A stretch of 64,000 bases of DNA from an uncultured Paracoccaceae bacterium. GTDB lineage: Bacteria > Pseudomonadota > Alphaproteobacteria > Rhodobacterales > Rhodobacteraceae. The notes beneath the pieces are model-generated. The model did not search any database. It saw nothing but the letters and a program-made list of their open reading frames with translations, and was not told where the DNA came from. Below are positions 1 to 64,000 of the stretch, piece after piece (the stretch's first letter is position 1; every line of letters starts with the position of its first letter). The stretch lies in assembly GCA_947488605.1 (NCBI GenBank), contig CANKZJ010000001.1, positions 1 to 64,000 on the forward strand, in the 5' to 3' direction. Made by a program: the position numbers and the translations under genes.

Positions 1-108
1 TCTCTGCCTGTTATCATTGCGGGCGAGAGTGACATTCCTGAATTGCAGATGGGTGACATTTTAGCTTTGCGGCTACAATCTACTTATCGCATAATCCGTA
101 TTATGTAA
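1..108 (+). CDS. 3' end of an unidentified protein (partial)
   Basis: A frame is open from the first base of the window to a TAA at 106-108 and gives 35 residues, mixed hydrophobic and charged, ending in RIIRIM. The 5' part lies outside the window. It converges on the glycosyltransferase gene that ends 14 bases further on, which is the tight convergent spacing seen repeatedly in this window. No family can be recognised from so short a piece, and a chance open frame of this length is quite possible. Confidence 0.35.
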   Translation, partial: SLPVIIAGESDIPELQMGDILALRLQSTYRIIRIM

Positions 109-122
109 TATAATTGTGTACC

Positions 123-1232
123 TTAATCCTGAAATGCTTGCTTCGTTGTCGCGGCTTCTGGTGCTTGTTCAAAATGCTCTTCTGGCTCGAACGCACGATC
201 ATAATCCCACCCGTTTGAAATTTGACGGCAATGTAGGAACTTGAAATCATGGTCATAGAAATGCTTTGCGCCAGCAATACCATGCACGCGCCAGTATTTC
301 CCTGCCAGTGCGCCCTTTGGATCCAGACACCACTTTGGCCCCATCACTGCGTCGCGGCCGATCCGCATCATTGTATGGTCTTGATGCGTGATTGGTTGAT
401 CAGGTGAAGTAGGTTTGGTGGCATAGCGCCAGCGCCCGGGGATAGACAGAAACCTTTGCGGCGTATGGTTGACGGCCTCAAAGATCGTATCTGCACCCGG
501 TTTCGTTACGAGTTCATCGATGTCGACAGACAGGACAGCATTTGCCTTGGCAAGAAATCGGCGATTGGCGATGTGGAACATTGACAGGTGAAAGAACTTG
601 GAATTCACCGATGTACGATCCGTCCCCTTTGGTCCAAAAGGAAAATCAGCCGAGATCACTTTGGCGGCTTCGATCCCCGGAACGGACGTCACTGTCTGCG
701 TTAAATCGTCCAAAGTGTAGGCGTCGCTGCCGTTGTCAAAGAGTACAACAGCATCAGCGCCGTGCACCTTTACGTAATAGCGCAACCAGTCTTTGATCCA
801 CGATAGCTTGTTATTCTTCGAAATCGCCAAGAGCACGTTTCGGCCCTCAAAAGCTTCATGATCCGTGCGCCCAATACGCATCTGCGCACTCGTTTTTGGT
901 GGTGTTGGATGCAATATTCGCATGTTCGTAGGGTCATTGTTCGGGCTGATGATGTTGACTTCACCGGTCCGCGGGCTGACTTGCCGGATGCTGATGTCGG
1001 CGCGTGCGCGATCAATCTTGAAAATAGCGCTTTTGAGGAACATGACCGTTTTACGCTTAATCGATGGTCCAATCATCGTAATGACGCCGGTTTCAGGATT
1101 GTAAAACGCATCGTAAAACAGTGTATGGCGGTCATAAGCGTCTAGAAACGCGGGAATTTCTACTTTGGACCGCGGCACGTTGCGCAAGAAACGGCTATTT
1201 TGTGGGAGGCGAACGCCCTTTAAAATTCCCAT
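123..1232 (-). CDS. Glycosyltransferase family 2/92-like protein
   Basis: Product of 369 residues. The middle has the layout of the GT92/DUF23-type transferases: a stretch around residues 138-170 that includes NNKLSWIKDWLRYY and then VVLFDNGSD, followed by VDIDEL at 236-241. The acidic VDIDEL motif is the likely DxD-type metal and nucleotide-sugar site. The N-terminal 120 residues are less typical and may be a substrate-specific addition. It is followed on the same strand side by UDP-galactopyranose mutase, and a second transferase with the same DxDE logic (DVDEF) lies at 3577-4593. The context therefore suggests surface polysaccharide or glycolipid synthesis, possibly with galactofuranose. 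The acceptor and the sugar are not determinable. There is no signal peptide, so a cytoplasmic or inner-face location is expected. Confidence 0.7.
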   Translation of the reverse strand: MGILKGVRLPQNSRFLRNVPRSKVEIPAFLDAYDRHTLFYDAFYNPETGVITMIGPSIKRKTVMFLKSAIFKIDRARADISIRQVSPRTGEVNIISPNNDPTNMRILHPTPPKTSAQMRIGRTDHEAFEGRNVLLAISKNNKLSWIKDWLRYYVKVHGADAVVLFDNGSDAYTLDDLTQTVTSVPGIEAAKVISADFPFGPKGTDRTSVNSKFFHLSMFHIANRRFLAKANAVLSVDIDELVTKPGADTIFEAVNHTPQRFLSIPGRWRYATKPTSPDQPITHQDHTMMRIGRDAVMGPKWCLDPKGALAGKYWRVHGIAGAKHFYDHDFKFLHCRQISNGWDYDRAFEPEEHFEQAPEAATTKQAFQD

Positions 1233-1301
1233 AAAAATTCCTGTTGTTTCTTTAACAATTTCTCATGCCCGATCATAAGCGCGGATGCAACATTGCCTCA
1301 G

Positions 1302-2456
1302 CTATGCCGACAACGACACATAGCTACTTTGGGGGCTGTCACCGCGCCGAAAAGCGGAAAGGGCACCCTGCCCTGCGACCATCGCTTCGGCGATTGTCTT
1401 GTCCATATCAAGATATCGATAGGTGCCCAAACGCCCCAAGAACGTCACACCTTGGGCGGCCTCAGCCAGCTCTACATAGTCATTCAGGCGTTTTTTGTCG
1501 TCGACCAGGCGTATCGGATAATACCGCGTATCACCTGGGGTCCAGGCGCGTGCATATTCGCGGTAAACAACAGAACCTGAGGTTTGGTTCAACCGCCAAG
1601 GCGAGAAATACTTGTGATCCGTGATCCGGGTCCAAGGGACGTCTTGGTCGCAATAATTCATGACTGCAACGCCCTGATAGTCATCATCGCTGCGCAGTTC
1701 TTCGAAATCCAAGGTCCGATAGCCAAGTTGACCTGCGCAGTAGTCAAAGTACTGATCCAATGGGCCTGAGTAAAAGACATGCGCGTCGGGTCTTGGCTGT
1801 TGCCCCTCAAAGGTTTCACCCAGCCGTACCTCGATCAGGTCGTGATCCAGGATTGAGGCAACCATCGCGGTATAACCATCCTCTGGCATGCCTTGAAAGC
1901 GGTGGTTGAAGTAGTTGTCGTCATAGGTAAAACGCAGCGGCAGGCGCTTGAGAATGGACCCAGGCAGGCTTGTCGGATCAACGCCCCACTGCTTGCGTGT
2001 ATAGCCTGCGAAGAACCCCTCGTAGATCTCTCGGCCGACCATCGCCATCGCCTGTTCTTCAAAGTTAGCAGGGTCATCCAGCAGCGTGGCCTTTGCCCGG
2101 ATAAAGGCCTCAGCCTGCGCCGGGTTCATCGTCTCGCCGAAGAACTGGTTGATTGTGTGCAGGTTGATCGGCATCGCATAAACTTGGCCCTGCACGGTGG
2201 CCTTGACCCGATTGACGTAGGGCACAAACCGCGCGTGCGTATTCACAAAATCCCAAACTATTTCATCATCCGTGTGAAAAATATGCGGTCCGTAGCGATG
2301 AACCATAATACCTGAGGCATCATCAATACTGGTGTGGCAGTTTCCGGCGATATGATCGCGCGCATCTACAACGACAGATGCAATGCCACCTTCCGCTAGA
2401 ATACGCGCAACGACCGCCCCACTGAGGCCAGCACCAACGATTAAGGGGCGATCCAT
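1302..2456 (-). CDS. glf: UDP-galactopyranose mutase
   Basis: Product of 384 residues, the normal length for bacterial Glf. The N-terminus is a dinucleotide fold with VGAGLSGAVVARIL (about residues 7-20) for FAD, and the family motif RYGPHIFHT follows near residue 55. The enzyme interconverts UDP-galactopyranose and UDP-galactofuranose with a reduced flavin and supplies the galactofuranose donor for surface glycans. The start is an ATG at 2456. The gene is preceded on its own strand by nothing recognisable; the next gene, at 2664, points away. Flanking glycosyltransferases on both sides support a polysaccharide role. Family assignment is firm from the motifs; the specific glycan is unknown. 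Confidence 0.92.
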   Translation of the reverse strand: MDRPLIVGAGLSGAVVARILAEGGIASVVVDARDHIAGNCHTSIDDASGIMVHRYGPHIFHTDDEIVWDFVNTHARFVPYVNRVKATVQGQVYAMPINLHTINQFFGETMNPAQAEAFIRAKATLLDDPANFEEQAMAMVGREIYEGFFAGYTRKQWGVDPTSLPGSILKRLPLRFTYDDNYFNHRFQGMPEDGYTAMVASILDHDLIEVRLGETFEGQQPRPDAHVFYSGPLDQYFDYCAGQLGYRTLDFEELRSDDDYQGVAVMNYCDQDVPWTRITDHKYFSPWRLNQTSGSVVYREYARAWTPGDTRYYPIRLVDDKKRLNDYVELAEAAQGVTFLGRLGTYRYLDMDKTIAEAMVAGQGALSAFRRGDSPQSSYVSLSA

Positions 2457-2663
2457 GACAGGTCTCCAAACACGAAACTCACGGGTGTTTTAGACCAAAA
2501 CAGCAGGATTGCCATTGTCTTATGACGCGTAACTGTACGTGCCGCGACAGATGCCGATTGCCAAACACTTTTGAGCTTGCTGTTGTAAATGTTCTCGCAA
2601 CCCTGCATCAAAGGGCCGACACTGCCGTCCAATGTGTTTGAAGATAAAGCGGATCGTGCCGAT

Positions 2664-3584
2664 ATGGCGAATAATCAAAAAGATGCTCGCAAGAAAAAGA
2701 ATGCACCGGCTGACTATCAAAAACCAATGTGGTTTGACGAGTTGGCACCGGGCGGCAACGGACAGGGTTTTATTGAGCGGATGCCGCGCCATTCGTTGAT
2801 GTTTGTCAAACGTATGCGCCCTACCCTGTTGGTTTCATTTGATAATCTGTCAAACGTCAACGATTTCTCAGCCGAACGCGTGCCTTGGGCATTCAAATTC
2901 GCGATGGACCGGCAGATTTCACATCTGGGCGTGATGGCGCATGCCAAGGTTTGGTACCGTGATCCTGATTTAATCAACCGGTTCTATGGGTTGCGTGATG
3001 CCGGCTTTTTCAATGGCTATGATCGCGTCGTGTTCACCGGAAGTTCGATGGGCGCGTTCGCGTCTTTGGTGTTCTCATCGCTGGTGCCGGGTGCGCATGT
3101 TCTTGCGTTTAACCCACAATCGACATTGGACACATCCCGCGTGCCTTGGGAGGAACGTTACGGCGTTGGGCGCAAACAGGACTGGAGTTTGCCACTAAGC
3201 GACGCACGCGGTCTATTGGACAAAGCAGGACCCGTGAGCGTTTTTTACGATCCATATTTTGAGCCTGACCGACTGCATTTTGAGCGTCTCGATGGGCCGA
3301 CTGTTACGGGATATAAATGCTGGTTCTCAAGCCACAAATCGGCTGTTTTTTTGCGTAAGCTTGATGCATTGGGCCCTGTGATGACAGCCGGTATTCTTGG
3401 TGAACTAACACCGACATCATTCTATGGCATGTACCGCAAGCGGCGCGAGTTACAGTGGTATATCGGCGCGCTCGAAGATCGCTTTAAGCAGCAAGATCGC
3501 GATGAGATGGCCAAACGCGCGCGCTTGCAGTTCCGCCGGCTTAAACGCGCAGCCCTTCAATTGGAAACACAACAAAATGGCTGA
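2664..3584 (+). CDS. GxSxG-containing protein of a surface polysaccharide locus
   Basis: Product of about 306 residues if the ATG at 2664 is used; an upstream in-frame ATG at 2589 would add 25 residues and cannot be excluded, since neither has a strong ribosome site. It begins with a lysine-rich stretch. Near residues 120-130 it has VVFTGSSMGAFASL, an alpha/beta-hydrolase-like nucleophile elbow, followed by a hydrophobic strand. No clear catalytic acid or histidine can be placed. The 3' end overlaps the following glycosyltransferase start by 8 bases, so the two are probably translated together. A role in making, sorting or modifying a surface glycan is inferred only from neighbours; I do not recognise a characterised homologue. 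Confidence 0.55.
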   Translation: MANNQKDARKKKNAPADYQKPMWFDELAPGGNGQGFIERMPRHSLMFVKRMRPTLLVSFDNLSNVNDFSAERVPWAFKFAMDRQISHLGVMAHAKVWYRDPDLINRFYGLRDAGFFNGYDRVVFTGSSMGAFASLVFSSLVPGAHVLAFNPQSTLDTSRVPWEERYGVGRKQDWSLPLSDARGLLDKAGPVSVFYDPYFEPDRLHFERLDGPTVTGYKCWFSSHKSAVFLRKLDALGPVMTAGILGELTPTSFYGMYRKRRELQWYIGALEDRFKQQDRDEMAKRARLQFRRLKRAALQLETQQNG

Positions 3585-4593
3585 ACCAACCTATACGATC
3601 GTCACCACAATGAAGAACGAAGGCCCGTTCATTTTGGAATGGATCGCCTATCACCGCGCGATTGGTTTCACGAATTTCGTCGTGTTTACAAACAATTGCG
3701 ACGACGGCACTGACAAGATTATCATGCGCCTCGAAGAGATGGGTTTGGCCCACCACGTGCATAACAAGCTAAAGGCCGGGCAAAGCCCACAGCGCAAAGC
3801 CCTACGCAGGTCTCAGTGGAACGAGGTGGCACAGAAATCTGATTGGTTGATGTGTGCGGACGTCGACGAGTTTTTGATGATCCGCACCGGTGACGGCACG
3901 ATGCGTGATTTGATGGCCGCGGTGGGAGACGTCGACGCAATCTCATTTTGTTGGAAGCTGTTCGGGAATGGTGGGCGGACCACGTTCGAGCCAGGATTTG
4001 TGACCGATCAATTCAAATGGGCCGCGCCTGAAGATAAATACCCTCATTTCCGTGCATCCGGCATGAAAACGCTGATGAAAAATAATGAAAAATTCGTGCG
4101 CCTGCGCATTCACCGTCCATTGATCGAAAAAGACGCGGTTGATGTGGCTTGGGTTGATGCTGGTGGCCAGCCGATGCCGGAATCCTACCGCGACGCGAAA
4201 TGGTCAGCGCATAAGGATTTCTCGCATGAATTCGCGCGATTGCATCACTATGCGGTGCGTTCGGTCGATAGTTTTCTGGTGAAACGTGACCGCGGCCGCA
4301 CCAACCATGTGAACGGCGATCAGGGCATGGATTACTGGCAATCGATGAATTCCAACTTTGAGTATGATGATGCAATCGAGGCGAGATTACCCGCCGCGCG
4401 GAAGCTTTATGATGCGTATTTGGCAGATCCGGAGCTGGCCGCGTTGCATCAAACAGCGTGCGCTTGGCATGCTGATAAGATCGCAGAACTGAAGACGCGC
4501 GAAGGCTGGGATGCGTTTCGCGAAGACCTCATAAAGACAGATCCCGGTGCCCGTTGGCGCAAACGTCAAAGGGCATCGGCGCCAACCCGATAG
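3577..4593 (+). CDS. Glycosyltransferase family 2 (DUF23-like)
   Basis: Product of 338 residues from the ATG at 3577, which overlaps the stop of the preceding gene. A longer in-frame reading upstream lies within that gene and is unlikely. It starts with YTIVTTMKNEGPFILEW, the typical first strand of these GT-A transferases, and has DVDEF at residues 95-99 as the DxD-like metal site. A second acidic region and a His/Arg-rich C-terminal half follow. It resembles the glycosyltransferase encoded at 123-1232 in motif order. With UDP-galactopyranose mutase nearby, it probably adds a sugar to a surface polymer. Donor and acceptor are unknown. Confidence 0.75.
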   Translation: MAEPTYTIVTTMKNEGPFILEWIAYHRAIGFTNFVVFTNNCDDGTDKIIMRLEEMGLAHHVHNKLKAGQSPQRKALRRSQWNEVAQKSDWLMCADVDEFLMIRTGDGTMRDLMAAVGDVDAISFCWKLFGNGGRTTFEPGFVTDQFKWAAPEDKYPHFRASGMKTLMKNNEKFVRLRIHRPLIEKDAVDVAWVDAGGQPMPESYRDAKWSAHKDFSHEFARLHHYAVRSVDSFLVKRDRGRTNHVNGDQGMDYWQSMNSNFEYDDAIEARLPAARKLYDAYLADPELAALHQTACAWHADKIAELKTREGWDAFREDLIKTDPGARWRKRQRASAPTR

Positions 4594-4689
4594 ACAGCGC
4601 ATTTGCCAAAGACCAACACATCGAATAAATCCGAAGTCAGTCATCGAATTAAATTTTGACCAATTGGTTAATGATGTTAGAGAACACCC

Positions 4690-5136
4690 ATGCCACATTC
4701 ACTACTTGTCCTCAACGGTCCTAATCTCAACCTGCTGGGCACCCGGCAGCCAGAGGTTTATGGACCGACAACACTGAAGGACATTGAGACGCTTTGCCAA
4801 GAAAAGGCAGCGTCGCTTGGCATCGACGTCACCTTTCTGCAAAGTAACCATGAAGGTGAACTTGTTGATTTATTGCATAATGCACGCGGCGTTCACGCGG
4901 GTATTATTCTGAATGCGGGTGCTTACACCCATACCTCTGTTGCGTTGATGGATGCTATTTCCAGCATCATGGTCCCCGTGGTTGAGTTACATTTATCAAA
5001 TATTCACGCCCGTGAAGAGTTTCGTCAGAAATCCTTTATTGCCCCGGTAGCTGTCGGGCAGATCTGCGGGTTCGGGGCGGCTGGCTATCCACTCGCGATG
5101 GACGCGATACTGTCTTATATCGGAGAAGCGACATGA
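4690..5136 (+). CDS. aroQ: 3-dehydroquinate dehydratase, type II
   Basis: Product of 148 residues, the standard size of the dodecameric type II enzyme. It converts 3-dehydroquinate to 3-dehydroshikimate in the shikimate pathway. Visible motifs are LNGPNLNLLGTRQPEVYG at the N-terminus, which carries the flexible-loop Arg and the catalytic Tyr, and VELHLSNIHAREEFR, which carries the catalytic His and substrate-binding residues. It overlaps the LuxR-type gene downstream by 4 bases (ATGA), so the pair is translationally coupled. That pairing is unexpected for a biosynthetic enzyme. Confidence 0.95.
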   Translation: MPHSLLVLNGPNLNLLGTRQPEVYGPTTLKDIETLCQEKAASLGIDVTFLQSNHEGELVDLLHNARGVHAGIILNAGAYTHTSVALMDAISSIMVPVVELHLSNIHAREEFRQKSFIAPVAVGQICGFGAAGYPLAMDAILSYIGEAT

Positions 5137-5897
5137 CATCATTAGTGGCGCAACTGGATAAGTTGACGAATGCGCGCAGCGTCGAAGAACTATGGGACGT
5201 GCACACACGGCAGATGGCCACATATGGCTTTGACCGTGTGATGTACGGGTTCACCCGTTACAGAACGTCCAGCGGTCTGGGCGATCCTCAAGATTGGGTT
5301 CTCTTATCGACGCAAAGCCCTGAATACATGAAGGTTTTCTTTGATGAAGGCCTGTACTATCACGCCCCGATGTTGCGTTGGGCGTTGGCCAATAACGGTG
5401 CTTGCAGCTGGCGTTGGATGATGGATATGAACCGCGTTGATAATCTGACACCCAGCGAATTGCGGGTGATGGAATTCAACAAATCTATGGATGTGACTGC
5501 CGGTTACACGATCAGCTTCCGATCAATCTCGGAGCGCACGAAGGGCGCGATTGCCCTGACAGCAAAACCGGGCATGAACCAGGACGCGGTCGAACAGGTT
5601 TGGGCCAAACATGGTGAGGCAATCATTGTCATGAACAATGTGATGCACCTTAAGCTGTTGACCCTGCCCTATTCGGGTGAACGTCACCTGACAAAGCGTC
5701 AGCGCGAAGTGCTGCAATGGGTTGGTGACGGCAAAACAACGCAGGATATTGCACTTTTGTTGGAACTGACCCCAGCAACGGTTGAAAAACATCTGCGCCT
5801 TGCCCGCGAGGCGTTGGACGTTGAAACGACGGCGCAGGCAGTGTTGAAAGCCGCCTTCTATAATCAGATGTTCGTGATGGATCCCGAAGCCCTTTAG
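5133..5897 (+). CDS. LuxR-family regulator with autoinducer-binding-like domain
   Basis: Product of 254 residues. The N-terminal 170 residues match the autoinducer-binding domain layout and the C-terminal part (about 186-241, LTKRQREVLQWVGDGKTT onward, then TVEKHLRLAREAL) is a GerE/LuxR helix-turn-helix. In AHL receptors such as TraR and LuxR a conserved Asp-Pro contacts the lactone amide. Here the corresponding stretch reads YYHAPM (75-80), while the tryptophans after it (SWRW, 92-95) are kept. No luxI-type synthase is present in the window. It may be a LuxR solo that senses a different ligand or none. The start overlaps the aroQ stop (ATGA), indicating coupling. The DNA target is unknown. 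Confidence 0.88.
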   Translation: MTSLVAQLDKLTNARSVEELWDVHTRQMATYGFDRVMYGFTRYRTSSGLGDPQDWVLLSTQSPEYMKVFFDEGLYYHAPMLRWALANNGACSWRWMMDMNRVDNLTPSELRVMEFNKSMDVTAGYTISFRSISERTKGAIALTAKPGMNQDAVEQVWAKHGEAIIVMNNVMHLKLLTLPYSGERHLTKRQREVLQWVGDGKTTQDIALLLELTPATVEKHLRLAREALDVETTAQAVLKAAFYNQMFVMDPEAL

Positions 5898-5959
5898 AGT
5901 AACTTTATTACTTATGACCCAACGGCAAAAATAATAAATTTGTCCAAATGGTCAGGTTT

Positions 5960-5982
5960 ACCCTACTTTCTTTACGTAGGGT
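5960..5982. promoter_or_regulatory. Inverted repeat between the luxR-type gene and the structured RNA
   Basis: A 7-base perfect inverted repeat, ACCCTAC (5960-5966) and GTAGGGT (5976-5982), is separated by 9 bases in AT-rich DNA. It lacks a following T-run, so it is not a good intrinsic terminator for the upstream gene. It lies just before a weak sigma-70-like stretch (TTTACG, 18 bases, TGTAAA) that would start a transcript near 6003. It could be an operator for the RNA below. Evidence is symmetry and position only. Confidence 0.35.
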
Positions 5983-6002
5983 TAAATGACATTGTGTAAA
6001 TG

Positions 6003-6220
6003 TTCCGTGAGTGGTGGCCTAAGGCCTGGGAACGTGGGGTCTCAATCCTTGTGATTTCAAGGCACTGTGACCTTATTCCGGGCAACCGGACGTTGGCACA
6101 GGCAGGTTTGCCTGTCCTGTGTCAGCACAAGCGATACGTGTTAGCTCCTCGTCCCGAAAACGGACTGACACGCTAATCGTTGCGGCACCGGCTCTCTTCC
6201 AAGTTCGGTGCCGCACTTTT
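6003..6220 (+). ncRNA. Structured non-coding RNA or long leader
   Basis: This stretch has no open frame and is packed with stem-loops: GTTCC/GGAAC at 6002-6033; CCTTG/CAAGG at 6047-6062; TCCGG-GCAA-CCGGA at 6077-6090 with a GNRA loop; a long hairpin at 6095-6123 (GGCACAGG/CCTGTGTC outside, CAGG/CCTG inside); another at 6128-6181 (CGTGTTAG/CTGACACG with G-U pairing); and a 9-base perfect terminator stem GCGGCACCG/CGGTGCCGC at 6082+100 to 6214 followed by CACTTTT. Such density is far above chance. It could be a stand-alone RNA (a 6S-type RNA is one possibility given size and overall fold) or a leader controlling the MFS gene downstream. I cannot match it to any riboswitch consensus I know. Confidence 0.6.
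6182..6220 (+). terminator. Intrinsic terminator of the structured RNA
   Basis: A perfect 9-base stem, GCGGCACCG (6182-6190) and CGGTGCCGC (6206-6214), has a 15-base loop and is followed by ACTTTTCT. The U-tract is short but the stem is very strong. This would end a transcript starting near 6003 at about 6220. Confidence 0.6.
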
Positions 6221-6233
6221 CTCCCCTGAAAAG

Positions 6234-6264
6234 AAACGGCCCACCATAATGGTGGGTCGTTTGC
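6234..6264 (+). terminator. Second strong hairpin, probable terminator
   Basis: A 13-base stem, AAACGGCCCACCA (6234-6246) and TGGTGGGTCGTTT (6250-6262), has one G-U pair and a TAA loop. The downstream arm ends in TTT. It follows the first terminator by 14 bases and may be a back-up or bidirectional terminator between the RNA and the MFS gene. It could also act as an attenuator for the MFS gene, whose start is 46 bases on. Confidence 0.6.
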
Positions 6265-6309
6265 CGTTGTTGGGGTGCGCCGCATAGGTTCTGGCACGCT
6301 TAAGGTATT

Positions 6310-7635
6310 GTGCATGTCAACACCAACGGCGATGCTGCAAATATGGCCACCGAAATCGCGTTCTCTTTCGCAGCACTGAACCCGTTAGCGCGACGGCACA
6401 TTCGCCTATTTCAAATACACCAGTTCCTAGACCGTTTTGCGATGGGCCTGACGGTGCCCGTTGTTGCCTTGGCATTAACTGACCGAGGCATGGACCTGTT
6501 TCAAATCTCGCTTCTCTTCGGGGTCTACGCACTTACGACAATGGCGATGGAGCTGCCGTTTGGAGGTCTCGCCGACAGCATTGGCCGCAAGCCGGTCTTT
6601 TTGGCGGCCGTCGTCGCCAGCTTGATTTCGCTCGTGCTCTTTCTCTCGACGCGTGATTTCTATGTTCTCGCGCTTTCATTTGCATTCATCGGATTTGGCC
6701 GTGCGCTCAGGTCGGGCACGCTTGATGCGTGGTTTGTAGAGACTTTCAGGGCCGCAGCGCCCAATGTGGATGTCCAACCCGCACTGGCCAAAGCGCAATG
6801 GGCCAATGCCGTAGGGTTGGCTATTGGCGCCGTGTTGGGGGGCATTCTGCCCGATATTCTGGGCGGGGTCGCTGTGGGCCTTGGGTTCAGCATCTATGAT
6901 GTGTCCTATGTCGCAAGCTTTGCAGTGATGTTGGGCGTGTTTGTTTTTACGATGTTGGCCATCGTCGAAAAACCCCGTGCCAAAGACGCTACTGCTCTCA
7001 TCCGCGGCTTCACCAATGTCCCAACGGTGATCAAAGACGCGAGCCTTTCGGCACTCAAACACCCCACTTTGTCGCTACTTCTGGCCGCGTTGGCGTTCTT
7101 CTTGATGGCGACTAACCCGGTCGAGGTGATCTGGCCGACACATGCAAAGCCGATGCTGGACGCGGGTTACGCAAACACAGTCATCGGTGTCGTGACCGCG
7201 ACCTATTTCTTCTCCATCGCTTTGGGCGCATCTTTGTCTGCGCACATCAGCCGGATATTTGAACGGCAGCACGTCAAGACGCTGGCGGCATGTTTTGCTT
7301 GCTTGGCAGGTGTTCAGATCGCGTTGGCGCTGCAGGGCAGTATTGTGGGTTTTGTGGCGGTGTTCGTCCTCTATTCTGTGATCCTTGGTGTGACTGAAAC
7401 GCCGGCCAGCAGCATTCTGCATCGCTGTGTAGACGACCGTCAGCGGTCGACCATGCTCTCTCTGAGATCGCTAATACAACAGTTGGGGGCCGCATTGGGC
7501 CTGGTTTTAGCCGGAGCTGTTGCTGAAATTTATTCTACACCTATCGCATGGATTGTCGGTGCGGTATTTTTATTCATTGCGGTGATACTGACCTTGGTGT
7601 TGGTCCGACGGCTGGCCGTAGAAGACGATAGCTGA
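6310..7635 (+). CDS. Major facilitator superfamily transporter
   Basis: Product of 441 residues from the GTG at 6310, which has AAGG just upstream; an ATG at 6343 would give 430 residues and is an alternative. The chain is hydrophobic throughout with about 12 membrane segments. It carries the cytoplasmic-loop signature between TM2 and TM3, GLADSIGRKPVFLAA, typical of MFS drug/metabolite exporters. A central charged loop occurs around the residues VEKPRAKDATALIRG. The substrate cannot be told. The strongly structured RNA and two hairpins lie directly upstream, so expression may be controlled in the leader. Confidence 0.85.
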   Translation: MHVNTNGDAANMATEIAFSFAALNPLARRHIRLFQIHQFLDRFAMGLTVPVVALALTDRGMDLFQISLLFGVYALTTMAMELPFGGLADSIGRKPVFLAAVVASLISLVLFLSTRDFYVLALSFAFIGFGRALRSGTLDAWFVETFRAAAPNVDVQPALAKAQWANAVGLAIGAVLGGILPDILGGVAVGLGFSIYDVSYVASFAVMLGVFVFTMLAIVEKPRAKDATALIRGFTNVPTVIKDASLSALKHPTLSLLLAALAFFLMATNPVEVIWPTHAKPMLDAGYANTVIGVVTATYFFSIALGASLSAHISRIFERQHVKTLAACFACLAGVQIALALQGSIVGFVAVFVLYSVILGVTETPASSILHRCVDDRQRSTMLSLRSLIQQLGAALGLVLAGAVAEIYSTPIAWIVGAVFLFIAVILTLVLVRRLAVEDDS

Positions 7636-7880
7636 CATCGGCGCGAGCGCAGCATCTGTTACTCCGGGCTGGGAGTGGTCACTCATGGCCACCCGTACGA
7701 AAGTCGAGTTAGTCAAGATACGCGTGGCCATTGATCATGATCAGGATAGGGTCCAACGTCATGACTGTTTCCGTTGAATGCGGTTGATTGGGCCAGTGAT
7801 GAATGCACTACGGGATTATTGATGACCCATCGGCACGAGCGCTTGAACAGCCTCATTCTAAAAATACGTTACCGAAATAG
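7636..7880. other. Intergenic stretch without a recognised gene
   Basis: Between the MFS stop and the tsf terminator no frame of useful length or ribosome site is seen. The only item is a minus-strand frame at 7709-7762 encoding 17 residues (MTLDPILIMINGHAYLD), open upstream for about 15 more codons, which reads like the tail of a protein and might be a gene remnant. There is no further support. Confidence 0.4.
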
Positions 7881-7881
7881 A

Positions 7882-7915
7882 AAACAGCCCACAGGCGCAA
7901 ATCGATGGGCTGTTT
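7882..7915 (-). terminator. Intrinsic terminator of rpsB-tsf
   Basis: On the minus strand AAACAGCCCA (complement of 7906-7915) pairs with TGGGCTGTTT (complement of 7882-7891), and the transcript then runs into TTCTATTTC. It lies 20 bases after the tsf stop and is the natural end of the rpsB-tsf operon. Confidence 0.8.
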
Positions 7916-7935
7916 CAAAGCGATAAGTCGTTCCA

Positions 7936-8808
7936 TTAGCCGTTCAGTTTGGCTACTTCTGCTGCAAAGTCTTCTTCGACTTTCTCGATGCCTTCACCAA
8001 CTTCGAGACGCACGAAACCGGTGACTTCGACGCCTGCTTCGGCGGCTGCCGCTGCAACTGTCAGGTCAGGGTTCACGACGAATTGCTGGTTCAGCAATGT
8101 GACTTCGGCCATGTATTTTTTCATCCGGCCAACAATCATCTTTTCGATCACGGCTTCTGGCTTGCCGCTTTCGCGGGCGATGTCCATCTGGACCTGCTTT
8201 TCTTTTTCGACGACTGACGCGTCAAGATCAGCTTCGGACAAGGACGCGGGGTTTGCTGCAGCGATGTGCATCGCAACCTGACGGCCAAAGGCTTCGTTGT
8301 CGCCGGTCATTGCGACCAAAACACCGATGCTGCCCATGTCTTCGACGACTGCATTGTGAACGTAGGAAACAACAGTTTCACCTTCGATCATTGCCATACG
8401 ACGGACAGACATATTTTCACCAATAACAGCAATTTTGTCCGTTACAACGTCTTTGACAGTCTTTCCGTCCATATCTGATGCCAGAAGTTCTTCAAGATCA
8501 GAGGCGTTCAACGCGACCTTTGCAATACCGCCAACCATTGTTTGGAAATCGGCGTTCTTACCAACAAAGTCTGTCTCGGAGTTTACTTCAATCGCGACGC
8601 CCTTGCCACCAGCTACTGCGACGGCAACAAGGCCTTCGGCAGCCGTGCGGCCAGATTTCTTTGCAGCTTTCGCCAGACCCTTGGTGCGCAGCCAATCAAC
8701 AGCCGCTTCCATGTTACCGTCGTTTTCTGTCAACGCCTTCTTGGCGTCCATCATGCCTGCGCCTGTGCTGTCGCGCAGCTCTTTCACCATTGCAGCGGTG
8801 ATTGCCAT
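7936..8808 (-). CDS. tsf: Translation elongation factor Ts
   Basis: Product of 290 residues. EF-Ts exchanges GDP for GTP on EF-Tu during translation. The N-terminal UBA-like module ([20 protein letters not shown], with MDAKKAL next) and the TDFVGKN motif, which contacts EF-Tu, are present. The length is normal for alphaproteobacteria. The start is well fixed: AAGGAG lies 6 bases before the ATG. It follows rpsB by 72 bases on the same strand, the classic rpsB-tsf order. Confidence 0.97.
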
Positions 8809-8880
8809 GTTACTTCTCCTTTGGAGGTATTTCAGGGGGGTATGGGCGGGGCCGAGGCCCCTGCCCTAATATCTTGACGC

Positions 8881-9663
8881 TTACTCGGCAGGTGTCGCTT
8901 CAGCTGGTTCATCAGTCGCAACAACGTCTTCAACCAGCTCTTCCATCTCGCCCATGTCGATGCCTGCGGCACCCATCTGTGCGGTCATGCCGTCAAGTGC
9001 GGCACGTGCAGCAAGGTCTGTGTAAAGTGCGATGGCGCGTGCGGCGTCGTCGTTGCCGGGGATCACATAGTCAACGCCTGCCGGTGAGCAGTTGGTGTCG
9101 ACAATCGCCACAACTGGGATGCCCAGCTTGTTGGCTTCTGCGATGGCCAGATCCTCTTTGTTGCAGTCGATCACGAAGATAAGGTCAGGCACGCCGCCCA
9201 TTTCGCGGATACCGCCCAAAGACGCCTGCAGTTTGCCCTGCTCACGTTCCATGCCAAGACGTTCTTTCTTGGTCAGGCCGGCAAAGCCGTTTGCGGATGC
9301 TTCATCAATCGCTTTGAGGCGGTTGATAGACTGCGAAACTGTCTGCCAGTTTGTCAGGGTGCCGCCCAGCCAACGGTGGTTCATGTAGAACTGCGCGGAT
9401 TTCTCAGCGGCTTCCATGATTGGTTTTGCAGCCTGACGCTTGGTGCCGACGAACAGAACGCGGCCGCCTTTGGCGACAGTGTCACGGATAACCTGTAGTG
9501 CCTGGTCCAGCATGGGAACAGTCTGTGTCAGGTCCATGATGTGGATGCCGTTACGTGATCCGTAGATATATTGGTCCATCTTTGGGTTCCAGCGCGCAGT
9601 CTGGTGGCCAAAGTGTACGCCTGCTTCAAGCAGCTGACGCATGGAGAACTCGGGAAGAGCCAT
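8881..9663 (-). CDS. rpsB: 30S ribosomal protein S2
   Basis: Product of 260 residues. It has the S2 family features: an N-terminal [20 protein letters not shown], then [21 protein letters not shown] and the [14 protein letters not shown] region. S2 joins the small subunit late and contacts S1. The C-terminus has an acidic tail ([20 protein letters not shown]), common in this class. It is the first gene of the rpsB-tsf operon. In many bacteria the S2 product represses its own operon through the leader; the 198-base upstream gap leaves room for this, but I see no defined control structure. Confidence 0.97.
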
Positions 9664-9821
9664 GTCGTTATTCCTTTTCCGGTTTCAAGCCTTGGGCGGG
9701 GGATCAGCGTTATGCCAACCGGTGGATCCTTTGGGATGTCTCCCCATTGGACCCGCCCCCGCCTGGGGGATTTAGTACGCGCCTATTAGCGAGGGTTGCG
9801 CTGTGGCGCAAGCCTTAGGTT

Positions 9822-9854
9822 GCCTCCGGCGGGAGTATTTTTGGCAAGATGATG
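9822..9854. repeat. Rhodobacterales-type intergenic element (GCCTCCGGCGGGAGTATTT)
   Basis: The stretch GCCTCCGGCGGG, AGTATTTTTGGC, AAGATGATG sits 8-40 bases beyond the HupE-like stop. From memory, close variants of this string recur after genes across Rhodobacterales genomes. In this window it occurs once as far as I can see. It may mark an mRNA end. The adjacent hairpin TTGCGC/GCGCAA at 9796-9811 lies between it and the rpsB leader. Confidence 0.45.
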
Positions 9855-9861
9855 CGCAGAC

Positions 9862-11238
9862 CTAAAGCAAGGTCCGTTCTATGAACCAATAAGCCCCAAC
9901 CACTGCAATCGCCAAGGACGCAGGCACCGCAACCAAGCGGCGGTAAGCGTCTTGTTGATCACGGAACTGAATTGCTGCGATCGAGAGGATGAAGATACCG
10001 GCCAAAGGCACAGCAAAGAGCCAGACTGGGTTTTCCAATGCCGCAGCGAGCCCCGCGGGATTGAGCGCGCTGAGGGCTATCGCGATGATCAGCAGAACAC
10101 TGTAGACGGCAAAGCCCTGCCCGACCTCATTGGCACCACGGTCAATGCGCAGGGCTTGCCAGACACAAAGGAACATCACTGCGATAACGGCAAGTTGGCC
10201 GACTTCGACACCGACGTTAAAGCCGATCAAAGCCGCAACAAAGGAGCTTTCGGGCAAACCGAATTCCGCGAGAACCGAGGCAAAGCCAAGACCGTGCAGC
10301 AGACCAAAGATAAAGATCACGAAGGGGCGCCACGGGCTGATCCCTTTCATGAAGATGTTTTCGACGGCGACATAGACAATGGACAATGCAATCAACGGCT
10401 CAACCACGGCGATGAATTCAATCCCGAATGTTCCCAAGAAGAAGTCGTCCATGAACTTGGTGTAGCCGAGTGCCGCGAGTGCAAGCGTGATCGTATGTGC
10501 CACAGTGAAGAGCGAGACCTGCAACAGCAGCGGGCGAAAACGGGCCGCGAGGAAGAAAAGCCCCAGAACAAACAAAATATGATCCAACCCTTTGGGAACA
10601 ATGTGATCAAATCCGACGGGAATATAATCAACGAAGGTTTCCCAATTGCTGGCTTGGCCACCGCCAGCCAATGCAATCTCATCCGACAACGCCCCTGCCT
10701 CAAGGTAGCCGTCATAGCGAGCCGGCACGTCCATTTGCCGAAGTACCAAAACACCAAATTCCGGCGCCCAACCCATCTGTATGGTTTCGGCCCCTTCTGG
10801 AAGTGCCGCCGTGAATGCGATGGTCGACGTGCGCAAGACTTCTACATCGCCAATGGGATCAACATCGACGCGCAGTAGTTGCGGTGCCAGAGCGACGCCA
10901 TCAGCGGTCAGCGTGATGCCTTGCGCCATTTGAGGCCAGAATACCTCGAATTCGGTTGCGAGTGCGTCAGGCGCCAATGCGCGAAGCGCGTCATAGCGTG
11001 CAGCTTGATCGCTTTCATTGGTATCGGTGGTTTCGGTGAGATTAATACCGGCAATAAAGCTTTCCAGACTGGTGCGGATCTCGAAGGTTACGTCACCATC
11101 TGCGGCGCGCATATCAGCGATTGAGGGCAAGACCTCGTGCGCTTGGGCAACTGACAGAGTTGTGAACCAGAGCAGGGCTGCGCTTGACAACACGCGCAGA
11201 AGCGCCACCCTTGCGTCACTTAAAAAGGAACTCTTCAT
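9862..11238 (-). CDS. HupE/UreJ-like membrane protein with periplasmic N-domain
   Basis: Product of 458 residues from the ATG at 11238; a GTG 12 bases upstream gives 462. A signal peptide ends in VAQA. About 180 periplasmic residues follow, then roughly seven membrane segments. The membrane half has the HupE/UreJ_2 signatures GLDHILFVLGLFF, FTVAHTITLA and FGLLHGLGFAS, with histidines inside membrane segments that could carry a metal. Classical HupE/UreJ proteins move nickel; for this larger type the substrate is inferred. It diverges from a DUF4198 protein, a periplasmic family often tied to nickel or cobalt uptake. The two start codons physically overlap (ATG at 11238 on this strand, ATG at 11237 on the other), so each leader lies inside the other gene. 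AGAAGGG precedes this start by about 9 bases. Confidence 0.8.
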   Translation of the reverse strand: MKSSFLSDARVALLRVLSSAALLWFTTLSVAQAHEVLPSIADMRAADGDVTFEIRTSLESFIAGINLTETTDTNESDQAARYDALRALAPDALATEFEVFWPQMAQGITLTADGVALAPQLLRVDVDPIGDVEVLRTSTIAFTAALPEGAETIQMGWAPEFGVLVLRQMDVPARYDGYLEAGALSDEIALAGGGQASNWETFVDYIPVGFDHIVPKGLDHILFVLGLFFLAARFRPLLLQVSLFTVAHTITLALAALGYTKFMDDFFLGTFGIEFIAVVEPLIALSIVYVAVENIFMKGISPWRPFVIFIFGLLHGLGFASVLAEFGLPESSFVAALIGFNVGVEVGQLAVIAVMFLCVWQALRIDRGANEVGQGFAVYSVLLIIAIALSALNPAGLAAALENPVWLFAVPLAGIFILSIAAIQFRDQQDAYRRLVAVPASLAIAVVGAYWFIERTLL

Positions 11239-12037
11239 GCGTATTTTCACCCTTCTACTCAGTCTGCTCGCAGCCCCTGTTGCCGCGCATGAGTTCTGGA
11301 TCGAACCGCTCGCTTATCAGGTCGAGGCGGACGTTAGTATCGAGGCTAATATTGTCAATGGGCAAGAGTTTGCAGGTGGCAAATTAGCCTATCTGCCGCA
11401 GCGTTTTGTAAACTTTGTGCTTTTTCAGGGTGATCAATCGGCCAAGGTGGACGGGCGTCCGGGGGACATGCCTGCATTGCAACAAGATCCAATCGCTGAA
11501 GGGCTGAATATTGCCGCCTATCAGGCGACCAACGCAACTGTGGACTACGCCGCGTGGGAGAAGTTCCAAAACTTCGTGGATCACAAGGATTTTGGCGATG
11601 TGCGCAGCCTGCATGAGGCGCGCGGCATTCCTGTTGATGGATTTAAAGAGGTCTATTCCCGTCATGCCAAGACACTGATCGGCGTCGGCAATAGCGAGGG
11701 CGCGGACCGGCGCGTCGGATTGGAGACCGAGATCGTGGCACTGACCAATCCTTATGTCGATGACACTGCCGCGGGCTTTCAGGTACAGGTCTTTTACCGC
11801 AGTGATGTGCGCGCCAACACGCAGGTCGAGGTCTTTGAAAAAGGACCAGATGGCCGTGTCGCAATCTCTTTGTACCAGACAAATGCCGATGGCATTGCCA
11901 CGTTTCCAGTGCAGCCGGGCTATCGCTATATGGTAGATGCCGTTGTGCTGCGCGAACCAAGCGAGGCATTGGCCGAACGCAGTGGGGCTGTCTGGGAAAC
12001 CTTATGGGCCAATCTGACGTTTGCCGTGCCTGAGTAA
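11237..12037 (+). CDS. DUF4198 periplasmic protein
   Basis: Product of 266 residues with a clear signal peptide (MRIFTLLLSLLAAPVAA) and mature start HEFWIEPLAYQV, the family hallmark. DUF4198 proteins are beta-sandwich periplasmic proteins, some associated with nickel/cobalt transport. The His directly after the cleavage site could bind metal. The start ATG is fixed by AAGGAA 8 bases upstream; a longer in-frame reading that reaches back to 11018 lies inside the HupE-like gene and is rejected. Its partner is the divergent HupE-like protein, and joint metal handling is a reasonable inference. Confidence 0.75.
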   Translation: MRIFTLLLSLLAAPVAAHEFWIEPLAYQVEADVSIEANIVNGQEFAGGKLAYLPQRFVNFVLFQGDQSAKVDGRPGDMPALQQDPIAEGLNIAAYQATNATVDYAAWEKFQNFVDHKDFGDVRSLHEARGIPVDGFKEVYSRHAKTLIGVGNSEGADRRVGLETEIVALTNPYVDDTAAGFQVQVFYRSDVRANTQVEVFEKGPDGRVAISLYQTNADGIATFPVQPGYRYMVDAVVLREPSEALAERSGAVWETLWANLTFAVPE

Positions 12038-12075
12038 GGCTTGTCCTTCCAGCGATGGTCCGTCAGAACGGCGCC

Positions 12076-12969
12076 ATGACAAAGACACCTGACATCTTGT
12101 GCATCGGTTCGGTTTTGTGGGACATCATCGGGCGTGCAAATAGCCACATGCGTGTGGGCTCTGATGTGCCGGGGCGCATCACCCGCCTGCCCGGCGGAGT
12201 GGCCATGAATATCGCGATGACCTTGCGCCGTTTTGGGATGACCCCGGCCCTGCTGACCGCGATTGGCCGTGACGCCGAGGGTGAAGATTTGATTGGTGAA
12301 GCACAGCGTATGGGCATGGTGTGTGACTATATCTACCGCTCGGATGATTTGCCAACTGATGTCTATATGGCGGTAGAAGGTGCAAACGGTCTGGTCGCTG
12401 CGGTTGCGGATGCCCATTCGCTTGAAGCCTCAGGCGAGAAGATACTGCGCGCCTTGAGGGATGGCAGTTTGGGGTCGGAGACTGCACCGTTTGCTGGACC
12501 CGTCGCCTTGGACGGGAACCTTACCGAAGAACTGTTGTATATGATCGCAAAATCGCCGCTGTTTCGCGAAGCCGATTTACGGGTCGCCCCTGCATCACCG
12601 GGCAAGGCGGAACGCTTGCTGGCGCTTCTGGGGCATCCGTCTGCGACACTCTACGTGAACCTAGAAGAGGCCGGGCTGCTATGTCAGACGACATTTGATA
12701 GTTCTGCCCGTGCAGTCCACGGGTTGCTGGATCGCGGGGCATTCCGCGTGTTGGTCACCGATGGTGGTGCAACGGCGTCTGAGGGAACCCGCGACAACAT
12801 CATTACGCAACAACCGCCCGAGGTACTGGTGACCCGCATTACCGGCGCTGGAGATACATTCATGGCGGCACATATCGCGTCAGAGACGCAAGGCATGGAC
12901 CGCGCGGCGGCATTGACACGCGCCTTGGACGCAGCAGCCACTTACGTGTCAGGAGGCACTCCGATATGA
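12076..12969 (+). CDS. psuK: PfkB-family kinase, probable pseudouridine kinase
   Basis: Product of 297 residues from the ATG at 12076; an in-frame ATG at 12055 adds 7. It belongs to the ribokinase/PfkB fold: GSVLWDIIG near the start, PGGVAMNIAMTLRRFG for sugar binding, and GAGDTFMAA near the C-terminus with the catalytic Asp and anion hole. The substrate is inferred from the neighbour: the gene overlaps by 4 bases a pseudouridine-5'-phosphate glycosidase, so it most likely phosphorylates pseudouridine at the 5' position. Length is typical. No transporter or regulator gene for the pathway is adjacent. Confidence 0.85.
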   Translation: MTKTPDILCIGSVLWDIIGRANSHMRVGSDVPGRITRLPGGVAMNIAMTLRRFGMTPALLTAIGRDAEGEDLIGEAQRMGMVCDYIYRSDDLPTDVYMAVEGANGLVAAVADAHSLEASGEKILRALRDGSLGSETAPFAGPVALDGNLTEELLYMIAKSPLFREADLRVAPASPGKAERLLALLGHPSATLYVNLEEAGLLCQTTFDSSARAVHGLLDRGAFRVLVTDGGATASEGTRDNIITQQPPEVLVTRITGAGDTFMAAHIASETQGMDRAAALTRALDAAATYVSGGTPI

Positions 12970-13886
12970 TCCCTATGCTGTATTCAAAAGAGGTTGCGAA
13001 AGCCCTTGAGACAGGCGCACCTATTGTAGCGCTTGAAAGCACGATTATCACCCATGGCATGCCTTTCCCGCAAAATGTGGAAACTGCGCGGTTGGTTGAG
13101 GATGACATTCGGCACGCAGGCGCTGTCCCCGCGACAATCGCTGTTTTGGGTGGTGTTTTGCATATCGGGTTGGAACCTGAGACGCTTGACCAGCTTGGGC
13201 AGGCTGAGAACGTCGCCAAGCTTTCGCGCGCTGATATGGCGGCCTGCATCGCAACAGGTGGCAATGGTGCGACGACTGTGGCGGCGACGATGATCGCAGC
13301 ACATTTGGCGGGCATTCATGTTTTTGCGACCGGCGGCATTGGTGGCGTACACAAAGGTGCCGAGGAGAGTTTTGATATCTCAGCAGACTTGCATGAGTTG
13401 GCTCAAACACCTGTGACTGTTGTGGCGGCAGGCGCAAAAGCCATCCTTGATTTGCCCAAGACATTCGAGGTGTTAGAGACCTTGGGCGTTCCGGTCATCG
13501 CTTTTGGACAGGATATGCTGCCCGCATTTTGGTCAGCAAGGTCTGATATGGCAGCGCCCTTGCGGATGGATACAGTGGAACAGATTGCGAAGTCGCAGCA
13601 AATGCGGACTGCAATGGGCCTGAAAGGCGGGCAATTGGTGACGAACCCGATCCCAAAAGATGCGGAAATCCCGGCAAATGAATTGGCCCCTATTATTACG
13701 CAGGCGTTGAATGAGGCGGAGACAGCAGGCATCAACGCAAAAGCCGTGACACCATTCTTGCTGGGCCGCATTTTTGAGCTGACGGAAGGCCGGTCGTTAA
13801 CTGCAAACATTGCTCTTGTGCGCAACAATGCCCGTCTGGCTGCACAAATTGCCATCGCAATGAGACAAGAGCCTGCACCACGTTAA
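12966..13886 (+). CDS. psuG: Pseudouridine-5'-phosphate glycosidase
   Basis: Product of 306 residues, the usual size. PsuG splits pseudouridine 5'-phosphate into uracil and ribose 5-phosphate by cleaving the C-C glycosidic bond. Signature stretches are APIVALESTIITHGMPFPQN at the N-terminus, GGNGATTVAATM and ATGGIGGVHKGAE. The C-terminal NPIPKDAEIP and LLGRIFELTEGRSLTANIAL are also family-typical. It starts inside the stop region of the kinase gene (overlap of 4 bases). Together the two make a complete pseudouridine salvage pair, probably for modified nucleosides from RNA turnover. Confidence 0.95.
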   Translation: MIPMLYSKEVAKALETGAPIVALESTIITHGMPFPQNVETARLVEDDIRHAGAVPATIAVLGGVLHIGLEPETLDQLGQAENVAKLSRADMAACIATGGNGATTVAATMIAAHLAGIHVFATGGIGGVHKGAEESFDISADLHELAQTPVTVVAAGAKAILDLPKTFEVLETLGVPVIAFGQDMLPAFWSARSDMAAPLRMDTVEQIAKSQQMRTAMGLKGGQLVTNPIPKDAEIPANELAPIITQALNEAETAGINAKAVTPFLLGRIFELTEGRSLTANIALVRNNARLAAQIAIAMRQEPAPR

Positions 13887-13953
13887 CCTATCGCTTGCTG
13901 AGACGCGCCGCAGTGCCTAAGTGTGCGGTGCAAGGTTTTTTGGAACACGGGAC

Positions 13954-14682
13954 ATGATTGATCCACTTCACGATGATGCAAAGCGGCGCTTAAAGCCGGG
14001 TATCATTGCACGATTACGCAGTAATTTCCTTGCAGGTCTCATTATTGTGGCACCTATTGGCCTGACGCTGTGGCTGATTTGGACGGTCGTTGGATGGGTC
14101 GATAGCTGGGTTTGGCCGTTTGTGCCGGATGCGTATCAGCCCACTGCCCTGCTTAATTATGTGCTGGGGCGCGAAGCCGACAACATGATCGAGGTGAATG
14201 TGCGCGGCGTCGGGGTCGTGATCTTTCTGATCTTTACGATGCTTGTGGGTTGGATTGGCAAAGGCCTGATCGGACGGTCATTTCTAGGGATCGGAGAGCG
14301 GTTGGTCGATCGCACCCCTGTTGTGCGATCAATCTACAATGCAGCCAAGCAAATCGCCGAAACGGTGTTTTCCCAACGCGAGACGTCTTTCGACAAAGCC
14401 TGTCTGGTAGAATACCCCCGCAAAGGCATCTGGGCCATTGCGTTCATTTCCATCAACGCCAAAGGCGAAATTGATGCAAAGCTAAGTGACGGGGAGCCCT
14501 TCGTCACCGTATTCCTGCCAACAACACCCAACCCGACATCTGGTTTTTTGTTATTTTTGCCACAGCGAGACGTGAAGCCACTGGATATGACAGTCGAGGA
14601 TGCGGCAAAGCTGGTTATCTCAGCTGGTCTTGTTTACCCCAACGGTAAGGAAAACACGGAAGCTCCGGAACTTATTGAATAA
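13954..14682 (+). CDS. DUF502 membrane protein
   Basis: Product of 242 residues from ATG 13954, with GGAACACGGG just upstream; a GTG at 13921 would add 11. Two membrane segments lie near the N-terminus (FLAGLIIVAPIGLTLWLIW and GVVVIFLIFTMLVGWIG), followed by a soluble domain with RTPVVRSIYNAAKQIAETVF, PTTPNPTSGFLLF and the C-terminal MTVEDAAKLVISAGLV. These match the DUF502 family, found in bacteria and plants. The function is unknown; related plant proteins sit at membranes. It is not clearly in an operon with psuG (67-base gap) but lies 3 bases from the exporter downstream. Confidence 0.8.
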   Translation: MIDPLHDDAKRRLKPGIIARLRSNFLAGLIIVAPIGLTLWLIWTVVGWVDSWVWPFVPDAYQPTALLNYVLGREADNMIEVNVRGVGVVIFLIFTMLVGWIGKGLIGRSFLGIGERLVDRTPVVRSIYNAAKQIAETVFSQRETSFDKACLVEYPRKGIWAIAFISINAKGEIDAKLSDGEPFVTVFLPTTPNPTSGFLLFLPQRDVKPLDMTVEDAAKLVISAGLVYPNGKENTEAPELIE

Positions 14683-14685
14683 AAC

Positions 14686-15291
14686 ATGATTGTCGCATCC
14701 ATCACGGGCTTTGCTTCGGCGTTTGCCCTCATCCTCGCAATTGGTGCGCAAAATGCTTTTGTTCTAAGGCAAGGATTAGCGCGCGCGCATGTGTTCTGGC
14801 TTTGCCTGCTTTGTGCCACTTCTGACGCAGTGCTGATTACGGCAGGTGTCCTCGGTTTCGGGTATATTGTCGGGCTCTACCCGCTACTTCCGCAGATCAT
14901 GGCGTGGGGTGGTGCTGCATTCTTGATCGCTTATGGTGCCATGCGGTTTTGGGCCGCGTGGCAGGGTGAATATGCCATGCAGCTGGCAGGAGAAAGCGCC
15001 AGTTTGTGGAAAACACTTGCGACGGGCGCTGCATTTACATGGCTTAATCCGCACGTCTACCTTGATACGCTCGGGCTGATAGGGGCTATTTCTACGCGGT
15101 TCGTTGAACCATTGACGAAAACAGCCTTTGGGGTTGGTGCCGTTACCGCATCCTTCGTGTTCTTTTTCAGTCTTGGCTATGGGGCGCGCCTATTAGCACC
15201 AATCATGCAGTCCGCGCGGGCATGGCGCCGTCTTGACCTGTTGATAGGTTTGGTCATGTGGCTGCTCGCAGCAAAGCTTCTTATTACATAA
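14686..15291 (+). CDS. LysE/ArgO-family amino acid exporter
   Basis: Product of 201 residues, the standard length of LysE-type exporters, with about six membrane segments. The N-terminus LILAIGAQNAFVLRQGL is the family signature of the ArgO/LysE subgroup that exports basic amino acids. A middle stretch TWLNPHVYLDTLGLIG is also typical. It follows the DUF502 stop by 3 bases and probably shares its transcript. The stop overlaps the convergent patatin gene by 8 bases. Arginine or lysine export is the likely role, but substrate range varies in this family. Confidence 0.88.
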   Translation: MIVASITGFASAFALILAIGAQNAFVLRQGLARAHVFWLCLLCATSDAVLITAGVLGFGYIVGLYPLLPQIMAWGGAAFLIAYGAMRFWAAWQGEYAMQLAGESASLWKTLATGAAFTWLNPHVYLDTLGLIGAISTRFVEPLTKTAFGVGAVTASFVFFFSLGYGARLLAPIMQSARAWRRLDLLIGLVMWLLAAKLLIT

Positions 15292-16315
15292 ACATCGCCG
15301 TCAGATCGACGGTGCTACGCGCCCCGATGTCTTTCTTATGTGCCTTCAAGAACGTGTCAGCAGCGGCCTCGCCTGCTTCTTTCAGGCGGTTGAGGATGAC
15401 CGGCGTCGGGATTGACTTCGTGGCAACATTCAAATCATTCATCAGCGCATCATCAGAGATCATATGAACAAGCACGTCTTTCATCGTGCCCTTTTGTATT
15501 TTTCCATCGGCAATCAGCCGTTTGACGAATTCGATCGCGCGCAATTCGCGCAGTAAAGAACTGTTGAAGCTGATCTCGTTGATCCGGTTTTCAATCGATT
15601 GGCTGTCAAATGGCAACTCATCACGGTAAAGCGGGTTGATATTGACCACAATAAGATCGTCTGGCAAGTTATTGGCAAACAATGGATAAAGCGCTGGGTT
15701 TCCGGTATACCCACCATCCCAGAACGCCTCTACTTTGCCTGTTTTCGGGTCCTCAAATTCCACCGCCTGAAACAAGCTAGGCAAACAAGCGGAGGCCATG
15801 ATTGCGTTTGGCATGATCTCGTCGCCAGAAAACACGCGTATTTTGCCCGACCGGACGTTGGTTGCACAAATATGCAAGTCTGGACCGTCAGTCGCGCAAA
15901 CGGAATCGTAGTGGAACTGGTTCACGATTTTTTCGAGCGGGTTTTTCATAGCCTTACCATAGACATAAGGCGAAAACATGCGCGTGGTCATATCAAAGGC
16001 AGTGTAGGCGGGCGAATACTTCATCGCCTTTGCCCATACTTCGGCTGTTGACCCAATCGCGCCGATCCACGGCGTGAACATAGGGTCGGTCACAGCGCCG
16101 ATTTGCGCCCACAACCATTCAAGGTTGTCGATGGCCCCCTGCCTGCCGTTCTCGACCCAGCCGGATTTCAGCGCAGCTGCGTTCAAGGCACCAGCGGAAG
16201 TGCCAGAGATTGCTGCGATTTCAATATCTTCCTCTTGCAAGATACGGAACAAAACACCCCAAGTGAACGCGCCATGCGCGCCGCCGCCTTGCAAAGCGAG
16301 GTTAATTTTTTTCAT
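15284..16315 (-). CDS. Patatin-like phospholipase
   Basis: Product of 343 residues. The patatin catalytic dyad is visible: the oxyanion glycine loop GGGAHGAF (residues 10-17), nucleophile GTSAG (38-42, Ser40) and DGG (Asp200 in AFWDGGYTGN). It hydrolyses acyl esters in lipids; in this context a lipid or polyhydroxybutyrate granule substrate is plausible. Its ATG overlaps by 4 bases the stop of the 3-hydroxybutyrate dehydrogenase gene upstream on the same strand, so the two proteins are coupled. No signal peptide is present. Confidence 0.88.
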   Translation of the reverse strand: MKKINLALQGGGAHGAFTWGVLFRILQEEDIEIAAISGTSAGALNAAALKSGWVENGRQGAIDNLEWLWAQIGAVTDPMFTPWIGAIGSTAEVWAKAMKYSPAYTAFDMTTRMFSPYVYGKAMKNPLEKIVNQFHYDSVCATDGPDLHICATNVRSGKIRVFSGDEIMPNAIMASACLPSLFQAVEFEDPKTGKVEAFWDGGYTGNPALYPLFANNLPDDLIVVNINPLYRDELPFDSQSIENRINEISFNSSLLRELRAIEFVKRLIADGKIQKGTMKDVLVHMISDDALMNDLNVATKSIPTPVILNRLKEAGEAAADTFLKAHKKDIGARSTVDLTAMFM

Positions 16316-17085
16316 AAGGCCGTCCAGCCACCATCTACGCTGATGGTGGTCCCCGTGATCTGTGCCGCGGCATCAGAGCACAAGAATGCAACCGTACCAC
16401 CCAGCTGTTCGACCGTTGCAAACTCTTTGGATGGTTGGCGTTGTAGCATGACGTTTTCGATCACGTCCTCGCGGGACATATCGTATTCTTTCATTGTATC
16501 CGGGATCTGCGCCTCGACCAATGGCGTCAGCACATATCCGGGGCACACGGCGTTACACGTGATCGGCTCGCGCGCTGTTTCCAGACCAATTGTCTTGGTC
16601 AGTCCAACAATGCCGTGCTTTGCGGCCACATAGGCCGATTTGTAAGGTGATGCGGTCAAACCATGCGCCGAGGCGATGTTCACGATGCGGCCATACCCTT
16701 TATCGCGCATGCCGGTAATCGCAGCCGCCGTCGTGTGAAACGCAGAACTAAGGTTGATTGCAATGATCGCATCCCACTTGCCACTCGGGAAATCCTGAAC
16801 CGGGGCCACATGCTGAATACCGGCATTGTTCACCAAGATATCGCAGCCGCCTGCATCGGCGATCAAACGACGACATTCTTCACCATTGGACATATCAGCC
16901 GAGATGTATCTGGCATCCACACCTGTCATTTTGGCAATTTCTGCAGCCAATGCGTGGTCTTCATCGGTGTCTGTGTATGAATTAAGTACCACATGCGCGC
17001 CAGCCTTGGCTAATTCGCGCGCAACACCCAGGCCGATCCCCGAGTTTGATCCTGTAATGATGGCGGTTTTTCCTGTCAGGGACAT
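16312..17085 (-). CDS. bdhA: 3-hydroxybutyrate dehydrogenase
   Basis: Product of 257 residues, a short-chain dehydrogenase. It has the cofactor motif TGSNSGIGLGVA near residue 11, NNAGIQHVAPV, the catalytic YVAAKHG and the C-terminal GTTISVDGGWTAL typical of D-3-hydroxybutyrate dehydrogenases. It oxidises 3-hydroxybutyrate to acetoacetate with NAD+, feeding polyhydroxybutyrate carbon back into metabolism. It is the first gene of a two-gene unit with the patatin. A strong terminator for a different minus-strand transcript lies 80 bases before its start. Other SDR substrates cannot be fully excluded, but the match is good. Confidence 0.88.
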   Translation of the reverse strand: MSLTGKTAIITGSNSGIGLGVARELAKAGAHVVLNSYTDTDEDHALAAEIAKMTGVDARYISADMSNGEECRRLIADAGGCDILVNNAGIQHVAPVQDFPSGKWDAIIAINLSSAFHTTAAAITGMRDKGYGRIVNIASAHGLTASPYKSAYVAAKHGIVGLTKTIGLETAREPITCNAVCPGYVLTPLVEAQIPDTMKEYDMSREDVIENVMLQRQPSKEFATVEQLGGTVAFLCSDAAAQITGTTISVDGGWTAL

Positions 17086-17164
17086 GTCTTGGCTCCGATT
17101 CTTTGCGTTGAAAGCACTCTATATGCTGCAACTGCAAAAGCCACGTCACGGTTCCGATAGCCCT

Positions 17165-17240
17165 AAAAAAAACGCCCGCACAAGGCGGGCGTAGAGTTAT
17201 TGAGGCAGGTTTCATACAGGCAAGAAACCTATCGAGCAGT
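17165..17240 (-). ncRNA. Candidate small RNA, about 76 nt
   Basis: On the minus strand a sigma-70-like promoter (see 17247-17275) is followed at the expected distance by a short gene-free stretch with two hairpins. The first is AGGTTTC/GAAACCT (17207-17230) with a 10-base loop. The second is a GC-rich terminator stem (17172-17192) ending in eight Ts. No gene lies on this strand between here and 28 kb beyond that could own the terminator: the adjacent right-hand gene is transcribed the other way. This is the organisation of a free-standing trans-acting sRNA. No coding frame with a ribosome site is seen. I do not recognise it as a named RNA. Confidence 0.65.
17172..17192 (-). terminator. Intrinsic terminator of the candidate small RNA
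   Basis: The stem ACGCCCGC (17172-17179) and GCGGGCGT (17185-17192) has a 5-base loop. On the minus strand it is followed by a run of eight Ts (A-run at 17165-17172 on the plus strand). Stem strength and U-tract make it one of the best terminators in the window. On the plus strand it lacks a T-run. Confidence 0.85.
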
Positions 17241-17246
17241 GCCCTC

Positions 17247-17275
17247 TTTATAAGCAATCCCTCGCGCGCCTCCAA
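17247..17275 (-). promoter_or_regulatory. Sigma-70-like promoter for the candidate small RNA
   Basis: On the minus strand TTGGAG (complement of 17270-17275) is separated by exactly 17 bases from TATAAA (complement of 17247-17252). The predicted start is near 17240. Spacing and -10 match the housekeeping consensus well; the -35 matches four of six. Confidence 0.55.
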
Positions 17276-17354
17276 GCTAAAAGTTTGAAAAGGTTGAAAA
17301 CCCTCTTTACCATCTGTGGATAACTCATAACGAAGCAGCAAGGGGCACCAAAAA

Positions 17355-19169
17355 ATGACATACCGATTTGGCAAGACAGCACGCGCCATCTCAATCGCCT
17401 TGGCGATGGGGCTCGCGGGTGGGGCCGCGATGGCCGAGCCCCAGCATGGCATAGCTATGTATGGTGATCCTGCCCTACCACCGGATTTTGTGTCCCTGCC
17501 CTACGCCAACCCTGATGCGCCCAAAGGCGGCCAGATCGTTACCGCCGAGGTCGGCAGCTTTGATAGTCTCAACCCGTTTATCCGCAAAGGATCGGTGCCG
17601 TGGCAGCTGCGGTTTTTCTTGGGCGAGAGCTTTATGGGGCGATCATTGGACGAACCATTCTCGCTTTACGGTGTTTTGGCCGAATCGGTAGAGACCGGAC
17701 CGAACCGCGAATGGGTCGAATTCACCCTGCGCGAAGAGGCGCGATTCTCTGACGGCAGCCCCGTCACCGTTGAAGATGTGATGTGGTCCTATGAAACACT
17801 GGGCACTGTCGGTCACCCCCGTTACTTGGGCTTTTGGACAAAAGTGGAAAGCCTCGAGCAGACCGGCGACCGCACGGTGCGATTTACCTTTAATGTCGAA
17901 GACCGCGAGTTGGCCCTTTTGGCCGGATTACGACCTATCCTGAAGAAGGCGCAATGGGATGGTGTCGATTTCGCCGAGAGCACGACAGAGGTAGTTCCAA
18001 TCACTTCGGCGCCCTATGTCATCGATGATTTTGAGCCGGGCCGTTTCGTGTCATTGCGCCGGAACCCTGACTATTGGGGGGCAGATGTGCCATTCCGTGT
18101 CGGCACAGCCAATCTTGACGAAGTGCGGTTGGAATTCTTCGGCGACGAAACAGCCGCTTTCGAGGCATTCAAAGTCGGCGAGGTCAATTCGAACCGGGAA
18201 TTCAACGTGGCCCGCTGGGAGAGCCAGTACAATTTTCCTGCTGTTCAAGACGGTGATGTTGTCTTGTCGATCCTTCCGCATGAACGCCCGTCAGGGATGA
18301 CCGGTTTTGCAATGAACACCCGCCGCGATCTGTTTCAAGACTGGCGCGTGCGCGATGCATTGATCCATGCATTCAATTTTGAATTCATCAACGAAGCGAT
18401 GACAGGTTCTGCGCAGCCGCGCATCACGTCCTATTGGTCAAACTCGCCACTTGGCATGGACAGTGGCCCCGCCGCGGGCCGTGTGGCCGAGTTCCTTGCA
18501 CCGTTCAGTGCTGATCTAATCCCCGGCACAATTGAGGGTTACGCCCTGCCCGTCAGCGACGGATCAGAGCGGAACCGCGCGGGCACCGGCGCTGCCCTTG
18601 CGCAGCTCGAGGCCGCTGGCTGGACGGTAGAGGGTGGTGTCTTGCAAAATGCGGATGGCACGCCTTTCACCTTCGAAATCTTGCTCAAGCAGGGGGCATC
18701 TGAAAATCAGGCGATCATCGATATGTATGTCGAATCGCTGGCGCGCATTGGTGTGACGCCAACGGTTGCAGTAGCGGACAGCGCACAATTCAAGGAACGC
18801 ACCGACGCCTATGACTTTGACATGGTTTATTACCGCCGCGGGCTGTCACTTTCGCCGGGCAATGAGCAATATAACTACTATGGCTCCGAGACGGCAGATC
18901 AGCCAGGTGGGCGTAATCTGATGGGTGTGAAATCCCCCGCTGTGGACGCCATGATCGGGCGCTTGCTGACCTCTGATAGCCAAGATGATTTCGTGGCAGC
19001 CGTGAAAGCACTGGACCGTGTCTTGACCGCCGGGCGCTATGTCATCCCGATTTATCAGTGGAATATCAGCCGTGTGGCCCATGCCAAAGAGCTGAAGTAT
19101 CCTGAAAACCTGCCAATCTTTGGTGACTGGCCGGGCTGGCAGCCAGATGTTTGGTGGTTCGAGGAATAA
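17355..19169 (+). CDS. Extracellular solute-binding protein family 5 (YejA-like)
   Basis: Product of 604 residues with a Sec signal peptide that ends in GGAAMA near residue 27. The mature start contains LPYANPDAPKGGQIV, characteristic of the YejA/microcin C-type periplasmic peptide-binding proteins, followed by family 5 features such as FTLREEARFSDGSPVTVEDV. Such proteins deliver oligopeptides to a YejBEF ABC transporter. No permease or ATPase genes follow: the next gene is an aquaporin. It is therefore an orphan binding protein in this window, whose transporter must be elsewhere. Confidence 0.9.
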   Translation: MTYRFGKTARAISIALAMGLAGGAAMAEPQHGIAMYGDPALPPDFVSLPYANPDAPKGGQIVTAEVGSFDSLNPFIRKGSVPWQLRFFLGESFMGRSLDEPFSLYGVLAESVETGPNREWVEFTLREEARFSDGSPVTVEDVMWSYETLGTVGHPRYLGFWTKVESLEQTGDRTVRFTFNVEDRELALLAGLRPILKKAQWDGVDFAESTTEVVPITSAPYVIDDFEPGRFVSLRRNPDYWGADVPFRVGTANLDEVRLEFFGDETAAFEAFKVGEVNSNREFNVARWESQYNFPAVQDGDVVLSILPHERPSGMTGFAMNTRRDLFQDWRVRDALIHAFNFEFINEAMTGSAQPRITSYWSNSPLGMDSGPAAGRVAEFLAPFSADLIPGTIEGYALPVSDGSERNRAGTGAALAQLEAAGWTVEGGVLQNADGTPFTFEILLKQGASENQAIIDMYVESLARIGVTPTVAVADSAQFKERTDAYDFDMVYYRRGLSLSPGNEQYNYYGSETADQPGGRNLMGVKSPAVDAMIGRLLTSDSQDDFVAAVKALDRVLTAGRYVIPIYQWNISRVAHAKELKYPENLPIFGDWPGWQPDVWWFEE

Positions 19170-19259
19170 CTGCTGAGGCCCGCCTGTCGCAGAACTGTTA
19201 CTTTTGGCGGCTAGGCGGGCAAGGCTTGCACACTTAATTCACGCGAACTGGACGCTCAT

Positions 19260-19907
19260 ATGCAAAAACTGCTTGCCGAAGGTCTTGGCACTGCGTTCCT
19301 TTTGATTGGCGTTGTTGGGTCAGGGATCATGGGGGCGGCCCTCGCTGACGGAAACATCGCGGTCGCACTTCTTGCCAATGCGATTGCGACGGGTTGCATC
19401 CTTTATGTGATTATAACGACACTTGGCCCGATTTCGGGCGCACACTTCAACCCAGCCGTGACGCTTGCCTTTTGGTTGCGCGGAGACATCAGTCTGGGTG
19501 ATGCGGTTCCTTATGTCCTTGTGCAGATCATCGGTGGAATATTGGGCGTTTGGGCCGCACATGTGATGTTTGACCTGACAATCTTGCAGGCGTCGACGAC
19601 AGATCGCACCGGTGTGGCACAGTGGTTTTCTGAAGTGCTCGCCACGTTTGGTCTGTTATTTGTCATCTTTGGTGGCCTCAAGAGCCGACCAGAGGCTGTG
19701 CCAACTTTGGTCGCACTCTACATCACGGGCGCGTATTGGTTCACGTCCTCAACCAGCTTTGCAAACCCTGCCGTCACGATTGCCCGTGGGTTCAGTGATA
19801 CATTTGCGGGGATTAATCCTGCACATGTGCCGATGTTTATTGCGATGCAGATTGTAGGTGTTGGTGTTGCAGCAATAGTTCTGCCGCGCTTGTTTGCTAA
19901 AGACTAA
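19260..19907 (+). CDS. Aquaporin family channel
   Basis: Product of 215 residues with six membrane segments. Both pore motifs are intact: SGAHFNPAVT (NPA at 64-66) and SFANPAVTIAR (NPA at 169-171, followed by the selectivity-filter Arg at 176). Whether it carries water, glycerol or small uncharged solutes is not decided by this. The 90-base gap upstream separates it from the binding protein. The stop overlaps the convergent XRE-cupin regulator by 4 bases. The family is certain, the solute inferred. Confidence 0.9.
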   Translation: MQKLLAEGLGTAFLLIGVVGSGIMGAALADGNIAVALLANAIATGCILYVIITTLGPISGAHFNPAVTLAFWLRGDISLGDAVPYVLVQIIGGILGVWAAHVMFDLTILQASTTDRTGVAQWFSEVLATFGLLFVIFGGLKSRPEAVPTLVALYITGAYWFTSSTSFANPAVTIARGFSDTFAGINPAHVPMFIAMQIVGVGVAAIVLPRLFAKD

Positions 19908-20527
19908 CCCAGCGACGTCACCCACAGGATTGTTGCGTCTTCTGCACTGACAGACACCACATTGTGCCCCATCGCCGCGTCGTAGTAGGCGCTGTCACCG
20001 CGTTTAAGTTCCACGGGTTCGTAGAATTCTGTGTAGAGTTTGACTTGGCCAGTCAGCACGTACAAAAATTCCTCGCCATCGTGACGGACCCAGCCGTCAA
20101 AGTCCTCGATGTTGCGCGCGCGGATACGGGCCCGATACGGTAGCATTTTCTTGGTCGTCAGCGTTTCGGCCAGCAATGCATGCTCGTAGGTCGTCGTGAC
20201 TTTGGCCGTTTCTTCGCCGTGACGGGTCACGGCCATGCGGCCATTCACTTGCCCCTTTGAGGGTGGCGTGAAAAGCTGCGGCACCGAGATTTCGAGGCCA
20301 ACAGCCAGTTTCTTGAGCGCGTCATACGTGGGTGACATCTGGCCGTTTTCGATTTTGGACAAAGTCGAGCGCGCCAAACCGGCCTGTTGTGCCGCCTGTT
20401 CCAATGTCCAATCACGGGCTTTGCGCAACTCACGCACGCGCGCGCCAAGATCAAGAGGTTGCGCTGTGCCATCTTCGCCATTCTCATGTGCGATGCGGAT
20501 CAGGTTTTTTGGGTCAATATCGGCCAT
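19904..20527 (-). CDS. XRE-family regulator with C-terminal cupin
   Basis: Product of 207 residues. Residues about 30-85 form an XRE helix-turn-helix (LEQAAQQAGLARSTLSKIEN, then SPTYDALKKLAVGL), and the C-terminal half is a cupin with DGWVRHDGEEFLYVLTGQV and ELKRGDSAYYDAAMGHNVV, a likely ligand-binding barrel. This MerR-unlike architecture is common for regulators of amino acid, polyamine or sulfur genes. It diverges from the AMP-dependent ligase gene (64-base gap), which makes that cluster the first candidate target. Confidence 0.88.
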   Translation of the reverse strand: MADIDPKNLIRIAHENGEDGTAQPLDLGARVRELRKARDWTLEQAAQQAGLARSTLSKIENGQMSPTYDALKKLAVGLEISVPQLFTPPSKGQVNGRMAVTRHGEETAKVTTTYEHALLAETLTTKKMLPYRARIRARNIEDFDGWVRHDGEEFLYVLTGQVKLYTEFYEPVELKRGDSAYYDAAMGHNVVSVSAEDATILWVTSLG

Positions 20528-20591
20528 AGCTTTGTCTTAAGCAGCGCGGCACCGTCTTGCAACCTAAGCGCCGCCCCGATAGCCCTGCGCC

Positions 20592-22106
20592 ATGCTGTCG
20601 CTCGTTCAATCAGACAGGTTTCCGCCTGCACCTGCGCCATTCAACATGGCGGCATATGTATTGGCGCATGCGGATCGATTGGGCGACAAACCAGCGCTCG
20701 AAGTTTTAGGCGATAGTGGAGAGGTCTTCAGTTATGGTGCCCTGAAAGCTGCCGTTCTGAGCACAGCTACGGGTTTGTGGGAAAAAGGCTTGGCTCCGGG
20801 TGATCGCATCCTTTTGCGGCTGGGCAATACTGCTGAATTTCCGATTGCTTATCTGGCGGCTATTGCGGTTGGCATTATCCCTGTTCCACTGTCATTGCAG
20901 CTAACGAAGCCTGAGTTGGAAGTGATCACCGACCTCGTTCAACCAGTGCTGAGTTTGCAAGCCAACGGTCTGCCAAAGCTTGATCTGCCGCAGTTATCGC
21001 CGTCCGACATTCGCGCATTTCAAGATCTCCCTCCGGCACATTTCGATTTGGCAGACCCCAACAGGCCCGCCTATATCATTTTCACCTCCGGAACTTCCGG
21101 ACGTCCGCGTGCCGTTGTTCATGCGCACCGCGCGATTTGGGCGCGCCGTATGATGTGGGATGGGTGGTATAGCCTGCGCGAGGATGACCGTTTGATGCAC
21201 GCAGGTGCGTTCAATTGGACCTACACATTAGGGACAGGATTGATGGATCCGTGGTCGATCGGCGCAACGGCACTAATTCCCGCCGAAGGGACAACACCTG
21301 ATCAGCTCGGACCACTGCTTGCGCAAAGCGACGCCACGCTTTTTGCCGCAGCGCCGGGCGTGTTGCGCCGGATGCTGCGCGCGGATGTGCCGGCCCTGCC
21401 CGCCTTGCGACATGGGTTATCGGCCGGAGAAAAGCTGTCTGTGGCAGACCGGCAAACATGGGTTGAGAAAACAGGTACAGAGATCTACGAGGCTTTTGGC
21501 ATGTCAGAATGCTCGACCTTCATATCAAGCGCGCCAACGCGACAAGCGCCGGTCCAGAGTGCGGGATACGTGCAGGCGGGTCGCAATGTCGCTTTGGTGG
21601 ATGATCACGGCCCGGTGCCGCGCGGAACACTTGGTGCGATTGCTGTGCATCGCGATGATCCGGGTTTAATGCTGGGCTACTTAGATGCGCCTGACGACAC
21701 GGCACGCTGCTATCAGGGTGACTGGTTTGTGACGGGCGATATAGGCGTCATGAATATGGACGGCGCGATCTCTTACCACGGGCGTGCGGATGATATGATG
21801 AACGCAGGTGGCATCCGTGTCAGCCCTGTCGAAGTCGAGACTGCGCTTGCAGCACATCCGCTTATCTCAGAAGCCGCAGCCTGCTCTGTGCAGGTGCGCA
21901 CAGGCGTGCGGGTCATTGCGGGGTTTTACGTCGCCCAAGACGTGATAGAGGAAGATGAACTGCACCGCTTTTTGGAAGTCCGGTTGGCGGCATACAAAAT
22001 GCCGCGCCTGCTGGTCGCCTGTGACACACTTCCGCGTGGAGCAAACAATAAACTCTTACGCGCCCGGTTGCGCGACACATGGGAGACCTCACATGGTCAA
22101 GCTTGA
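20592..22106 (+). CDS. AMP-forming acyl-CoA synthetase
   Basis: Product of 504 residues of the adenylate-forming family. Motifs in order are YIIFTSGTSGRPRAVVHAHR (ATP loop), EAFGMSECS, WFVTGDIGVMNMDG, GRADDMMNAGGIRVSP and the C-terminal RGANNKLLRARL with the catalytic lysine. It activates a carboxylate to its CoA thioester. The closest subfamilies by look are the benzoate-CoA ligase/acetyl-CoA synthetase-like enzymes, but the acid is unknown. It is the first gene of a three-gene run with the DsbA-like and Bcr/CflA genes, overlapping the next by 14 bases, and faces the XRE-cupin regulator. Confidence 0.85.
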   Translation: MLSLVQSDRFPPAPAPFNMAAYVLAHADRLGDKPALEVLGDSGEVFSYGALKAAVLSTATGLWEKGLAPGDRILLRLGNTAEFPIAYLAAIAVGIIPVPLSLQLTKPELEVITDLVQPVLSLQANGLPKLDLPQLSPSDIRAFQDLPPAHFDLADPNRPAYIIFTSGTSGRPRAVVHAHRAIWARRMMWDGWYSLREDDRLMHAGAFNWTYTLGTGLMDPWSIGATALIPAEGTTPDQLGPLLAQSDATLFAAAPGVLRRMLRADVPALPALRHGLSAGEKLSVADRQTWVEKTGTEIYEAFGMSECSTFISSAPTRQAPVQSAGYVQAGRNVALVDDHGPVPRGTLGAIAVHRDDPGLMLGYLDAPDDTARCYQGDWFVTGDIGVMNMDGAISYHGRADDMMNAGGIRVSPVEVETALAAHPLISEAAACSVQVRTGVRVIAGFYVAQDVIEEDELHRFLEVRLAAYKMPRLLVACDTLPRGANNKLLRARLRDTWETSHGQA

Positions 22107-22737
22107 TATTATCTCTGATCCGATTTGCCCTTGGTGCTACATTGGCAAGACAAACCTCGACAAAGCACTTTTGGAATTTCCAGATCACCCTTTCACTATC
22201 GAATGGCATCCATTCCAGCTGAACCCCGATATGCCACCTGAAGGTATGGACAGACGCGCCTATCTTGAAGGCAAGTTTGGCGGCAAAGAAGGTGCGATCA
22301 AAGCCTATGCCCCGGTCGTGGAAACTTCGGAGCGTGTGGGCGCAGATATCAATTTTGAAGCGATCAAACGAACGCCAAACACTATTGACGCACACCGTCT
22401 GATCCATTGGGCCGGTATCGAACAGCGCCAGTCATTTGTGGTTGATCTGCTATTCAAAGCCTATTTTGTCGATGGTCGCGATATCAGTGACCACGAGGTC
22501 TTGGCAGATATCGCCGATACAGCAGAAATGGATGCCGCGATGGTCACAAAACTGTTGGCGTCCGATGCAGACACAGACGACATTCGTGCGCGCGACAAAC
22601 ATAGTCGCGAGATGGGTATCAGTTCGGTTCCGACATTCATCGTGGCCCAACAACACGCCGTTCCCGGTGCGCAACCGCCCGAGATGTGGGTCAGTGTCAT
22701 CAAAGACATCATGGAACAGATCGAAGCTGCGGAATGA
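22093..22737 (+). CDS. DsbA/FrnE-family thiol oxidoreductase
   Basis: Product of 214 residues from the ATG at 22093, which lies inside the end of the synthetase gene. A longer reading upstream is rejected because it would overlap it extensively. The active site DPICPWCYIGKTNL carries a CPWC motif at residues about 11-14, and the C-terminal SSVPTFIVAQQHAVPGAQPP includes the cis-proline loop. It is a cytosolic thioredoxin-fold protein of the FrnE/2-hydroxychromene-2-carboxylate isomerase-like group. It probably acts in thiol redox chemistry or polyketide-like isomerisation; the substrate is unknown. Confidence 0.85.
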   Translation: MVKLDIISDPICPWCYIGKTNLDKALLEFPDHPFTIEWHPFQLNPDMPPEGMDRRAYLEGKFGGKEGAIKAYAPVVETSERVGADINFEAIKRTPNTIDAHRLIHWAGIEQRQSFVVDLLFKAYFVDGRDISDHEVLADIADTAEMDAAMVTKLLASDADTDDIRARDKHSREMGISSVPTFIVAQQHAVPGAQPPEMWVSVIKDIMEQIEAAE

Positions 22738-23948
22738 GCGCCAGGCAGACGATCAAGCCGCTGCCACAAGCTGAATTCATCGCTTTGATGGCGATGGTTG
22801 CAGCGACTGTGGCCTTTTCCATTGATGCGATGTTGCCCGCCTTGCCCGAAATGGCGCAAGCGTTATCGCCCGATAACCTGAACCAGGCGCAGTTGATCAT
22901 CACAAGCTTTGTACTGGGGATGGGTGTAGGTACGCTCTTTACCGGGCCGTTGTCGGATGCATACGGGCGCAAACCGGTGATGATCGGCGGTGCGGTTGTC
23001 TATATTATTGCCTGCGGCGTGGCTTGGCAGGCCCAATCCATCGAGGTGATGCTGGCGGCACGTTTGGTCCAAGGGTTGGGGGCAGCGGGACCACGCGTCG
23101 TGGCAATGGCGCTGGTTCGTGACCTTTATGCAGGGCCAGACATGGCGCGCATCTTGTCATTCGTGATGATCGTTTTCGCACTTGTTCCGGCACTTGCCCC
23201 GACGATGGGGCACTACATCGTGGTGTTCTTTGACTGGCACGCGATCTTTATCACCTTCATCCTTTTTTCATTGATTACAACGATTTGGCTGTTAATCCGT
23301 CAGCCCGAGACGCTGACACCCGAGAAACGCCGCCCGCTGAGTGTTAAGGCGTTATGGCATGCCGTGGTTGAGATGTTCGCGCATCCCACGGCGCGATTGT
23401 CCATCCTGATCCAAACGCTGACTTTTGGTATGCTTTTCAGTATGTTGTCTTCCACGCAGCAGATCTTTGATCAGACCTACGGGCAAGGTGATGTCTTTCA
23501 TCTATGGTTTGGTGGGATCGCGATTGTTGCGGCATCATCCGGTTTTCTGAATGCGCGATTGGTCGGGCGTTTGGGTATGCGGGCGATCATCAAGGCGATG
23601 TACACGGCCCAGATCGTGATCACGCTGATGTTGATCTTTATTCTCGCTATCGGCAGCCCCATCTGGCTTGGGTTTACGGCTTATGTGCTTTGGGTCACTG
23701 CGAACTTCTTTCAGGCCGGACTTACCATTGGTAATCTCAATGCGTTGGGCATGGAGGAAATGGGACATATTGCCGGGCTCGCGGCCTCTGTGATTGCTGC
23801 TGTGGCGACAATTGGTGCGGTCATTATCGCGGTTCCTATCGCGCTGCAGTTCAATGGAACGGCAATGCCAATCGCAATTGGAACTCTGATTTGCGCTAGT
23901 TTTGCACTTTGGCTGACAAACAAGATCAAACGGCCGGGCGAGGTTTAA
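22734..23948 (+). CDS. Bcr/CflA-family multidrug efflux MFS transporter
   Basis: Product of 404 residues from the ATG at 22734, coupled by ATGA to the DsbA-like gene. Twelve membrane segments are likely. The loop GPLSDAYGRKPVMIGG and the early DAMLPALPEMAQALSP are characteristic of the Bcr/CflA subfamily, which exports bicyclomycin, sulfonamides and other compounds. The convergent mfd gene overlaps its stop by 4 bases. Substrate is not predictable from sequence alone. Confidence 0.88.
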   Translation: MSARQTIKPLPQAEFIALMAMVAATVAFSIDAMLPALPEMAQALSPDNLNQAQLIITSFVLGMGVGTLFTGPLSDAYGRKPVMIGGAVVYIIACGVAWQAQSIEVMLAARLVQGLGAAGPRVVAMALVRDLYAGPDMARILSFVMIVFALVPALAPTMGHYIVVFFDWHAIFITFILFSLITTIWLLIRQPETLTPEKRRPLSVKALWHAVVEMFAHPTARLSILIQTLTFGMLFSMLSSTQQIFDQTYGQGDVFHLWFGGIAIVAASSGFLNARLVGRLGMRAIIKAMYTAQIVITLMLIFILAIGSPIWLGFTAYVLWVTANFFQAGLTIGNLNALGMEEMGHIAGLAASVIAAVATIGAVIIAVPIALQFNGTAMPIAIGTLICASFALWLTNKIKRPGEV

Positions 23949-26900
23949 ACCGCTTTCGCCTTTTTTTCTTCCGTCAGCTTTTGCGCGAGATCACGTGCGA
24001 TGTTGAACGCGCCTTGGATTTTATCACGTTCCTTGGCCCAATCGCGACGCACCACGATCTTATTGTCTTTGATTTTGGCGAGGCCATTTTGGGCATGCAC
24101 AAAATCGACCAAGCCTTTGGGTGACGCGAATTTGTCATTGTGGAACTGGATCGTGGCACCCTTGGGTCCTGCGTCCAACTTGGAAATGCCCGCACGTTTG
24201 CACATCGCTTTGATCCGCACGACAAGCATCAGCGTATTCACCTCGCGTGGAAGCTTCCCAAAGCGGTCGATTAGTTCAGCGGCGAAACCTTCCAGTTCGA
24301 CCTTTGTGGTCAATTCAGACAGACGTCGATAAAGCCCCAAACGCACATCCAAATCAGGCACGTAATCATCGGGGATCAGAACAGGCACACCAAGGTTGAT
24401 CTGCGGTGCCCATTGACCATCATCGATGATGCCTTCCGCTGCACCAGATCGGATTGCGGCGATCTGATCTTCGAGCATTTGTTGGTAAAGCTCGTAGCCG
24501 ACTTCGCGCATCTGTCCCGATTGTTCTTCGCCCAAAAGGTTACCTGCGCCACGAATATCAAGATCTTGACTGGCAAGCGTGAAACCAGCCCCCAGCGTAT
24601 CGATAGAGCCTAAGACCCGCAGGCGTTTTTGCGCAGGATCAGTCAATTTCTGACGTGGCTTTGTGGTCAGGTATGCATAAGCACGGGTTTTGGACCGGCC
24701 CACCCTGCCCCTAATTTGGTAAAGCTGGCTGAGGCCGAACATATCGGACCGCCAGACAACCATCGTATTGGCGGTAGGAATATCCAATCCGCTTTCTACA
24801 ATCGTCGTCGCCAAAAGCACATCGTACTTCCCATCGTAAAACGCGTTCATCCGGTCATCGAGTTCACCAGCGGCCATTTGGCCAGTCGCGGAAATATAGG
24901 TGACCTCGGGAACTTCACGTTTCAGGAAGTCCTCCATCTCGGCCATGTCGGAAATACGCGGCACAACAAGGAAAGACTGACCGCCGCGATAGTGTTCGCG
25001 CAGCAATGCTTCGCGGACGGTAATGGTGTCGAATTCGCTGACATAGGTCCGGATCGCAAGGCGGTCGATGGGGGGTGTGCCAATGATGGACAGATCACGC
25101 ACGCCTGACAGTGACAGCTGAAGCGTGCGCGGGATCGGCGTGGCCGTCAGCGTCAGTACATGCACATCTGTGCGAAGCTGCTTTAGCCGTTCTTTATGTT
25201 GCACACCAAATTTCTGTTCTTCGTCAATGACAAGCAGTCCAAGGTTCTTGAACCGAACGCCCTTTGCCAACAAAGCATGCGTGCCGACAACAATATCAAC
25301 GGTCCCCTTGGTGATGCCTTCGCGGGTAAGATTGGCGTCTTTTGTGGACACAAACCGCGACAATGGCCGCACGTTGACCGGGAACCCGCGAAAGCGCTCT
25401 GCGAAGTTCTGGTAGTGCTGGCGCGCCAGTAGTGTGGTCGGCGCAATAATTGCAACCTGCACACCCGACAAGGCCGCGACAAAGGCGGCCCGGATTGCGA
25501 CCTCGGTTTTGCCAAATCCCACGTCACCGCAGATCAAGCGATCCATCGGTTTGCCGGACCCAAGATCGGTCAACACATCCTCGATTGCCGAAAGCTGGTC
25601 GTCGGTTTCAACGTATGGGAAACGCGCAAGGAACTGATCCCAAAGTCCGTCAGGCGGATCAAGTGCGGGCGCCGTGCGCAATTCACGCTCTGCCGCGACA
25701 CGGATAAGGCGTTCGGCGATCTGGCGAATGCGCTCTTTCAGCTTGGCTTTTTTCGCCTGCCATGCGCCGCCGCCCAGCTTATCCAGAAGGCCTGTTTCAT
25801 GCCCATATTTCGACAACAGTTCGATGTTCTCGACAGGCAGGTAAAGCTTTGAGCTTTCGGCATATTCCAGCAACAGACACTCATGTGCAGCACCCAGTGC
25901 GGTGACGACTTCCATGCCGGTGTAGCGGCCCACACCGTGATCGACATGCACAACAAGATCACCGGGGCTGAGGCTGTTGGCCTCGCTCAGGAAATTCTCG
26001 GCCCGGCGTTTCCGTTTGGTCTGCCGGATCAGGCGGTCGCCCAACACGTCTTGTTCGGAAATGACAGTCAGGCCGGGCGCTTCAAACCCGTGATCCAGCG
26101 CCCAGACAGCCAAATGGACACCGCTTTTGCCGATGCGAGAGAAATCGGTGACTGTGATCGTCTCGCCGATACCCTCATCGTCAATAAGGCCTTCCAGACG
26201 CTCGCGCGCGCCTTCCGAATAGGATGCAATCACAACCGGACCGTCAGCTAGTTTTGCTTTCACATGTGCCGCCAAAGCACTGAAAAGGCTTATTTGTTCT
26301 TGTTGGCGCTCTGGCGCAAAGTTGCGGCCAATCTTGGCGCCTGCATCAATCACGCCCGGACCAGTCGCTTGTTTGAGGGCCGAGAACTGCATCACCCGGC
26401 GATCTGCAACCGCGGCATCCCAAGCGGCATCATCAAGATAAAGCAACGCAGGTGGTGCCGGTTTATAGACGCTATCCATACGCCCTTTTTGGCCAAGTGC
26501 ATGAATGCGAGTGCCGTGTTGGTCTGCAATGCTATCCCAACGCGCGATACGCATCGCAGTCATTTGTTCATCAAGTGTGACGGTTGCGGCGGGCAAATAG
26601 TCAAAGAGCGTCTCAAGATCGTCTTGAAAAAAGCCAAGCCAATGTTCAACACCGGCATGTTTACGCCCCGCCGACACGGCCTCGTAGAGCGGGTCATCCG
26701 TACCGGCCGCCCCAAATTCCAAGCGATAGTTTTGCCGAAACCGGGTGATCGCAGCTTCATCCAGGATCACTTCGGAAACGGGTGCGAGTTCCACCTCGGA
26801 CAGTGTTTCTGTGGTGCGCTGTGTCGCTGGATCAAACCGGCGTGCACCGTCCAGCACATCACCAAAGAGGTCCAATCGCACAGGGCCGGACTGCCCAGGT

Positions 26901-27394
26901 GGATAGATATCGATGATACCACCGCGCACGGCATAATCGCCCGGCTCCATGACTGTTGGGCTTTGTGTAAAGCCCATACGCACAAGAAAATGCCGCAGCG
27001 CCTCTTCGTCCATGCGTGCGCCAACCGTTGCTTTGAATGCGGCTTCTTTCAAAAGCTTGCGGGCAGGCACCCGTTGGGTTGCCGCCGACAGCGACGTCAG
27101 CAAAATAAAATGTTCTGGCATTCCGTGGACCAATGCGGCCAAGGTTGCCATGCGTGCGGCAGAAACATCAGTGTTCGGTGATACGCGATCATACGGCAAA
27201 CAATCCCACGCCGGAAAGACAAACACGGGTACTTCTGGCGCAAAAAAAGCCAATGCGGCTTGCATCGCCGCCAGCCGTTTATCGTCGCGCGCCACATGCA
27301 TGACAGGCGCGCCCTTGCTCAGTTCTGCAAGGATCAGTTGGGCGTCAAACCCTTCGGGTGCGCCACTGACGGTGATATGTTTGGGATTAGACAT
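23945..27394 (-). CDS. mfd: Transcription-repair coupling factor
   Basis: Product of 1149 residues, the full length of Mfd. It displaces stalled RNA polymerase at lesions and recruits UvrABC. The N-terminal UvrB-homology region, the RNA polymerase-interaction domain ([18 protein letters not shown], about residue 480), a Walker [12 protein letters not shown] near residue 621, the DEEQ box in [11 protein letters not shown] and the late helicase motifs (QIRGRVGRS) are all present, with a C-terminal TRCF domain. There is a good -35-like TTGACA upstream on the minus strand at 27424-27429. The gene is complete. Confidence 0.97.
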
Positions 27395-27433
27395 GCTCGC
27401 TCACCTACCCCGACGACAGATGGTGTCAACCGA

Positions 27434-27976
27434 TTAGAAAAAACTCTGCGCTGATACCAATGCGTACATGCCGTAAACTGCCGTCGCAAAGATGGACACC
27501 ATTCCAATCAATTGGGTCAGCAAGCGTACCCGAAATAGCTTCGCCACAAGGTCATCGCCAGACAGCGGCTGCGTGCGCAATTCGTGGGCCAGGTTCATGT
27601 TCACTAGCCCGATCACGGTCAAAGGTGCCCCCAGCACAAACAGGCCCTGCGCCAGCTCCATGCGGTAAACGAAGCCCAGTATTGCCAGCGAGACCAAGAT
27701 AAATGTACCAACGGCAGAGAGTGCAATCGCCATAATCCCGTCAACAACGGTGATGCGACGCACATTGATATCTACCAATACTTCCAGATCGCGCACGTGC
27801 TGTCCCTTCTCCGCGCGCGCGCGGTAGAGCACGTCAAACGGAATGCCGATCAACCAATGGCTGGCAGCGGCCCATGACACAGCCACAGCCGCCCAATACC
27901 AAAAGCTTGAGAAGGTATTCAGCTCGATCAACCGGGTGACGGTTTGGGTCCAATCCAAGGTAGTGTTCCACTGCAT
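27434..27976 (-). CDS. Small four-segment membrane protein
   Basis: Product of 180 residues from the ATG at 27976; a TTG 30 bases upstream gives 190. It has four or five predicted membrane segments, the first in FWYWAAVAVSWAAASHWLIG, with a charged stretch YRARAEKGQHVRDLEVLVDINVRR between the first and second. Some Rhodobacterales annotations attach the label 'component of SufBCD complex' to proteins like this, but nothing in the sequence supports iron-sulfur work. It stands between mfd and hemB. Function unknown. Confidence 0.6.
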   Translation of the reverse strand: MQWNTTLDWTQTVTRLIELNTFSSFWYWAAVAVSWAAASHWLIGIPFDVLYRARAEKGQHVRDLEVLVDINVRRITVVDGIMAIALSAVGTFILVSLAILGFVYRMELAQGLFVLGAPLTVIGLVNMNLAHELRTQPLSGDDLVAKLFRVRLLTQLIGMVSIFATAVYGMYALVSAQSFF

Positions 27977-28081
27977 TTGTGCCGTTTCGCGGAACCTAGT
28001 CCCCAATCACGGACTTGCCCAGCCTTGTGATGCCGTAAAATCCATGCGACCAAGAAAATGTCGCAAGAAAGGCCTTGATCT

Positions 28082-29083
28082 ATGAAACCGACCCTCGCCC
28101 CTTATCCTGCCACGCGGCTGCGCCGTATGCGCCAATCGCCCAACCTGCGTGCGCTTGCGCGCCAGAATACGCTGACGGTGGATGATCTGATTTGGCCTGT
28201 GTTCGTGATGGACGGCAAAGATGCAGAAACACCTGTCGCATCCATGCCCGGTGTGGTGCGTCGCACGGTTGACCGTATCGCCGACGCCGCCAAAGAGGCG
28301 CAATCACTGGGCATTCCCGCAATTTGTATCTTTCCCTACACCGGGATGGAGGCCCGCACCGAGGATTGCGCGATGGCGTGGGACCCCAATAACCTGACCA
28401 ATCAAGCCATTCGCGCTATCAAGGATGCAGCTCCCGATATCGCAGTGATGACTGATATCGCGCTTGATCCCTACAATATCAACGGCCACGATGGTTTCGT
28501 TGAAAACGGCGAGATCGTGAATGATCGCACGGTTGAGGCCTTGGTCAAGATGGGGCTCGCCCAGGCCGAAGCCGGTGCTGATATTCTTGGCCCTTCTGAT
28601 ATGATGGACGGACGCATCGGTGCTATCCGCACAGCACTTGAGGCTGAGGGCCATCAGAACGTGGCGATCCTCAGCTATACTGCGAAATATGCGTCTGCTT
28701 TCTATGGCCCGTTCCGCGATGCCGTTGGGGCGTCGTCCGCGCTGACGGGCGATAAGAACACCTATCAAATGGACCCAGGCAACAGCGACGAGGCATTGCG
28801 TTTGGTTGAACGTGATCTGCGCGAAGGTGCGGATATGATCATGGTCAAACCCGGCATGCCCTATTTGGACATTTGCAGACGGGTCAAAGACAGCTTTGGC
28901 GTGCCGACCTACGCCTACCAGGTAAGCGGTGAATACGCGATGTTGCAGGCGGCTGCACAAAACGGTTGGCTGGACGGTGAGAAGGTCATGATGGAAAGCC
29001 TGCTTGCGTTCAAACGCGCTGGTTGTGACGGGATTCTGACGTATTTCGCACCGGCTGCAGCCAAACTACTCCGAAAGGGGTAG
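28082..29083 (+). CDS. hemB: Delta-aminolevulinate dehydratase, Mg-type metal site
   Basis: Product of 333 residues. It condenses two 5-aminolevulinate molecules to porphobilinogen in heme and (bacterio)chlorophyll synthesis. The two active-site lysines are visible: SYTAKYASAF (Lys202) and MIMVKPGMPY (Lys256). The metal region DIALDPYNINGHDG (125-138) lacks the three cysteines of zinc enzymes and carries Asp/Ala instead, as in the magnesium-dependent enzymes of Pseudomonas and rhizobia. This points to Mg2+ or Mg/K activation rather than zinc. Length is normal and the ATG at 28082 is the only good start. Confidence 0.95.
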   Translation: MKPTLAPYPATRLRRMRQSPNLRALARQNTLTVDDLIWPVFVMDGKDAETPVASMPGVVRRTVDRIADAAKEAQSLGIPAICIFPYTGMEARTEDCAMAWDPNNLTNQAIRAIKDAAPDIAVMTDIALDPYNINGHDGFVENGEIVNDRTVEALVKMGLAQAEAGADILGPSDMMDGRIGAIRTALEAEGHQNVAILSYTAKYASAFYGPFRDAVGASSALTGDKNTYQMDPGNSDEALRLVERDLREGADMIMVKPGMPYLDICRRVKDSFGVPTYAYQVSGEYAMLQAAAQNGWLDGEKVMMESLLAFKRAGCDGILTYFAPAAAKLLRKG

Positions 29084-29128
29084 TCTGCCGTCCGTGTCAC
29101 ATTTGTTCCACAGGCTTTCCGATATGGT

Positions 29129-29557
29129 TCAGTTGACGGTGATCGTGATCACGTCGCTTAGTACCGGCGGGTTATGCGGCACATGTGTCCAATCGCCCAG
29201 CAAGAGCTGCAAAGTATGCGTCCCTGTTGGTAAGTCCTTGGTCACTTGTGTCTGACCACCACCAAAGTGGACAACTTGATCGGATGCCGGCAAGCCGGAG
29301 TCCATATCAAGCGTGCTGGAGTCAGTATTGATCAGCAAGTGATGATGACCGGTGTTTTCAAGTTCGACGTTGGCTGGCGCAATACCCATGCCCTCAAGAC
29401 CAAAAATAATGGTCACTGGATTTGACAAAACAGCCCCATCCATCGGTGAAATGATATAGGCACGCGCCTCCTCGGGTGCTGCACTGCGATGCCCGTCCGC
29501 AAAGGCCGGTGTCGTTGTTAAAAGCGCTGCGAAAACAATGGACAAAGTATGTTTCAT
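29129..29557 (-). CDS. DUF4399 periplasmic protein
   Basis: Product of 142 residues from the ATG at 29557, preceded by GGGAGGA. A signal peptide ends in TPAFA near residue 20. The mature part has VEL-type beta strands with ENTGHHHLLINTD, VHFGGGQTQVTKDLPTGTHT and LLLGDWTHVPHNPP, matching DUF4399, a family of beta-sandwich secreted proteins. The cluster of histidines (GHHHL and WTHVPH) could bind copper or another metal, but this is a guess. A longer upstream reading is rejected. A perfect inverted repeat lies in its leader. Confidence 0.8.
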   Translation of the reverse strand: MKHTLSIVFAALLTTTPAFADGHRSAAPEEARAYIISPMDGAVLSNPVTIIFGLEGMGIAPANVELENTGHHHLLINTDSSTLDMDSGLPASDQVVHFGGGQTQVTKDLPTGTHTLQLLLGDWTHVPHNPPVLSDVITITVN

Positions 29558-29569
29558 AGTATCCTCCCA

Positions 29570-29592
29570 ATACGGATCACCGCGATCCGTAT
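29570..29592. promoter_or_regulatory. Perfect inverted repeat in the DUF4399 leader
   Basis: ATACGGATC (29570-29578) and GATCCGTAT (29584-29592) form a 9-base perfect inverted repeat with a 5-base spacer, 13 bases upstream of the DUF4399 start. It could be an operator or an mRNA hairpin just before the ribosome site. No U-tract follows on either strand, so it is not a terminator. Confidence 0.5.
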
Positions 29593-29777
29593 CTAAAAAG
29601 ATAGTGCCAAGCCTCTTACAGACAAATATTCTGAGCTTTGGTTGGCCTGTCGTTCTGTCACAAGAATGCGATAAGGGCTTGGTCAAGTTGCGGGTGACAG
29701 CGTGGCAGGAATTCTCTATACATAAAGGCATAAGAGGCGGAAAACGTCTCCATCACAGGCAAATAGGCGGATCTATT

Positions 29778-30335
29778 ATGAGTAATTTTTCAAGGCGCAG
29801 CTTTGCGCTTGGCACGTTAGCGGCCACGACGTTGGCGGCTTGCGGAAACGGCATTGGTGGCGCAGGCGCTGCGACGATTGATGCGCGTGTCGACAGCACC
29901 CTGGACGGCATGTTTCAGCAATATCCCGGTACACGTGACCTTGCCTCACGCGCCGCTGGCGTTTTGGTGATGCCATTAGTGACCGAAGTCGGTCTTGGTC
30001 TGGGTGGATCATATGGGCGCGGTGCGCTGCGTGTGGGTCCGTCGACGGTCGACTACTATTCGAGCACCTCTGGCAGTGCCGGTCTTCAAATCGGTGCACA
30101 GCAATTCAGCCACGTGTTGTTCTTTATGACATCCGAGGCTTTGTTGGAATTCCGCCAATCCCAAGGGTGGGCTGCTGGTGCTGATGTTGAGTATGCGATC
30201 AACGATCAAAGCGAGATGCTGCGCGCTGAAACCACGACATCGCTCTCGCCGGTGATTGCTGTGATCTTTGGCCAAACAGGTTTGCGCCTTGGCGCGACGC
30301 TTGAAGGCACCAAATACACGCGCATCATTCCTTAG
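29778..30335 (+). CDS. SYLF (YSC84-like) lipoprotein
   Basis: Product of 185 residues from ATG 29778. The N-terminus FSRRSFALGTLAATTLAACG has a twin-arginine-like RRSF and a lipobox ending in LAAC, so the mature protein is probably a lipoprotein. The rest matches the SYLF domain of Ysc84-type lipid-binding proteins: GVLVMPLVTEVGLGLGGSYG and SEALLEFRQSQGW. Bacterial SYLF proteins are generally periplasmic or outer-membrane associated, and their role is uncertain. It overlaps the convergent oxidoreductase by 4 bases. Confidence 0.8.
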   Translation: MSNFSRRSFALGTLAATTLAACGNGIGGAGAATIDARVDSTLDGMFQQYPGTRDLASRAAGVLVMPLVTEVGLGLGGSYGRGALRVGPSTVDYYSSTSGSAGLQIGAQQFSHVLFFMTSEALLEFRQSQGWAAGADVEYAINDQSEMLRAETTTSLSPVIAVIFGQTGLRLGATLEGTKYTRIIP

Positions 30336-32743
30336 GCGCGTAGCTTCGTTCCGGCAGGGTCAAACGGTGGCTCTGCCAGGACAACGCCGCGGTGTGGTTT
30401 ACCCAAGATCATCACATCCACGGCTGTGCCCGGTGCGACCCCTTTCAGGTAGCCCAACGCGAGCGATTTTTCGACACTATAGCCATATGTTCCTGACGTG
30501 ACGCGCCCAACAGGTGTGCCATCGGGCAGAAATATCGGCTCGCCGCCCGTTGCGTCTGCGTTCGTAACGTCCTGAACTTCGATCAACGACAGCACCTCGC
30601 GTGCGGGATTGTCTTTGATCTTTAAGTAGCTGTCTTTGTTTAGGAAATTCTTTTCAAGCTTGATCAGGCGGTCCAGCCCCACTTCCTGTGGCCAATACTC
30701 GGGCGAGTATTCGCGGCTCCAGCTGCCATAGCCTTTTTCAATCCGCAACGACATCAGCGCACGTGACCCGACGGGGCCTGCTCCGATGTCCTTGCCTGCC
30801 TCGATCAAAGCTTCAAAAAGGCGGCGCTGATCGGCCTCAGCGCAATGCAATTCCCAACCCAGATCGCCGGTAAACGATACCCGCAATGCGATGACGTCGA
30901 CACCTGCGACTGTAATCCTTTGGGACCGCATGAAAGGAAAGGCGTCAGTGCTGAGATCGGTGTTGGTCAGGCGTGCAAGCAAAGCCCGCGATTGCGGCCC
31001 TGCGACGTTGAACCCGCACATCGTATCCGTTCTGCTCTCGAATGTGGTGCCATCGGGCAAGCGCACCTCTTTCCAGAACCGTTGATGATAGCGTTCGGCA
31101 GCCCCTCCGCCGATGATCATGAATTCGTCCTGCGCAAGCCGGGTCACGGTGAAATCACCGGCAATCCCACCGTTCACGCCGATCAAGGGCGTGAGGCAAG
31201 ATCGTCCAATGGTCTTTGGCATATTGTTGGCAAAGACAGCATTCAGCCAATCCGCAGCACCCGGCCCCCTGACAAAATACTTTGCAAAGTTCGAGATATC
31301 GATAATACCGGCCGTCTGTCGCAGCATGCGGGCCTCGTTGCCGACCGGTTCAAACCAGTTTTGCCGCGTAAAGCCGTTGGTGTCTTCGACGCCGGGGGTA
31401 TCAGCAAACCAGAGCGGATGTTCCCAACCGTAATTGAGGCCAAAAACAGCGCCCATCGCCTTTTGCGTCTCATAAACAGGTCTGGTGCGTACAGGTCGCC
31501 CTGCGGCGCGTTCCTCATTCGGGAAATGGATCGCAAAGCGCTTTGCGTATTGATCGCCAACCCTTGCTTTCGTGAACTTCGCATCGGCCCAAGGTCCAAA
31601 GCGGGCCACATCCCAGGCGAACATGTCGTAATCGCTTTCGCCTTTGATGATCCATTGCGCGGCCATCAGCCCCATGCCGCCGGATTGACTGAACCCGGGG
31701 ATAATGCCGTTACAGCAGAAGTAGTTGCACAATTCAGGGTGCGGGCCATAAAGCACATTGCTGTCAGGCGACCAAATCATCGGGCCGTTGATCACGCGTT
31801 TGATCCCTGCCTCGCCCACCACAGGCACACGGTCAATGGCACGCATCATATTGTCTTCGATACGCTCCAGATCATCGGCGAACAGCTCGTGGCCAAAGCC
31901 TTGTGGCGTTCCATCTTCTGCCCAGAACCGCACATCTTTTTCATACGCACCAACAAGCAACCCCTGCCCTTCTTGGCGCAAATAGTATTCTCCGTCACGG
32001 TCGGCGACTGACGGCAGACGGCGGTCCATCGCGGCAATTTCAGGAATTGTTTCCGTGACAAAATACTGATGCTCTGTCGGCAAAAGCGGCAATGTGATAC
32101 CCGCCAGCTTCGCGACTTCACGCCCCCACAGACCGGCGGCATTGATCACCCATTCGGTACTGATGTTGCCCTTCGGCGTCTCGACAATCCATGATCCATC
32201 AGGCTGCGAAACAGTCGCCGTGACGGGGGTAAAGCGGTAGATTTCTGCCCCTCTTTGCCGCGCGCCTATCGCGTAAGCGTTCGTCACACCCGAAGGGTCT
32301 ACATTACCGCCATCAGGCTCGTACATGATGCAGCGAATGCCGTCATAATCGACCAATGGGTGCAGACGCTCGGCCTCTGCGCGGTCAACTTCGTGGAAAT
32401 TCATGCCGTAAAATTTGGCCTTTGCTGCCTGCAAACGCAACTGATGCTCGCGTTCTTCGGTCTGTGCCAGATAGAGCGAACCGGGCTGAAAAACCCCGCA
32501 AGACTGCCCGGTTTCTTCCTCCAGCGCATTATAAAGGTTCATCGTGTAATGCTGGATACGGCTGATGTTGGTACTGTCATGCAGCCCGTGGATATTGGCC
32601 GCTGCGTGCCACGTGGATCCGGACGTCAGTTCGTCGCGTTCCAGCAAAACAACATCCGTCCACCCCAATTTTGCCAGATGGTACAAAATGGAACAGCCAA
32701 TCACGCCGCCTCCGATGACGACGGCTTGGGCATGGGTACGCAT
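30332..32743 (-). CDS. FAD-dependent oxidoreductase of the dimethylglycine/sarcosine dehydrogenase family
   Basis: Product of 803 residues with two parts. The N-terminal half (to about 370) is a DAO-type flavoprotein starting AVVIGGGVIGCSILYHL (7-23). SGSTWHAAAN (41-50) includes His46, the position where DMGDH-type enzymes attach FAD covalently. The C-terminal half is a GcvT/glycine-cleavage T-like domain that takes the one-carbon unit to tetrahydrofolate. Such enzymes demethylate dimethylglycine or sarcosine and work in glycine betaine breakdown. A close relative of the same length is encoded head-to-head at 32892. Substrate is inferred from family only. Confidence 0.85.
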   Translation of the reverse strand: MRTHAQAVVIGGGVIGCSILYHLAKLGWTDVVLLERDELTSGSTWHAAANIHGLHDSTNISRIQHYTMNLYNALEEETGQSCGVFQPGSLYLAQTEEREHQLRLQAAKAKFYGMNFHEVDRAEAERLHPLVDYDGIRCIMYEPDGGNVDPSGVTNAYAIGARQRGAEIYRFTPVTATVSQPDGSWIVETPKGNISTEWVINAAGLWGREVAKLAGITLPLLPTEHQYFVTETIPEIAAMDRRLPSVADRDGEYYLRQEGQGLLVGAYEKDVRFWAEDGTPQGFGHELFADDLERIEDNMMRAIDRVPVVGEAGIKRVINGPMIWSPDSNVLYGPHPELCNYFCCNGIIPGFSQSGGMGLMAAQWIIKGESDYDMFAWDVARFGPWADAKFTKARVGDQYAKRFAIHFPNEERAAGRPVRTRPVYETQKAMGAVFGLNYGWEHPLWFADTPGVEDTNGFTRQNWFEPVGNEARMLRQTAGIIDISNFAKYFVRGPGAADWLNAVFANNMPKTIGRSCLTPLIGVNGGIAGDFTVTRLAQDEFMIIGGGAAERYHQRFWKEVRLPDGTTFESRTDTMCGFNVAGPQSRALLARLTNTDLSTDAFPFMRSQRITVAGVDVIALRVSFTGDLGWELHCAEADQRRLFEALIEAGKDIGAGPVGSRALMSLRIEKGYGSWSREYSPEYWPQEVGLDRLIKLEKNFLNKDSYLKIKDNPAREVLSLIEVQDVTNADATGGEPIFLPDGTPVGRVTSGTYGYSVEKSLALGYLKGVAPGTAVDVMILGKPHRGVVLAEPPFDPAGTKLRA

Positions 32744-32891
32744 CGGGAAGACCTTTCACTTGATGACCTCTTGAGGGTCCGCAATGTGCTGATCTATGGA
32801 TAGCAATGCTGCGACATTAGATGTCGCATTCGGAACCGACGGTCGCTTTTTCGCTGGCATAGTACCAAAAAAGCTTATGGAGTATCTTGCC

Positions 32892-35300
32892 ATGAAAACC
32901 ACCACACAAGCCGTGGTCATCGGAGGCGGCGTCGTTGGTGCCTCTGTGCTTTACCATCTCACGAAACTGGGGTGGTCTGACGTGATGCTGTTGGAGCGTT
33001 CCGAACTGACGTCCGGCTCCACATGGCACGCGGCGGGTGGGTTTCATACGCTCAATGGCGACACGAACATGGCGGCTTTGCAGGGCTACACGATCAAGCT
33101 TTATCGCGAGTTGGAAGAAATCACCGGCATGTCATGTGGTCTGCACCATGTGGGTGGTGTGACCTTGGCCGATAACCAAGACCGTTTTGATATGTTGGTC
33201 GCAGAGCGCGCAAAGCATCGCTACATGGGACTTGAAACAGAGATTGTCGGTCCCGAAGAGATTGCGAAAATCGCCCCGATTACGAACCTCGATGGCATCG
33301 TTGGCGGGCTTTACGATCCATTGGACGGTCATTTGGATCCGTCAGGCACAACCCACGCTTATGCCAAGGCTGCGCGCATGGGCGGGGCCACGATCGAATT
33401 ACACACCAAGGTAATCGAGACGAACCCGCGCCCGGACGGCACATGGGATGTGGTAACCGACAAAGGCACAATTCATGCACAGCATGTGGTGAATGCCGCC
33501 GGTCTGTGGGCGCGCGAGGTGGCTGCGATGGCCGGATCATATGTGCCGCTACATCCGATGGAACATCAATACATCGTCACAGACGCGTTGCCCGAGATTT
33601 ACGAGCGTGACGCAGAGCATCCGCATGTGATGGACCCTGCCGGTGAAAGCTATCTGCGCCAAGAAGGGCGCGGGCTTTGCATTGGATTTTACGAACAACC
33701 CTGCGAGCCTTGGGCGGTGGATGGCACACCTTGGGAGTTCGGGCATGAGTTGTTGCCGGACAATCTGGACAAGATCGAAGATTCGATCGCATTCGCCTAC
33801 AAGCGCTTCCCTGTTCTGGAAACAGCCGGCGTCAAGTCCGTGATCCACGGCCCGTTCACCTTTGCGCCCGACGGAAACCCGTTGGTCGGTCCTGTGCCTG
33901 GGTTGCGCAATTACTGGTCGGCCTGTGGCGTGATGGCCGGGTTCAGTCAGGGTGGTGGCGTTGGATTGATGCTTGCACAATGGATGACGACGGGTGAATG
34001 CGAACGTGATGTCACAGCGATGGATGTGGGGCGTTATGGCAAGTGGATTACGCCAGGCTATACCCGACCAAAGGTCATCGAGAATTACCAAAACCGGTTT
34101 TCTGTCAGCTATCCGAACGAAGAACTACCCGCCGCGCGGCCGCACCGTACAACGCCGATGTACGATATATTCAGCGATCTGGGCGCCGTTTGGGGGCATC
34201 AATTCGGCCTTGAGGTGCCAAATTACTTCGCCCAATCAGGTGAGCCAACGTATGAGACGCCAACGTTCCGGCGCTCGGACGCGTGGGAGGCAACGGCCCG
34301 CGAGGTCAAAGCGGTGCGCAGCAGTGTCGGCATCAACGAAGTTCAGAACTTTGGAAAATTCGCAGTTACCGGCGATGGCGCGCGCGCTTGGCTGGACATG
34401 ATCATGGCCGGGCGCATCCCGCAGCCGGGTCGCATGTCGCTGACGCCGATGCTGTCGCCCAAAGGCAGGCTTTGGGGGGATTTCACCGTTTCCTGCCTCG
34501 CAGAAACAACGTTCCAACTGACCGCCAGCTATGGCGCGCAAGACATTCATCACCGTTGGTTCCTACAAAACCCAGCTGATGATGTGCGGGTCGAAAACAT
34601 CTCGGACAGGCGGACCGGGTTTCAAATTGCCGGGCCAAATGCACGTGATCTTTTAGCAGGCTGCACCCGTGATGATGTGGCCGCCATGAAATTCATGGAT
34701 GTGCGCGATATGACCGTTGGACAGGTGGCCTGTATCGTTCAACGCGTCAGCTATACCGGTGATCTTGGGTATGAGATTTATTGCGATGAAATGGATCAGC
34801 GGCAATTATGGTGGACGCTTTGGCGAGCAGGTCAGCCTTTGGGGATCACACCTTTTGGCATGCGCGCGATGATGTCATTGCGTCTGGATCGTTTCTTTGG
34901 GTCATGGCTGAACGAGTTTTCGCCGGACTATACGGCGGCTGAAACTGGGATGGACCGTTTCATCAGCTTCAAAAAGAACGTGGATTTTGTCGGGCGCGCA
35001 ACCGCCGAAGCGGAGCGTATAACGCCCCCTGCCCGCACGTCAGTTGCATTTGAAGTCGATGCCGTTGATGCAGATGTTGTTGGCTATGAGCCGGTATTTA
35101 TCGACGGCGAGGTCAAAGGGTTTTGCACGTCAGGCGGATATTCGCACCATGCGGGTAAATCAATTGCGCTAGCATTGATCCCGCGTGAGGCCGCAACAAA
35201 TGACCTTGCAGTTGAAATTGAAATCATGGGTCAGCGCCGCCCGGCCAAGCGTGTTATCACGCATCTGTTTGATCCAGACGGCGTGGCCATGCGCGGATGA
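32892..35300 (+). CDS. FAD-dependent oxidoreductase, paralogue of the divergent gene
   Basis: Product of 802 residues from ATG 32892; an upstream in-frame ATG near 32796 would add 32 residues and is less likely. It has the same two-part plan as the gene at 30332-32743: AVVIGGGVVGASVLYHL, His46 in SGSTWHAAGG, and a C-terminal GcvT-like domain (LRLDRFFGSWLNEFSPDYTA). The two proteins share the N-terminal fold almost residue for residue around the flavin site but differ after WHAA (GGFHTLNG here, AANIHGLH there), which suggests different substrates. It is coupled by ATGA to the MobA-like gene. Confidence 0.85.
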   Translation: MKTTTQAVVIGGGVVGASVLYHLTKLGWSDVMLLERSELTSGSTWHAAGGFHTLNGDTNMAALQGYTIKLYRELEEITGMSCGLHHVGGVTLADNQDRFDMLVAERAKHRYMGLETEIVGPEEIAKIAPITNLDGIVGGLYDPLDGHLDPSGTTHAYAKAARMGGATIELHTKVIETNPRPDGTWDVVTDKGTIHAQHVVNAAGLWAREVAAMAGSYVPLHPMEHQYIVTDALPEIYERDAEHPHVMDPAGESYLRQEGRGLCIGFYEQPCEPWAVDGTPWEFGHELLPDNLDKIEDSIAFAYKRFPVLETAGVKSVIHGPFTFAPDGNPLVGPVPGLRNYWSACGVMAGFSQGGGVGLMLAQWMTTGECERDVTAMDVGRYGKWITPGYTRPKVIENYQNRFSVSYPNEELPAARPHRTTPMYDIFSDLGAVWGHQFGLEVPNYFAQSGEPTYETPTFRRSDAWEATAREVKAVRSSVGINEVQNFGKFAVTGDGARAWLDMIMAGRIPQPGRMSLTPMLSPKGRLWGDFTVSCLAETTFQLTASYGAQDIHHRWFLQNPADDVRVENISDRRTGFQIAGPNARDLLAGCTRDDVAAMKFMDVRDMTVGQVACIVQRVSYTGDLGYEIYCDEMDQRQLWWTLWRAGQPLGITPFGMRAMMSLRLDRFFGSWLNEFSPDYTAAETGMDRFISFKKNVDFVGRATAEAERITPPARTSVAFEVDAVDADVVGYEPVFIDGEVKGFCTSGGYSHHAGKSIALALIPREAATNDLAVEIEIMGQRRPAKRVITHLFDPDGVAMRG

Positions 35301-35887
35301 CACCGATCTTGATCCTTGCGGCAGGGCAATCCACGCGCATGCGCGGTCGCGACAAACTGCTTGAGGATATGGACGGTGAACCCTTGCTGCACAGGCAAGT
35401 CAGGATGGCGCTTGCCACTGGTGCACCGACCTATGTGGCGCTGCCTACGCAAGATAGTTTGCGTCACCGGGTTGTGTCCAACCTGCCTGTGACGGCGTTA
35501 AATATTGAGAATGCACAAGAAGGTCTTTCCGCGACTTTGCGCGAAGCCGTGCCAAAGCTGGCGACAGCAGGCGCATTCATGGTGTTTCTGGCCGATCTTG
35601 TGACGCTTGAAGTGTCTGATTTACGCGCCGTCTTAAACGCGAGGCAGACACATCCCCGTCACCTTATTTGGCGCGGAGCAACGGAAGATGCCCGCCCCGG
35701 TCATCCAATTTTATTTGATGATAGCCTGCGAGATGACTTTGCCGCACTTACTGGCGACACTGGTGCAAAAAGCATCATCGCTGCCCATGAAGATCAAACG
35801 TATCTTGTGAAATTGCCCGAACAGCGCGCCCGCTTTGATCTCGATACACCAGAAGACTGGGCCGCTTGGCGTGACGCTAAGCGTTAA
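35297..35887 (+). CDS. MobA/MocA-like nucleotidyltransferase
   Basis: Product of 196 residues. N-terminal LILAAGQSTRMRGRDKLLED is the nucleotide-binding signature of NTP transferases of the MobA/MocA group, with FLADLVTLEVSDLRAV later. It may attach a nucleotide to molybdopterin, as MocA does, or to another small molecule. It overlaps the oxidoreductase upstream by 4 bases (ATGA) and is convergent with the Hint gene by an 11-base overlap. The reason for pairing with a GcvT/FAD oxidoreductase is unclear, since those enzymes need no molybdenum. Confidence 0.75.
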   Translation: MTPILILAAGQSTRMRGRDKLLEDMDGEPLLHRQVRMALATGAPTYVALPTQDSLRHRVVSNLPVTALNIENAQEGLSATLREAVPKLATAGAFMVFLADLVTLEVSDLRAVLNARQTHPRHLIWRGATEDARPGHPILFDDSLRDDFAALTGDTGAKSIIAAHEDQTYLVKLPEQRARFDLDTPEDWAAWRDAKR

Positions 35888-36692
35888 AAAGCATCTTTGC
35901 TTCACGGCGGCTTAGGCTACGCCTCGCAGCACCGTAAGCTGCGACACCCTCTGATGTTTCCAATTCTGGAAACAGCAAGAACAGCTCTTCTCTCTGCGCG
36001 CTATCAAACCCCTTAAGTGTAAAGTCACCGGGCTGAAAACTTTCGCTCCATGTGCCGTCAGACAAGACGATCTCGTGGTTTTCGCACATGATCGGCAAAT
36101 ACGTAATGTAGGGTTGGTTGGAGATTTCCACGCCATCCATATTCAGCATATGCTTAGCGGCGACCAATACTTCTGCGCGGTCAAAATAAAGCTGCGCCAA
36201 TTCAGAAACGATCAACATGCGGTGGCTGGGTGACACAAGCATGTCGCGCTCCGGTAAACCGTCACCGATCGCACCTTCTTTGACCAAGATAGGCCGCACT
36301 GTCGGCAATGCATTCAGCTGCTTGTAATCGATCCGCTTCTTTCCAATCCAAGTGATTGGCTGCAATCCGTTGTCCCGCGTGACGATGCGGTCACCGACCC
36401 TCAGATCCTCGGCCAGGACCTCGCCTTTTGGCGTAGCAATCGCGGTACCGGGCGTAAAACACGGGATAAGTTGGTCAATGTCAGACACAGACAGTGACGT
36501 TCCATCATCAAAGGTAACGATTTGATCACGCGGTGTGTCACCACCAGACGTCACGAAACCAATATCATCACCAATCAGACTAAGAATATCAGGATCGATC
36601 AGAAGATGTCCCGATCTGGCATCTTGGTCCGGCGCCGATTGGCAAATCTGAAGAGCGTCGGTGTCTTTTGCCATGGCCTCGTGATTTTCCAT
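35877..36692 (-). CDS. Hint-domain protein
   Basis: Product of 271 residues. Residues about 78-240 form a Hint (hedgehog/intein) domain: CFTPGTAIATPKGEVLAEDL starting at Cys78, VGDRIVTRDNGLQPITWIG, SPSHRML (154-160) and ENHEIVL (204-210). The Cys that would start self-cleavage and the TxxH-like SPSHRM are present; no intein-type C-terminal His-Asn junction with a following extein is seen. The protein is soluble and lacks a signal peptide. Hint proteins of this type occur in several copies in Roseobacter genomes. Whether it cleaves itself is unknown. A second member is at 56312-57403. Confidence 0.85.
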   Translation of the reverse strand: MENHEAMAKDTDALQICQSAPDQDARSGHLLIDPDILSLIGDDIGFVTSGGDTPRDQIVTFDDGTSLSVSDIDQLIPCFTPGTAIATPKGEVLAEDLRVGDRIVTRDNGLQPITWIGKKRIDYKQLNALPTVRPILVKEGAIGDGLPERDMLVSPSHRMLIVSELAQLYFDRAEVLVAAKHMLNMDGVEISNQPYITYLPIMCENHEIVLSDGTWSESFQPGDFTLKGFDSAQREELFLLFPELETSEGVAAYGAARRSLSRREAKMLFNA

Positions 36693-36901
36693 CGTCGTGT
36701 TTCACCGGTTTGCCGGTAGCTTTCGCAGCTTACCCGCCTTTTTTTCAATCAAGAACTGACATTGCAAGCATAAAGCCGCCAACAGACGTCTACATCGCCC
36801 GTTGAGCGTAAATAAGCTGATAAAATGACTATTTTGTGGTGAGTGATCGCGGCGACCACAACCACTGGTAGGTGGTGTGGCGTCTATAACATCTCAGGTG
36901 G

Positions 36902-36987
36902 TGGTGCCGATGGAGAGACTCGAACTCTCACGATATTACTATCGGGGGATTTTGAATCCCCTGCGTCTACCATTCCGCCACATCGGC
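36902..36987 (-). tRNA. tRNA-Leu (anticodon CAA)
   Basis: Reading the minus strand, GCCGATG and its partner CATCGGC form the acceptor stem (7 pairs), the anticodon arm is GGGGA-TTCAAAA-TCCCC with anticodon CAA, and the T-arm has GTTCGAGTC. A variable arm follows the anticodon arm, as expected for leucine, and CCA is encoded at 36902-36904. The total of 86 bases is normal for a class II tRNA. It reads the codon UUG. Confidence 0.93.
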
Positions 36988-37142
36988 AACAGCGCTTCTC
37001 CTAAAGCCAGAGAATGGGCGCGTCAATCGGCATTCGTGATAATTTCACAGCCAGAAACCAAGATCAAATGCCAATCTTTGCGCGCCTCGCTTGACGCCCC
37101 TGACACAGCATGGCCTAAGGCAGACAGATAAGAGAGTAGATC

Positions 37143-37721
37143 ATGTTACGCAGGTTATACGATTGGACAATTTCGCTAGCGCAATCGCCCTATGCCTTAT
37201 GGGCATTGGCCGTCGTTGCGTTTGTTGAATCGTCGTTTTTCCCCATTCCACCTGACGTCTTGATGATCCCCATGATCATAGCGCGGCCTTCGCGCGCGTT
37301 TGTCATTGCCGGGGTCGCAACAGTCGCATCCGTGCTTGGCGGGCTCTTTGGCTATTTCATCGGGGCGGTACTGATGGAGACCGTGGGCCAACCCATCTTG
37401 GAAATCTACGGCAAAGCGGACAGTTTTGAAGAGATGTCAGCCGTCTTCAACGCATATGGCGCTTGGGCGGTTGTTGTGGCTGGGGTGACGTTCCTGCCAT
37501 TCAAAGTGATCACCATTGCCTCTGGTGTGACTGGACTGCCGTTGACCGTGTTTATCGCCTCGTCGATCTTTGCTCGCGCCTTGCGGTTCTTTTTGGTTGC
37601 GGCGTTGCTTTACAAATTTGGCGCACCAATCCGTGATTTCATTGAACGCCGGTTAGGCCTTATGTTCATCTTATTCTGTGTTTTGCTGATTGGCGGATTT
37701 GCATTGGTTGGGCTTTTATGA
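37143..37721 (+). CDS. VTT/DedA-like (YqaA family) membrane protein
   Basis: Product of 192 residues. It has ESSFFPIPPDVLMIPMI near residue 29, the re-entrant-loop motif of the SNARE-associated/VTT family, followed by GGLFGYFIGAVL and several membrane segments. DedA-type proteins are thought to be lipid flippases or transporters needed for envelope integrity. This short version belongs to the YqaA group, whose cargo is not known. It overlaps dsbB by 4 bases, so both are probably one operon. Confidence 0.85.
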   Translation: MLRRLYDWTISLAQSPYALWALAVVAFVESSFFPIPPDVLMIPMIIARPSRAFVIAGVATVASVLGGLFGYFIGAVLMETVGQPILEIYGKADSFEEMSAVFNAYGAWAVVVAGVTFLPFKVITIASGVTGLPLTVFIASSIFARALRFFLVAALLYKFGAPIRDFIERRLGLMFILFCVLLIGGFALVGLL

Positions 37722-38209
37722 CGCGAAACTTGATGGTTCTGATCGCTGCGGGCGGCTCTGCTGGTTTGTTGGCCGGGGCATATTTGTTTCAGCTTTTGGG
37801 GTATCCACCTTGTGCGATGTGCCTTTGGCAACGTTGGCCGCATGTCGCAGCAATCGTCATCGGCCTGATCGCATTGCGTATGCCGGGGCGTTTCATGCCA
37901 CTACTGGGCGCTCTTGCGGCTGCTACAACCAGCGGGATCGGCTTCTTTCACACCGGCGTTGAAAAAGACTGGTGGGAAGGTCCATCAAGCTGCAGCGGCG
38001 GCGGAAGTCTTGAAGGTCTAAGTGGCGCCGATTTGCTGACCATCACCGGCCCGCGTGTGGTAATGTGTGATCAGGTAAGTTGGGAGTTCTTGACACTTTC
38101 AATGGCCAGTTGGAACGCGCTTGCGTCCCTCGCATTGGTGGTTTTCTGGATTATGGCGGTGCGGCTTAGCGGCGGGTCGACAAAAGCAGGTTCGTCTCGG
38201 ACCGTGTGA
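37718..38209 (+). CDS. dsbB: Disulfide bond formation protein B
   Basis: Product of 163 residues with about four membrane segments. The first cysteine pair is in PPCAMCLWQRWPH (CxxC) and the second region carries SSCSG and VMCDQVSW, giving the four redox cysteines of DsbB. It reoxidises DsbA in the periplasm and passes electrons to quinones. No dsbA is adjacent; the DsbA-like protein at 22093-22737 is probably cytosolic. The 3' end overlaps the convergent Lrp-type gene by 44 bases, an unusually long convergent overlap. Confidence 0.88.
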   Translation: MTRNLMVLIAAGGSAGLLAGAYLFQLLGYPPCAMCLWQRWPHVAAIVIGLIALRMPGRFMPLLGALAAATTSGIGFFHTGVEKDWWEGPSSCSGGGSLEGLSGADLLTITGPRVVMCDQVSWEFLTLSMASWNALASLALVVFWIMAVRLSGGSTKAGSSRTV

Positions 38210-38585
38210 CGCCATCAAGACGCCGAATGCCAAAAAGCACCTGATCGAACTGTTCAAGCGTTTCTGTCCCAATCTCGGCGATCAGATCCCATGTGCCGTT
38301 GGTCGAATGTACCGCCTTGACCTGCGCGATGCGCTGCAACTGCTTCATCGTCTTTTCCGCACCCCTGCCTGCTATTTCAAGCATCATGAGACCGCGCACC
38401 GCGTCCGTGCGCACATCAGAGCGTGTCAGCACCGTAAAGCCAGCGATCTCGCCATCTTGCACTAATTTATCTAACCGGACGCGGGCAGTGCTGCGCGTGA
38501 CCCCGATGGTATCTGCCAATTCCGTAAGCGATGCCCGGCCATTGCGCTTGAGCGCTGCGAGTAGTGCATTGTCCGTTTTGTCCAT
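38166..38585 (-). CDS. Lrp/AsnC-family regulator
   Basis: Product of 139 residues, typical for the family. An N-terminal winged helix (LLAALKRNGRASLTELADTI, then STARVRLDKL) is followed by a C-terminal RAM/AsnC domain for amino acid binding. It faces the arginase gene with an 86-base AT-rich gap that holds a pair of TTTTGCACAA repeats. The arrangement suggests that it controls the arginase-ornithine cyclodeaminase operon in response to arginine or ornithine, as Lrp-type activators do for such pathways. This is inference. Confidence 0.88.
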   Translation of the reverse strand: MDKTDNALLAALKRNGRASLTELADTIGVTRSTARVRLDKLVQDGEIAGFTVLTRSDVRTDAVRGLMMLEIAGRGAEKTMKQLQRIAQVKAVHSTNGTWDLIAEIGTETLEQFDQVLFGIRRLDGVTRSETNLLLSTRR

Positions 38586-38617
38586 TATTACTGCTCACTT
38601 TGATTACTTATTACACA

Positions 38618-38661
38618 TTTTGCACAATTTGATGGCTTAACCCAACCCGCTTTTTGCACAA
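38618..38661. promoter_or_regulatory. Direct repeat TTTTGCACAA in the Lrp/arginase gap
   Basis: TTTTGCACAA occurs at 38618-38627 and again at 38652-38661, 34 bases apart (a little over three helical turns), between the divergent regulator and arginase genes. Each copy contains TTGCACAA, whose complement TTGTGCAA has near dyad symmetry. They are candidate sites for the adjacent Lrp-type regulator. The second copy runs up to 10 bases before the arginase ATG, so it may act by blocking. Confidence 0.45.
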
Positions 38662-38671
38662 GCATGGGATC

Positions 38672-39601
38672 ATGACACAAAAACACTGCATATTAGTTGG
38701 AGCACCCGTCGATTGCGGCAAACGTCGCCGCGGCTGCTTGATGGGTCCGGACGCATACCGCACGGCAGGCATTGCAGAGGCGATCAAAGAGCTTGGCCAT
38801 ACCGTCGAGGACACTGGCAATCTGTCCCCAAAAGAGGTGAGTGTGACGCCCTCCTCCAATTCCTTGGTTCATAAGTTAGCCGAGAATGTGGGCTGGACAC
38901 ACACGCTCATGGCCGCCGCCCAAGACGCGGCACCACGTGGTATGCCAATCTTTCTAGGCGGCGATCATGCACTGGCCGCTGGAACAGTGGCAGGCATGGC
39001 GGCATATGCCGCAGACCAAGGGCGTCCCTTTTTTGCGCTTTGGCTTGATGCCCACAGTGATATTCACACGCCCGAGACAACGAACAGCGGAAATTTGCAC
39101 GGAACACCGGTTGGTTATGTCACCGGCAGGCCCGGCTTTGATGCCTATCCGCCCCTGCCCGCAAAGGTCGACACGCGCAATATCTGCATGATTGGCCTTC
39201 GCTCTGTGGATGCGGCGGAACATGCAATCCTTAGCGAGGCAGACGTGAACCTTGTCGATATGCGCCGCATTGATGAAGAAGGTATCAGCGCCCCGCTTAA
39301 TGCGTTCCTGGACCAAGTCGGCGCTGTGAACGGGATGCTGCATGTGTCCTTAGATGTTGATTTCCTTGACCCATCCATCGCACCTGCCGTGGGAACGACC
39401 GTTCCTGGCGGTGCAACGGTCCGCGAGGGGCATTTAGTGATGGAAATTCTGTCTGACAGCGGGCTTGTAAGCTCGCTCGACCTCGTTGAACTGAACCCGT
39501 TTCTCGATGATCGCGGCAAGACCGCCAACCTGATGGTTGATCTGACAGCGTCCCTGCTGGGCCGCCGTGTGTTTGACCGCCCAACGAAAGATAAATCATG
39601 A
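38672..39601 (+). CDS. rocF: Arginase
   Basis: Product of 309 residues, the usual arginase length. It hydrolyses arginine to ornithine and urea with a binuclear manganese centre. Metal-binding motifs are GGDHALAAG, WLDAHSDIHTPETTNSGNLH and SLDVDFLDP, in the expected order. The start at the ATG of 38672 is chosen; a TTG at 38654 would add 6 residues. It is coupled by ATGA to ornithine cyclodeaminase, forming an arginine-to-proline route. Confidence 0.94.
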   Translation: MTQKHCILVGAPVDCGKRRRGCLMGPDAYRTAGIAEAIKELGHTVEDTGNLSPKEVSVTPSSNSLVHKLAENVGWTHTLMAAAQDAAPRGMPIFLGGDHALAAGTVAGMAAYAADQGRPFFALWLDAHSDIHTPETTNSGNLHGTPVGYVTGRPGFDAYPPLPAKVDTRNICMIGLRSVDAAEHAILSEADVNLVDMRRIDEEGISAPLNAFLDQVGAVNGMLHVSLDVDFLDPSIAPAVGTTVPGGATVREGHLVMEILSDSGLVSSLDLVELNPFLDDRGKTANLMVDLTASLLGRRVFDRPTKDKS

Positions 39602-40644
39602 GCCTCAAAGCCTCAAAATTGGCGATGGTGCCATTTGTCAGTGTCGACAACATGATGCGTCTGGTGCATCACATCGGGATTGAGGCGTTCCTCGCCGATC
39701 TTGCCCGCGAGATTGAGCAAGATTTTATCCGTTGGGAGCTTTTCGATAAAACGCCCCGCCTTGGCAGTCATTCCGACGTCGGTGTGATCGAGTTGATGCC
39801 CACATCGGACGGGCAGCAATACGGCTTCAAATACGTCAACGGCCACCCCAAGAACATGAAGGAAGGTCTGCAAACGGTCACGGCATTTGGCGTTTTGGCT
39901 GATGTCGACAGCGGCTATCCGGTCCTGTTTTCCGAGATGACCATACTGACGGCTTTGCGCACGGGTGCAATGTCCGCGGTGGCGACAAAGCATCTGGCGT
40001 CCAATGATGCCAAAACGATGGCCATGATCGGCAATGGCGCGCAATCTGAATTCCAATGCCTTGCGATCAAAGCTGTCTGCGGCATCGACAACATTCGCCT
40101 TTACGACATCGACAGTGCCGCGACTGAAAAATGCCTGAAAAACCTTGCCGGGCTTGGGTTTCAGATCACCGCTTGTACGACGCCCGAAGATGCGATCGAG
40201 GGTGCCGATGTGATTACTGTCGCGACCGCCGATAAAGACATGCAAACGATTTTGACGGATAACATGGTTGGCGCTGGCGTTCATATCAACGCGATTGGTG
40301 GCGACTGCCCCGGCAAAACTGAATTGCACCGCGATATCGTCGCGCGCGCGTCCATTTTTGTGGAATACCCGCCGCAAACCCGCATTGAGGGCGAAATTCA
40401 GCAAATGCCGGAAGACCACCCGGTGACCGAGCTTTGGCAGGTCATCACTGGGGCGCAAACCGGCCGCCAATCGGCCAGTGAAGTGACGTTGTTCGATGGT
40501 GTTGGTTTCGCTATCGAAGACTTTAGCGCGTTGCGTTACGTACATCAGCGGATCAAAGAGACGCCATTCTACATTGATCTTGATCTGATCGCCGATCCCG
40601 ATGATCCACGTGATCTGTTTGGCATGATCAAGCGCGCCAGATAG
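39598..40644 (+). CDS. ocd: Ornithine cyclodeaminase
   Basis: Product of 348 residues of the ornithine cyclodeaminase/mu-crystallin family. It converts ornithine to proline and ammonia using bound NAD+. A dinucleotide fold appears with MAMIGNGAQSEFQCLA, and INAIGGDCPGKTEL is a family-specific active-site stretch with the catalytic Asp. The gene overlaps the arginase stop by 4 bases. Together they give a two-step arginine to proline pathway, probably for using arginine as nitrogen source. Confidence 0.94.
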   Translation: MSLKASKLAMVPFVSVDNMMRLVHHIGIEAFLADLAREIEQDFIRWELFDKTPRLGSHSDVGVIELMPTSDGQQYGFKYVNGHPKNMKEGLQTVTAFGVLADVDSGYPVLFSEMTILTALRTGAMSAVATKHLASNDAKTMAMIGNGAQSEFQCLAIKAVCGIDNIRLYDIDSAATEKCLKNLAGLGFQITACTTPEDAIEGADVITVATADKDMQTILTDNMVGAGVHINAIGGDCPGKTELHRDIVARASIFVEYPPQTRIEGEIQQMPEDHPVTELWQVITGAQTGRQSASEVTLFDGVGFAIEDFSALRYVHQRIKETPFYIDLDLIADPDDPRDLFGMIKRAR

Positions 40645-40739
40645 GCGAAAGAAAGCCGTCGAAAAGGTAATACTGCTACAGGATTGGCTCGTTTCGCGTG
40701 TCTAATTGCGATTTGCACGCCGACATACTGCATCCATCG

Positions 40740-40769
40740 TTGCGTGCTATATCAAGTGTCTGATAAGAT
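40740..40769 (+). promoter_or_regulatory. Possible gyrA promoter
   Basis: TTGCGT (40740-40745) and TAAGAT (40764-40769) are separated by 18 bases, giving a start near 40776, about 40 bases before the gyrA GTG. A long-range inverted repeat, TACTGCTA (40671-40678) and TAGCAGTA (40785-40792), brackets the region. Both are suggestive only. Confidence 0.4.
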
Positions 40770-40814
40770 GCTGGTAACAAAATATAGCAGTATAGAATCC
40801 AACAGGCGGATCAC

Positions 40815-43556
40815 GTGAACGATATCCCAGAAACACCTGAAAACGATGAAGAAAATCCACCTATGCCGCCGGTATATGACGGACCTTCGGTCACAATCGA
40901 GCATGAGCTGAAAACCAGTTATCTCGATTATGCGATGAGCGTTATCGTTTCTCGCGCGATCCCTGACCTGCGCGACGGTCTAAAACCCGTCCACCGCCGC
41001 ATTTTATATGCGATGCACGGCACCAATAACACGCCGGACAAACCTTACCGCAAATCCTCGCGGCCTGTGGCTGAGACGATGGGTAAATACCACCCACACG
41101 GCGACAGCGCGATCTATGACGCATTGGTGCGTATGGCGCAGGATTTTTCCATGTCGCTGGTGCTTTTGGATGGTCAGGGCAATTTTGGCTCGATGGACGG
41201 CGACCGCGCTGCGGCCTATCGCTATACCGAAGTTCGGATGGACCATCCGGCCGTTTATCTGTTGGCTGACATCGACAAAGACACCGTCGATTTCCAAGAC
41301 AACTATGATGGTAAAGACCGCGAACCTACGGTGTTGCCCGCTCGGTATCCAAATATGCTGGTGAACGGTGCTGGCGGTATTGCTGTTGGTATGGCCACAA
41401 ACATTCCACCGCACAACTTGGGCGAAGTCATCGATGCCACGCTTGCTTTGATTGATACCCCTGATTTGTCGATTGAGGACTTGATCGAATATATCCCGGC
41501 ACCTGATTTTCCGACCGGTGGCATTATCCTGGGTCGCAGCGGTGCGCGCAAAGCCTATCTTGAAGGTCGCGGATCAGTGATCGTGCGTGCGCTGACGAAG
41601 ATCGAAGAAATTAGAAAAGACCGCTATGCCATTGTTATCAATGAGATACCTTATCAAGTAAACAAAGCCGCGATGATCGATAAAATCGCCGAGGCAGCGC
41701 GTGACAAGAAAATCGAAGGTATTGCCCACGTCCAAGACGAATCTGATCGTAACGGTGTGCGGGTCGTGGTTGAGTTAAAGCGCGACGCAACCGCAGAGGT
41801 CGTTCTGAACCAGTTGTTCCGCTTTACGCCAATGCAGACCTACTTTGGCTGTAACATGCTGGCGTTGAATGGCGGCAAACCTGAGCAGCTTACATTGCGC
41901 GGCTTCCTGACAGCGTTTGTCGACTTCCGCGAAGAAGTTGTCGCACGCCGCACCGCATTTGAACTGCGCAAAGCGCGCGAGCGGGCTCATGTGCTGTGTG
42001 GCCTTGCCGTGGCTGTTACGAATATCGACGAGATTGTTGCCACGATCCGGTCGTCTGCAGATGCCAGTACCGCGCGTGAAAAGTTGATGACGCGCAAGTG
42101 GCCTGCCCAGGACATCCTTGAGTATATCAAGTTGATTGACGACCCGACCCATACTGCCAACGACGATGGCACATATAACCTGTCGGAGACCCAAGCCCGC
42201 GCGATCCTTGAATTGAGGTTGCAGCGTCTGACGCAAATCGGTGTCAAAGAGGTCACGGATGAGCTGCAAGAACTTGCTGGCAAAATCCGCGAATACCTCG
42301 AGATTCTTGGCTCTCGCGAGCGTATCATGCAGATTATCCGCGATGAGCTAAACGAAGTCCGCGAAAAGTTTGCCGTCCCGCGTCGTACTGAAATCGTCGA
42401 CTGGTCCGGCGACATGGAAGACGAAGACCTGATCGAAAAAGAAGATATGGTCGTGACTGTCACGTCTGGTGGCTATATCAAACGGACCGCCCTTACCGAT
42501 TTCCGCGCACAGCGCCGTGGTGGCAAAGGTCTGTCGTCAATGGCGACGAAAGAAGAGGATGTGGTGACCACCCTCTTTGTGGCGAATACCCATACGCAGC
42601 TGTTGTTCTTTACGACCGATGGCATGGTTTACAAACTAAAGACATGGCGCCTGCCACTGGGCAGCCGAACCGCCAAAGGCAAAGCAATTGTGAATATACT
42701 GCCGATCCCGACAGGTGTTTCGATTGCGGCAATTATGCCTGTGGACCGCCCCGAAGAAGAGTGGGACGATCTGCAAGTTGTCTTCGCGACCTCTGCCGGC
42801 ACTGTGCGCCGCAACAAGCTGTCTGATTTCACGAATGTGATGCGCAACGGCAAGATTGCGATGAAATTCGAGGATGATCACGCCGACACAACCCTGATCA
42901 ATGCCCGCATCGCGTCCAACGATGATGATGTCATGCTGGTCACTGATAGCGGTCGCGCGATCCGTTTCCCGGCCACAGATGTGCGTGTCTTTAATTCACG
43001 CAGCTCTGTCGGTGTACGTGGCATCAGGTTGCAAGGCGACGATAAGGTCGTCTCGATGTCGATCATCCGCCACTTCAAGGCCGAGGCAGAAGAACGTGCC
43101 GCGTATCTTAAGATGCGCCGCGCAATGGCCGGGCTGTCAGATGATGCTGAAAACGAAGACGACGAAGAGGCTGTTGCAGGTGCCATCAGCCAAGAGCGTT
43201 ACGCAGAAATGTCCGCCTCTGAGAACTTGATCCTGACGATCACGGCGCAGGGGTCTGGTAAACTATCGTCCAGCCATGATTACCCAATCCGCGGCCGTGG
43301 TGGCATGGGTGTTGCCGCGATGGACAAAGCCATGCGTGGCGGTCCGTTGGTGACATCCTTCCCGGTCGAGCTTTCGGACCAGATTATGTTGGTGACATCC
43401 ACCGGACAGTCCATTCGTGTGCCAATCGAGGGGATTTCCTTCCGCTCGCGTGGTGCGGGTGGCGTCAAGGTGTTTGATACGGGCAAAGGCGAAACCGTGG
43501 TCAGCGTCGCGTGGATTGCTGATCAAGGGGTTGAGGACGAAGAACCAGAAGAGTGA
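40815..43556 (+). CDS. gyrA: DNA gyrase subunit A
   Basis: Product of 913 residues, starting at GTG 40815. The breakage-reunion region has [20 protein letters not shown], the quinolone-resistance segment with Ser and Asp at the positions of E. coli Ser83 and Asp87 (the sensitive-type residues), and [12 protein letters not shown] with the active-site Tyr. The GyrA-box QRRGGKG is present in the C-terminal pinwheel, which separates it from ParC. Acidic residues end the chain (GVEDEEPEE). It introduces negative supercoils together with GyrB, which is not in the window. Confidence 0.98.
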
Positions 43557-43639
43557 CAGGACTCTTTTGTTAATTGCGGACCACAAGGTTCAAAAAAGTG
43601 GGGAAAGAATACCCCAACAAAACAAACGAGGTATCGAGC

Positions 43640-44362
43640 ATGTTAAATAAACTATTGATGTCGGCGGCACTCGTCGCGGCGAGCAGCACAGCGGGTTTTG
43701 CCCAAGGGTTTTCCGGAGCCGAGCTGGGGATTGAATACAGCGACGTCTCAGGTGTCGATGATCTGGGCGGCATCAGCTACTATGGGTCGGCCGAATTCGA
43801 ACTGCTTTACGGCTTTTCCGCCGCAGTCGATTTCAGCCTGTATAATTTTGAGGTGAATGACGACAACTTGTCAAACCTCACAGGCCACCTGACCTACAGA
43901 GTGAACAACGTAACTGACGTAGGCCTCTTCTTTGGTCAGGACTATACCGACGGCACATCCAGCAGCTTGTTCGGCGCAGAATTGTCATATGACTTTGGCT
44001 TCGGCGACATCCAAGGCTATGTTGGGAGCGCCGAGGATCCATTCTCACGCGACATCACCCTTTATGGCGCTGGCGTTGACTATGATTTTGGCAACGGGTT
44101 CGGATTTGAGGCGAACCTTGATCGCTTTACCGGCGATAGTTTCTCTGCTTCGGCCTTTGAAATCGGTGGCTACTACGACTTGCCGCAAGGGCCCCGCCTT
44201 GGCGCAACAATCGGTACGTTTGACCAAGATGCCACAACTGACGAGTCCGAGACTTACTTTGCGCTGAAAGCGAGCATCGCAGTTGGATCCTACGATCGAA
44301 CAACGTTCGGGCCGCGCGGTGTTTACGAAGCCGTAAGAACCAACGTCGACCCAGGTTCTTAA
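43640..44362 (+). CDS. Outer-membrane beta-barrel-like protein
   Basis: Product of 240 residues from the ATG at 43640. A signal peptide ends in TAGFAQ. The mature chain alternates short beta strands rich in Gly, Tyr, Phe and Asp (FSGAELGIEYSDVSG, LSYDFGFGDIQGYVG, VDYDFGNGFGFEANL), the look of a small outer-membrane barrel or porin-like protein. It is acidic and has no recognised catalytic motif. It sits 83 bases after gyrA and is followed by a strong terminator. A protein of similar plan is encoded at 44541-45314, but the two are not closely alike in sequence. Function unknown. Confidence 0.65.
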   Translation: MLNKLLMSAALVAASSTAGFAQGFSGAELGIEYSDVSGVDDLGGISYYGSAEFELLYGFSAAVDFSLYNFEVNDDNLSNLTGHLTYRVNNVTDVGLFFGQDYTDGTSSSLFGAELSYDFGFGDIQGYVGSAEDPFSRDITLYGAGVDYDFGNGFGFEANLDRFTGDSFSASAFEIGGYYDLPQGPRLGATIGTFDQDATTDESETYFALKASIAVGSYDRTTFGPRGVYEAVRTNVDPGS

Positions 44363-44384
44363 TCTAAGCTACATTTACCTTCAG

Positions 44385-44418
44385 AAAGCCCCGCTGCCAT
44401 CAGCGGGGCTTTTCTTTT
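44385..44418 (+). terminator. Intrinsic terminator after the first barrel gene
   Basis: The 12-base stem AAAGCCCCGCTG (44385-44396) and CAGCGGGGCTTT (44401-44412) has a CCAT loop and a T-rich tail. It lies 22 bases after the stop at 44362. Confidence 0.92.
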
Positions 44419-44540
44419 GCTTGGGGCCGCGCAAAAGCTGTGGCGCGATTAGAACACTGCATCATTAAGTTGTTTTTCATCTTTCTGATTCGCCAATTGG
44501 TACATATGCATCAGCAAATTTCACCAGATAGGTCAGCCCA

Positions 44541-45314
44541 ATGAAATCCCTCCTTATTATCACAACACTCGCAGCCGCGACCGTAGCATCGCCAATCATG
44601 GCACAAAGCATTGGCGGTGCGACTGTCAAAGGCACATTTAAGCAATTCACAGATGATGATTTCGACGGTACTGCGACTGCATTCCAAGCCGGAATTGATT
44701 TGGGTATCACTCCACAATTTGCAATTGGCGGCAGTCTTGCCTTCTCAGAATTCGAAGATGGAGACGATAGCGCATTCAGCTTCACAGGTCGCGGGATGTA
44801 TATGTCGTCGCCAAACACCGCATGGGGCGCATTTGCGTCAATACAAAACAGCGGAGATGTTGATGCGAACACCTATGGCGCCGAATTTGCGACCGGCTCA
44901 GGCAGTACCAGCTTCGAGGCATATTATGGTGTCGTGGATTCAGATGATCTTGAAGATTTCGACTTTACAATTGCCGGGTTCAACTTTGAATTTGAGGTTG
45001 CACCTGGGTTTTCGCTCGGACTTGATTATCAGGCATATACGCAAGCTGATGTGTTCCTGACGACCACTTCTGGCGCTTCGTTTATTGATGACTTTACGCT
45101 AAGTGATACGGCAATCGTAGCGCGATACTCCTTTGCTAACGGCCCTTCTGTCTTCGCCGAAATTGGACAGATTTCTGGTTCCGCATCAAATGATGACACG
45201 ATCTTTCTGACTGTTAATGAACTCGAATACATTGCAATTGGTGTGCAATACAACTTTGGCCGTCAAACCGGCGCGCTGTTGAGTGACCGGGCTTTCTTGG
45301 GACTTGGTGCTTAG
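44541..45314 (+). CDS. Outer-membrane beta-barrel-like protein
   Basis: Product of 257 residues with a signal peptide ending in SPIMAQS (about 24 residues). The mature chain is acidic and made of alternating strands (IDLGITPQFAIGGSLAFSEF, FSFTGRGMYMSS, LEYIAIGVQYNFGRQTG), suggesting a small outer-membrane barrel. The C-terminal aromatic often seen in barrels is lacking. It resembles the 43640 gene in design only. A perfect 11-base terminator stem follows its stop. Function unknown. Confidence 0.65.
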   Translation: MKSLLIITTLAAATVASPIMAQSIGGATVKGTFKQFTDDDFDGTATAFQAGIDLGITPQFAIGGSLAFSEFEDGDDSAFSFTGRGMYMSSPNTAWGAFASIQNSGDVDANTYGAEFATGSGSTSFEAYYGVVDSDDLEDFDFTIAGFNFEFEVAPGFSLGLDYQAYTQADVFLTTTSGASFIDDFTLSDTAIVARYSFANGPSVFAEIGQISGSASNDDTIFLTVNELEYIAIGVQYNFGRQTGALLSDRAFLGLGA

Positions 45315-45340
45315 CAAACTTAGCATCTTTTGGTGTCACA

Positions 45341-45374
45341 AAGGCCAGCATCACGATGCTGGCCTTTTCTTTTT
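45341..45374 (+). terminator. Intrinsic terminator after the second barrel gene
   Basis: The stem AAGGCCAGCAT (45341-45351) and ATGCTGGCCTT (45356-45366), loop CACG, is followed by TTCTTTTT. It lies 27 bases past the stop. Confidence 0.92.
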
Positions 45375-45399
45375 CAGATGCGCGCATTAGATCACCCCT

Positions 45400-46755
45400 A
45401 TGAAAAACACACTCAATATCATCGGCGGCGGAATGGCCGGATCAGAGGCCGCTTGGCAGGCTGCAAATGCTGGCGTCGACGTCGTTATTCACGAGATGCG
45501 CCCAAAGGTCGAAACCTTTGCACATCGTACCGGTAATCTGGGTGAAATGGTGTGTTCCAATTCCTTCAGGTCTGATGATCACGAACAAAATGCTGTGGGC
45601 TTGCTGCATTGGGAAATGGTGCAGGCGAACGGCTTGATCATGCAAACTGCGTATCAACATCGCTTACCCGCAGGTGGCGCGCTCGCCGTTGATCGCGATC
45701 CATTTGCGGAAAGTGTGACCACTGCGCTTGTGGCGCATCCCAATATTTCTGTGTCTTATGAAGAGATTACGACCCTTCCCGATGACGGATATTGGATCAT
45801 TGCCACGGGTCCGCTGACGTCCGGAAATCTAGCCGAAGCGATCCAAAAAGAAACCGGTTCCGAAGCGCTCGCGTTCTTCGATGCCATTGCACCGATCGTC
45901 TATTACGACAGCATCAACATGGACGTCGCTTGGATGCAATCGCGCTATGACAAAGGCGAGACTGAGGCCGAAAGAACGGCTTACCTCAATTGCCCAATGA
46001 CAAAAGATGAATACGAGGCGTTCATTGATGCGCTGTTGGCTGCCGACAAAACCGAATTCAAAGAAGGTGAAACTGCCGGTTATTTTGATGGCTGCCTGCC
46101 GATTGAAGTGATGGCAGAACGTGGTCGCGAGACCTTGCGTTTTGGTCCGATGAAGCCTGTCGGCCTGACCAATGCCAACGATCCGCAGAACAAGCCCTAT
46201 GCGGTGGTTCAATTACGGCGGGACAATGCATTGGGCACGCTTTACAACATCGTCGGCTTTCAAACAAAGATGAAGTACGGCGCGCAAAAGGATGTTTTCA
46301 AAACGATTCCCGGACTTCAGGATGCAGAGTTTGCGCGCCTTGGTGGCATTCACCGCAATACGTTCCTGAACTCTCCCACGCTGCTTGATGCTGAAATGCG
46401 CCTGCGATCAAAGCCCAATATTCGTTTCGCAGGCCAGATCACTGGCGTTGAAGGTTATGTTGAAAGTGCTGCAATGGGTCTGTTAGCGAGCCGCATGGCT
46501 GTGGCCGAAATGACAGGGCAATCGCTGGTCCCGGTACCAAACACGACGGCAATGGGCGCGTTGGTAACCCATATTACCGGTGGTGCAGACGCCAAGACGT
46601 TCCAGCCAATGAACGTGAACTTTGGCCTGTTCCCACCTCTTGATGGGGTCAAGTCCGGACGTCGAGGACGTAAAGAACGGTACAAAGCCTATACTGACCG
46701 GGCTAAAATCGACTGGCAGGCGTGGCTTGGCCAAATCGCACTGGACGCAGCTTAA
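45400..46755 (+). CDS. trmFO: Folate-dependent tRNA (uracil-54-C5)-methyltransferase
   Basis: Product of 451 residues. TrmFO uses methylene-tetrahydrofolate and reduced FAD to make ribothymidine 54 in tRNA T-loops. FAD-binding motif [16 protein letters not shown], the family stretches [33 protein letters not shown] and FNGxx-type [11 protein letters not shown] are all seen. Length is normal. The gene lies just after a strong terminator, so it probably has its own promoter in the 85-base gap. Confidence 0.96.
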
Positions 46756-46777
46756 CCGCCGCCTCTAGACTGTTTGC

Positions 46778-47395
46778 ATGACTGACAAGAAAGACGTTTT
46801 GCAACCGTCCCTTTGGACCCCACGCCCCATGGAAGAAACAATCGCAGTCTATGCGGATTGGGCCGACAACTATGACGCCGAGGTTGCTGCACGCGGATAT
46901 CGCACACCGGACCGTTTGGCGCAGGCGCTTGCAAATTTTGCGTCCACGGATGTCTATGTCCTCGATTTTGGATGTGGCACGGGGATTGGCGGTGCCGCCT
47001 TGCGTCGCGCCGGGTTCACATCATTGGACGGCACCGATGTCACCGCTGAGATGTTGGCTAAGGCTGATGCACGCGGCATGTACCGCAAAACGTGGCATGC
47101 GTCGCCCACAGATATGGGGTTTGCCAAAGGCACATACCACGTGATCACAGCAATCGGGGTCATCAGTCTTGGCGCGGCCCCCGCAGCGACACTCCCGCCA
47201 CTTGTTGATCAGTTGGAAAAAGGCGGATTGCTCGCGCTGTCGTTCAATGATCCGACGCTGGCAGATCAAACTTACATCGATGCACTCGACACCGAGGTAT
47301 CAGATGGCAAGGTAGAGGTGATTTTCCGTGAACATGGCCCGCATCTTGATGATGTGGGCATGGGGTCTGACGTGATCATTCTGCGCCGTTTGTGA
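46778..47395 (+). CDS. Class I SAM-dependent methyltransferase
   Basis: Product of 205 residues. It has the SAM-binding motif VLDFGCGTGIGGAALRRAGF near residue 65, then DGTDVTAEMLAKA. The acceptor is not apparent from sequence. It lies 22 bases after trmFO and overlaps gluQ by 4 bases (GTGA), so it sits between two tRNA-modification genes and is likely co-transcribed. A tRNA or ribosomal substrate is conceivable but unproven. Confidence 0.8.
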   Translation: MTDKKDVLQPSLWTPRPMEETIAVYADWADNYDAEVAARGYRTPDRLAQALANFASTDVYVLDFGCGTGIGGAALRRAGFTSLDGTDVTAEMLAKADARGMYRKTWHASPTDMGFAKGTYHVITAIGVISLGAAPAATLPPLVDQLEKGGLLALSFNDPTLADQTYIDALDTEVSDGKVEVIFREHGPHLDDVGMGSDVIILRRL

Positions 47396-48222
47396 TTACG
47401 CGTTTTGCACCTTCGCCCACAGGGCCATTGCATCTTGGCCATGCGTATTCTGCGTTGACGGTATGGAAAGTCGCGGCTGAACATCACGGAACGGCACTTT
47501 TGCGGATCGAGGACACCGACAGCACGCGCGTACGCCCCAAATACGAGGCCAACATATACGAGGACCTTGCTTGGTTGGGTTTGCAATGGCCGACCCCGGT
47601 GCGTCGGCAGTCAGACCACACGTCTGATTATGACGCCGTATTAGCGCGGTTGGACGAGGACGGATTGACTTATCCTTGTGGGTGTACCCGGCGACAAATC
47701 ATCAACGCTGGTGCCGTGTCAGGCGCAGACGGTATGGTCTATCCGGGTACATGCAGCGCGCGCCGCATGGACAGTGCGGCGCCAATAGATGGGATCAGAT
47801 TGAATGTACAAAAGGCGCTTCAGTACATAACAACTGACCTTCGGTATACCGAGGCGGGTGGCAGTCAACCAAAGGAAATTCAGATACTTCCTGAGACAAT
47901 CATCAAGACAATTGGCGATCCGATCTTAAGGCGGAAAGACACAGGTGATCCGTCTTATCACCTTGCCTGTGTGCATGACGATGCTTTGCAAAATATAACC
48001 CAAGTGGTCCGCGGAAAAGACCTTGAGGGCCTCACACCAATCCATGTGCTTTTACAAAAACTGCTCGGGTATCCGACACCTATCTATCACCATCATGATT
48101 TGGTTTTGGACGATACTGGCAAAAGGCTTGCCAAAATCGATCACTCCAAAGCGCTCAGCAAATACCGCGATGAAGGTTGCACTCCGGGTGACATCAGGCA
48201 GATGATTGGTTTTACAGGTTAA
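47392..48222 (+). CDS. gluQ: Glutamyl-Q tRNA(Asp) synthetase
   Basis: Product of 276 residues starting at the GTG of 47392, which overlaps the stop of the methyltransferase gene. It is a shortened glutamyl-tRNA synthetase without the anticodon-binding domain: [18 protein letters not shown] (HIGH motif), zinc-site cysteines in YPCGCTR and YPGTCS, and a KMSKS-like KRLAKID near the end. It attaches glutamate to queuosine in tRNA(Asp). Its stop overlaps the convergent hisI gene by 4 bases. Confidence 0.93.
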
Positions 48223-48584
48223 TCCGCAGTCATAGGTGCCGCGATTTCGACCTCTTCTCCATCACGTATTTCGGTGTAGTAACAGGATCTGCGCCCCGTG
48301 TGACACGCCGGTCCGACCTGATTGACTGTGACCAATAGGCAATCACGGTCGCAATCGACGCGAAAGTCGACCAGCTCTTGTGTGTTGCCACTTGTGGCAC
48401 CCTTGATCCAAAACTCCTGTCGCGATCGCGACCAATAAGTTACGCGTCTTGTTGCAAGGGTTTGCGCGACGGCGTTGGCGTTCATCCACGCCATCATCAG
48501 CACTTCACCTGTCTTTGCATCCTGTGCAATCGCCGGGATCAGGCCTGCGTCATTATAGCGGAGCGTTGCGGGATCGAACGACAT
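48219..48584 (-). CDS. hisI: Phosphoribosyl-AMP cyclohydrolase
   Basis: Product of 121 residues from the ATG at 48584, with AAAGG upstream; a GTG at 48617 would add 11. It opens the purine ring of phosphoribosyl-AMP in the third step of histidine synthesis. Motifs are [32 protein letters not shown] and the zinc/magnesium site DCDRDCLLV with [13 protein letters not shown], all intact. It stands alone, without a fused HisE domain and away from other his genes in the window. Confidence 0.95.
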
Positions 48585-48650
48585 ATCAAAAACCTTTGCA
48601 AGCGGAGCGGTCGGCACTATCTAATGAGGGACAGTGAAAAGGGCAACGTG

Positions 48651-49097
48651 ATGTCAGCGGAAAACGATCTGATCAAACTCTATTCGGCGCGCATTCTTGC
48701 GCTGGCCGCCGACATGCCACGCACACAGCGTCTGGCAAGCCCGCTCGCAAGCGCCAAGAAACGTGCACCGCTTTGCGGATCGACAGTCACCGTTGATGTG
48801 AATGTCGCCAATGGTGTGATCACCGATTATGGGCAGGACGTGAAAGCATGCGCCTTAGGACAAGCGGCCGCAGCCGTTGTTGGCGCAAATATCGTTGGCT
48901 TGACAGTGCAAGAGGTACAAGCTGGGCGTGATGCACTTTATGCGATGTTGAAATCGGACGGGCCTGTGCCGCCTGCCCCGTTTAGTGATCTAGAAGTCTT
49001 GCAACCCGCGAAAGACTACAAAAACCGCCATGCCTCGATCATGCTTGCCTTTGATGCAACGCTTGATGCGCTGCACACCAAACAAGCCAGCGCATAA
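48651..49097 (+). CDS. IscU/NifU-like iron-sulfur scaffold, degenerate
   Basis: Product of 148 residues. It has the general IscU fold: Cys42 in RAPLCGSTVTVDV and Cys68 in VKACALGQAAAAVVG. The third scaffold cysteine expected in a K-x-H-C motif is missing: the stretch reads KNRHASI (124-130), with Ala at the place of Cys. An ordinary IscU with three cysteines would hold a [2Fe-2S] cluster; this protein may be a carrier or a non-canonical scaffold. No iscS, sufB or hesB is adjacent. ATG 48651 is the first good start after the divergent hisI. Confidence 0.75.
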   Translation: MSAENDLIKLYSARILALAADMPRTQRLASPLASAKKRAPLCGSTVTVDVNVANGVITDYGQDVKACALGQAAAAVVGANIVGLTVQEVQAGRDALYAMLKSDGPVPPAPFSDLEVLQPAKDYKNRHASIMLAFDATLDALHTKQASA

Positions 49098-49134
49098 AAA
49101 AACCGCCGCGCATCCAGGGCAGGATGGCGGCGGT
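49096..49134 (-). terminator. Intrinsic terminator for the small membrane protein gene
   Basis: ACCGCCGCGCATCC (49102-49115) pairs with GGATGGCGGCGGT (49122-49134) with one bulged base. On the minus strand it is followed by seven Ts (A-run at 49096-49102). It is in the wrong orientation for the scaffold gene and right for the minus-strand small gene 145 bases away. Confidence 0.8.
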
Positions 49135-49278
49135 CAGGTAGAAAACGATCTGGGCCCGGTCCAGTGTTCCGTGGGGAGAGGCAAAACCCCCGCTAGGGAC
49201 GTCAGACAGGCAGGTCATCATGCATTGCATTCTTGGGACAGGGCAATGTGATAGACCGGGCCGGGATCGTCCGGCAAG

Positions 49279-49401
49279 TTAGATCAGCCCGGGCAAGGCC
49301 AATCCAACAATCAGCATGACCATCAAAGCAGCCACACCCAAAGCATCCGTTAAAATCGTGTCGCGTGATCGTGCGATTACGGATTTGATATCTTCTGCCA
49401 T
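49279..49401 (-). CDS. 40-residue single-segment membrane protein
   Basis: A short frame encodes 40 residues: a charged N-terminus (MAEDIKSVIARSRDTILTDA) and one hydrophobic segment LGVAALMVMLIVGLALPGLI at the C-terminus. GAGGG lies 9 bases before the ATG at 49401, a good ribosome site. The gene stands alone, with a minus-strand terminator about 145 bases downstream and no other minus-strand gene between. The predicted topology is a bitopic small membrane protein with cytoplasmic N-terminus. Its function is unknown; short proteins of this size are often missed. Confidence 0.65.
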   Translation of the reverse strand: MAEDIKSVIARSRDTILTDALGVAALMVMLIVGLALPGLI

Positions 49402-49504
49402 GGTTGCGTTCCCTCAATGTTCTGTTGCCACTTTGTTCTCATATCATTAACGCTGTGTAAAGAACTTTTGTGGAACATTTGAGAACATTTTGTGAAAAAT
49501 TGTG

Positions 49505-53787
<4,283 letters not shown>

Positions 53788-53846
53788 TTATGCGGGCTGT
53801 CCTTTGGCGTCCAGCGCCGAGTTGCGTTCTGGCTCGCTCTAATGGA

Positions 53847-54560
53847 TCATGCGCCGATAGCGATCTTATCGGGAACCGTCACAGGTTCCGGGTCACGCAG
53901 CACATAACCACGGCCCCAAACGGTCTCGATATGATTGTCACCTTGCGTGGCTTCGCTCAGTTTTTTACGCAGCTTGCAGATAAACACATCAATGATTTTT
54001 AGCTCCGGTTCATCCATGCCGCCATAAAGGTGGTTGAGGAACATCTCTTTCGTTAAAGTTGTGCCCTTACGCAGGCTCAGCAACTCAAGCATCTGATACT
54101 CTTTACCCGTTAAATGCACCGTGCTGCCCTCGACTTCGACAGTTTTGGCATCGAGGTTTACTGCAATCTGACCGGTCTGGATAATTGACTGCGCATGCCC
54201 CTTGGACCGCCGAATAATCGCATGAATACGCGCCACGAGTTCTTCGCGGTGGAAGGGTTTTGTCAGATAATCATCTGCCCCAAAACCAAAGCCTTTTAGC
54301 TTGCTTTCTGTCCCATCGTCCCCTGAAAGGATCAATATAGGCGTTTCAATGCGGCTCAATCGCAGCTGGCGCAGGACCTCGTGCCCATTCATGTCAGGCA
54401 GGTTGAGATCCAACAAGATCAGGTCGTAGTCGTACAGCTTCGCAAGATCGATCCCTTCTTCCCCCAAATCGGTCGCATAGACATTTAGATTTGCATGGGT
54501 CAGCATCAATTCAATGCTTTTTGAGGTCGTCGGGTCGTCTTCAATTAGCAAGACACGCAT
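53847..54560 (-). CDS. ctrA: Cell-cycle response regulator CtrA
   Basis: Product of 237 residues from the ATG at 54560; an upstream frame to 54617 adds 19 residues and is less likely. The receiver domain carries Asp51 in [13 protein letters not shown], the phosphorylation site, with acidic residues IEDD at 7-10 and Lys in [10 protein letters not shown]. The C-terminal OmpR-type winged helix includes [20 protein letters not shown] and [10 protein letters not shown]. In Rhodobacterales CtrA controls motility, competence and gene transfer agent genes and is not essential. Upstream on its strand is SciP, its known inhibitor family. A CtrA-like box lies at 54610-54624. Confidence 0.97.
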
Positions 54561-54609
54561 TCGGGTACTCCGCTCTGAGTTCGGTTGCGTTAACCTAGAT
54601 CGGGAATGG

Positions 54610-54624
54610 TTAATCACACGTTAC
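54610..54624. promoter_or_regulatory. CtrA-type box (TTAA-N7-TTAC)
   Basis: TTAA (54610-54613), 7 bases, then TTAC (54621-54624) differs by one base from the CtrA consensus TTAA-N7-TTAA. It lies about 50 bases upstream of the ctrA start, between ctrA and sciP, where autoregulation would be expected. Confidence 0.5.
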
Positions 54625-54651
54625 CATACGCATCAAAATACAAATAACAAT

Positions 54652-54930
54652 CTATGGTTGTCTGTATCGTTGCAAAGCTGTTGCTTTTAGTGCAGCCTCA
54701 CCATGCAGACCGACAGCATTTTCCCACTCCGAGAACTCCTCGTCCGACAGCTTGTAACGCTCTAACGCCTCTGTGCGTAAGATTAGCCCGGCACTCACCG
54801 CCCGGACAACGGCGGCTTTGCGCGATGCAACCCACCGTTTTGTTGTCTCACCGGGCAAGTCTGCCCTTGTCATAATCGACCCATCCGGCAACGTCACAGA
54901 ACGCGGCCCCTCCACTTTTCTTAGGTACAT
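54652..54930 (-). CDS. sciP: CtrA inhibitor SciP (DUF1153)
   Basis: Product of 92 residues matching DUF1153/SciP: it starts MYLRKVEGPRSVTLPDGSIM and has TRADLPGETTKRWVASRKAA, then a helical half with ERYKLSDEEFSEWENAV. In Caulobacter SciP binds CtrA and blocks activation of CtrA target promoters. Here it sits directly upstream of ctrA on the same strand, separated by 91 bases, so the two may be transcribed together or share control. The length is exactly that of the family. Confidence 0.92.
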   Translation of the reverse strand: MYLRKVEGPRSVTLPDGSIMTRADLPGETTKRWVASRKAAVVRAVSAGLILRTEALERYKLSDEEFSEWENAVGLHGEAALKATALQRYRQP

Positions 54931-55000
54931 GTCACACCCCTTTCTTTCACTCCGGGGGTATTTATGCCGCTAAGGACTTAATGATCCGTATAGCTACCTC

Positions 55001-55028
55001 TTGAGAGTACGTTGCATTTTCCTATATT
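55001..55028 (+). promoter_or_regulatory. Probable mnmA promoter
   Basis: TTGAGA (55001-55006) and TATATT (55023-55028) are separated by 16 bases, giving a start near 55035, about 26 bases before the mnmA ATG. Consensus match is good for a housekeeping sigma factor. Confidence 0.5.
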
Positions 55029-55060
55029 GCGCAACAAACCCGTCATTTCTGGAAACGCCC

Positions 55061-56206
55061 ATGTCACTCGATTCGCCGCTGAATTCTCTCGGCTTTGCCA
55101 AGCCACCTGCGCAGACACGCGTCGTTGTTGCGATGTCGGGTGGTGTTGATAGCTCTGTTGTGGCCGCCAAACTGGCGGAAGAAGGGTACGATGTCGTTGG
55201 TGTGACGCTCCAGCTTTATGATCATGGCGCGGCACTTGCCAAGAAAGGCGCTTGTTGTGCCGGACGTGATATCCATGATGCGCGCCGCGTTGCCGAAGAG
55301 ATGGGATTCCCACATTACGTGCTGGATTACGAAAATACGTTTCGCGAAGCCGTCATGGACGAATTCGCCGACAGCTATCTGGGTGGTGCGACGCCGGTGC
55401 CCTGCATCCGCTGCAACGAACGGGTGAAGTTCAAGGATTTGTTAGAGACAGCCAAAGACCTCGATGCCGATTGCATGGCAACGGGCCATTACATTCAACG
55501 CAAGATGGGTGATGCCGGGGCAGAATTGCACTCGGCTGCTGACCCGAGCAAAGATCAAAGCTATTTTCTGTTCTCAACCACGCAAGAACAGTTGGATTAT
55601 CTGAGGTTTCCGTTGGGGCATCACGCCTCGAAAGATGAAACACGCGCACTCGCTGGCAAATATGGGTTAAGCGTCGCGGACAAGCCCGACAGCCAAGACA
55701 TCTGTTTTGTGCCCAACGGTGATTATGCGGCAGTGATCGAAAAACTGCGACCAGGTGCGGCAGAGCCGGGTGATATCGTTGATGTCGACGGCAATGTCTT
55801 GGGCAGCCACAAGGGTGTGATCCATTATACGATCGGTCAACGCCGTGGTTTGGGCATTGGTGGATTGGCTGATCCGCTTTATGTCGTCAGATTGGATGTG
55901 AACACCAAACAAGTGATCGTTGGGCCCCGCACATTGCTGGCCACGCGCCGTGTCCCAATTCGCGAGATCAACTGGCTTGGTGACGGGAACCTGATGGATA
56001 TGGGCGAGCGACAAATTGCTGTGCGTGTGCGCTCGACCCGGCCACCAACCGACGCGGTCTTACGCCCTATATCTGACACCGAGGCAGAGGTAGAGTTACT
56101 GGTTGCAGAACAAGGCGTGTCTCCCGGTCAGGCTTGCGTCTTTTATGATCCGGACAGTTCGCGCGTGCTTGGTGGCGGTTGGATCTGGCGTGGTTCATCT
56201 GACTGA
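55061..56206 (+). CDS. mnmA: tRNA-specific 2-thiouridylase
   Basis: Product of 381 residues from ATG 55061; a longer reading from 55001 would include the promoter and is rejected. MnmA makes 2-thiouridine at position 34 of Lys, Glu and Gln tRNAs. The PP-loop motif [17 protein letters not shown], the redox cysteines (KKGACCAGR and [11 protein letters not shown]), CFVPNGDY and the C-terminal beta-barrel region are visible. Sulfur relay partners are not in the window. Confidence 0.96.
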
Positions 56207-56311
56207 AGTCTATCCAAAAGGATATGTTCAGTCGCCGAATTGGTCTTCCTATGGTGCAGTACTTTCGATCTGATGTGAAAGAAAGCATCGCACGCCAGAC
56301 ATGGAGCAATT

Positions 56312-57403
56312 ATGCCAACAACATTTAACGTTTTCCAACTTGGCCTGCTTGCCGATATGGACACGACCGAAGGAAACAGCGTCGCAGAAAACGCGTCTGA
56401 CCTGGTTGGTTTAAGTTTTGGCACATTGGGCGACCCGCTTTTGAACAATGTGGCGTCGCTCTCGCCCGGAAGCACGGGTTATACGGGCGGCACAACAACC
56501 GCCTACGACCAAGATAACAGCCCAGCAGAGAGCTTTCGGATTGATGGTGGCGCTGATCAAGTCTTCGATTCGGCGGCGATCTTCAACGCGACAATCACCT
56601 ATGTAAACGGATCAACAGCCACAGTGACGGCCGTTATTTTTCAAGACACGGCAGGTAACACCTACTTTGCGCCAGAATTCTCCGAGAACGCTGACCAGGA
56701 CACCCTTGAGGCAGGAACCATTAGAACCTTGTCGCTCGACTCGCTGAACGGCAATTCATTTTCCGGGCTTTCTGGGAACCGGCAAACTTGGAACATTGTC
56801 GCCTGTTATGTTGCTGGGACCGCGATCAAAACACCGCTGGGTGACACAGCGATTGAACATCTAAAAGTCGGTGATCACGTCGTCACCAAAGACCATGGCG
56901 CACAACCTATCCGCTGGATCGGGCAAAGCACTGTACCAGCTACCGGAAAATTGGCCCCCGTGCGTATCGCTGCAGGGGCGCTGGGCCACAACTATCCTAC
57001 CCGCGACCTGCTGGTTTCACGGCAACACCGCATGCTCGTCGCATCACGAGTATGTGAGCGCATGTTCGGCGACACCGAGATTTTGGTGCCTGCGATCAAA
57101 CTCACATCGCTGCCCGGCATTTATGTTGAAGAGCGTGACACGCCGGTCGTTTATTTCCACCTAATGACAGATGCACACGAGGTGATTTTTGCCGAAGGCG
57201 CGCCAAGCGAAACGCTTTTGACAGGCCCGAATGCCGTGGAAGCGCTCAGTTCCGAGGCACTTGCCGAGCTTGAGGCGATCTTTCCGCATGTGTTGGAGCA
57301 AACACCAAAACCCGCGCGCCAAATCCACCGCAACAAGCGCGTCGAAACACTTTTGGCGCGGCATCAGCGCAATAAAATTCCGGTTCTTCGCGAGGCGCCG
57401 TAA
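56312..57403 (+). CDS. Hint-domain protein with beta-rich N-terminal region
   Basis: Product of 363 residues, ribosome site GGAG 6 bases before the ATG. The first 160 residues are Gly/Thr/Asn-rich and strand-like (FDSAAIFNATITYVNGSTAT), a possible surface or secreted domain of unknown family. A Hint domain starts at Cys165: CYVAGTAIKTPLGDTAIEHL, VGDHVVTKDHGAQPIRWIG, then LVSRQHRMLV. A basic tail (QIHRNKRVETLLARHQRNK) ends the chain. It shares the C-terminal domain type with the protein at 35877-36692. Self-cleavage would separate the N-terminal region; not proven. No signal peptide is evident, so export by a type I route is an open possibility. Confidence 0.85.
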   Translation: MPTTFNVFQLGLLADMDTTEGNSVAENASDLVGLSFGTLGDPLLNNVASLSPGSTGYTGGTTTAYDQDNSPAESFRIDGGADQVFDSAAIFNATITYVNGSTATVTAVIFQDTAGNTYFAPEFSENADQDTLEAGTIRTLSLDSLNGNSFSGLSGNRQTWNIVACYVAGTAIKTPLGDTAIEHLKVGDHVVTKDHGAQPIRWIGQSTVPATGKLAPVRIAAGALGHNYPTRDLLVSRQHRMLVASRVCERMFGDTEILVPAIKLTSLPGIYVEERDTPVVYFHLMTDAHEVIFAEGAPSETLLTGPNAVEALSSEALAELEAIFPHVLEQTPKPARQIHRNKRVETLLARHQRNKIPVLREAP

Positions 57404-57525
57404 TGTTTCAATCCGCGGTATCGGGCTTGCAATGAAAGGTCACAGTTCTGTGTGACCACTAGCTTTCGGCACGGTGTTTGCCCCATCTGGGATCAACGAA
57501 ACGCAACCCGACCCAGGAGGACACC

Positions 57526-57984
57526 ATGTCACTTACCCGCCGTCACCTGCTGACCTTAGCCATCGCCGCCCCGGCCGCCGTCGCATTTGCACCCGCTGCA
57601 ATAGCCGCCACACCAGAAGTCTACGCCGAAGACGGTATCGCCATCGACGGAACCGACGCTGTTGCCTACTTCACCGAAGGCAAACCTGTGGTTGGTGACG
57701 CGGCTTTCACACATGACTACATGGGCGCCACGTGGCGATTTTCATCAGAAGAAAACCGCGATCTTTTCACAGCAGACCCTGCCGCCTATGCCCCACAATA
57801 CGGTGGTTATTGCGCGTTTGCTGTAAGCCGCGGTGGCACCGCCAGCACCGTGCCAGAGGCATGGCGTATTGTAGATGATAAGCTATATCTGAACTTTTCG
57901 CTTAGGGTGCAGGGGTTCTGGTTGGAAGATGTGCCGGGCAACATTGCCAAGGCAGATGCCAATTGGCCCGATGTTCTAGCCTAA
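57526..57984 (+). CDS. Secreted YHS-domain protein (first of tandem pair)
   Basis: Product of 152 residues. The N-terminus SLTRRHLLTLAIAAPAAVAF is a twin-arginine-like signal ending near AIAA (about residue 27). The YHS domain follows, with VYAEDGIAIDGTDAVAYFTE, FTHDYMGATWRFSS and the invariant YGGYCAFAVS. YHS domains usually bind metal such as copper or occur in metal-handling proteins. A well-placed AGGAGG precedes the ATG. It is the first of two adjacent copies with the same length and layout; identity is high across the YHS core. Confidence 0.8.
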   Translation: MSLTRRHLLTLAIAAPAAVAFAPAAIAATPEVYAEDGIAIDGTDAVAYFTEGKPVVGDAAFTHDYMGATWRFSSEENRDLFTADPAAYAPQYGGYCAFAVSRGGTASTVPEAWRIVDDKLYLNFSLRVQGFWLEDVPGNIAKADANWPDVLA

Positions 57985-58059
57985 GTTGAACACGACGCAC
58001 AAAGGCTAGCCGTTTCCTGCTGACCTTTGCAACCCGCACGACCTTTGGAGTTTGATGAA

Positions 58060-58518
58060 ATGATCCTGTCTCGCCGCTCACTGTTATCCATTGCCATTGC
58101 CGCCCCTGTTGTTGCAACCCTGCCCCTGCTTGCTGTGGCCGCGACACCCGAAGTGTATAACGACGGCGGGATTGCCGTGGATGGATCTGACGTGGTTGCA
58201 TATTTCACCGAAGGTCGACCAATCGCCGGCAATGAGGCCATTACCCACGACTACATGGGCGTGATATGGCAGTTCTCATCCACCGAAAACCGCGACCTTT
58301 TTGCGGCTAATCCCGAAGCCTATGCACCGCAATACGGCGGCTACTGTGCCTTTGCGGTCAGCCAAGGCTACACTGCATCCACTGTACCTGAGGCTTGGAG
58401 CATCGTGGACGACAAGCTCTATCTTAACTTCTCGACCAGCGTGCGCCGCCGTTGGGAGCGTGATATTCCGGGGCATATTATGGCCGCTGACGCGAACTGG
58501 CCAAGCGTACTCGCCTAA
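58060..58518 (+). CDS. Secreted YHS-domain protein (second of tandem pair)
   Basis: Product of 152 residues from the ATG at 58060; an upstream start at 58027 would add 11. It matches the preceding gene in length and in the order of all main motifs: RRSLLSIAIAAPVVA signal, VYNDGGIAVDGSDVVAYFTE, ITHDYMGVIWQFSS, YGGYCAFAVSQGYTASTVPE and a final ANWPSVLA. This is a recent tandem duplication or a maintained pair. The copies differ mainly in the signal peptide and near the C-terminus (VRRRWERD here, LRVQGFWLED there). The function is unproven. Confidence 0.8.
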   Translation: MILSRRSLLSIAIAAPVVATLPLLAVAATPEVYNDGGIAVDGSDVVAYFTEGRPIAGNEAITHDYMGVIWQFSSTENRDLFAANPEAYAPQYGGYCAFAVSQGYTASTVPEAWSIVDDKLYLNFSTSVRRRWERDIPGHIMAADANWPSVLA

Positions 58519-58566
58519 GTTACGCAAAAAAGAACTGGCGATTCTTGTAGTCGCCAGTTACGCAAA
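58519..58566. repeat. Hairpin flanked by a direct repeat after the YHS pair
   Basis: AACTGGCGA (58533-58541) and TCGCCAGTT (58551-58559) form a perfect 9-base stem with a 9-base loop. GTTACGCAAA occurs at 58519-58528 and 58557-58566, flanking it. On the minus strand the stem is followed by six Ts, so it would act as an intrinsic terminator for minus-strand transcription; no minus-strand gene is nearby. On the plus strand no T-run follows. Its role is unclear. Confidence 0.5.
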
Positions 58567-58570
58567 CGCC

Positions 58571-59434
58571 ATGATTTATGCATCCGCTTCCGAATGGCGC
58601 AACGCCCCGCAGAAACGTGTTTTGCTGTTTGCTATGTCTGGCTTGGGTAAGACGTATTTGTCGAACATGCTGCGCGCGCAGGGTGACTGGTTCCACTACT
58701 CAATCGATTACCGCATTGGGACGCGCTACATGGGCGAGCTGATTGCGGACAACGCCAAGCGCGAAGCGATGAAAGTGCCGTTCTTACGTGACCTTTTGCG
58801 GTCGGACAGCATATATATTGGCTCAAACATCTCGTTCAATGATCTGCGGCCGATGTCGTCCTATCTGGGCAAACCCGGTGACCCTGATCTGGGTGGGTTG
58901 CCGTGGGATGAATACACCCGTCGTCAGGACCAGTTTCAACAAGCCGAAATCGCGGCACTACATGACACCGGACACTTTATTGAGCGGTCGAGCAGGCTTT
59001 ATCAGTATCCACATTTTGTATGTGATACCGGCGGGTCAATTTGCGAATGGGTCGATGTGAATGACCCGGATGACGCCATTATGACCGATCTGGCAGCGAA
59101 AACCTTAATGGTCTGGATCGAAGGCACAGATGAGCACACGGCGGAATTGGTCCGGCGGTTTGACCAAGAACCCAAGCCAATGTCGTATGATCCGGTGTTT
59201 CTGCTCAATACATGGAATGCTTATCTGGCCGAATTCAATGTGGCCCCTGACAAGGTAAACCCGGATGATTTCATCCGCTGGGCCTTTGCCAAAGCGCTGG
59301 CGCACCGTCAGCCGCGTTACAAGGCTATGGCCGATAAATGGGGCATCACAGTCCCGCAGCACGCCGTGGAAAAGGTTAAAGATACGGAGGGCTTTGTCAG
59401 CATGATCGCTGACGCCCTTGAGATGCGCAGCTAA
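58571..59434 (+). CDS. P-loop ATPase-like protein upstream of metA
   Basis: Product of 287 residues from the ATG at 58571; a longer frame from 58301 would run through the second YHS gene and is rejected. It has a Walker A-like VLLFAMSGLGKTYLSNML near residue 18 and a possible acidic Walker B in FVCDTGGSICEW. The rest is soluble, with helical stretches. It is separated by only 36 bases from metA on the same strand, so it is probably in that operon. The family is not recognised by me. It could be a regulatory or chaperone-like nucleotidase. Confidence 0.6.
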   Translation: MIYASASEWRNAPQKRVLLFAMSGLGKTYLSNMLRAQGDWFHYSIDYRIGTRYMGELIADNAKREAMKVPFLRDLLRSDSIYIGSNISFNDLRPMSSYLGKPGDPDLGGLPWDEYTRRQDQFQQAEIAALHDTGHFIERSSRLYQYPHFVCDTGGSICEWVDVNDPDDAIMTDLAAKTLMVWIEGTDEHTAELVRRFDQEPKPMSYDPVFLLNTWNAYLAEFNVAPDKVNPDDFIRWAFAKALAHRQPRYKAMADKWGITVPQHAVEKVKDTEGFVSMIADALEMRS

Positions 59435-59470
59435 GCCGCCTATCTCTGCCCTCCTATCAGGAATTGTCCC

Positions 59471-60388
59471 ATGCCTATTAAACTACCCGCCGCCCTGCCC
59501 GCCTATGACGTTTTATCGAACGAAGGCGTTATGGTGCTTGATGAAGACGCAGCCGCCCGTCAGGACATCCGCCCGTTGCGGATTGCGTTGCTGAACCTGA
59601 TGCCCAAGAAAATCCAGACCGAAAACCAGTTCGCCCGTCTGATCGGCGCGACGCCCTTGCAGATCGAATTGTCCTTGGTACGGATGTCCGAGCATCAGAC
59701 CAGGAACACCGCAGCCGAGCATATGGCAGAGTTCTACCGTCCATTTTCGGAAATTAAGGACGAAAAGTTTGATGGGCTGATCATCACAGGCGCTCCGATC
59801 GAGCATCTTCCATTTGAGGATGTAACGTATTGGGACGAACTAACGCAGGTCTTTGACTGGACCCAAACCAACGTACATTCCACCTTTGGTGTGTGTTGGG
59901 GCGGCATGGCGATGATCAACTATTTCCATGGCGTGCAAAAACACATCCTTGAACGCAAGGCATTTGGTTGCTTCCGGCATGTCAACAAAGAGCCAGCATC
60001 ACCTTATTTGCGCGGGTTCTCGGATGATTGCGTCATCCCTGTAAGCCGCTGGACGGAGATGCGGCAAGACGAGATCGACGCCAGTGGTGCGTTGAAAACA
60101 CTCATCACCAGCGATGATGCCGGACCTGCGTTGGTCGAGGATAAAGCGCATCGCGCGCTCTATATCTTCAACCACTTTGAATATGACAGCGGCACGCTGA
60201 AGCAGGAATATGACCGTGATATCGGCAATGGAACGCCGATAAACGTGCCAATGAACTACTATCCGGGTGATGACCCAACGGAACAACCTCAAAATAGGTG
60301 GAGAAGCCACGCGCATCTCCTATATGGAAACTGGATTAACGAGATATACCAGACCACCCATTTTGAGTTGGATAAAATTGGCAGTTAA
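59471..60388 (+). CDS. metA: Homoserine O-acyltransferase (MetA), acetyl-type residue
   Basis: Product of 305 residues, the normal MetA length. It acylates homoserine at the start of methionine synthesis. The catalytic Cys142 lies in [10 protein letters not shown], with a later HFEYDSGTL providing the His and Glu. Residue 111 is Glu ([12 protein letters not shown]); in characterised MetA enzymes Glu at this position selects acetyl-CoA and Gly selects succinyl-CoA. O-acetylhomoserine is therefore the likely product. The 3' end overlaps the hydrolase gene downstream by about 65 bases. Confidence 0.93.
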
Positions 60389-61370
60389 AGCGATCACATT
60401 CACGGCCGCCGTTTTGGGCCTTGGGGCAATCGCCACAGGGCTGACGGCGCAATACCGTGCCACCAAGGCAGAAGAGCAGTATCCCGCGCTAGGGCAGTTT
60501 GTCGACGTGACCGGCGGGCAAGTACATTATATTCAAGATGGCAGCGGGCCGCATCTGATCCTGCTGCATGGTGCCGGTGGGAATTTGCGTGAATGGACCT
60601 TTGACTTGATGGGGCGGTTGACAGACCGCTACACCGTCACCGCATTTGATCGCCCCGGTTTGGGCTACACAGACCGCGTGCCGGGTGTGGCAACTGGCCT
60701 GACAGCGACCGAAGGTGATAGCCCGCAAGACCAAGCGAAAATGCTGCGTGAGGCTGCCGAAAAGCTGGGGATTACTGACCCGATTGTTGCCGGACACAGC
60801 TTTGGCGGGATTGTGTCATATGCATGGGCCGTTGCTGGCTTGGACGAAGACAGCCCGGCAAATGCCATAGCAGTCGTCTCGCTTGCTGGTGTTACCATGC
60901 CCTGGCCCGGTGGTTTGGCGCGCTACTACACCGTCAATGGCAGTGCCTTGGGCGGCCTGATTACCATTCCCGCGATTTCAGCACTGGTGCCGCAAAGCAT
61001 CGTTGAAACCAGCATTGAGGCTACTTTTGCACCGCAAACTGCCCCCGAGGGCTATGGCGACTATATTGGTGCAGGCCTGACGCTGCGCCCCAACAGCATG
61101 CGCGCCAACATCCGACAAGTGAACACATCGCGCCCACAAGTCGTTGAATTGTCAAAGCGTTACCCCGAACTGACCCTCCCGATAGAAATTGTGCACGGTG
61201 AAGACGATATGACCGTTCCAATTCATATCCACGCCGAGGAAGTCGCCAAGATCGTCCCACAGGTCAACACGACCCGCCTGCCCGGTGTCGGCCATATGCC
61301 CCACCATGCGGACCCCGCTGCAACGATCGCCGCAATTGATCGCGCGGCCGCGCGCGCGGGTTTTCAATAA
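60324..61370 (+). CDS. Alpha/beta hydrolase with N-terminal membrane anchor
   Basis: Product of about 348 residues if ATG 60324 is used; TTG starts near 60369-60381 would avoid most of the overlap with metA and are plausible. A hydrophobic segment ([18 protein letters not shown]) near the N-terminus is a signal or anchor. The catalytic set is clear: oxyanion loop [12 protein letters not shown], nucleophile GHSFGGIVS, acid HGEDDMTVP and histidine PGVGHMPHH. The substrate is unknown. The relation to metA is only positional. Confidence 0.82.
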
Positions 61371-61436
61371 AGCCGGCTATCCGCGCACCGGTTTCATGGG
61401 TCTTGTGCTAACCTTCGCCGTATTGGAGGCCGTAGA

Positions 61437-61793
61437 ATGAAACGTGACATGGATTTGATGCGCGACTTACTTCTTAAGTTTGAAGCAACAACTGAACCGT
61501 ACATGCGGCAAGGGGAGTTGGTCGGTGATGACTTCTTGAACGCACAAGCTATTGATTTTCATATAAACCTAATGCTCTTAGATGATCTTCTGTATGATAA
61601 CGGGACCGCGCTAGCCCCGACAAACAAAGGGTACGATCTTCTCGACATGATCAGGGAGGAGGACATTTGGGAGCAGACCAAGAAAAGCGCCAATGATATC
61701 GGTGGTTTTACCGGGGAAGTCCTCGTGGCTCTGGCGAAGGGATTTATCAAGAAGAAACTGGAAAAGCATACCGGCCTTGAGATTGATCTTTAG
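61437..61793 (+). CDS. DUF2513 protein
   Basis: Product of 118 residues starting MKRDMDLMRDLLLKFEA, the DUF2513 hallmark; GGAGG lies just upstream. The family is small, of unknown function, often encoded in phages and genomic islands. The region is a little richer in A+T than its surroundings. A C-terminal basic stretch IKKKLEKHTGLEIDL ends the protein. No other mobile signature is near, so transfer is possible but not shown. Confidence 0.75.
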   Translation: MKRDMDLMRDLLLKFEATTEPYMRQGELVGDDFLNAQAIDFHINLMLLDDLLYDNGTALAPTNKGYDLLDMIREEDIWEQTKKSANDIGGFTGEVLVALAKGFIKKKLEKHTGLEIDL

Positions 61794-61942
61794 TTGGTCT
61801 TGGTTCGAAACAAGCCATGATGCACCATAATTGACGCAACCATGCTGCAGTTAAGGCTAACTTGGTGAAGCTTGGGCAAAGCAGAATTGCGCTTCCAGTC
61901 ACGAACCCCCATATATACTCCAAGAAAGTTGGGAGAGTTTTC

Positions 61943-62812
61943 ATGGATTTACCATTCGACGGAGGGATCAGCCGCTATTTTGCGGAAGATGCTCCTGATG
62001 ATGTACGCGAGGCTGTAAAAGCTGCAAGCAAGAATGACATCCCGAACGCTGACTTCCCTTATGATCGCCGCTGGAAACGCAGCGAATACGAAGAGGCGCT
62101 AGCCGCGCTTCAGATAGAGTTGGTGCGGATGCAAGCCTGGGCTCGCGAGACAGGTCAGCGTATCGCCATTGTCTTTGAGGGACGCGATGCCGCAGGAAAA
62201 GGTGGTACAATCAAACGGTTGCGCGAAAATCTTAATCCACGTGGTGCAAAGCTTGTGGCCCTGTCAAAGCCCACAGATGTCGAAGCCGACCAATGGTATT
62301 TCCAACGCTACATCGCCCATCTTCCCGCAAAAGGTGAAATTACGATATTTGACCGTAGCTGGTACAATCGTGGCGTCGTCGAGCATGTCTTTGGCTTTTG
62401 TAAACCCGAGCAACGCGAACGCTGGTTCGCGCAAACCCCCGAATTTGAAGATATGTTGGTCAATGAAGGGATCAAACTGGTCAAAATCTGGCTAAATGTC
62501 GGTCGCGCCACACAGCTTAAACGCTTCCTTGACCGCGAAAAAGACCCGTTGAAACAATGGAAGCTCAGCTGGATTGATGTTGATGGCCTTGCCAAATGGG
62601 ATGAATACACCGACGCGATTGGTGAAACACTTGAGCGGACCCACACAGATGTCGCACCTTGGACAATTGTACGCTCTGACGACAAACGCCGCGCCCGCGT
62701 GCAGGTTATTCGCCATGTCCTAGGCCAATTAGACTACGATCATAAGAACACGAAAGCCGTCAAACCACTTGATGACAAGATCCTCGGAGGTCCCGACCTC
62801 TGGCATGCCTAA
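61943..62812 (+). CDS. ppk2: Polyphosphate kinase 2
   Basis: Product of 289 residues from the ATG at 61943 with GGGAGAG upstream; a longer frame to 61862 is rejected. PPK2 moves phosphate between polyphosphate and nucleotides. Walker [18 protein letters not shown] (around residue 78), a lid region with [15 protein letters not shown] and [17 protein letters not shown] are all family-typical. It lacks the long N-terminal extension of class II/III fusions. It is followed by a TetR regulator whose start overlaps the last 8 bases. Confidence 0.92.
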
Positions 62813-63422
62813 ACGCGGTTATCATCATGGCAATCTGCGCGAGGCGCTGATTAACGGCTGTCTGACATTAATTGAAAAGCGTGGACCGACGGGTTTTACC
62901 CTGTCCGAGGCTGCGCGCGAGGCTGGTGTGACGCCTGCCGCCGTTTATCGTCACTTTGAAGGGCGCGAAGATCTAATCGCAGCGGCAGCGCATCAAGGCT
63001 ACGAGATGTTTGGCGACCTGATGGAACACGCCTACGGAAATGGACAACCTTCTGCGTTGACTGCGTTTGAATCTACGGGGCGCGCCTATTTGGCCTTTGC
63101 CCGAAAGTACCCGGGTTATTACATTGCGATGTTTGAATCCGGGATCTCCATTAACCGCACGCCCGAATTGCACGCCGTCGCCACCCGCGCGATGGGTGTG
63201 CTGGAAAAAGCAGCCGAAGAACTTAGCCAGCATATTCCAGCGGACAAGCGCCCGCCGCCGCAGATGTTCAGCGCGCATATCTGGGCTATGTCACACGGTG
63301 TTGTCGAACTTTTTGCCCGTCAGAACCCCGGCACTCAAAGTCCGTTTCCGCCCGAAGATTTATTGGAATCAGGGATCGGTATCTATCTGCGCGGTCTTGG
63401 CCTGATCGCGCCCGACAACTAG
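62805..63422 (+). CDS. TetR-family regulator
   Basis: Product of 205 residues from the ATG at 62805, overlapping the ppk2 stop; an ATG at 62772 would add 11. The N-terminal helix-turn-helix is seen in [20 protein letters not shown] and [15 protein letters not shown]. The C-terminal domain is helical, for ligand binding. It may control the ppk2 operon or the PagL-like gene that follows 10 bases downstream. The ligand is unknown. Confidence 0.9.
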
Positions 63423-63431
63423 AGGTCCCAT

Positions 63432-63947
63432 ATGGATAGTCGATTTGCTGTTTTTTTCTTTATAGTTGGTGGCCTCGACACATACCTGAACGACTGTCCC
63501 GATGCGTGTCTGCAAACCTCTGATGCGCCAGAGCGTGTACATGTCCAATATGGCGACACATTTTTTCAGGAAGACGATATCGGGTCCGAGATTTACGCGA
63601 TCTATGACATTCCCATGCGCTACGGCGCCTTTCAACCCACTGTGGGCGCAAGCCTGACCAGCGATAATGATCTCTGGGTCGGAAGTGGCGCAAAATGGTC
63701 GACAGAACGCATCTCGGACAGTCCGATCTTCATAGAGCTTTCGGTGATGCCGGGTGTCTATATCAGCGGCAACGGACCAGACATCGGCTTTCCGATCCAG
63801 TTTCGTGGTGCATTAGGGGCCGGCATCAATTTCAGCGAGACCGCGAGCCTGTCCGTCTTTTTTGACCATCGGTCGAATGCCAATGCGAGTGAAGTGAATT
63901 CTGGGATAGAGACGCTAGGTGTTCGGTTTTCGTATCAATTGGATTGA
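63432..63947 (+). CDS. PagL-like lipid A 3-O-deacylase
   Basis: Product of 171 residues, an outer-membrane beta-barrel enzyme by look. The C-terminal catalytic region reads FFDHRSNANASEVNSGIETL: His146 and Ser148 with Glu160 fourteen residues after the His, exactly the spacing of the PagL triad His126, Ser128, Glu140. PagL removes the 3-O acyl chain of lipid A at the outer membrane. An N-terminal hydrophobic stretch (FAVFFFIVGG) is a short, atypical signal. It is 9 bases after the TetR gene. Confidence 0.82.
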   Translation: MDSRFAVFFFIVGGLDTYLNDCPDACLQTSDAPERVHVQYGDTFFQEDDIGSEIYAIYDIPMRYGAFQPTVGASLTSDNDLWVGSGAKWSTERISDSPIFIELSVMPGVYISGNGPDIGFPIQFRGALGAGINFSETASLSVFFDHRSNANASEVNSGIETLGVRFSYQLD

Positions 63948-64000
63948 AATGCAAAGGGTGGTTCTCAGATTGCTCATCAGAAGCAAGCGGCATTCAGTTC
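63948..64000. other. Window end without a recognised gene
   Basis: The last 53 bases hold no recognisable start, terminator or RNA. They may be a leader of the next gene beyond the window. Confidence 0.5.

Follow-up and report, generated by a model that had tools for sequence, protein, structure and literature searches.

As a general idea, a regulatory RNA driven by a regulator is already known. RNAIII of Staphylococcus, which is quorum-controlled through a two-component system, is a multi-hairpin regulatory RNA with UCCC-type loops suited to Shine-Dalgarno pairing, and Pseudomonas has small RNAs (sRNAs) that are activated by LuxR-family proteins. The Rhodobacteraceae contain CcsR1 (RF02791), an sRNA with C-rich loops. 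Among the LuxR solos, group 1 of the Rhodobacterales occurs in the gene order aroQ-luxR-tsf and carries the substitutions W57Y, Y61F, D70I/G/A and E178Q (PMC4338825, Table 4 row). Its role has so far been guessed from the aroQ neighbour, Subramoni et al. 2015 having suggested aromatic amino acid biosynthesis and otherwise left the function open (PMC4338825). The words 'sRNA', 'non-coding' and 'intergenic' are absent from the main text of that paper, whose consulted parts mention no RNA. The classical lux box is described there as CT-N12-AG (PMC4338825).

The locus studied here lies in a window of 64,000 nucleotides, i.e. the whole stretch of DNA that was analysed, and comprises the following features.

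4690 to 5136, + strand: aroQ, encoding a type II 3-dehydroquinase (Pfam DHquinase_II, E 2e-60), whose end overlaps the start of luxR.
5133 to 5897, + strand: LuxR solo, proposed to activate the RNA, with the domains PF03472 (Autoind_bind) and PF00196 (GerE HTH).
5950 to 5967, + strand: lux-box-like palindrome GGTCAGGTTTACCCTACT, the proposed LuxR operator, centred at about -43.5.
5990 to 5995, + strand: -10 element CATTGT (consensus CAnnnT), from aligned promoters.
6002 to 6220, + strand: RNA of about 219 nt with six hairpins and an inferred start at G6002, recognised by the z score of its fold, by matches of the covariance model R1, by covariation and by the minimum-energy fold.
About 6235 to 6262: separate hairpin, which reads as an intrinsic terminator on the - strand (terminator scan).
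6310 to 7635, + strand: MFS gene, placed between the RNA and tsf in the window.

The residues Y65, F69, A78 and Q190 of the window LuxR correspond to the pattern W57Y, Y61F, D70A and E178Q, in a TraR numbering placed by the presumed spacing from W85. The same pattern is largely kept in the 119 orthologs retained from 134 upstream frames, with Y in 113, F in 112, A or G at D70 in 116 and Q in all 119; aroQ lies upstream of luxR in many relatives. Because of the residue pattern together with the aroQ-luxR-tsf order, the window LuxR fits group 1 of Subramoni et al. It differs from the published group in the listed P71V, since the residue is P in 119/119 orthologs, and P71V perhaps applies to only some group 1 members. 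The HTH is nearly invariant in the 119 orthologs, which we take as favouring operator specificity. A further difference concerns the output: the conserved element linked to the gene is here an RNA, whereas the published suggestion is aromatic amino acid biosynthesis.

The explanation that we favour, with a confidence somewhat above even, is that the LuxR solo activates the RNA, which would in turn regulate mRNAs via C-rich loops. The LuxR solo, with its non-standard ligand pocket, would bind GTnnGG-N4-CCnnAC at about -43, where the site overlaps the -35 region, and would thus be placed as class II activators are; class II LuxR activators have the spacing found at this palindrome. It would activate transcription from the CAnnnT -10 box, yielding an RNA of about 219 nt that begins with GUUCC, has its 3' end at a hairpin of its own and acts in trans. 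The first two hairpins, P1 and P2, would form the conserved core; P5 would present its C-rich loop, as P6 would in many copies, for pairing with the ribosome-binding sites of target mRNAs. The locus would therefore look like a dedicated regulator-to-RNA switch. With RNAIII it would share the drive by a regulator (here proposed), the several hairpins and the UCCC-type loops, but the present RNA is shorter, is associated with a LuxR solo and not with a two-component system, and shows no conserved coding sequence; no sequence relation is claimed. As in Pseudomonas, a LuxR-type protein is proposed as the direct activator of an sRNA promoter; the difference is that one solo and one RNA adjoin here across a large part of a family.

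We examined the fold of the RNA. The + strand of 6003-6264 folds with -124.6 kcal/mol, whereas 200 shuffles that preserve dinucleotides give -87.3 (sd 5.1), none of them being as good (z -7.26); the - strand is weaker (z -4.83). The strongly structured RNA with at least six good hairpins that had been proposed in an earlier note on this DNA is then present beyond chance, and its approximately 219 nt fold into the six hairpins listed below.

6002 to 6033, + strand: P1, with a GUUCC/GGAAC outer stem (5 bp), a conserved GUGAGUGGU internal loop and a GGCC/GGCC inner stem, from the fold.
6034 to 6076, + strand: P2, a longer hairpin with a UGAUUU-type loop, in which 8 of 8 outer-helix pairs show changes on both sides.
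6077 to 6090, + strand: P3, a mini hairpin CCGG-GNRA-CCGG, which reads CCGG-GCAA-CCGG at 6078-6089 in the window.
6092 to 6126, + strand: P4, a long hairpin with the loop GGUUUGCC, with both-side-changed pairs in a 25-sequence alignment.
6130 to 6181, + strand: P5, a hairpin with a C-rich loop, CUCGUCCCGAAA in the window and CAUCCCCA in many other genera.
6182 to 6214, + strand: P6, a G+C-rich 3' hairpin GCGGCACCG/CGGTGCCGC with a CUUCC loop, a probable terminator, which is followed by ACTTTTC.

The GNRA tetraloop stem already noticed corresponds to P3. A strict GNRA tetraloop was obtained at this place in 48/144 single folds versus 0 in shuffles (one shuffle per copy); across copies the loop is GNRA or UUAU-like, and the hairpin is missing from 4 of the 25 A1 copies (L012, L019, L022 and L023). 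The loop of P4 varies as well, being UUUG, or of UAUU type in other genera, and that of P6 is often CUCCC or CUUCC. The stem of the 9-base perfect terminator that had been described exists as P6 (6182-6214), but only four Ts lie 3' of it and the scan of the + strand for terminators gave no flag. The second 13-base hairpin is real too, as a separate element beyond the RNA (about 6235-6262) that is terminator-like on the - strand; it probably formed the 3' end of the rpsB-tsf operon until the MFS gene was inserted. The ends had been placed at 6003 and 6220: conservation and the -10 box move the 5' end to G6002, and the structured part does end near 6220. The same region had been said to hold no open frame. 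An ORF of 58 aa does exist at 6000-6176, with a start that is not conserved: where the window has the codon ATG ahead of GTTCC, relatives have AAG, ACG, CGG or other codons. A conserved small ORF was rejected because that codon is no start in several relatives. A long-range pairing between P1 (UGGGA) and the P5 loop (UCCC), suggested by RNAalifold, was also rejected: P1 makes its own stem, and its strand varies (e.g. CAAGGAAC) while the P5 loop recurs, which counts against the pairing.

Homologues of the RNA were found by several routes. A BLAST of 60 genomes matched 30/35 same-genus relatives and 0/24 genomes from other families, and one of the five same-genus non-matches (G030) contains a diverged copy (L236). 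In A2, an alignment of 30 copies over the first 76 nt of the RNA, 96.5% of the cells are paired versus 29-59% with the partners slid, and both-side changes occur in 81 cells versus 23 in shuffles. R1 is a covariance model of these first 76 nt, i.e. of P1 + P2 and not of the full length. When 100 loci were fitted to R1, an alignment that for this reason leans towards the model, both-side changes were seen at 17/22 pairs, P1 pairs included, in 323 cells versus 83 in shuffles, with 95.2% of the cells paired versus 34-53% when slid; P1 shows both wobble and both-side changes across the 100 loci. The compensatory base changes by which the earlier note had suggested checking the RNA are thus found, and both P1 and P2 covary.

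With stricter filters, R1 matches 219/394 Rhodobacteraceae genomes (about one per genus) and 3/289 genomes sampled class-wide, all three of which are within the Rhodobacteraceae. The value of 219/394 is a lower bound, because R1 with default filters scores 12 of the 17 loci with the strongest LuxR (L206-L222) at E <0.05 on the LuxR strand, these loci coming from the 79 genomes that are LuxR-positive and RNA-negative under the stricter filters. A P5-type CATCCC loop is readable in several of the 17, and two of them (L206 and L214) contain badly degraded RNA copies. An exact 18-mer of P1 was found in 113 stretches of GTDB contigs; the 80 matches listed belong to Rhodobacteraceae, Paracoccaceae, Rhodobacterales and Alphaproteobacteria, with genera including Rhodovulum, Octadecabacter, Roseovarius, Marivivens and Pelagimonas. 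Two 18-mer matches (L076 and L156), with neither hairpin nor LuxR, were regarded as chance and excluded from later counts. The RNA family is widespread in the Rhodobacteraceae (more than half of the sampled genera) and missing from Rfam 15, and the bacterial group with LuxR and RNA is common in the sea. That the RNA exists and is conserved is nearly certain.

The C-rich loops were then compared between copies. The apical region of P5 contains UCCC or CCCC in 110/144 single folds versus 12/144 shuffled (one shuffle each), and a late C-rich loop is present in 58/144 versus 4 in shuffles. The P5 stem sequences differ widely while the C-rich loop recurs, the loop being CGUCCCGA in Yoonia versus CAUCCCCA in other genera. 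The strict motif C[AG]UCCC was found in 96/144 copies, and in 90 of these 96 it can lie at the apex of a stem of >=6 pairs, within the loop; its stem is only modestly better than with shuffled flanks, a median of 15% of shuffles reaching it and <=5% doing so in 25 copies. Five Yoonia-type copies (L020 and L027-L030) look shortened after P2, and four of them (not L028) retain a hairpin whose loop is UCC(C), which suggests a core of P1, P2 and the C-rich hairpin; the shortened copies may define the minimal functional core. No robust signal was obtained for the pairing of P5 with the start regions of luxR, aroQ and tsf, the only three tried. For luxR, 0/50 swaps were as strong at first, and the candidate pairing was rejected when the signal was gone with GC-matched swaps (p 0.19); for the aroQ start region, GC-matched swaps gave p 0.048 in the opposite direction. 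Pairing of the C-rich loops with mRNAs, the most speculative and least certain step of the mechanism, is to us an even bet. CcsR1 resembles the RNA in its C-rich single-stranded stretches and differs from it in layout, the present RNA reaching 12.6 bits against a cut-off of 65.3.

The RNA, still under LuxR control, could instead bind a protein via the conserved P1, as a sponge or scaffold, and not pair with mRNAs. We consider this unlikely, while giving it real weight: conservation within the RNA is highest in P1, its unpaired GUGAGUGGU included, the other loops vary, and the Rhodovulum-type copies (L062, L070, L081, L108 and L153) have no UCCC in P5 and carry late loops of GGGG type instead. 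The first 19 nt of P1 are invariant in all 30 A2 copies, which were picked by similarity. However, the loci were chosen by an exact 18-mer or 13-mer, so that the invariance of P1 partly reflects selection, and diverged copies do change P1; in addition, 110/144 copies retain the C-rich loop on stems that differ greatly.

Regulation by the LuxR solo was considered from the arrangement of the gene, the palindrome and the RNA. In 160 oriented loci, some genomes being present twice, tblastn with the window LuxR, MFS and AroQ placed LuxR upstream of the RNA and on its strand in 148. The 12 others comprise five loci cut near the locus end (L070, L080, L099, L109 and L129), the chance hits L076 and L156, four loci with AroQ directly upstream of the RNA and no LuxR there (L047, L064, L079 and L102), and L092. 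In L013, about 1.1 kb separates the RNA from the LuxR upstream of it. LuxR is directly upstream of the RNA in 109/111 compared genomes (exceptions G347 and G115), the 111 being those of 127 R1-positive rows with LuxR among the matches listed, and the luxR-RNA gap in the 109 ranges from 68 to 814 nt with a median of 121. A LuxR match at E 1e-30 was obtained in 216/219 RNA-positive versus 79/175 RNA-negative genomes, a comparison in which the matches can be paralogues and, the genomes being related, the Fisher value is no true probability. Some loci show irregularities. In L018 (also L117) the match to the upstream LuxR is split between two frames, through a frameshift or an error of assembly, and RNA and palindrome remain. 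In L092, RNA and palindrome are intact and LuxR was not found within 5.8 kb upstream, possibly owing to a rearrangement or assembly joint.

The palindrome, approximately GTnnGG-N4-CCnnAC with one or two positions relaxed, is present in 136/140 distinct loci having the exact 5' motif; from the start of its second half to the RNA the distance is 42-44 nt. It also occurs in 139 of the 144 diverse copies, at exactly 43 nt in 120 of these; the five without it are three with degenerate versions (L029, L211 and L213) and two without LuxR (L047 and L064). As a promoter palindrome of about 20 bp it resembles the lux box, from which it differs in being GT(N12)AC and not CT(N12)AG, according to base frequencies in 140 loci. 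On the side towards the start, the strongest positions in the alignment of 120 promoters are C-12 (82%), A-11 (99%) and T-7 (93%), and this -10 box places the start at G6002. The promoter scan gave no sigma-70 consensus, as would be expected for an activator-dependent promoter. The fixed palindrome and the -10 box give the RNA, at the sequence level, the promoter of its own and the independent, conserved 5' end that characterise a trans-acting sRNA. The conserved RNA, its linkage to LuxR and this promoter architecture are computational observations; from them we infer that LuxR binds the palindrome and activates the RNA.

Alternatively, the RNA might be an independent RNA of housekeeping type, next to LuxR by shared synteny only, with a palindrome that serves another regulator. 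This is improbable in our judgement. In its favour, the aroQ-luxR-tsf order is itself conserved, and RNA and LuxR each occur without the other. The RNA is intact in the LuxR-less loci L047, L064, L079 and L102, three distinct sequences (L047 = L079). Conversely, the LuxR frame of L221 (G406), of about 250 codons, is intact, and neither palindrome nor RNA is present there before tsf. A degraded LuxR was rejected for L221, the stop that had been counted being the natural end of the intact frame. L221 is a true loss of the RNA, so LuxR can persist without it. Against synteny alone stand two observations: the palindrome keeps a fixed distance to the RNA while luxR lies anywhere between 68 and 814 nt away, and the four loci without LuxR beside aroQ have no palindrome either. 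These four are from Cognatishimia-like genomes and share a different upstream stretch, which may bind another regulator. Control of the RNA by LuxR is, on these sequence comparisons, likely, and we hold it with good confidence, lowered because the LuxR frame of L221 is intact.

We also searched for the palindrome elsewhere. In 36 same-genus genomes, exact matches, with symmetric sites counted twice, numbered 0-7 per genome versus 0-4 for a reversed control pattern, and 30 loci were opened. One recurrent site (L247 and L253) falls within the opening codons of an SDR gene, where coding explains it. Among the 30 opened loci, and for exact matches, the RNA promoter is the sole recurrent, non-coding site. 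A second recurrent palindrome was seen in L244 and L245, at about 1501-1518, in signal-peptide codons of a small protein and about 120 nt upstream of an SCP2-type gene that is on the opposite strand. It may be a second LuxR target, or coding may explain it; since it recurs, the RNA may not be the only target of LuxR.

A broader reading is that, across much of the family, the main conserved target of the LuxR solo is one structured RNA that carries the signal onward. We advance it tentatively and lean somewhat against it, because L221 keeps LuxR without the RNA and because the second recurrent palindrome exists. If true, the circuit would be the Rhodobacteraceae functional counterpart of the agr-RNAIII arrangement, and group 1 solos would be activators of an RNA that respond to a non-AHL ligand. 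For these solos, the RNA with its matching operator provides a testable output.

The suggestion of the earlier note that the RNA could be a leader of the MFS transporter, i.e. a cis-acting leader or riboswitch, agrees with the position and strand of the MFS gene in this window only, where it intervenes between RNA and tsf, but it is already refuted as a general function and very improbable otherwise: the MFS gene matched only two of the 160 loci, both from this genome, 119/144 diverse loci have tsf downstream, on the opposite strand, and Rfam gave no riboswitch match. The MFS gene seems to have been inserted recently into the conserved luxR-RNA-tsf neighbourhood.

That the RNA is 6S, the other identity put forward and one that it resembles in size and overall fold, or another Rfam family missed by the thresholds, has a negligible probability, since the 6S model (RF00013) gives nothing between 5890 and 6340 up to E 5, a 6S candidate lies elsewhere, ar15 (16.6 against 40 bits) and CcsR1 are far below their cut-offs and ten diverse homologous loci gave no gathering-level match in Rfam 15. 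Up to E 5, only five weak matches were obtained at the RNA, all far under the cut-off, and the sole gathering-level match of Rfam 15 in the window is a tRNA gene (36905-36987, - strand). The 6S candidate is a sub-threshold match in the same genome (C2:217324-217482, L175; 37.8 bits, cut-off 46.4), likely a 6S gene missed by the Rfam cut-off. The earlier note had matched the RNA to no riboswitch consensus and considered a new class or a stand-alone RNA; with no Rfam match, the homologues, the compensatory changes and the conserved promoter support a stand-alone RNA of a new class.

The RNA is not described in the titles and opening lines of abstracts among the open-access PMC matches listed, nor in the consulted parts of PMC4338825, PMC5107571, PMC3824088 and PMC4809877, and a search of PMC6473078 for text terms gave no match. 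Both the RNA family and its association with a LuxR solo, which extends over much of a bacterial family, appear to be new. A homologue may be listed unnamed in the supplementary sRNA tables of Ruegeria or Paracoccus. In Ruegeria, an element called 'riboswitch82', of 188 nt, is listed against the LuxR gene SPO1974.
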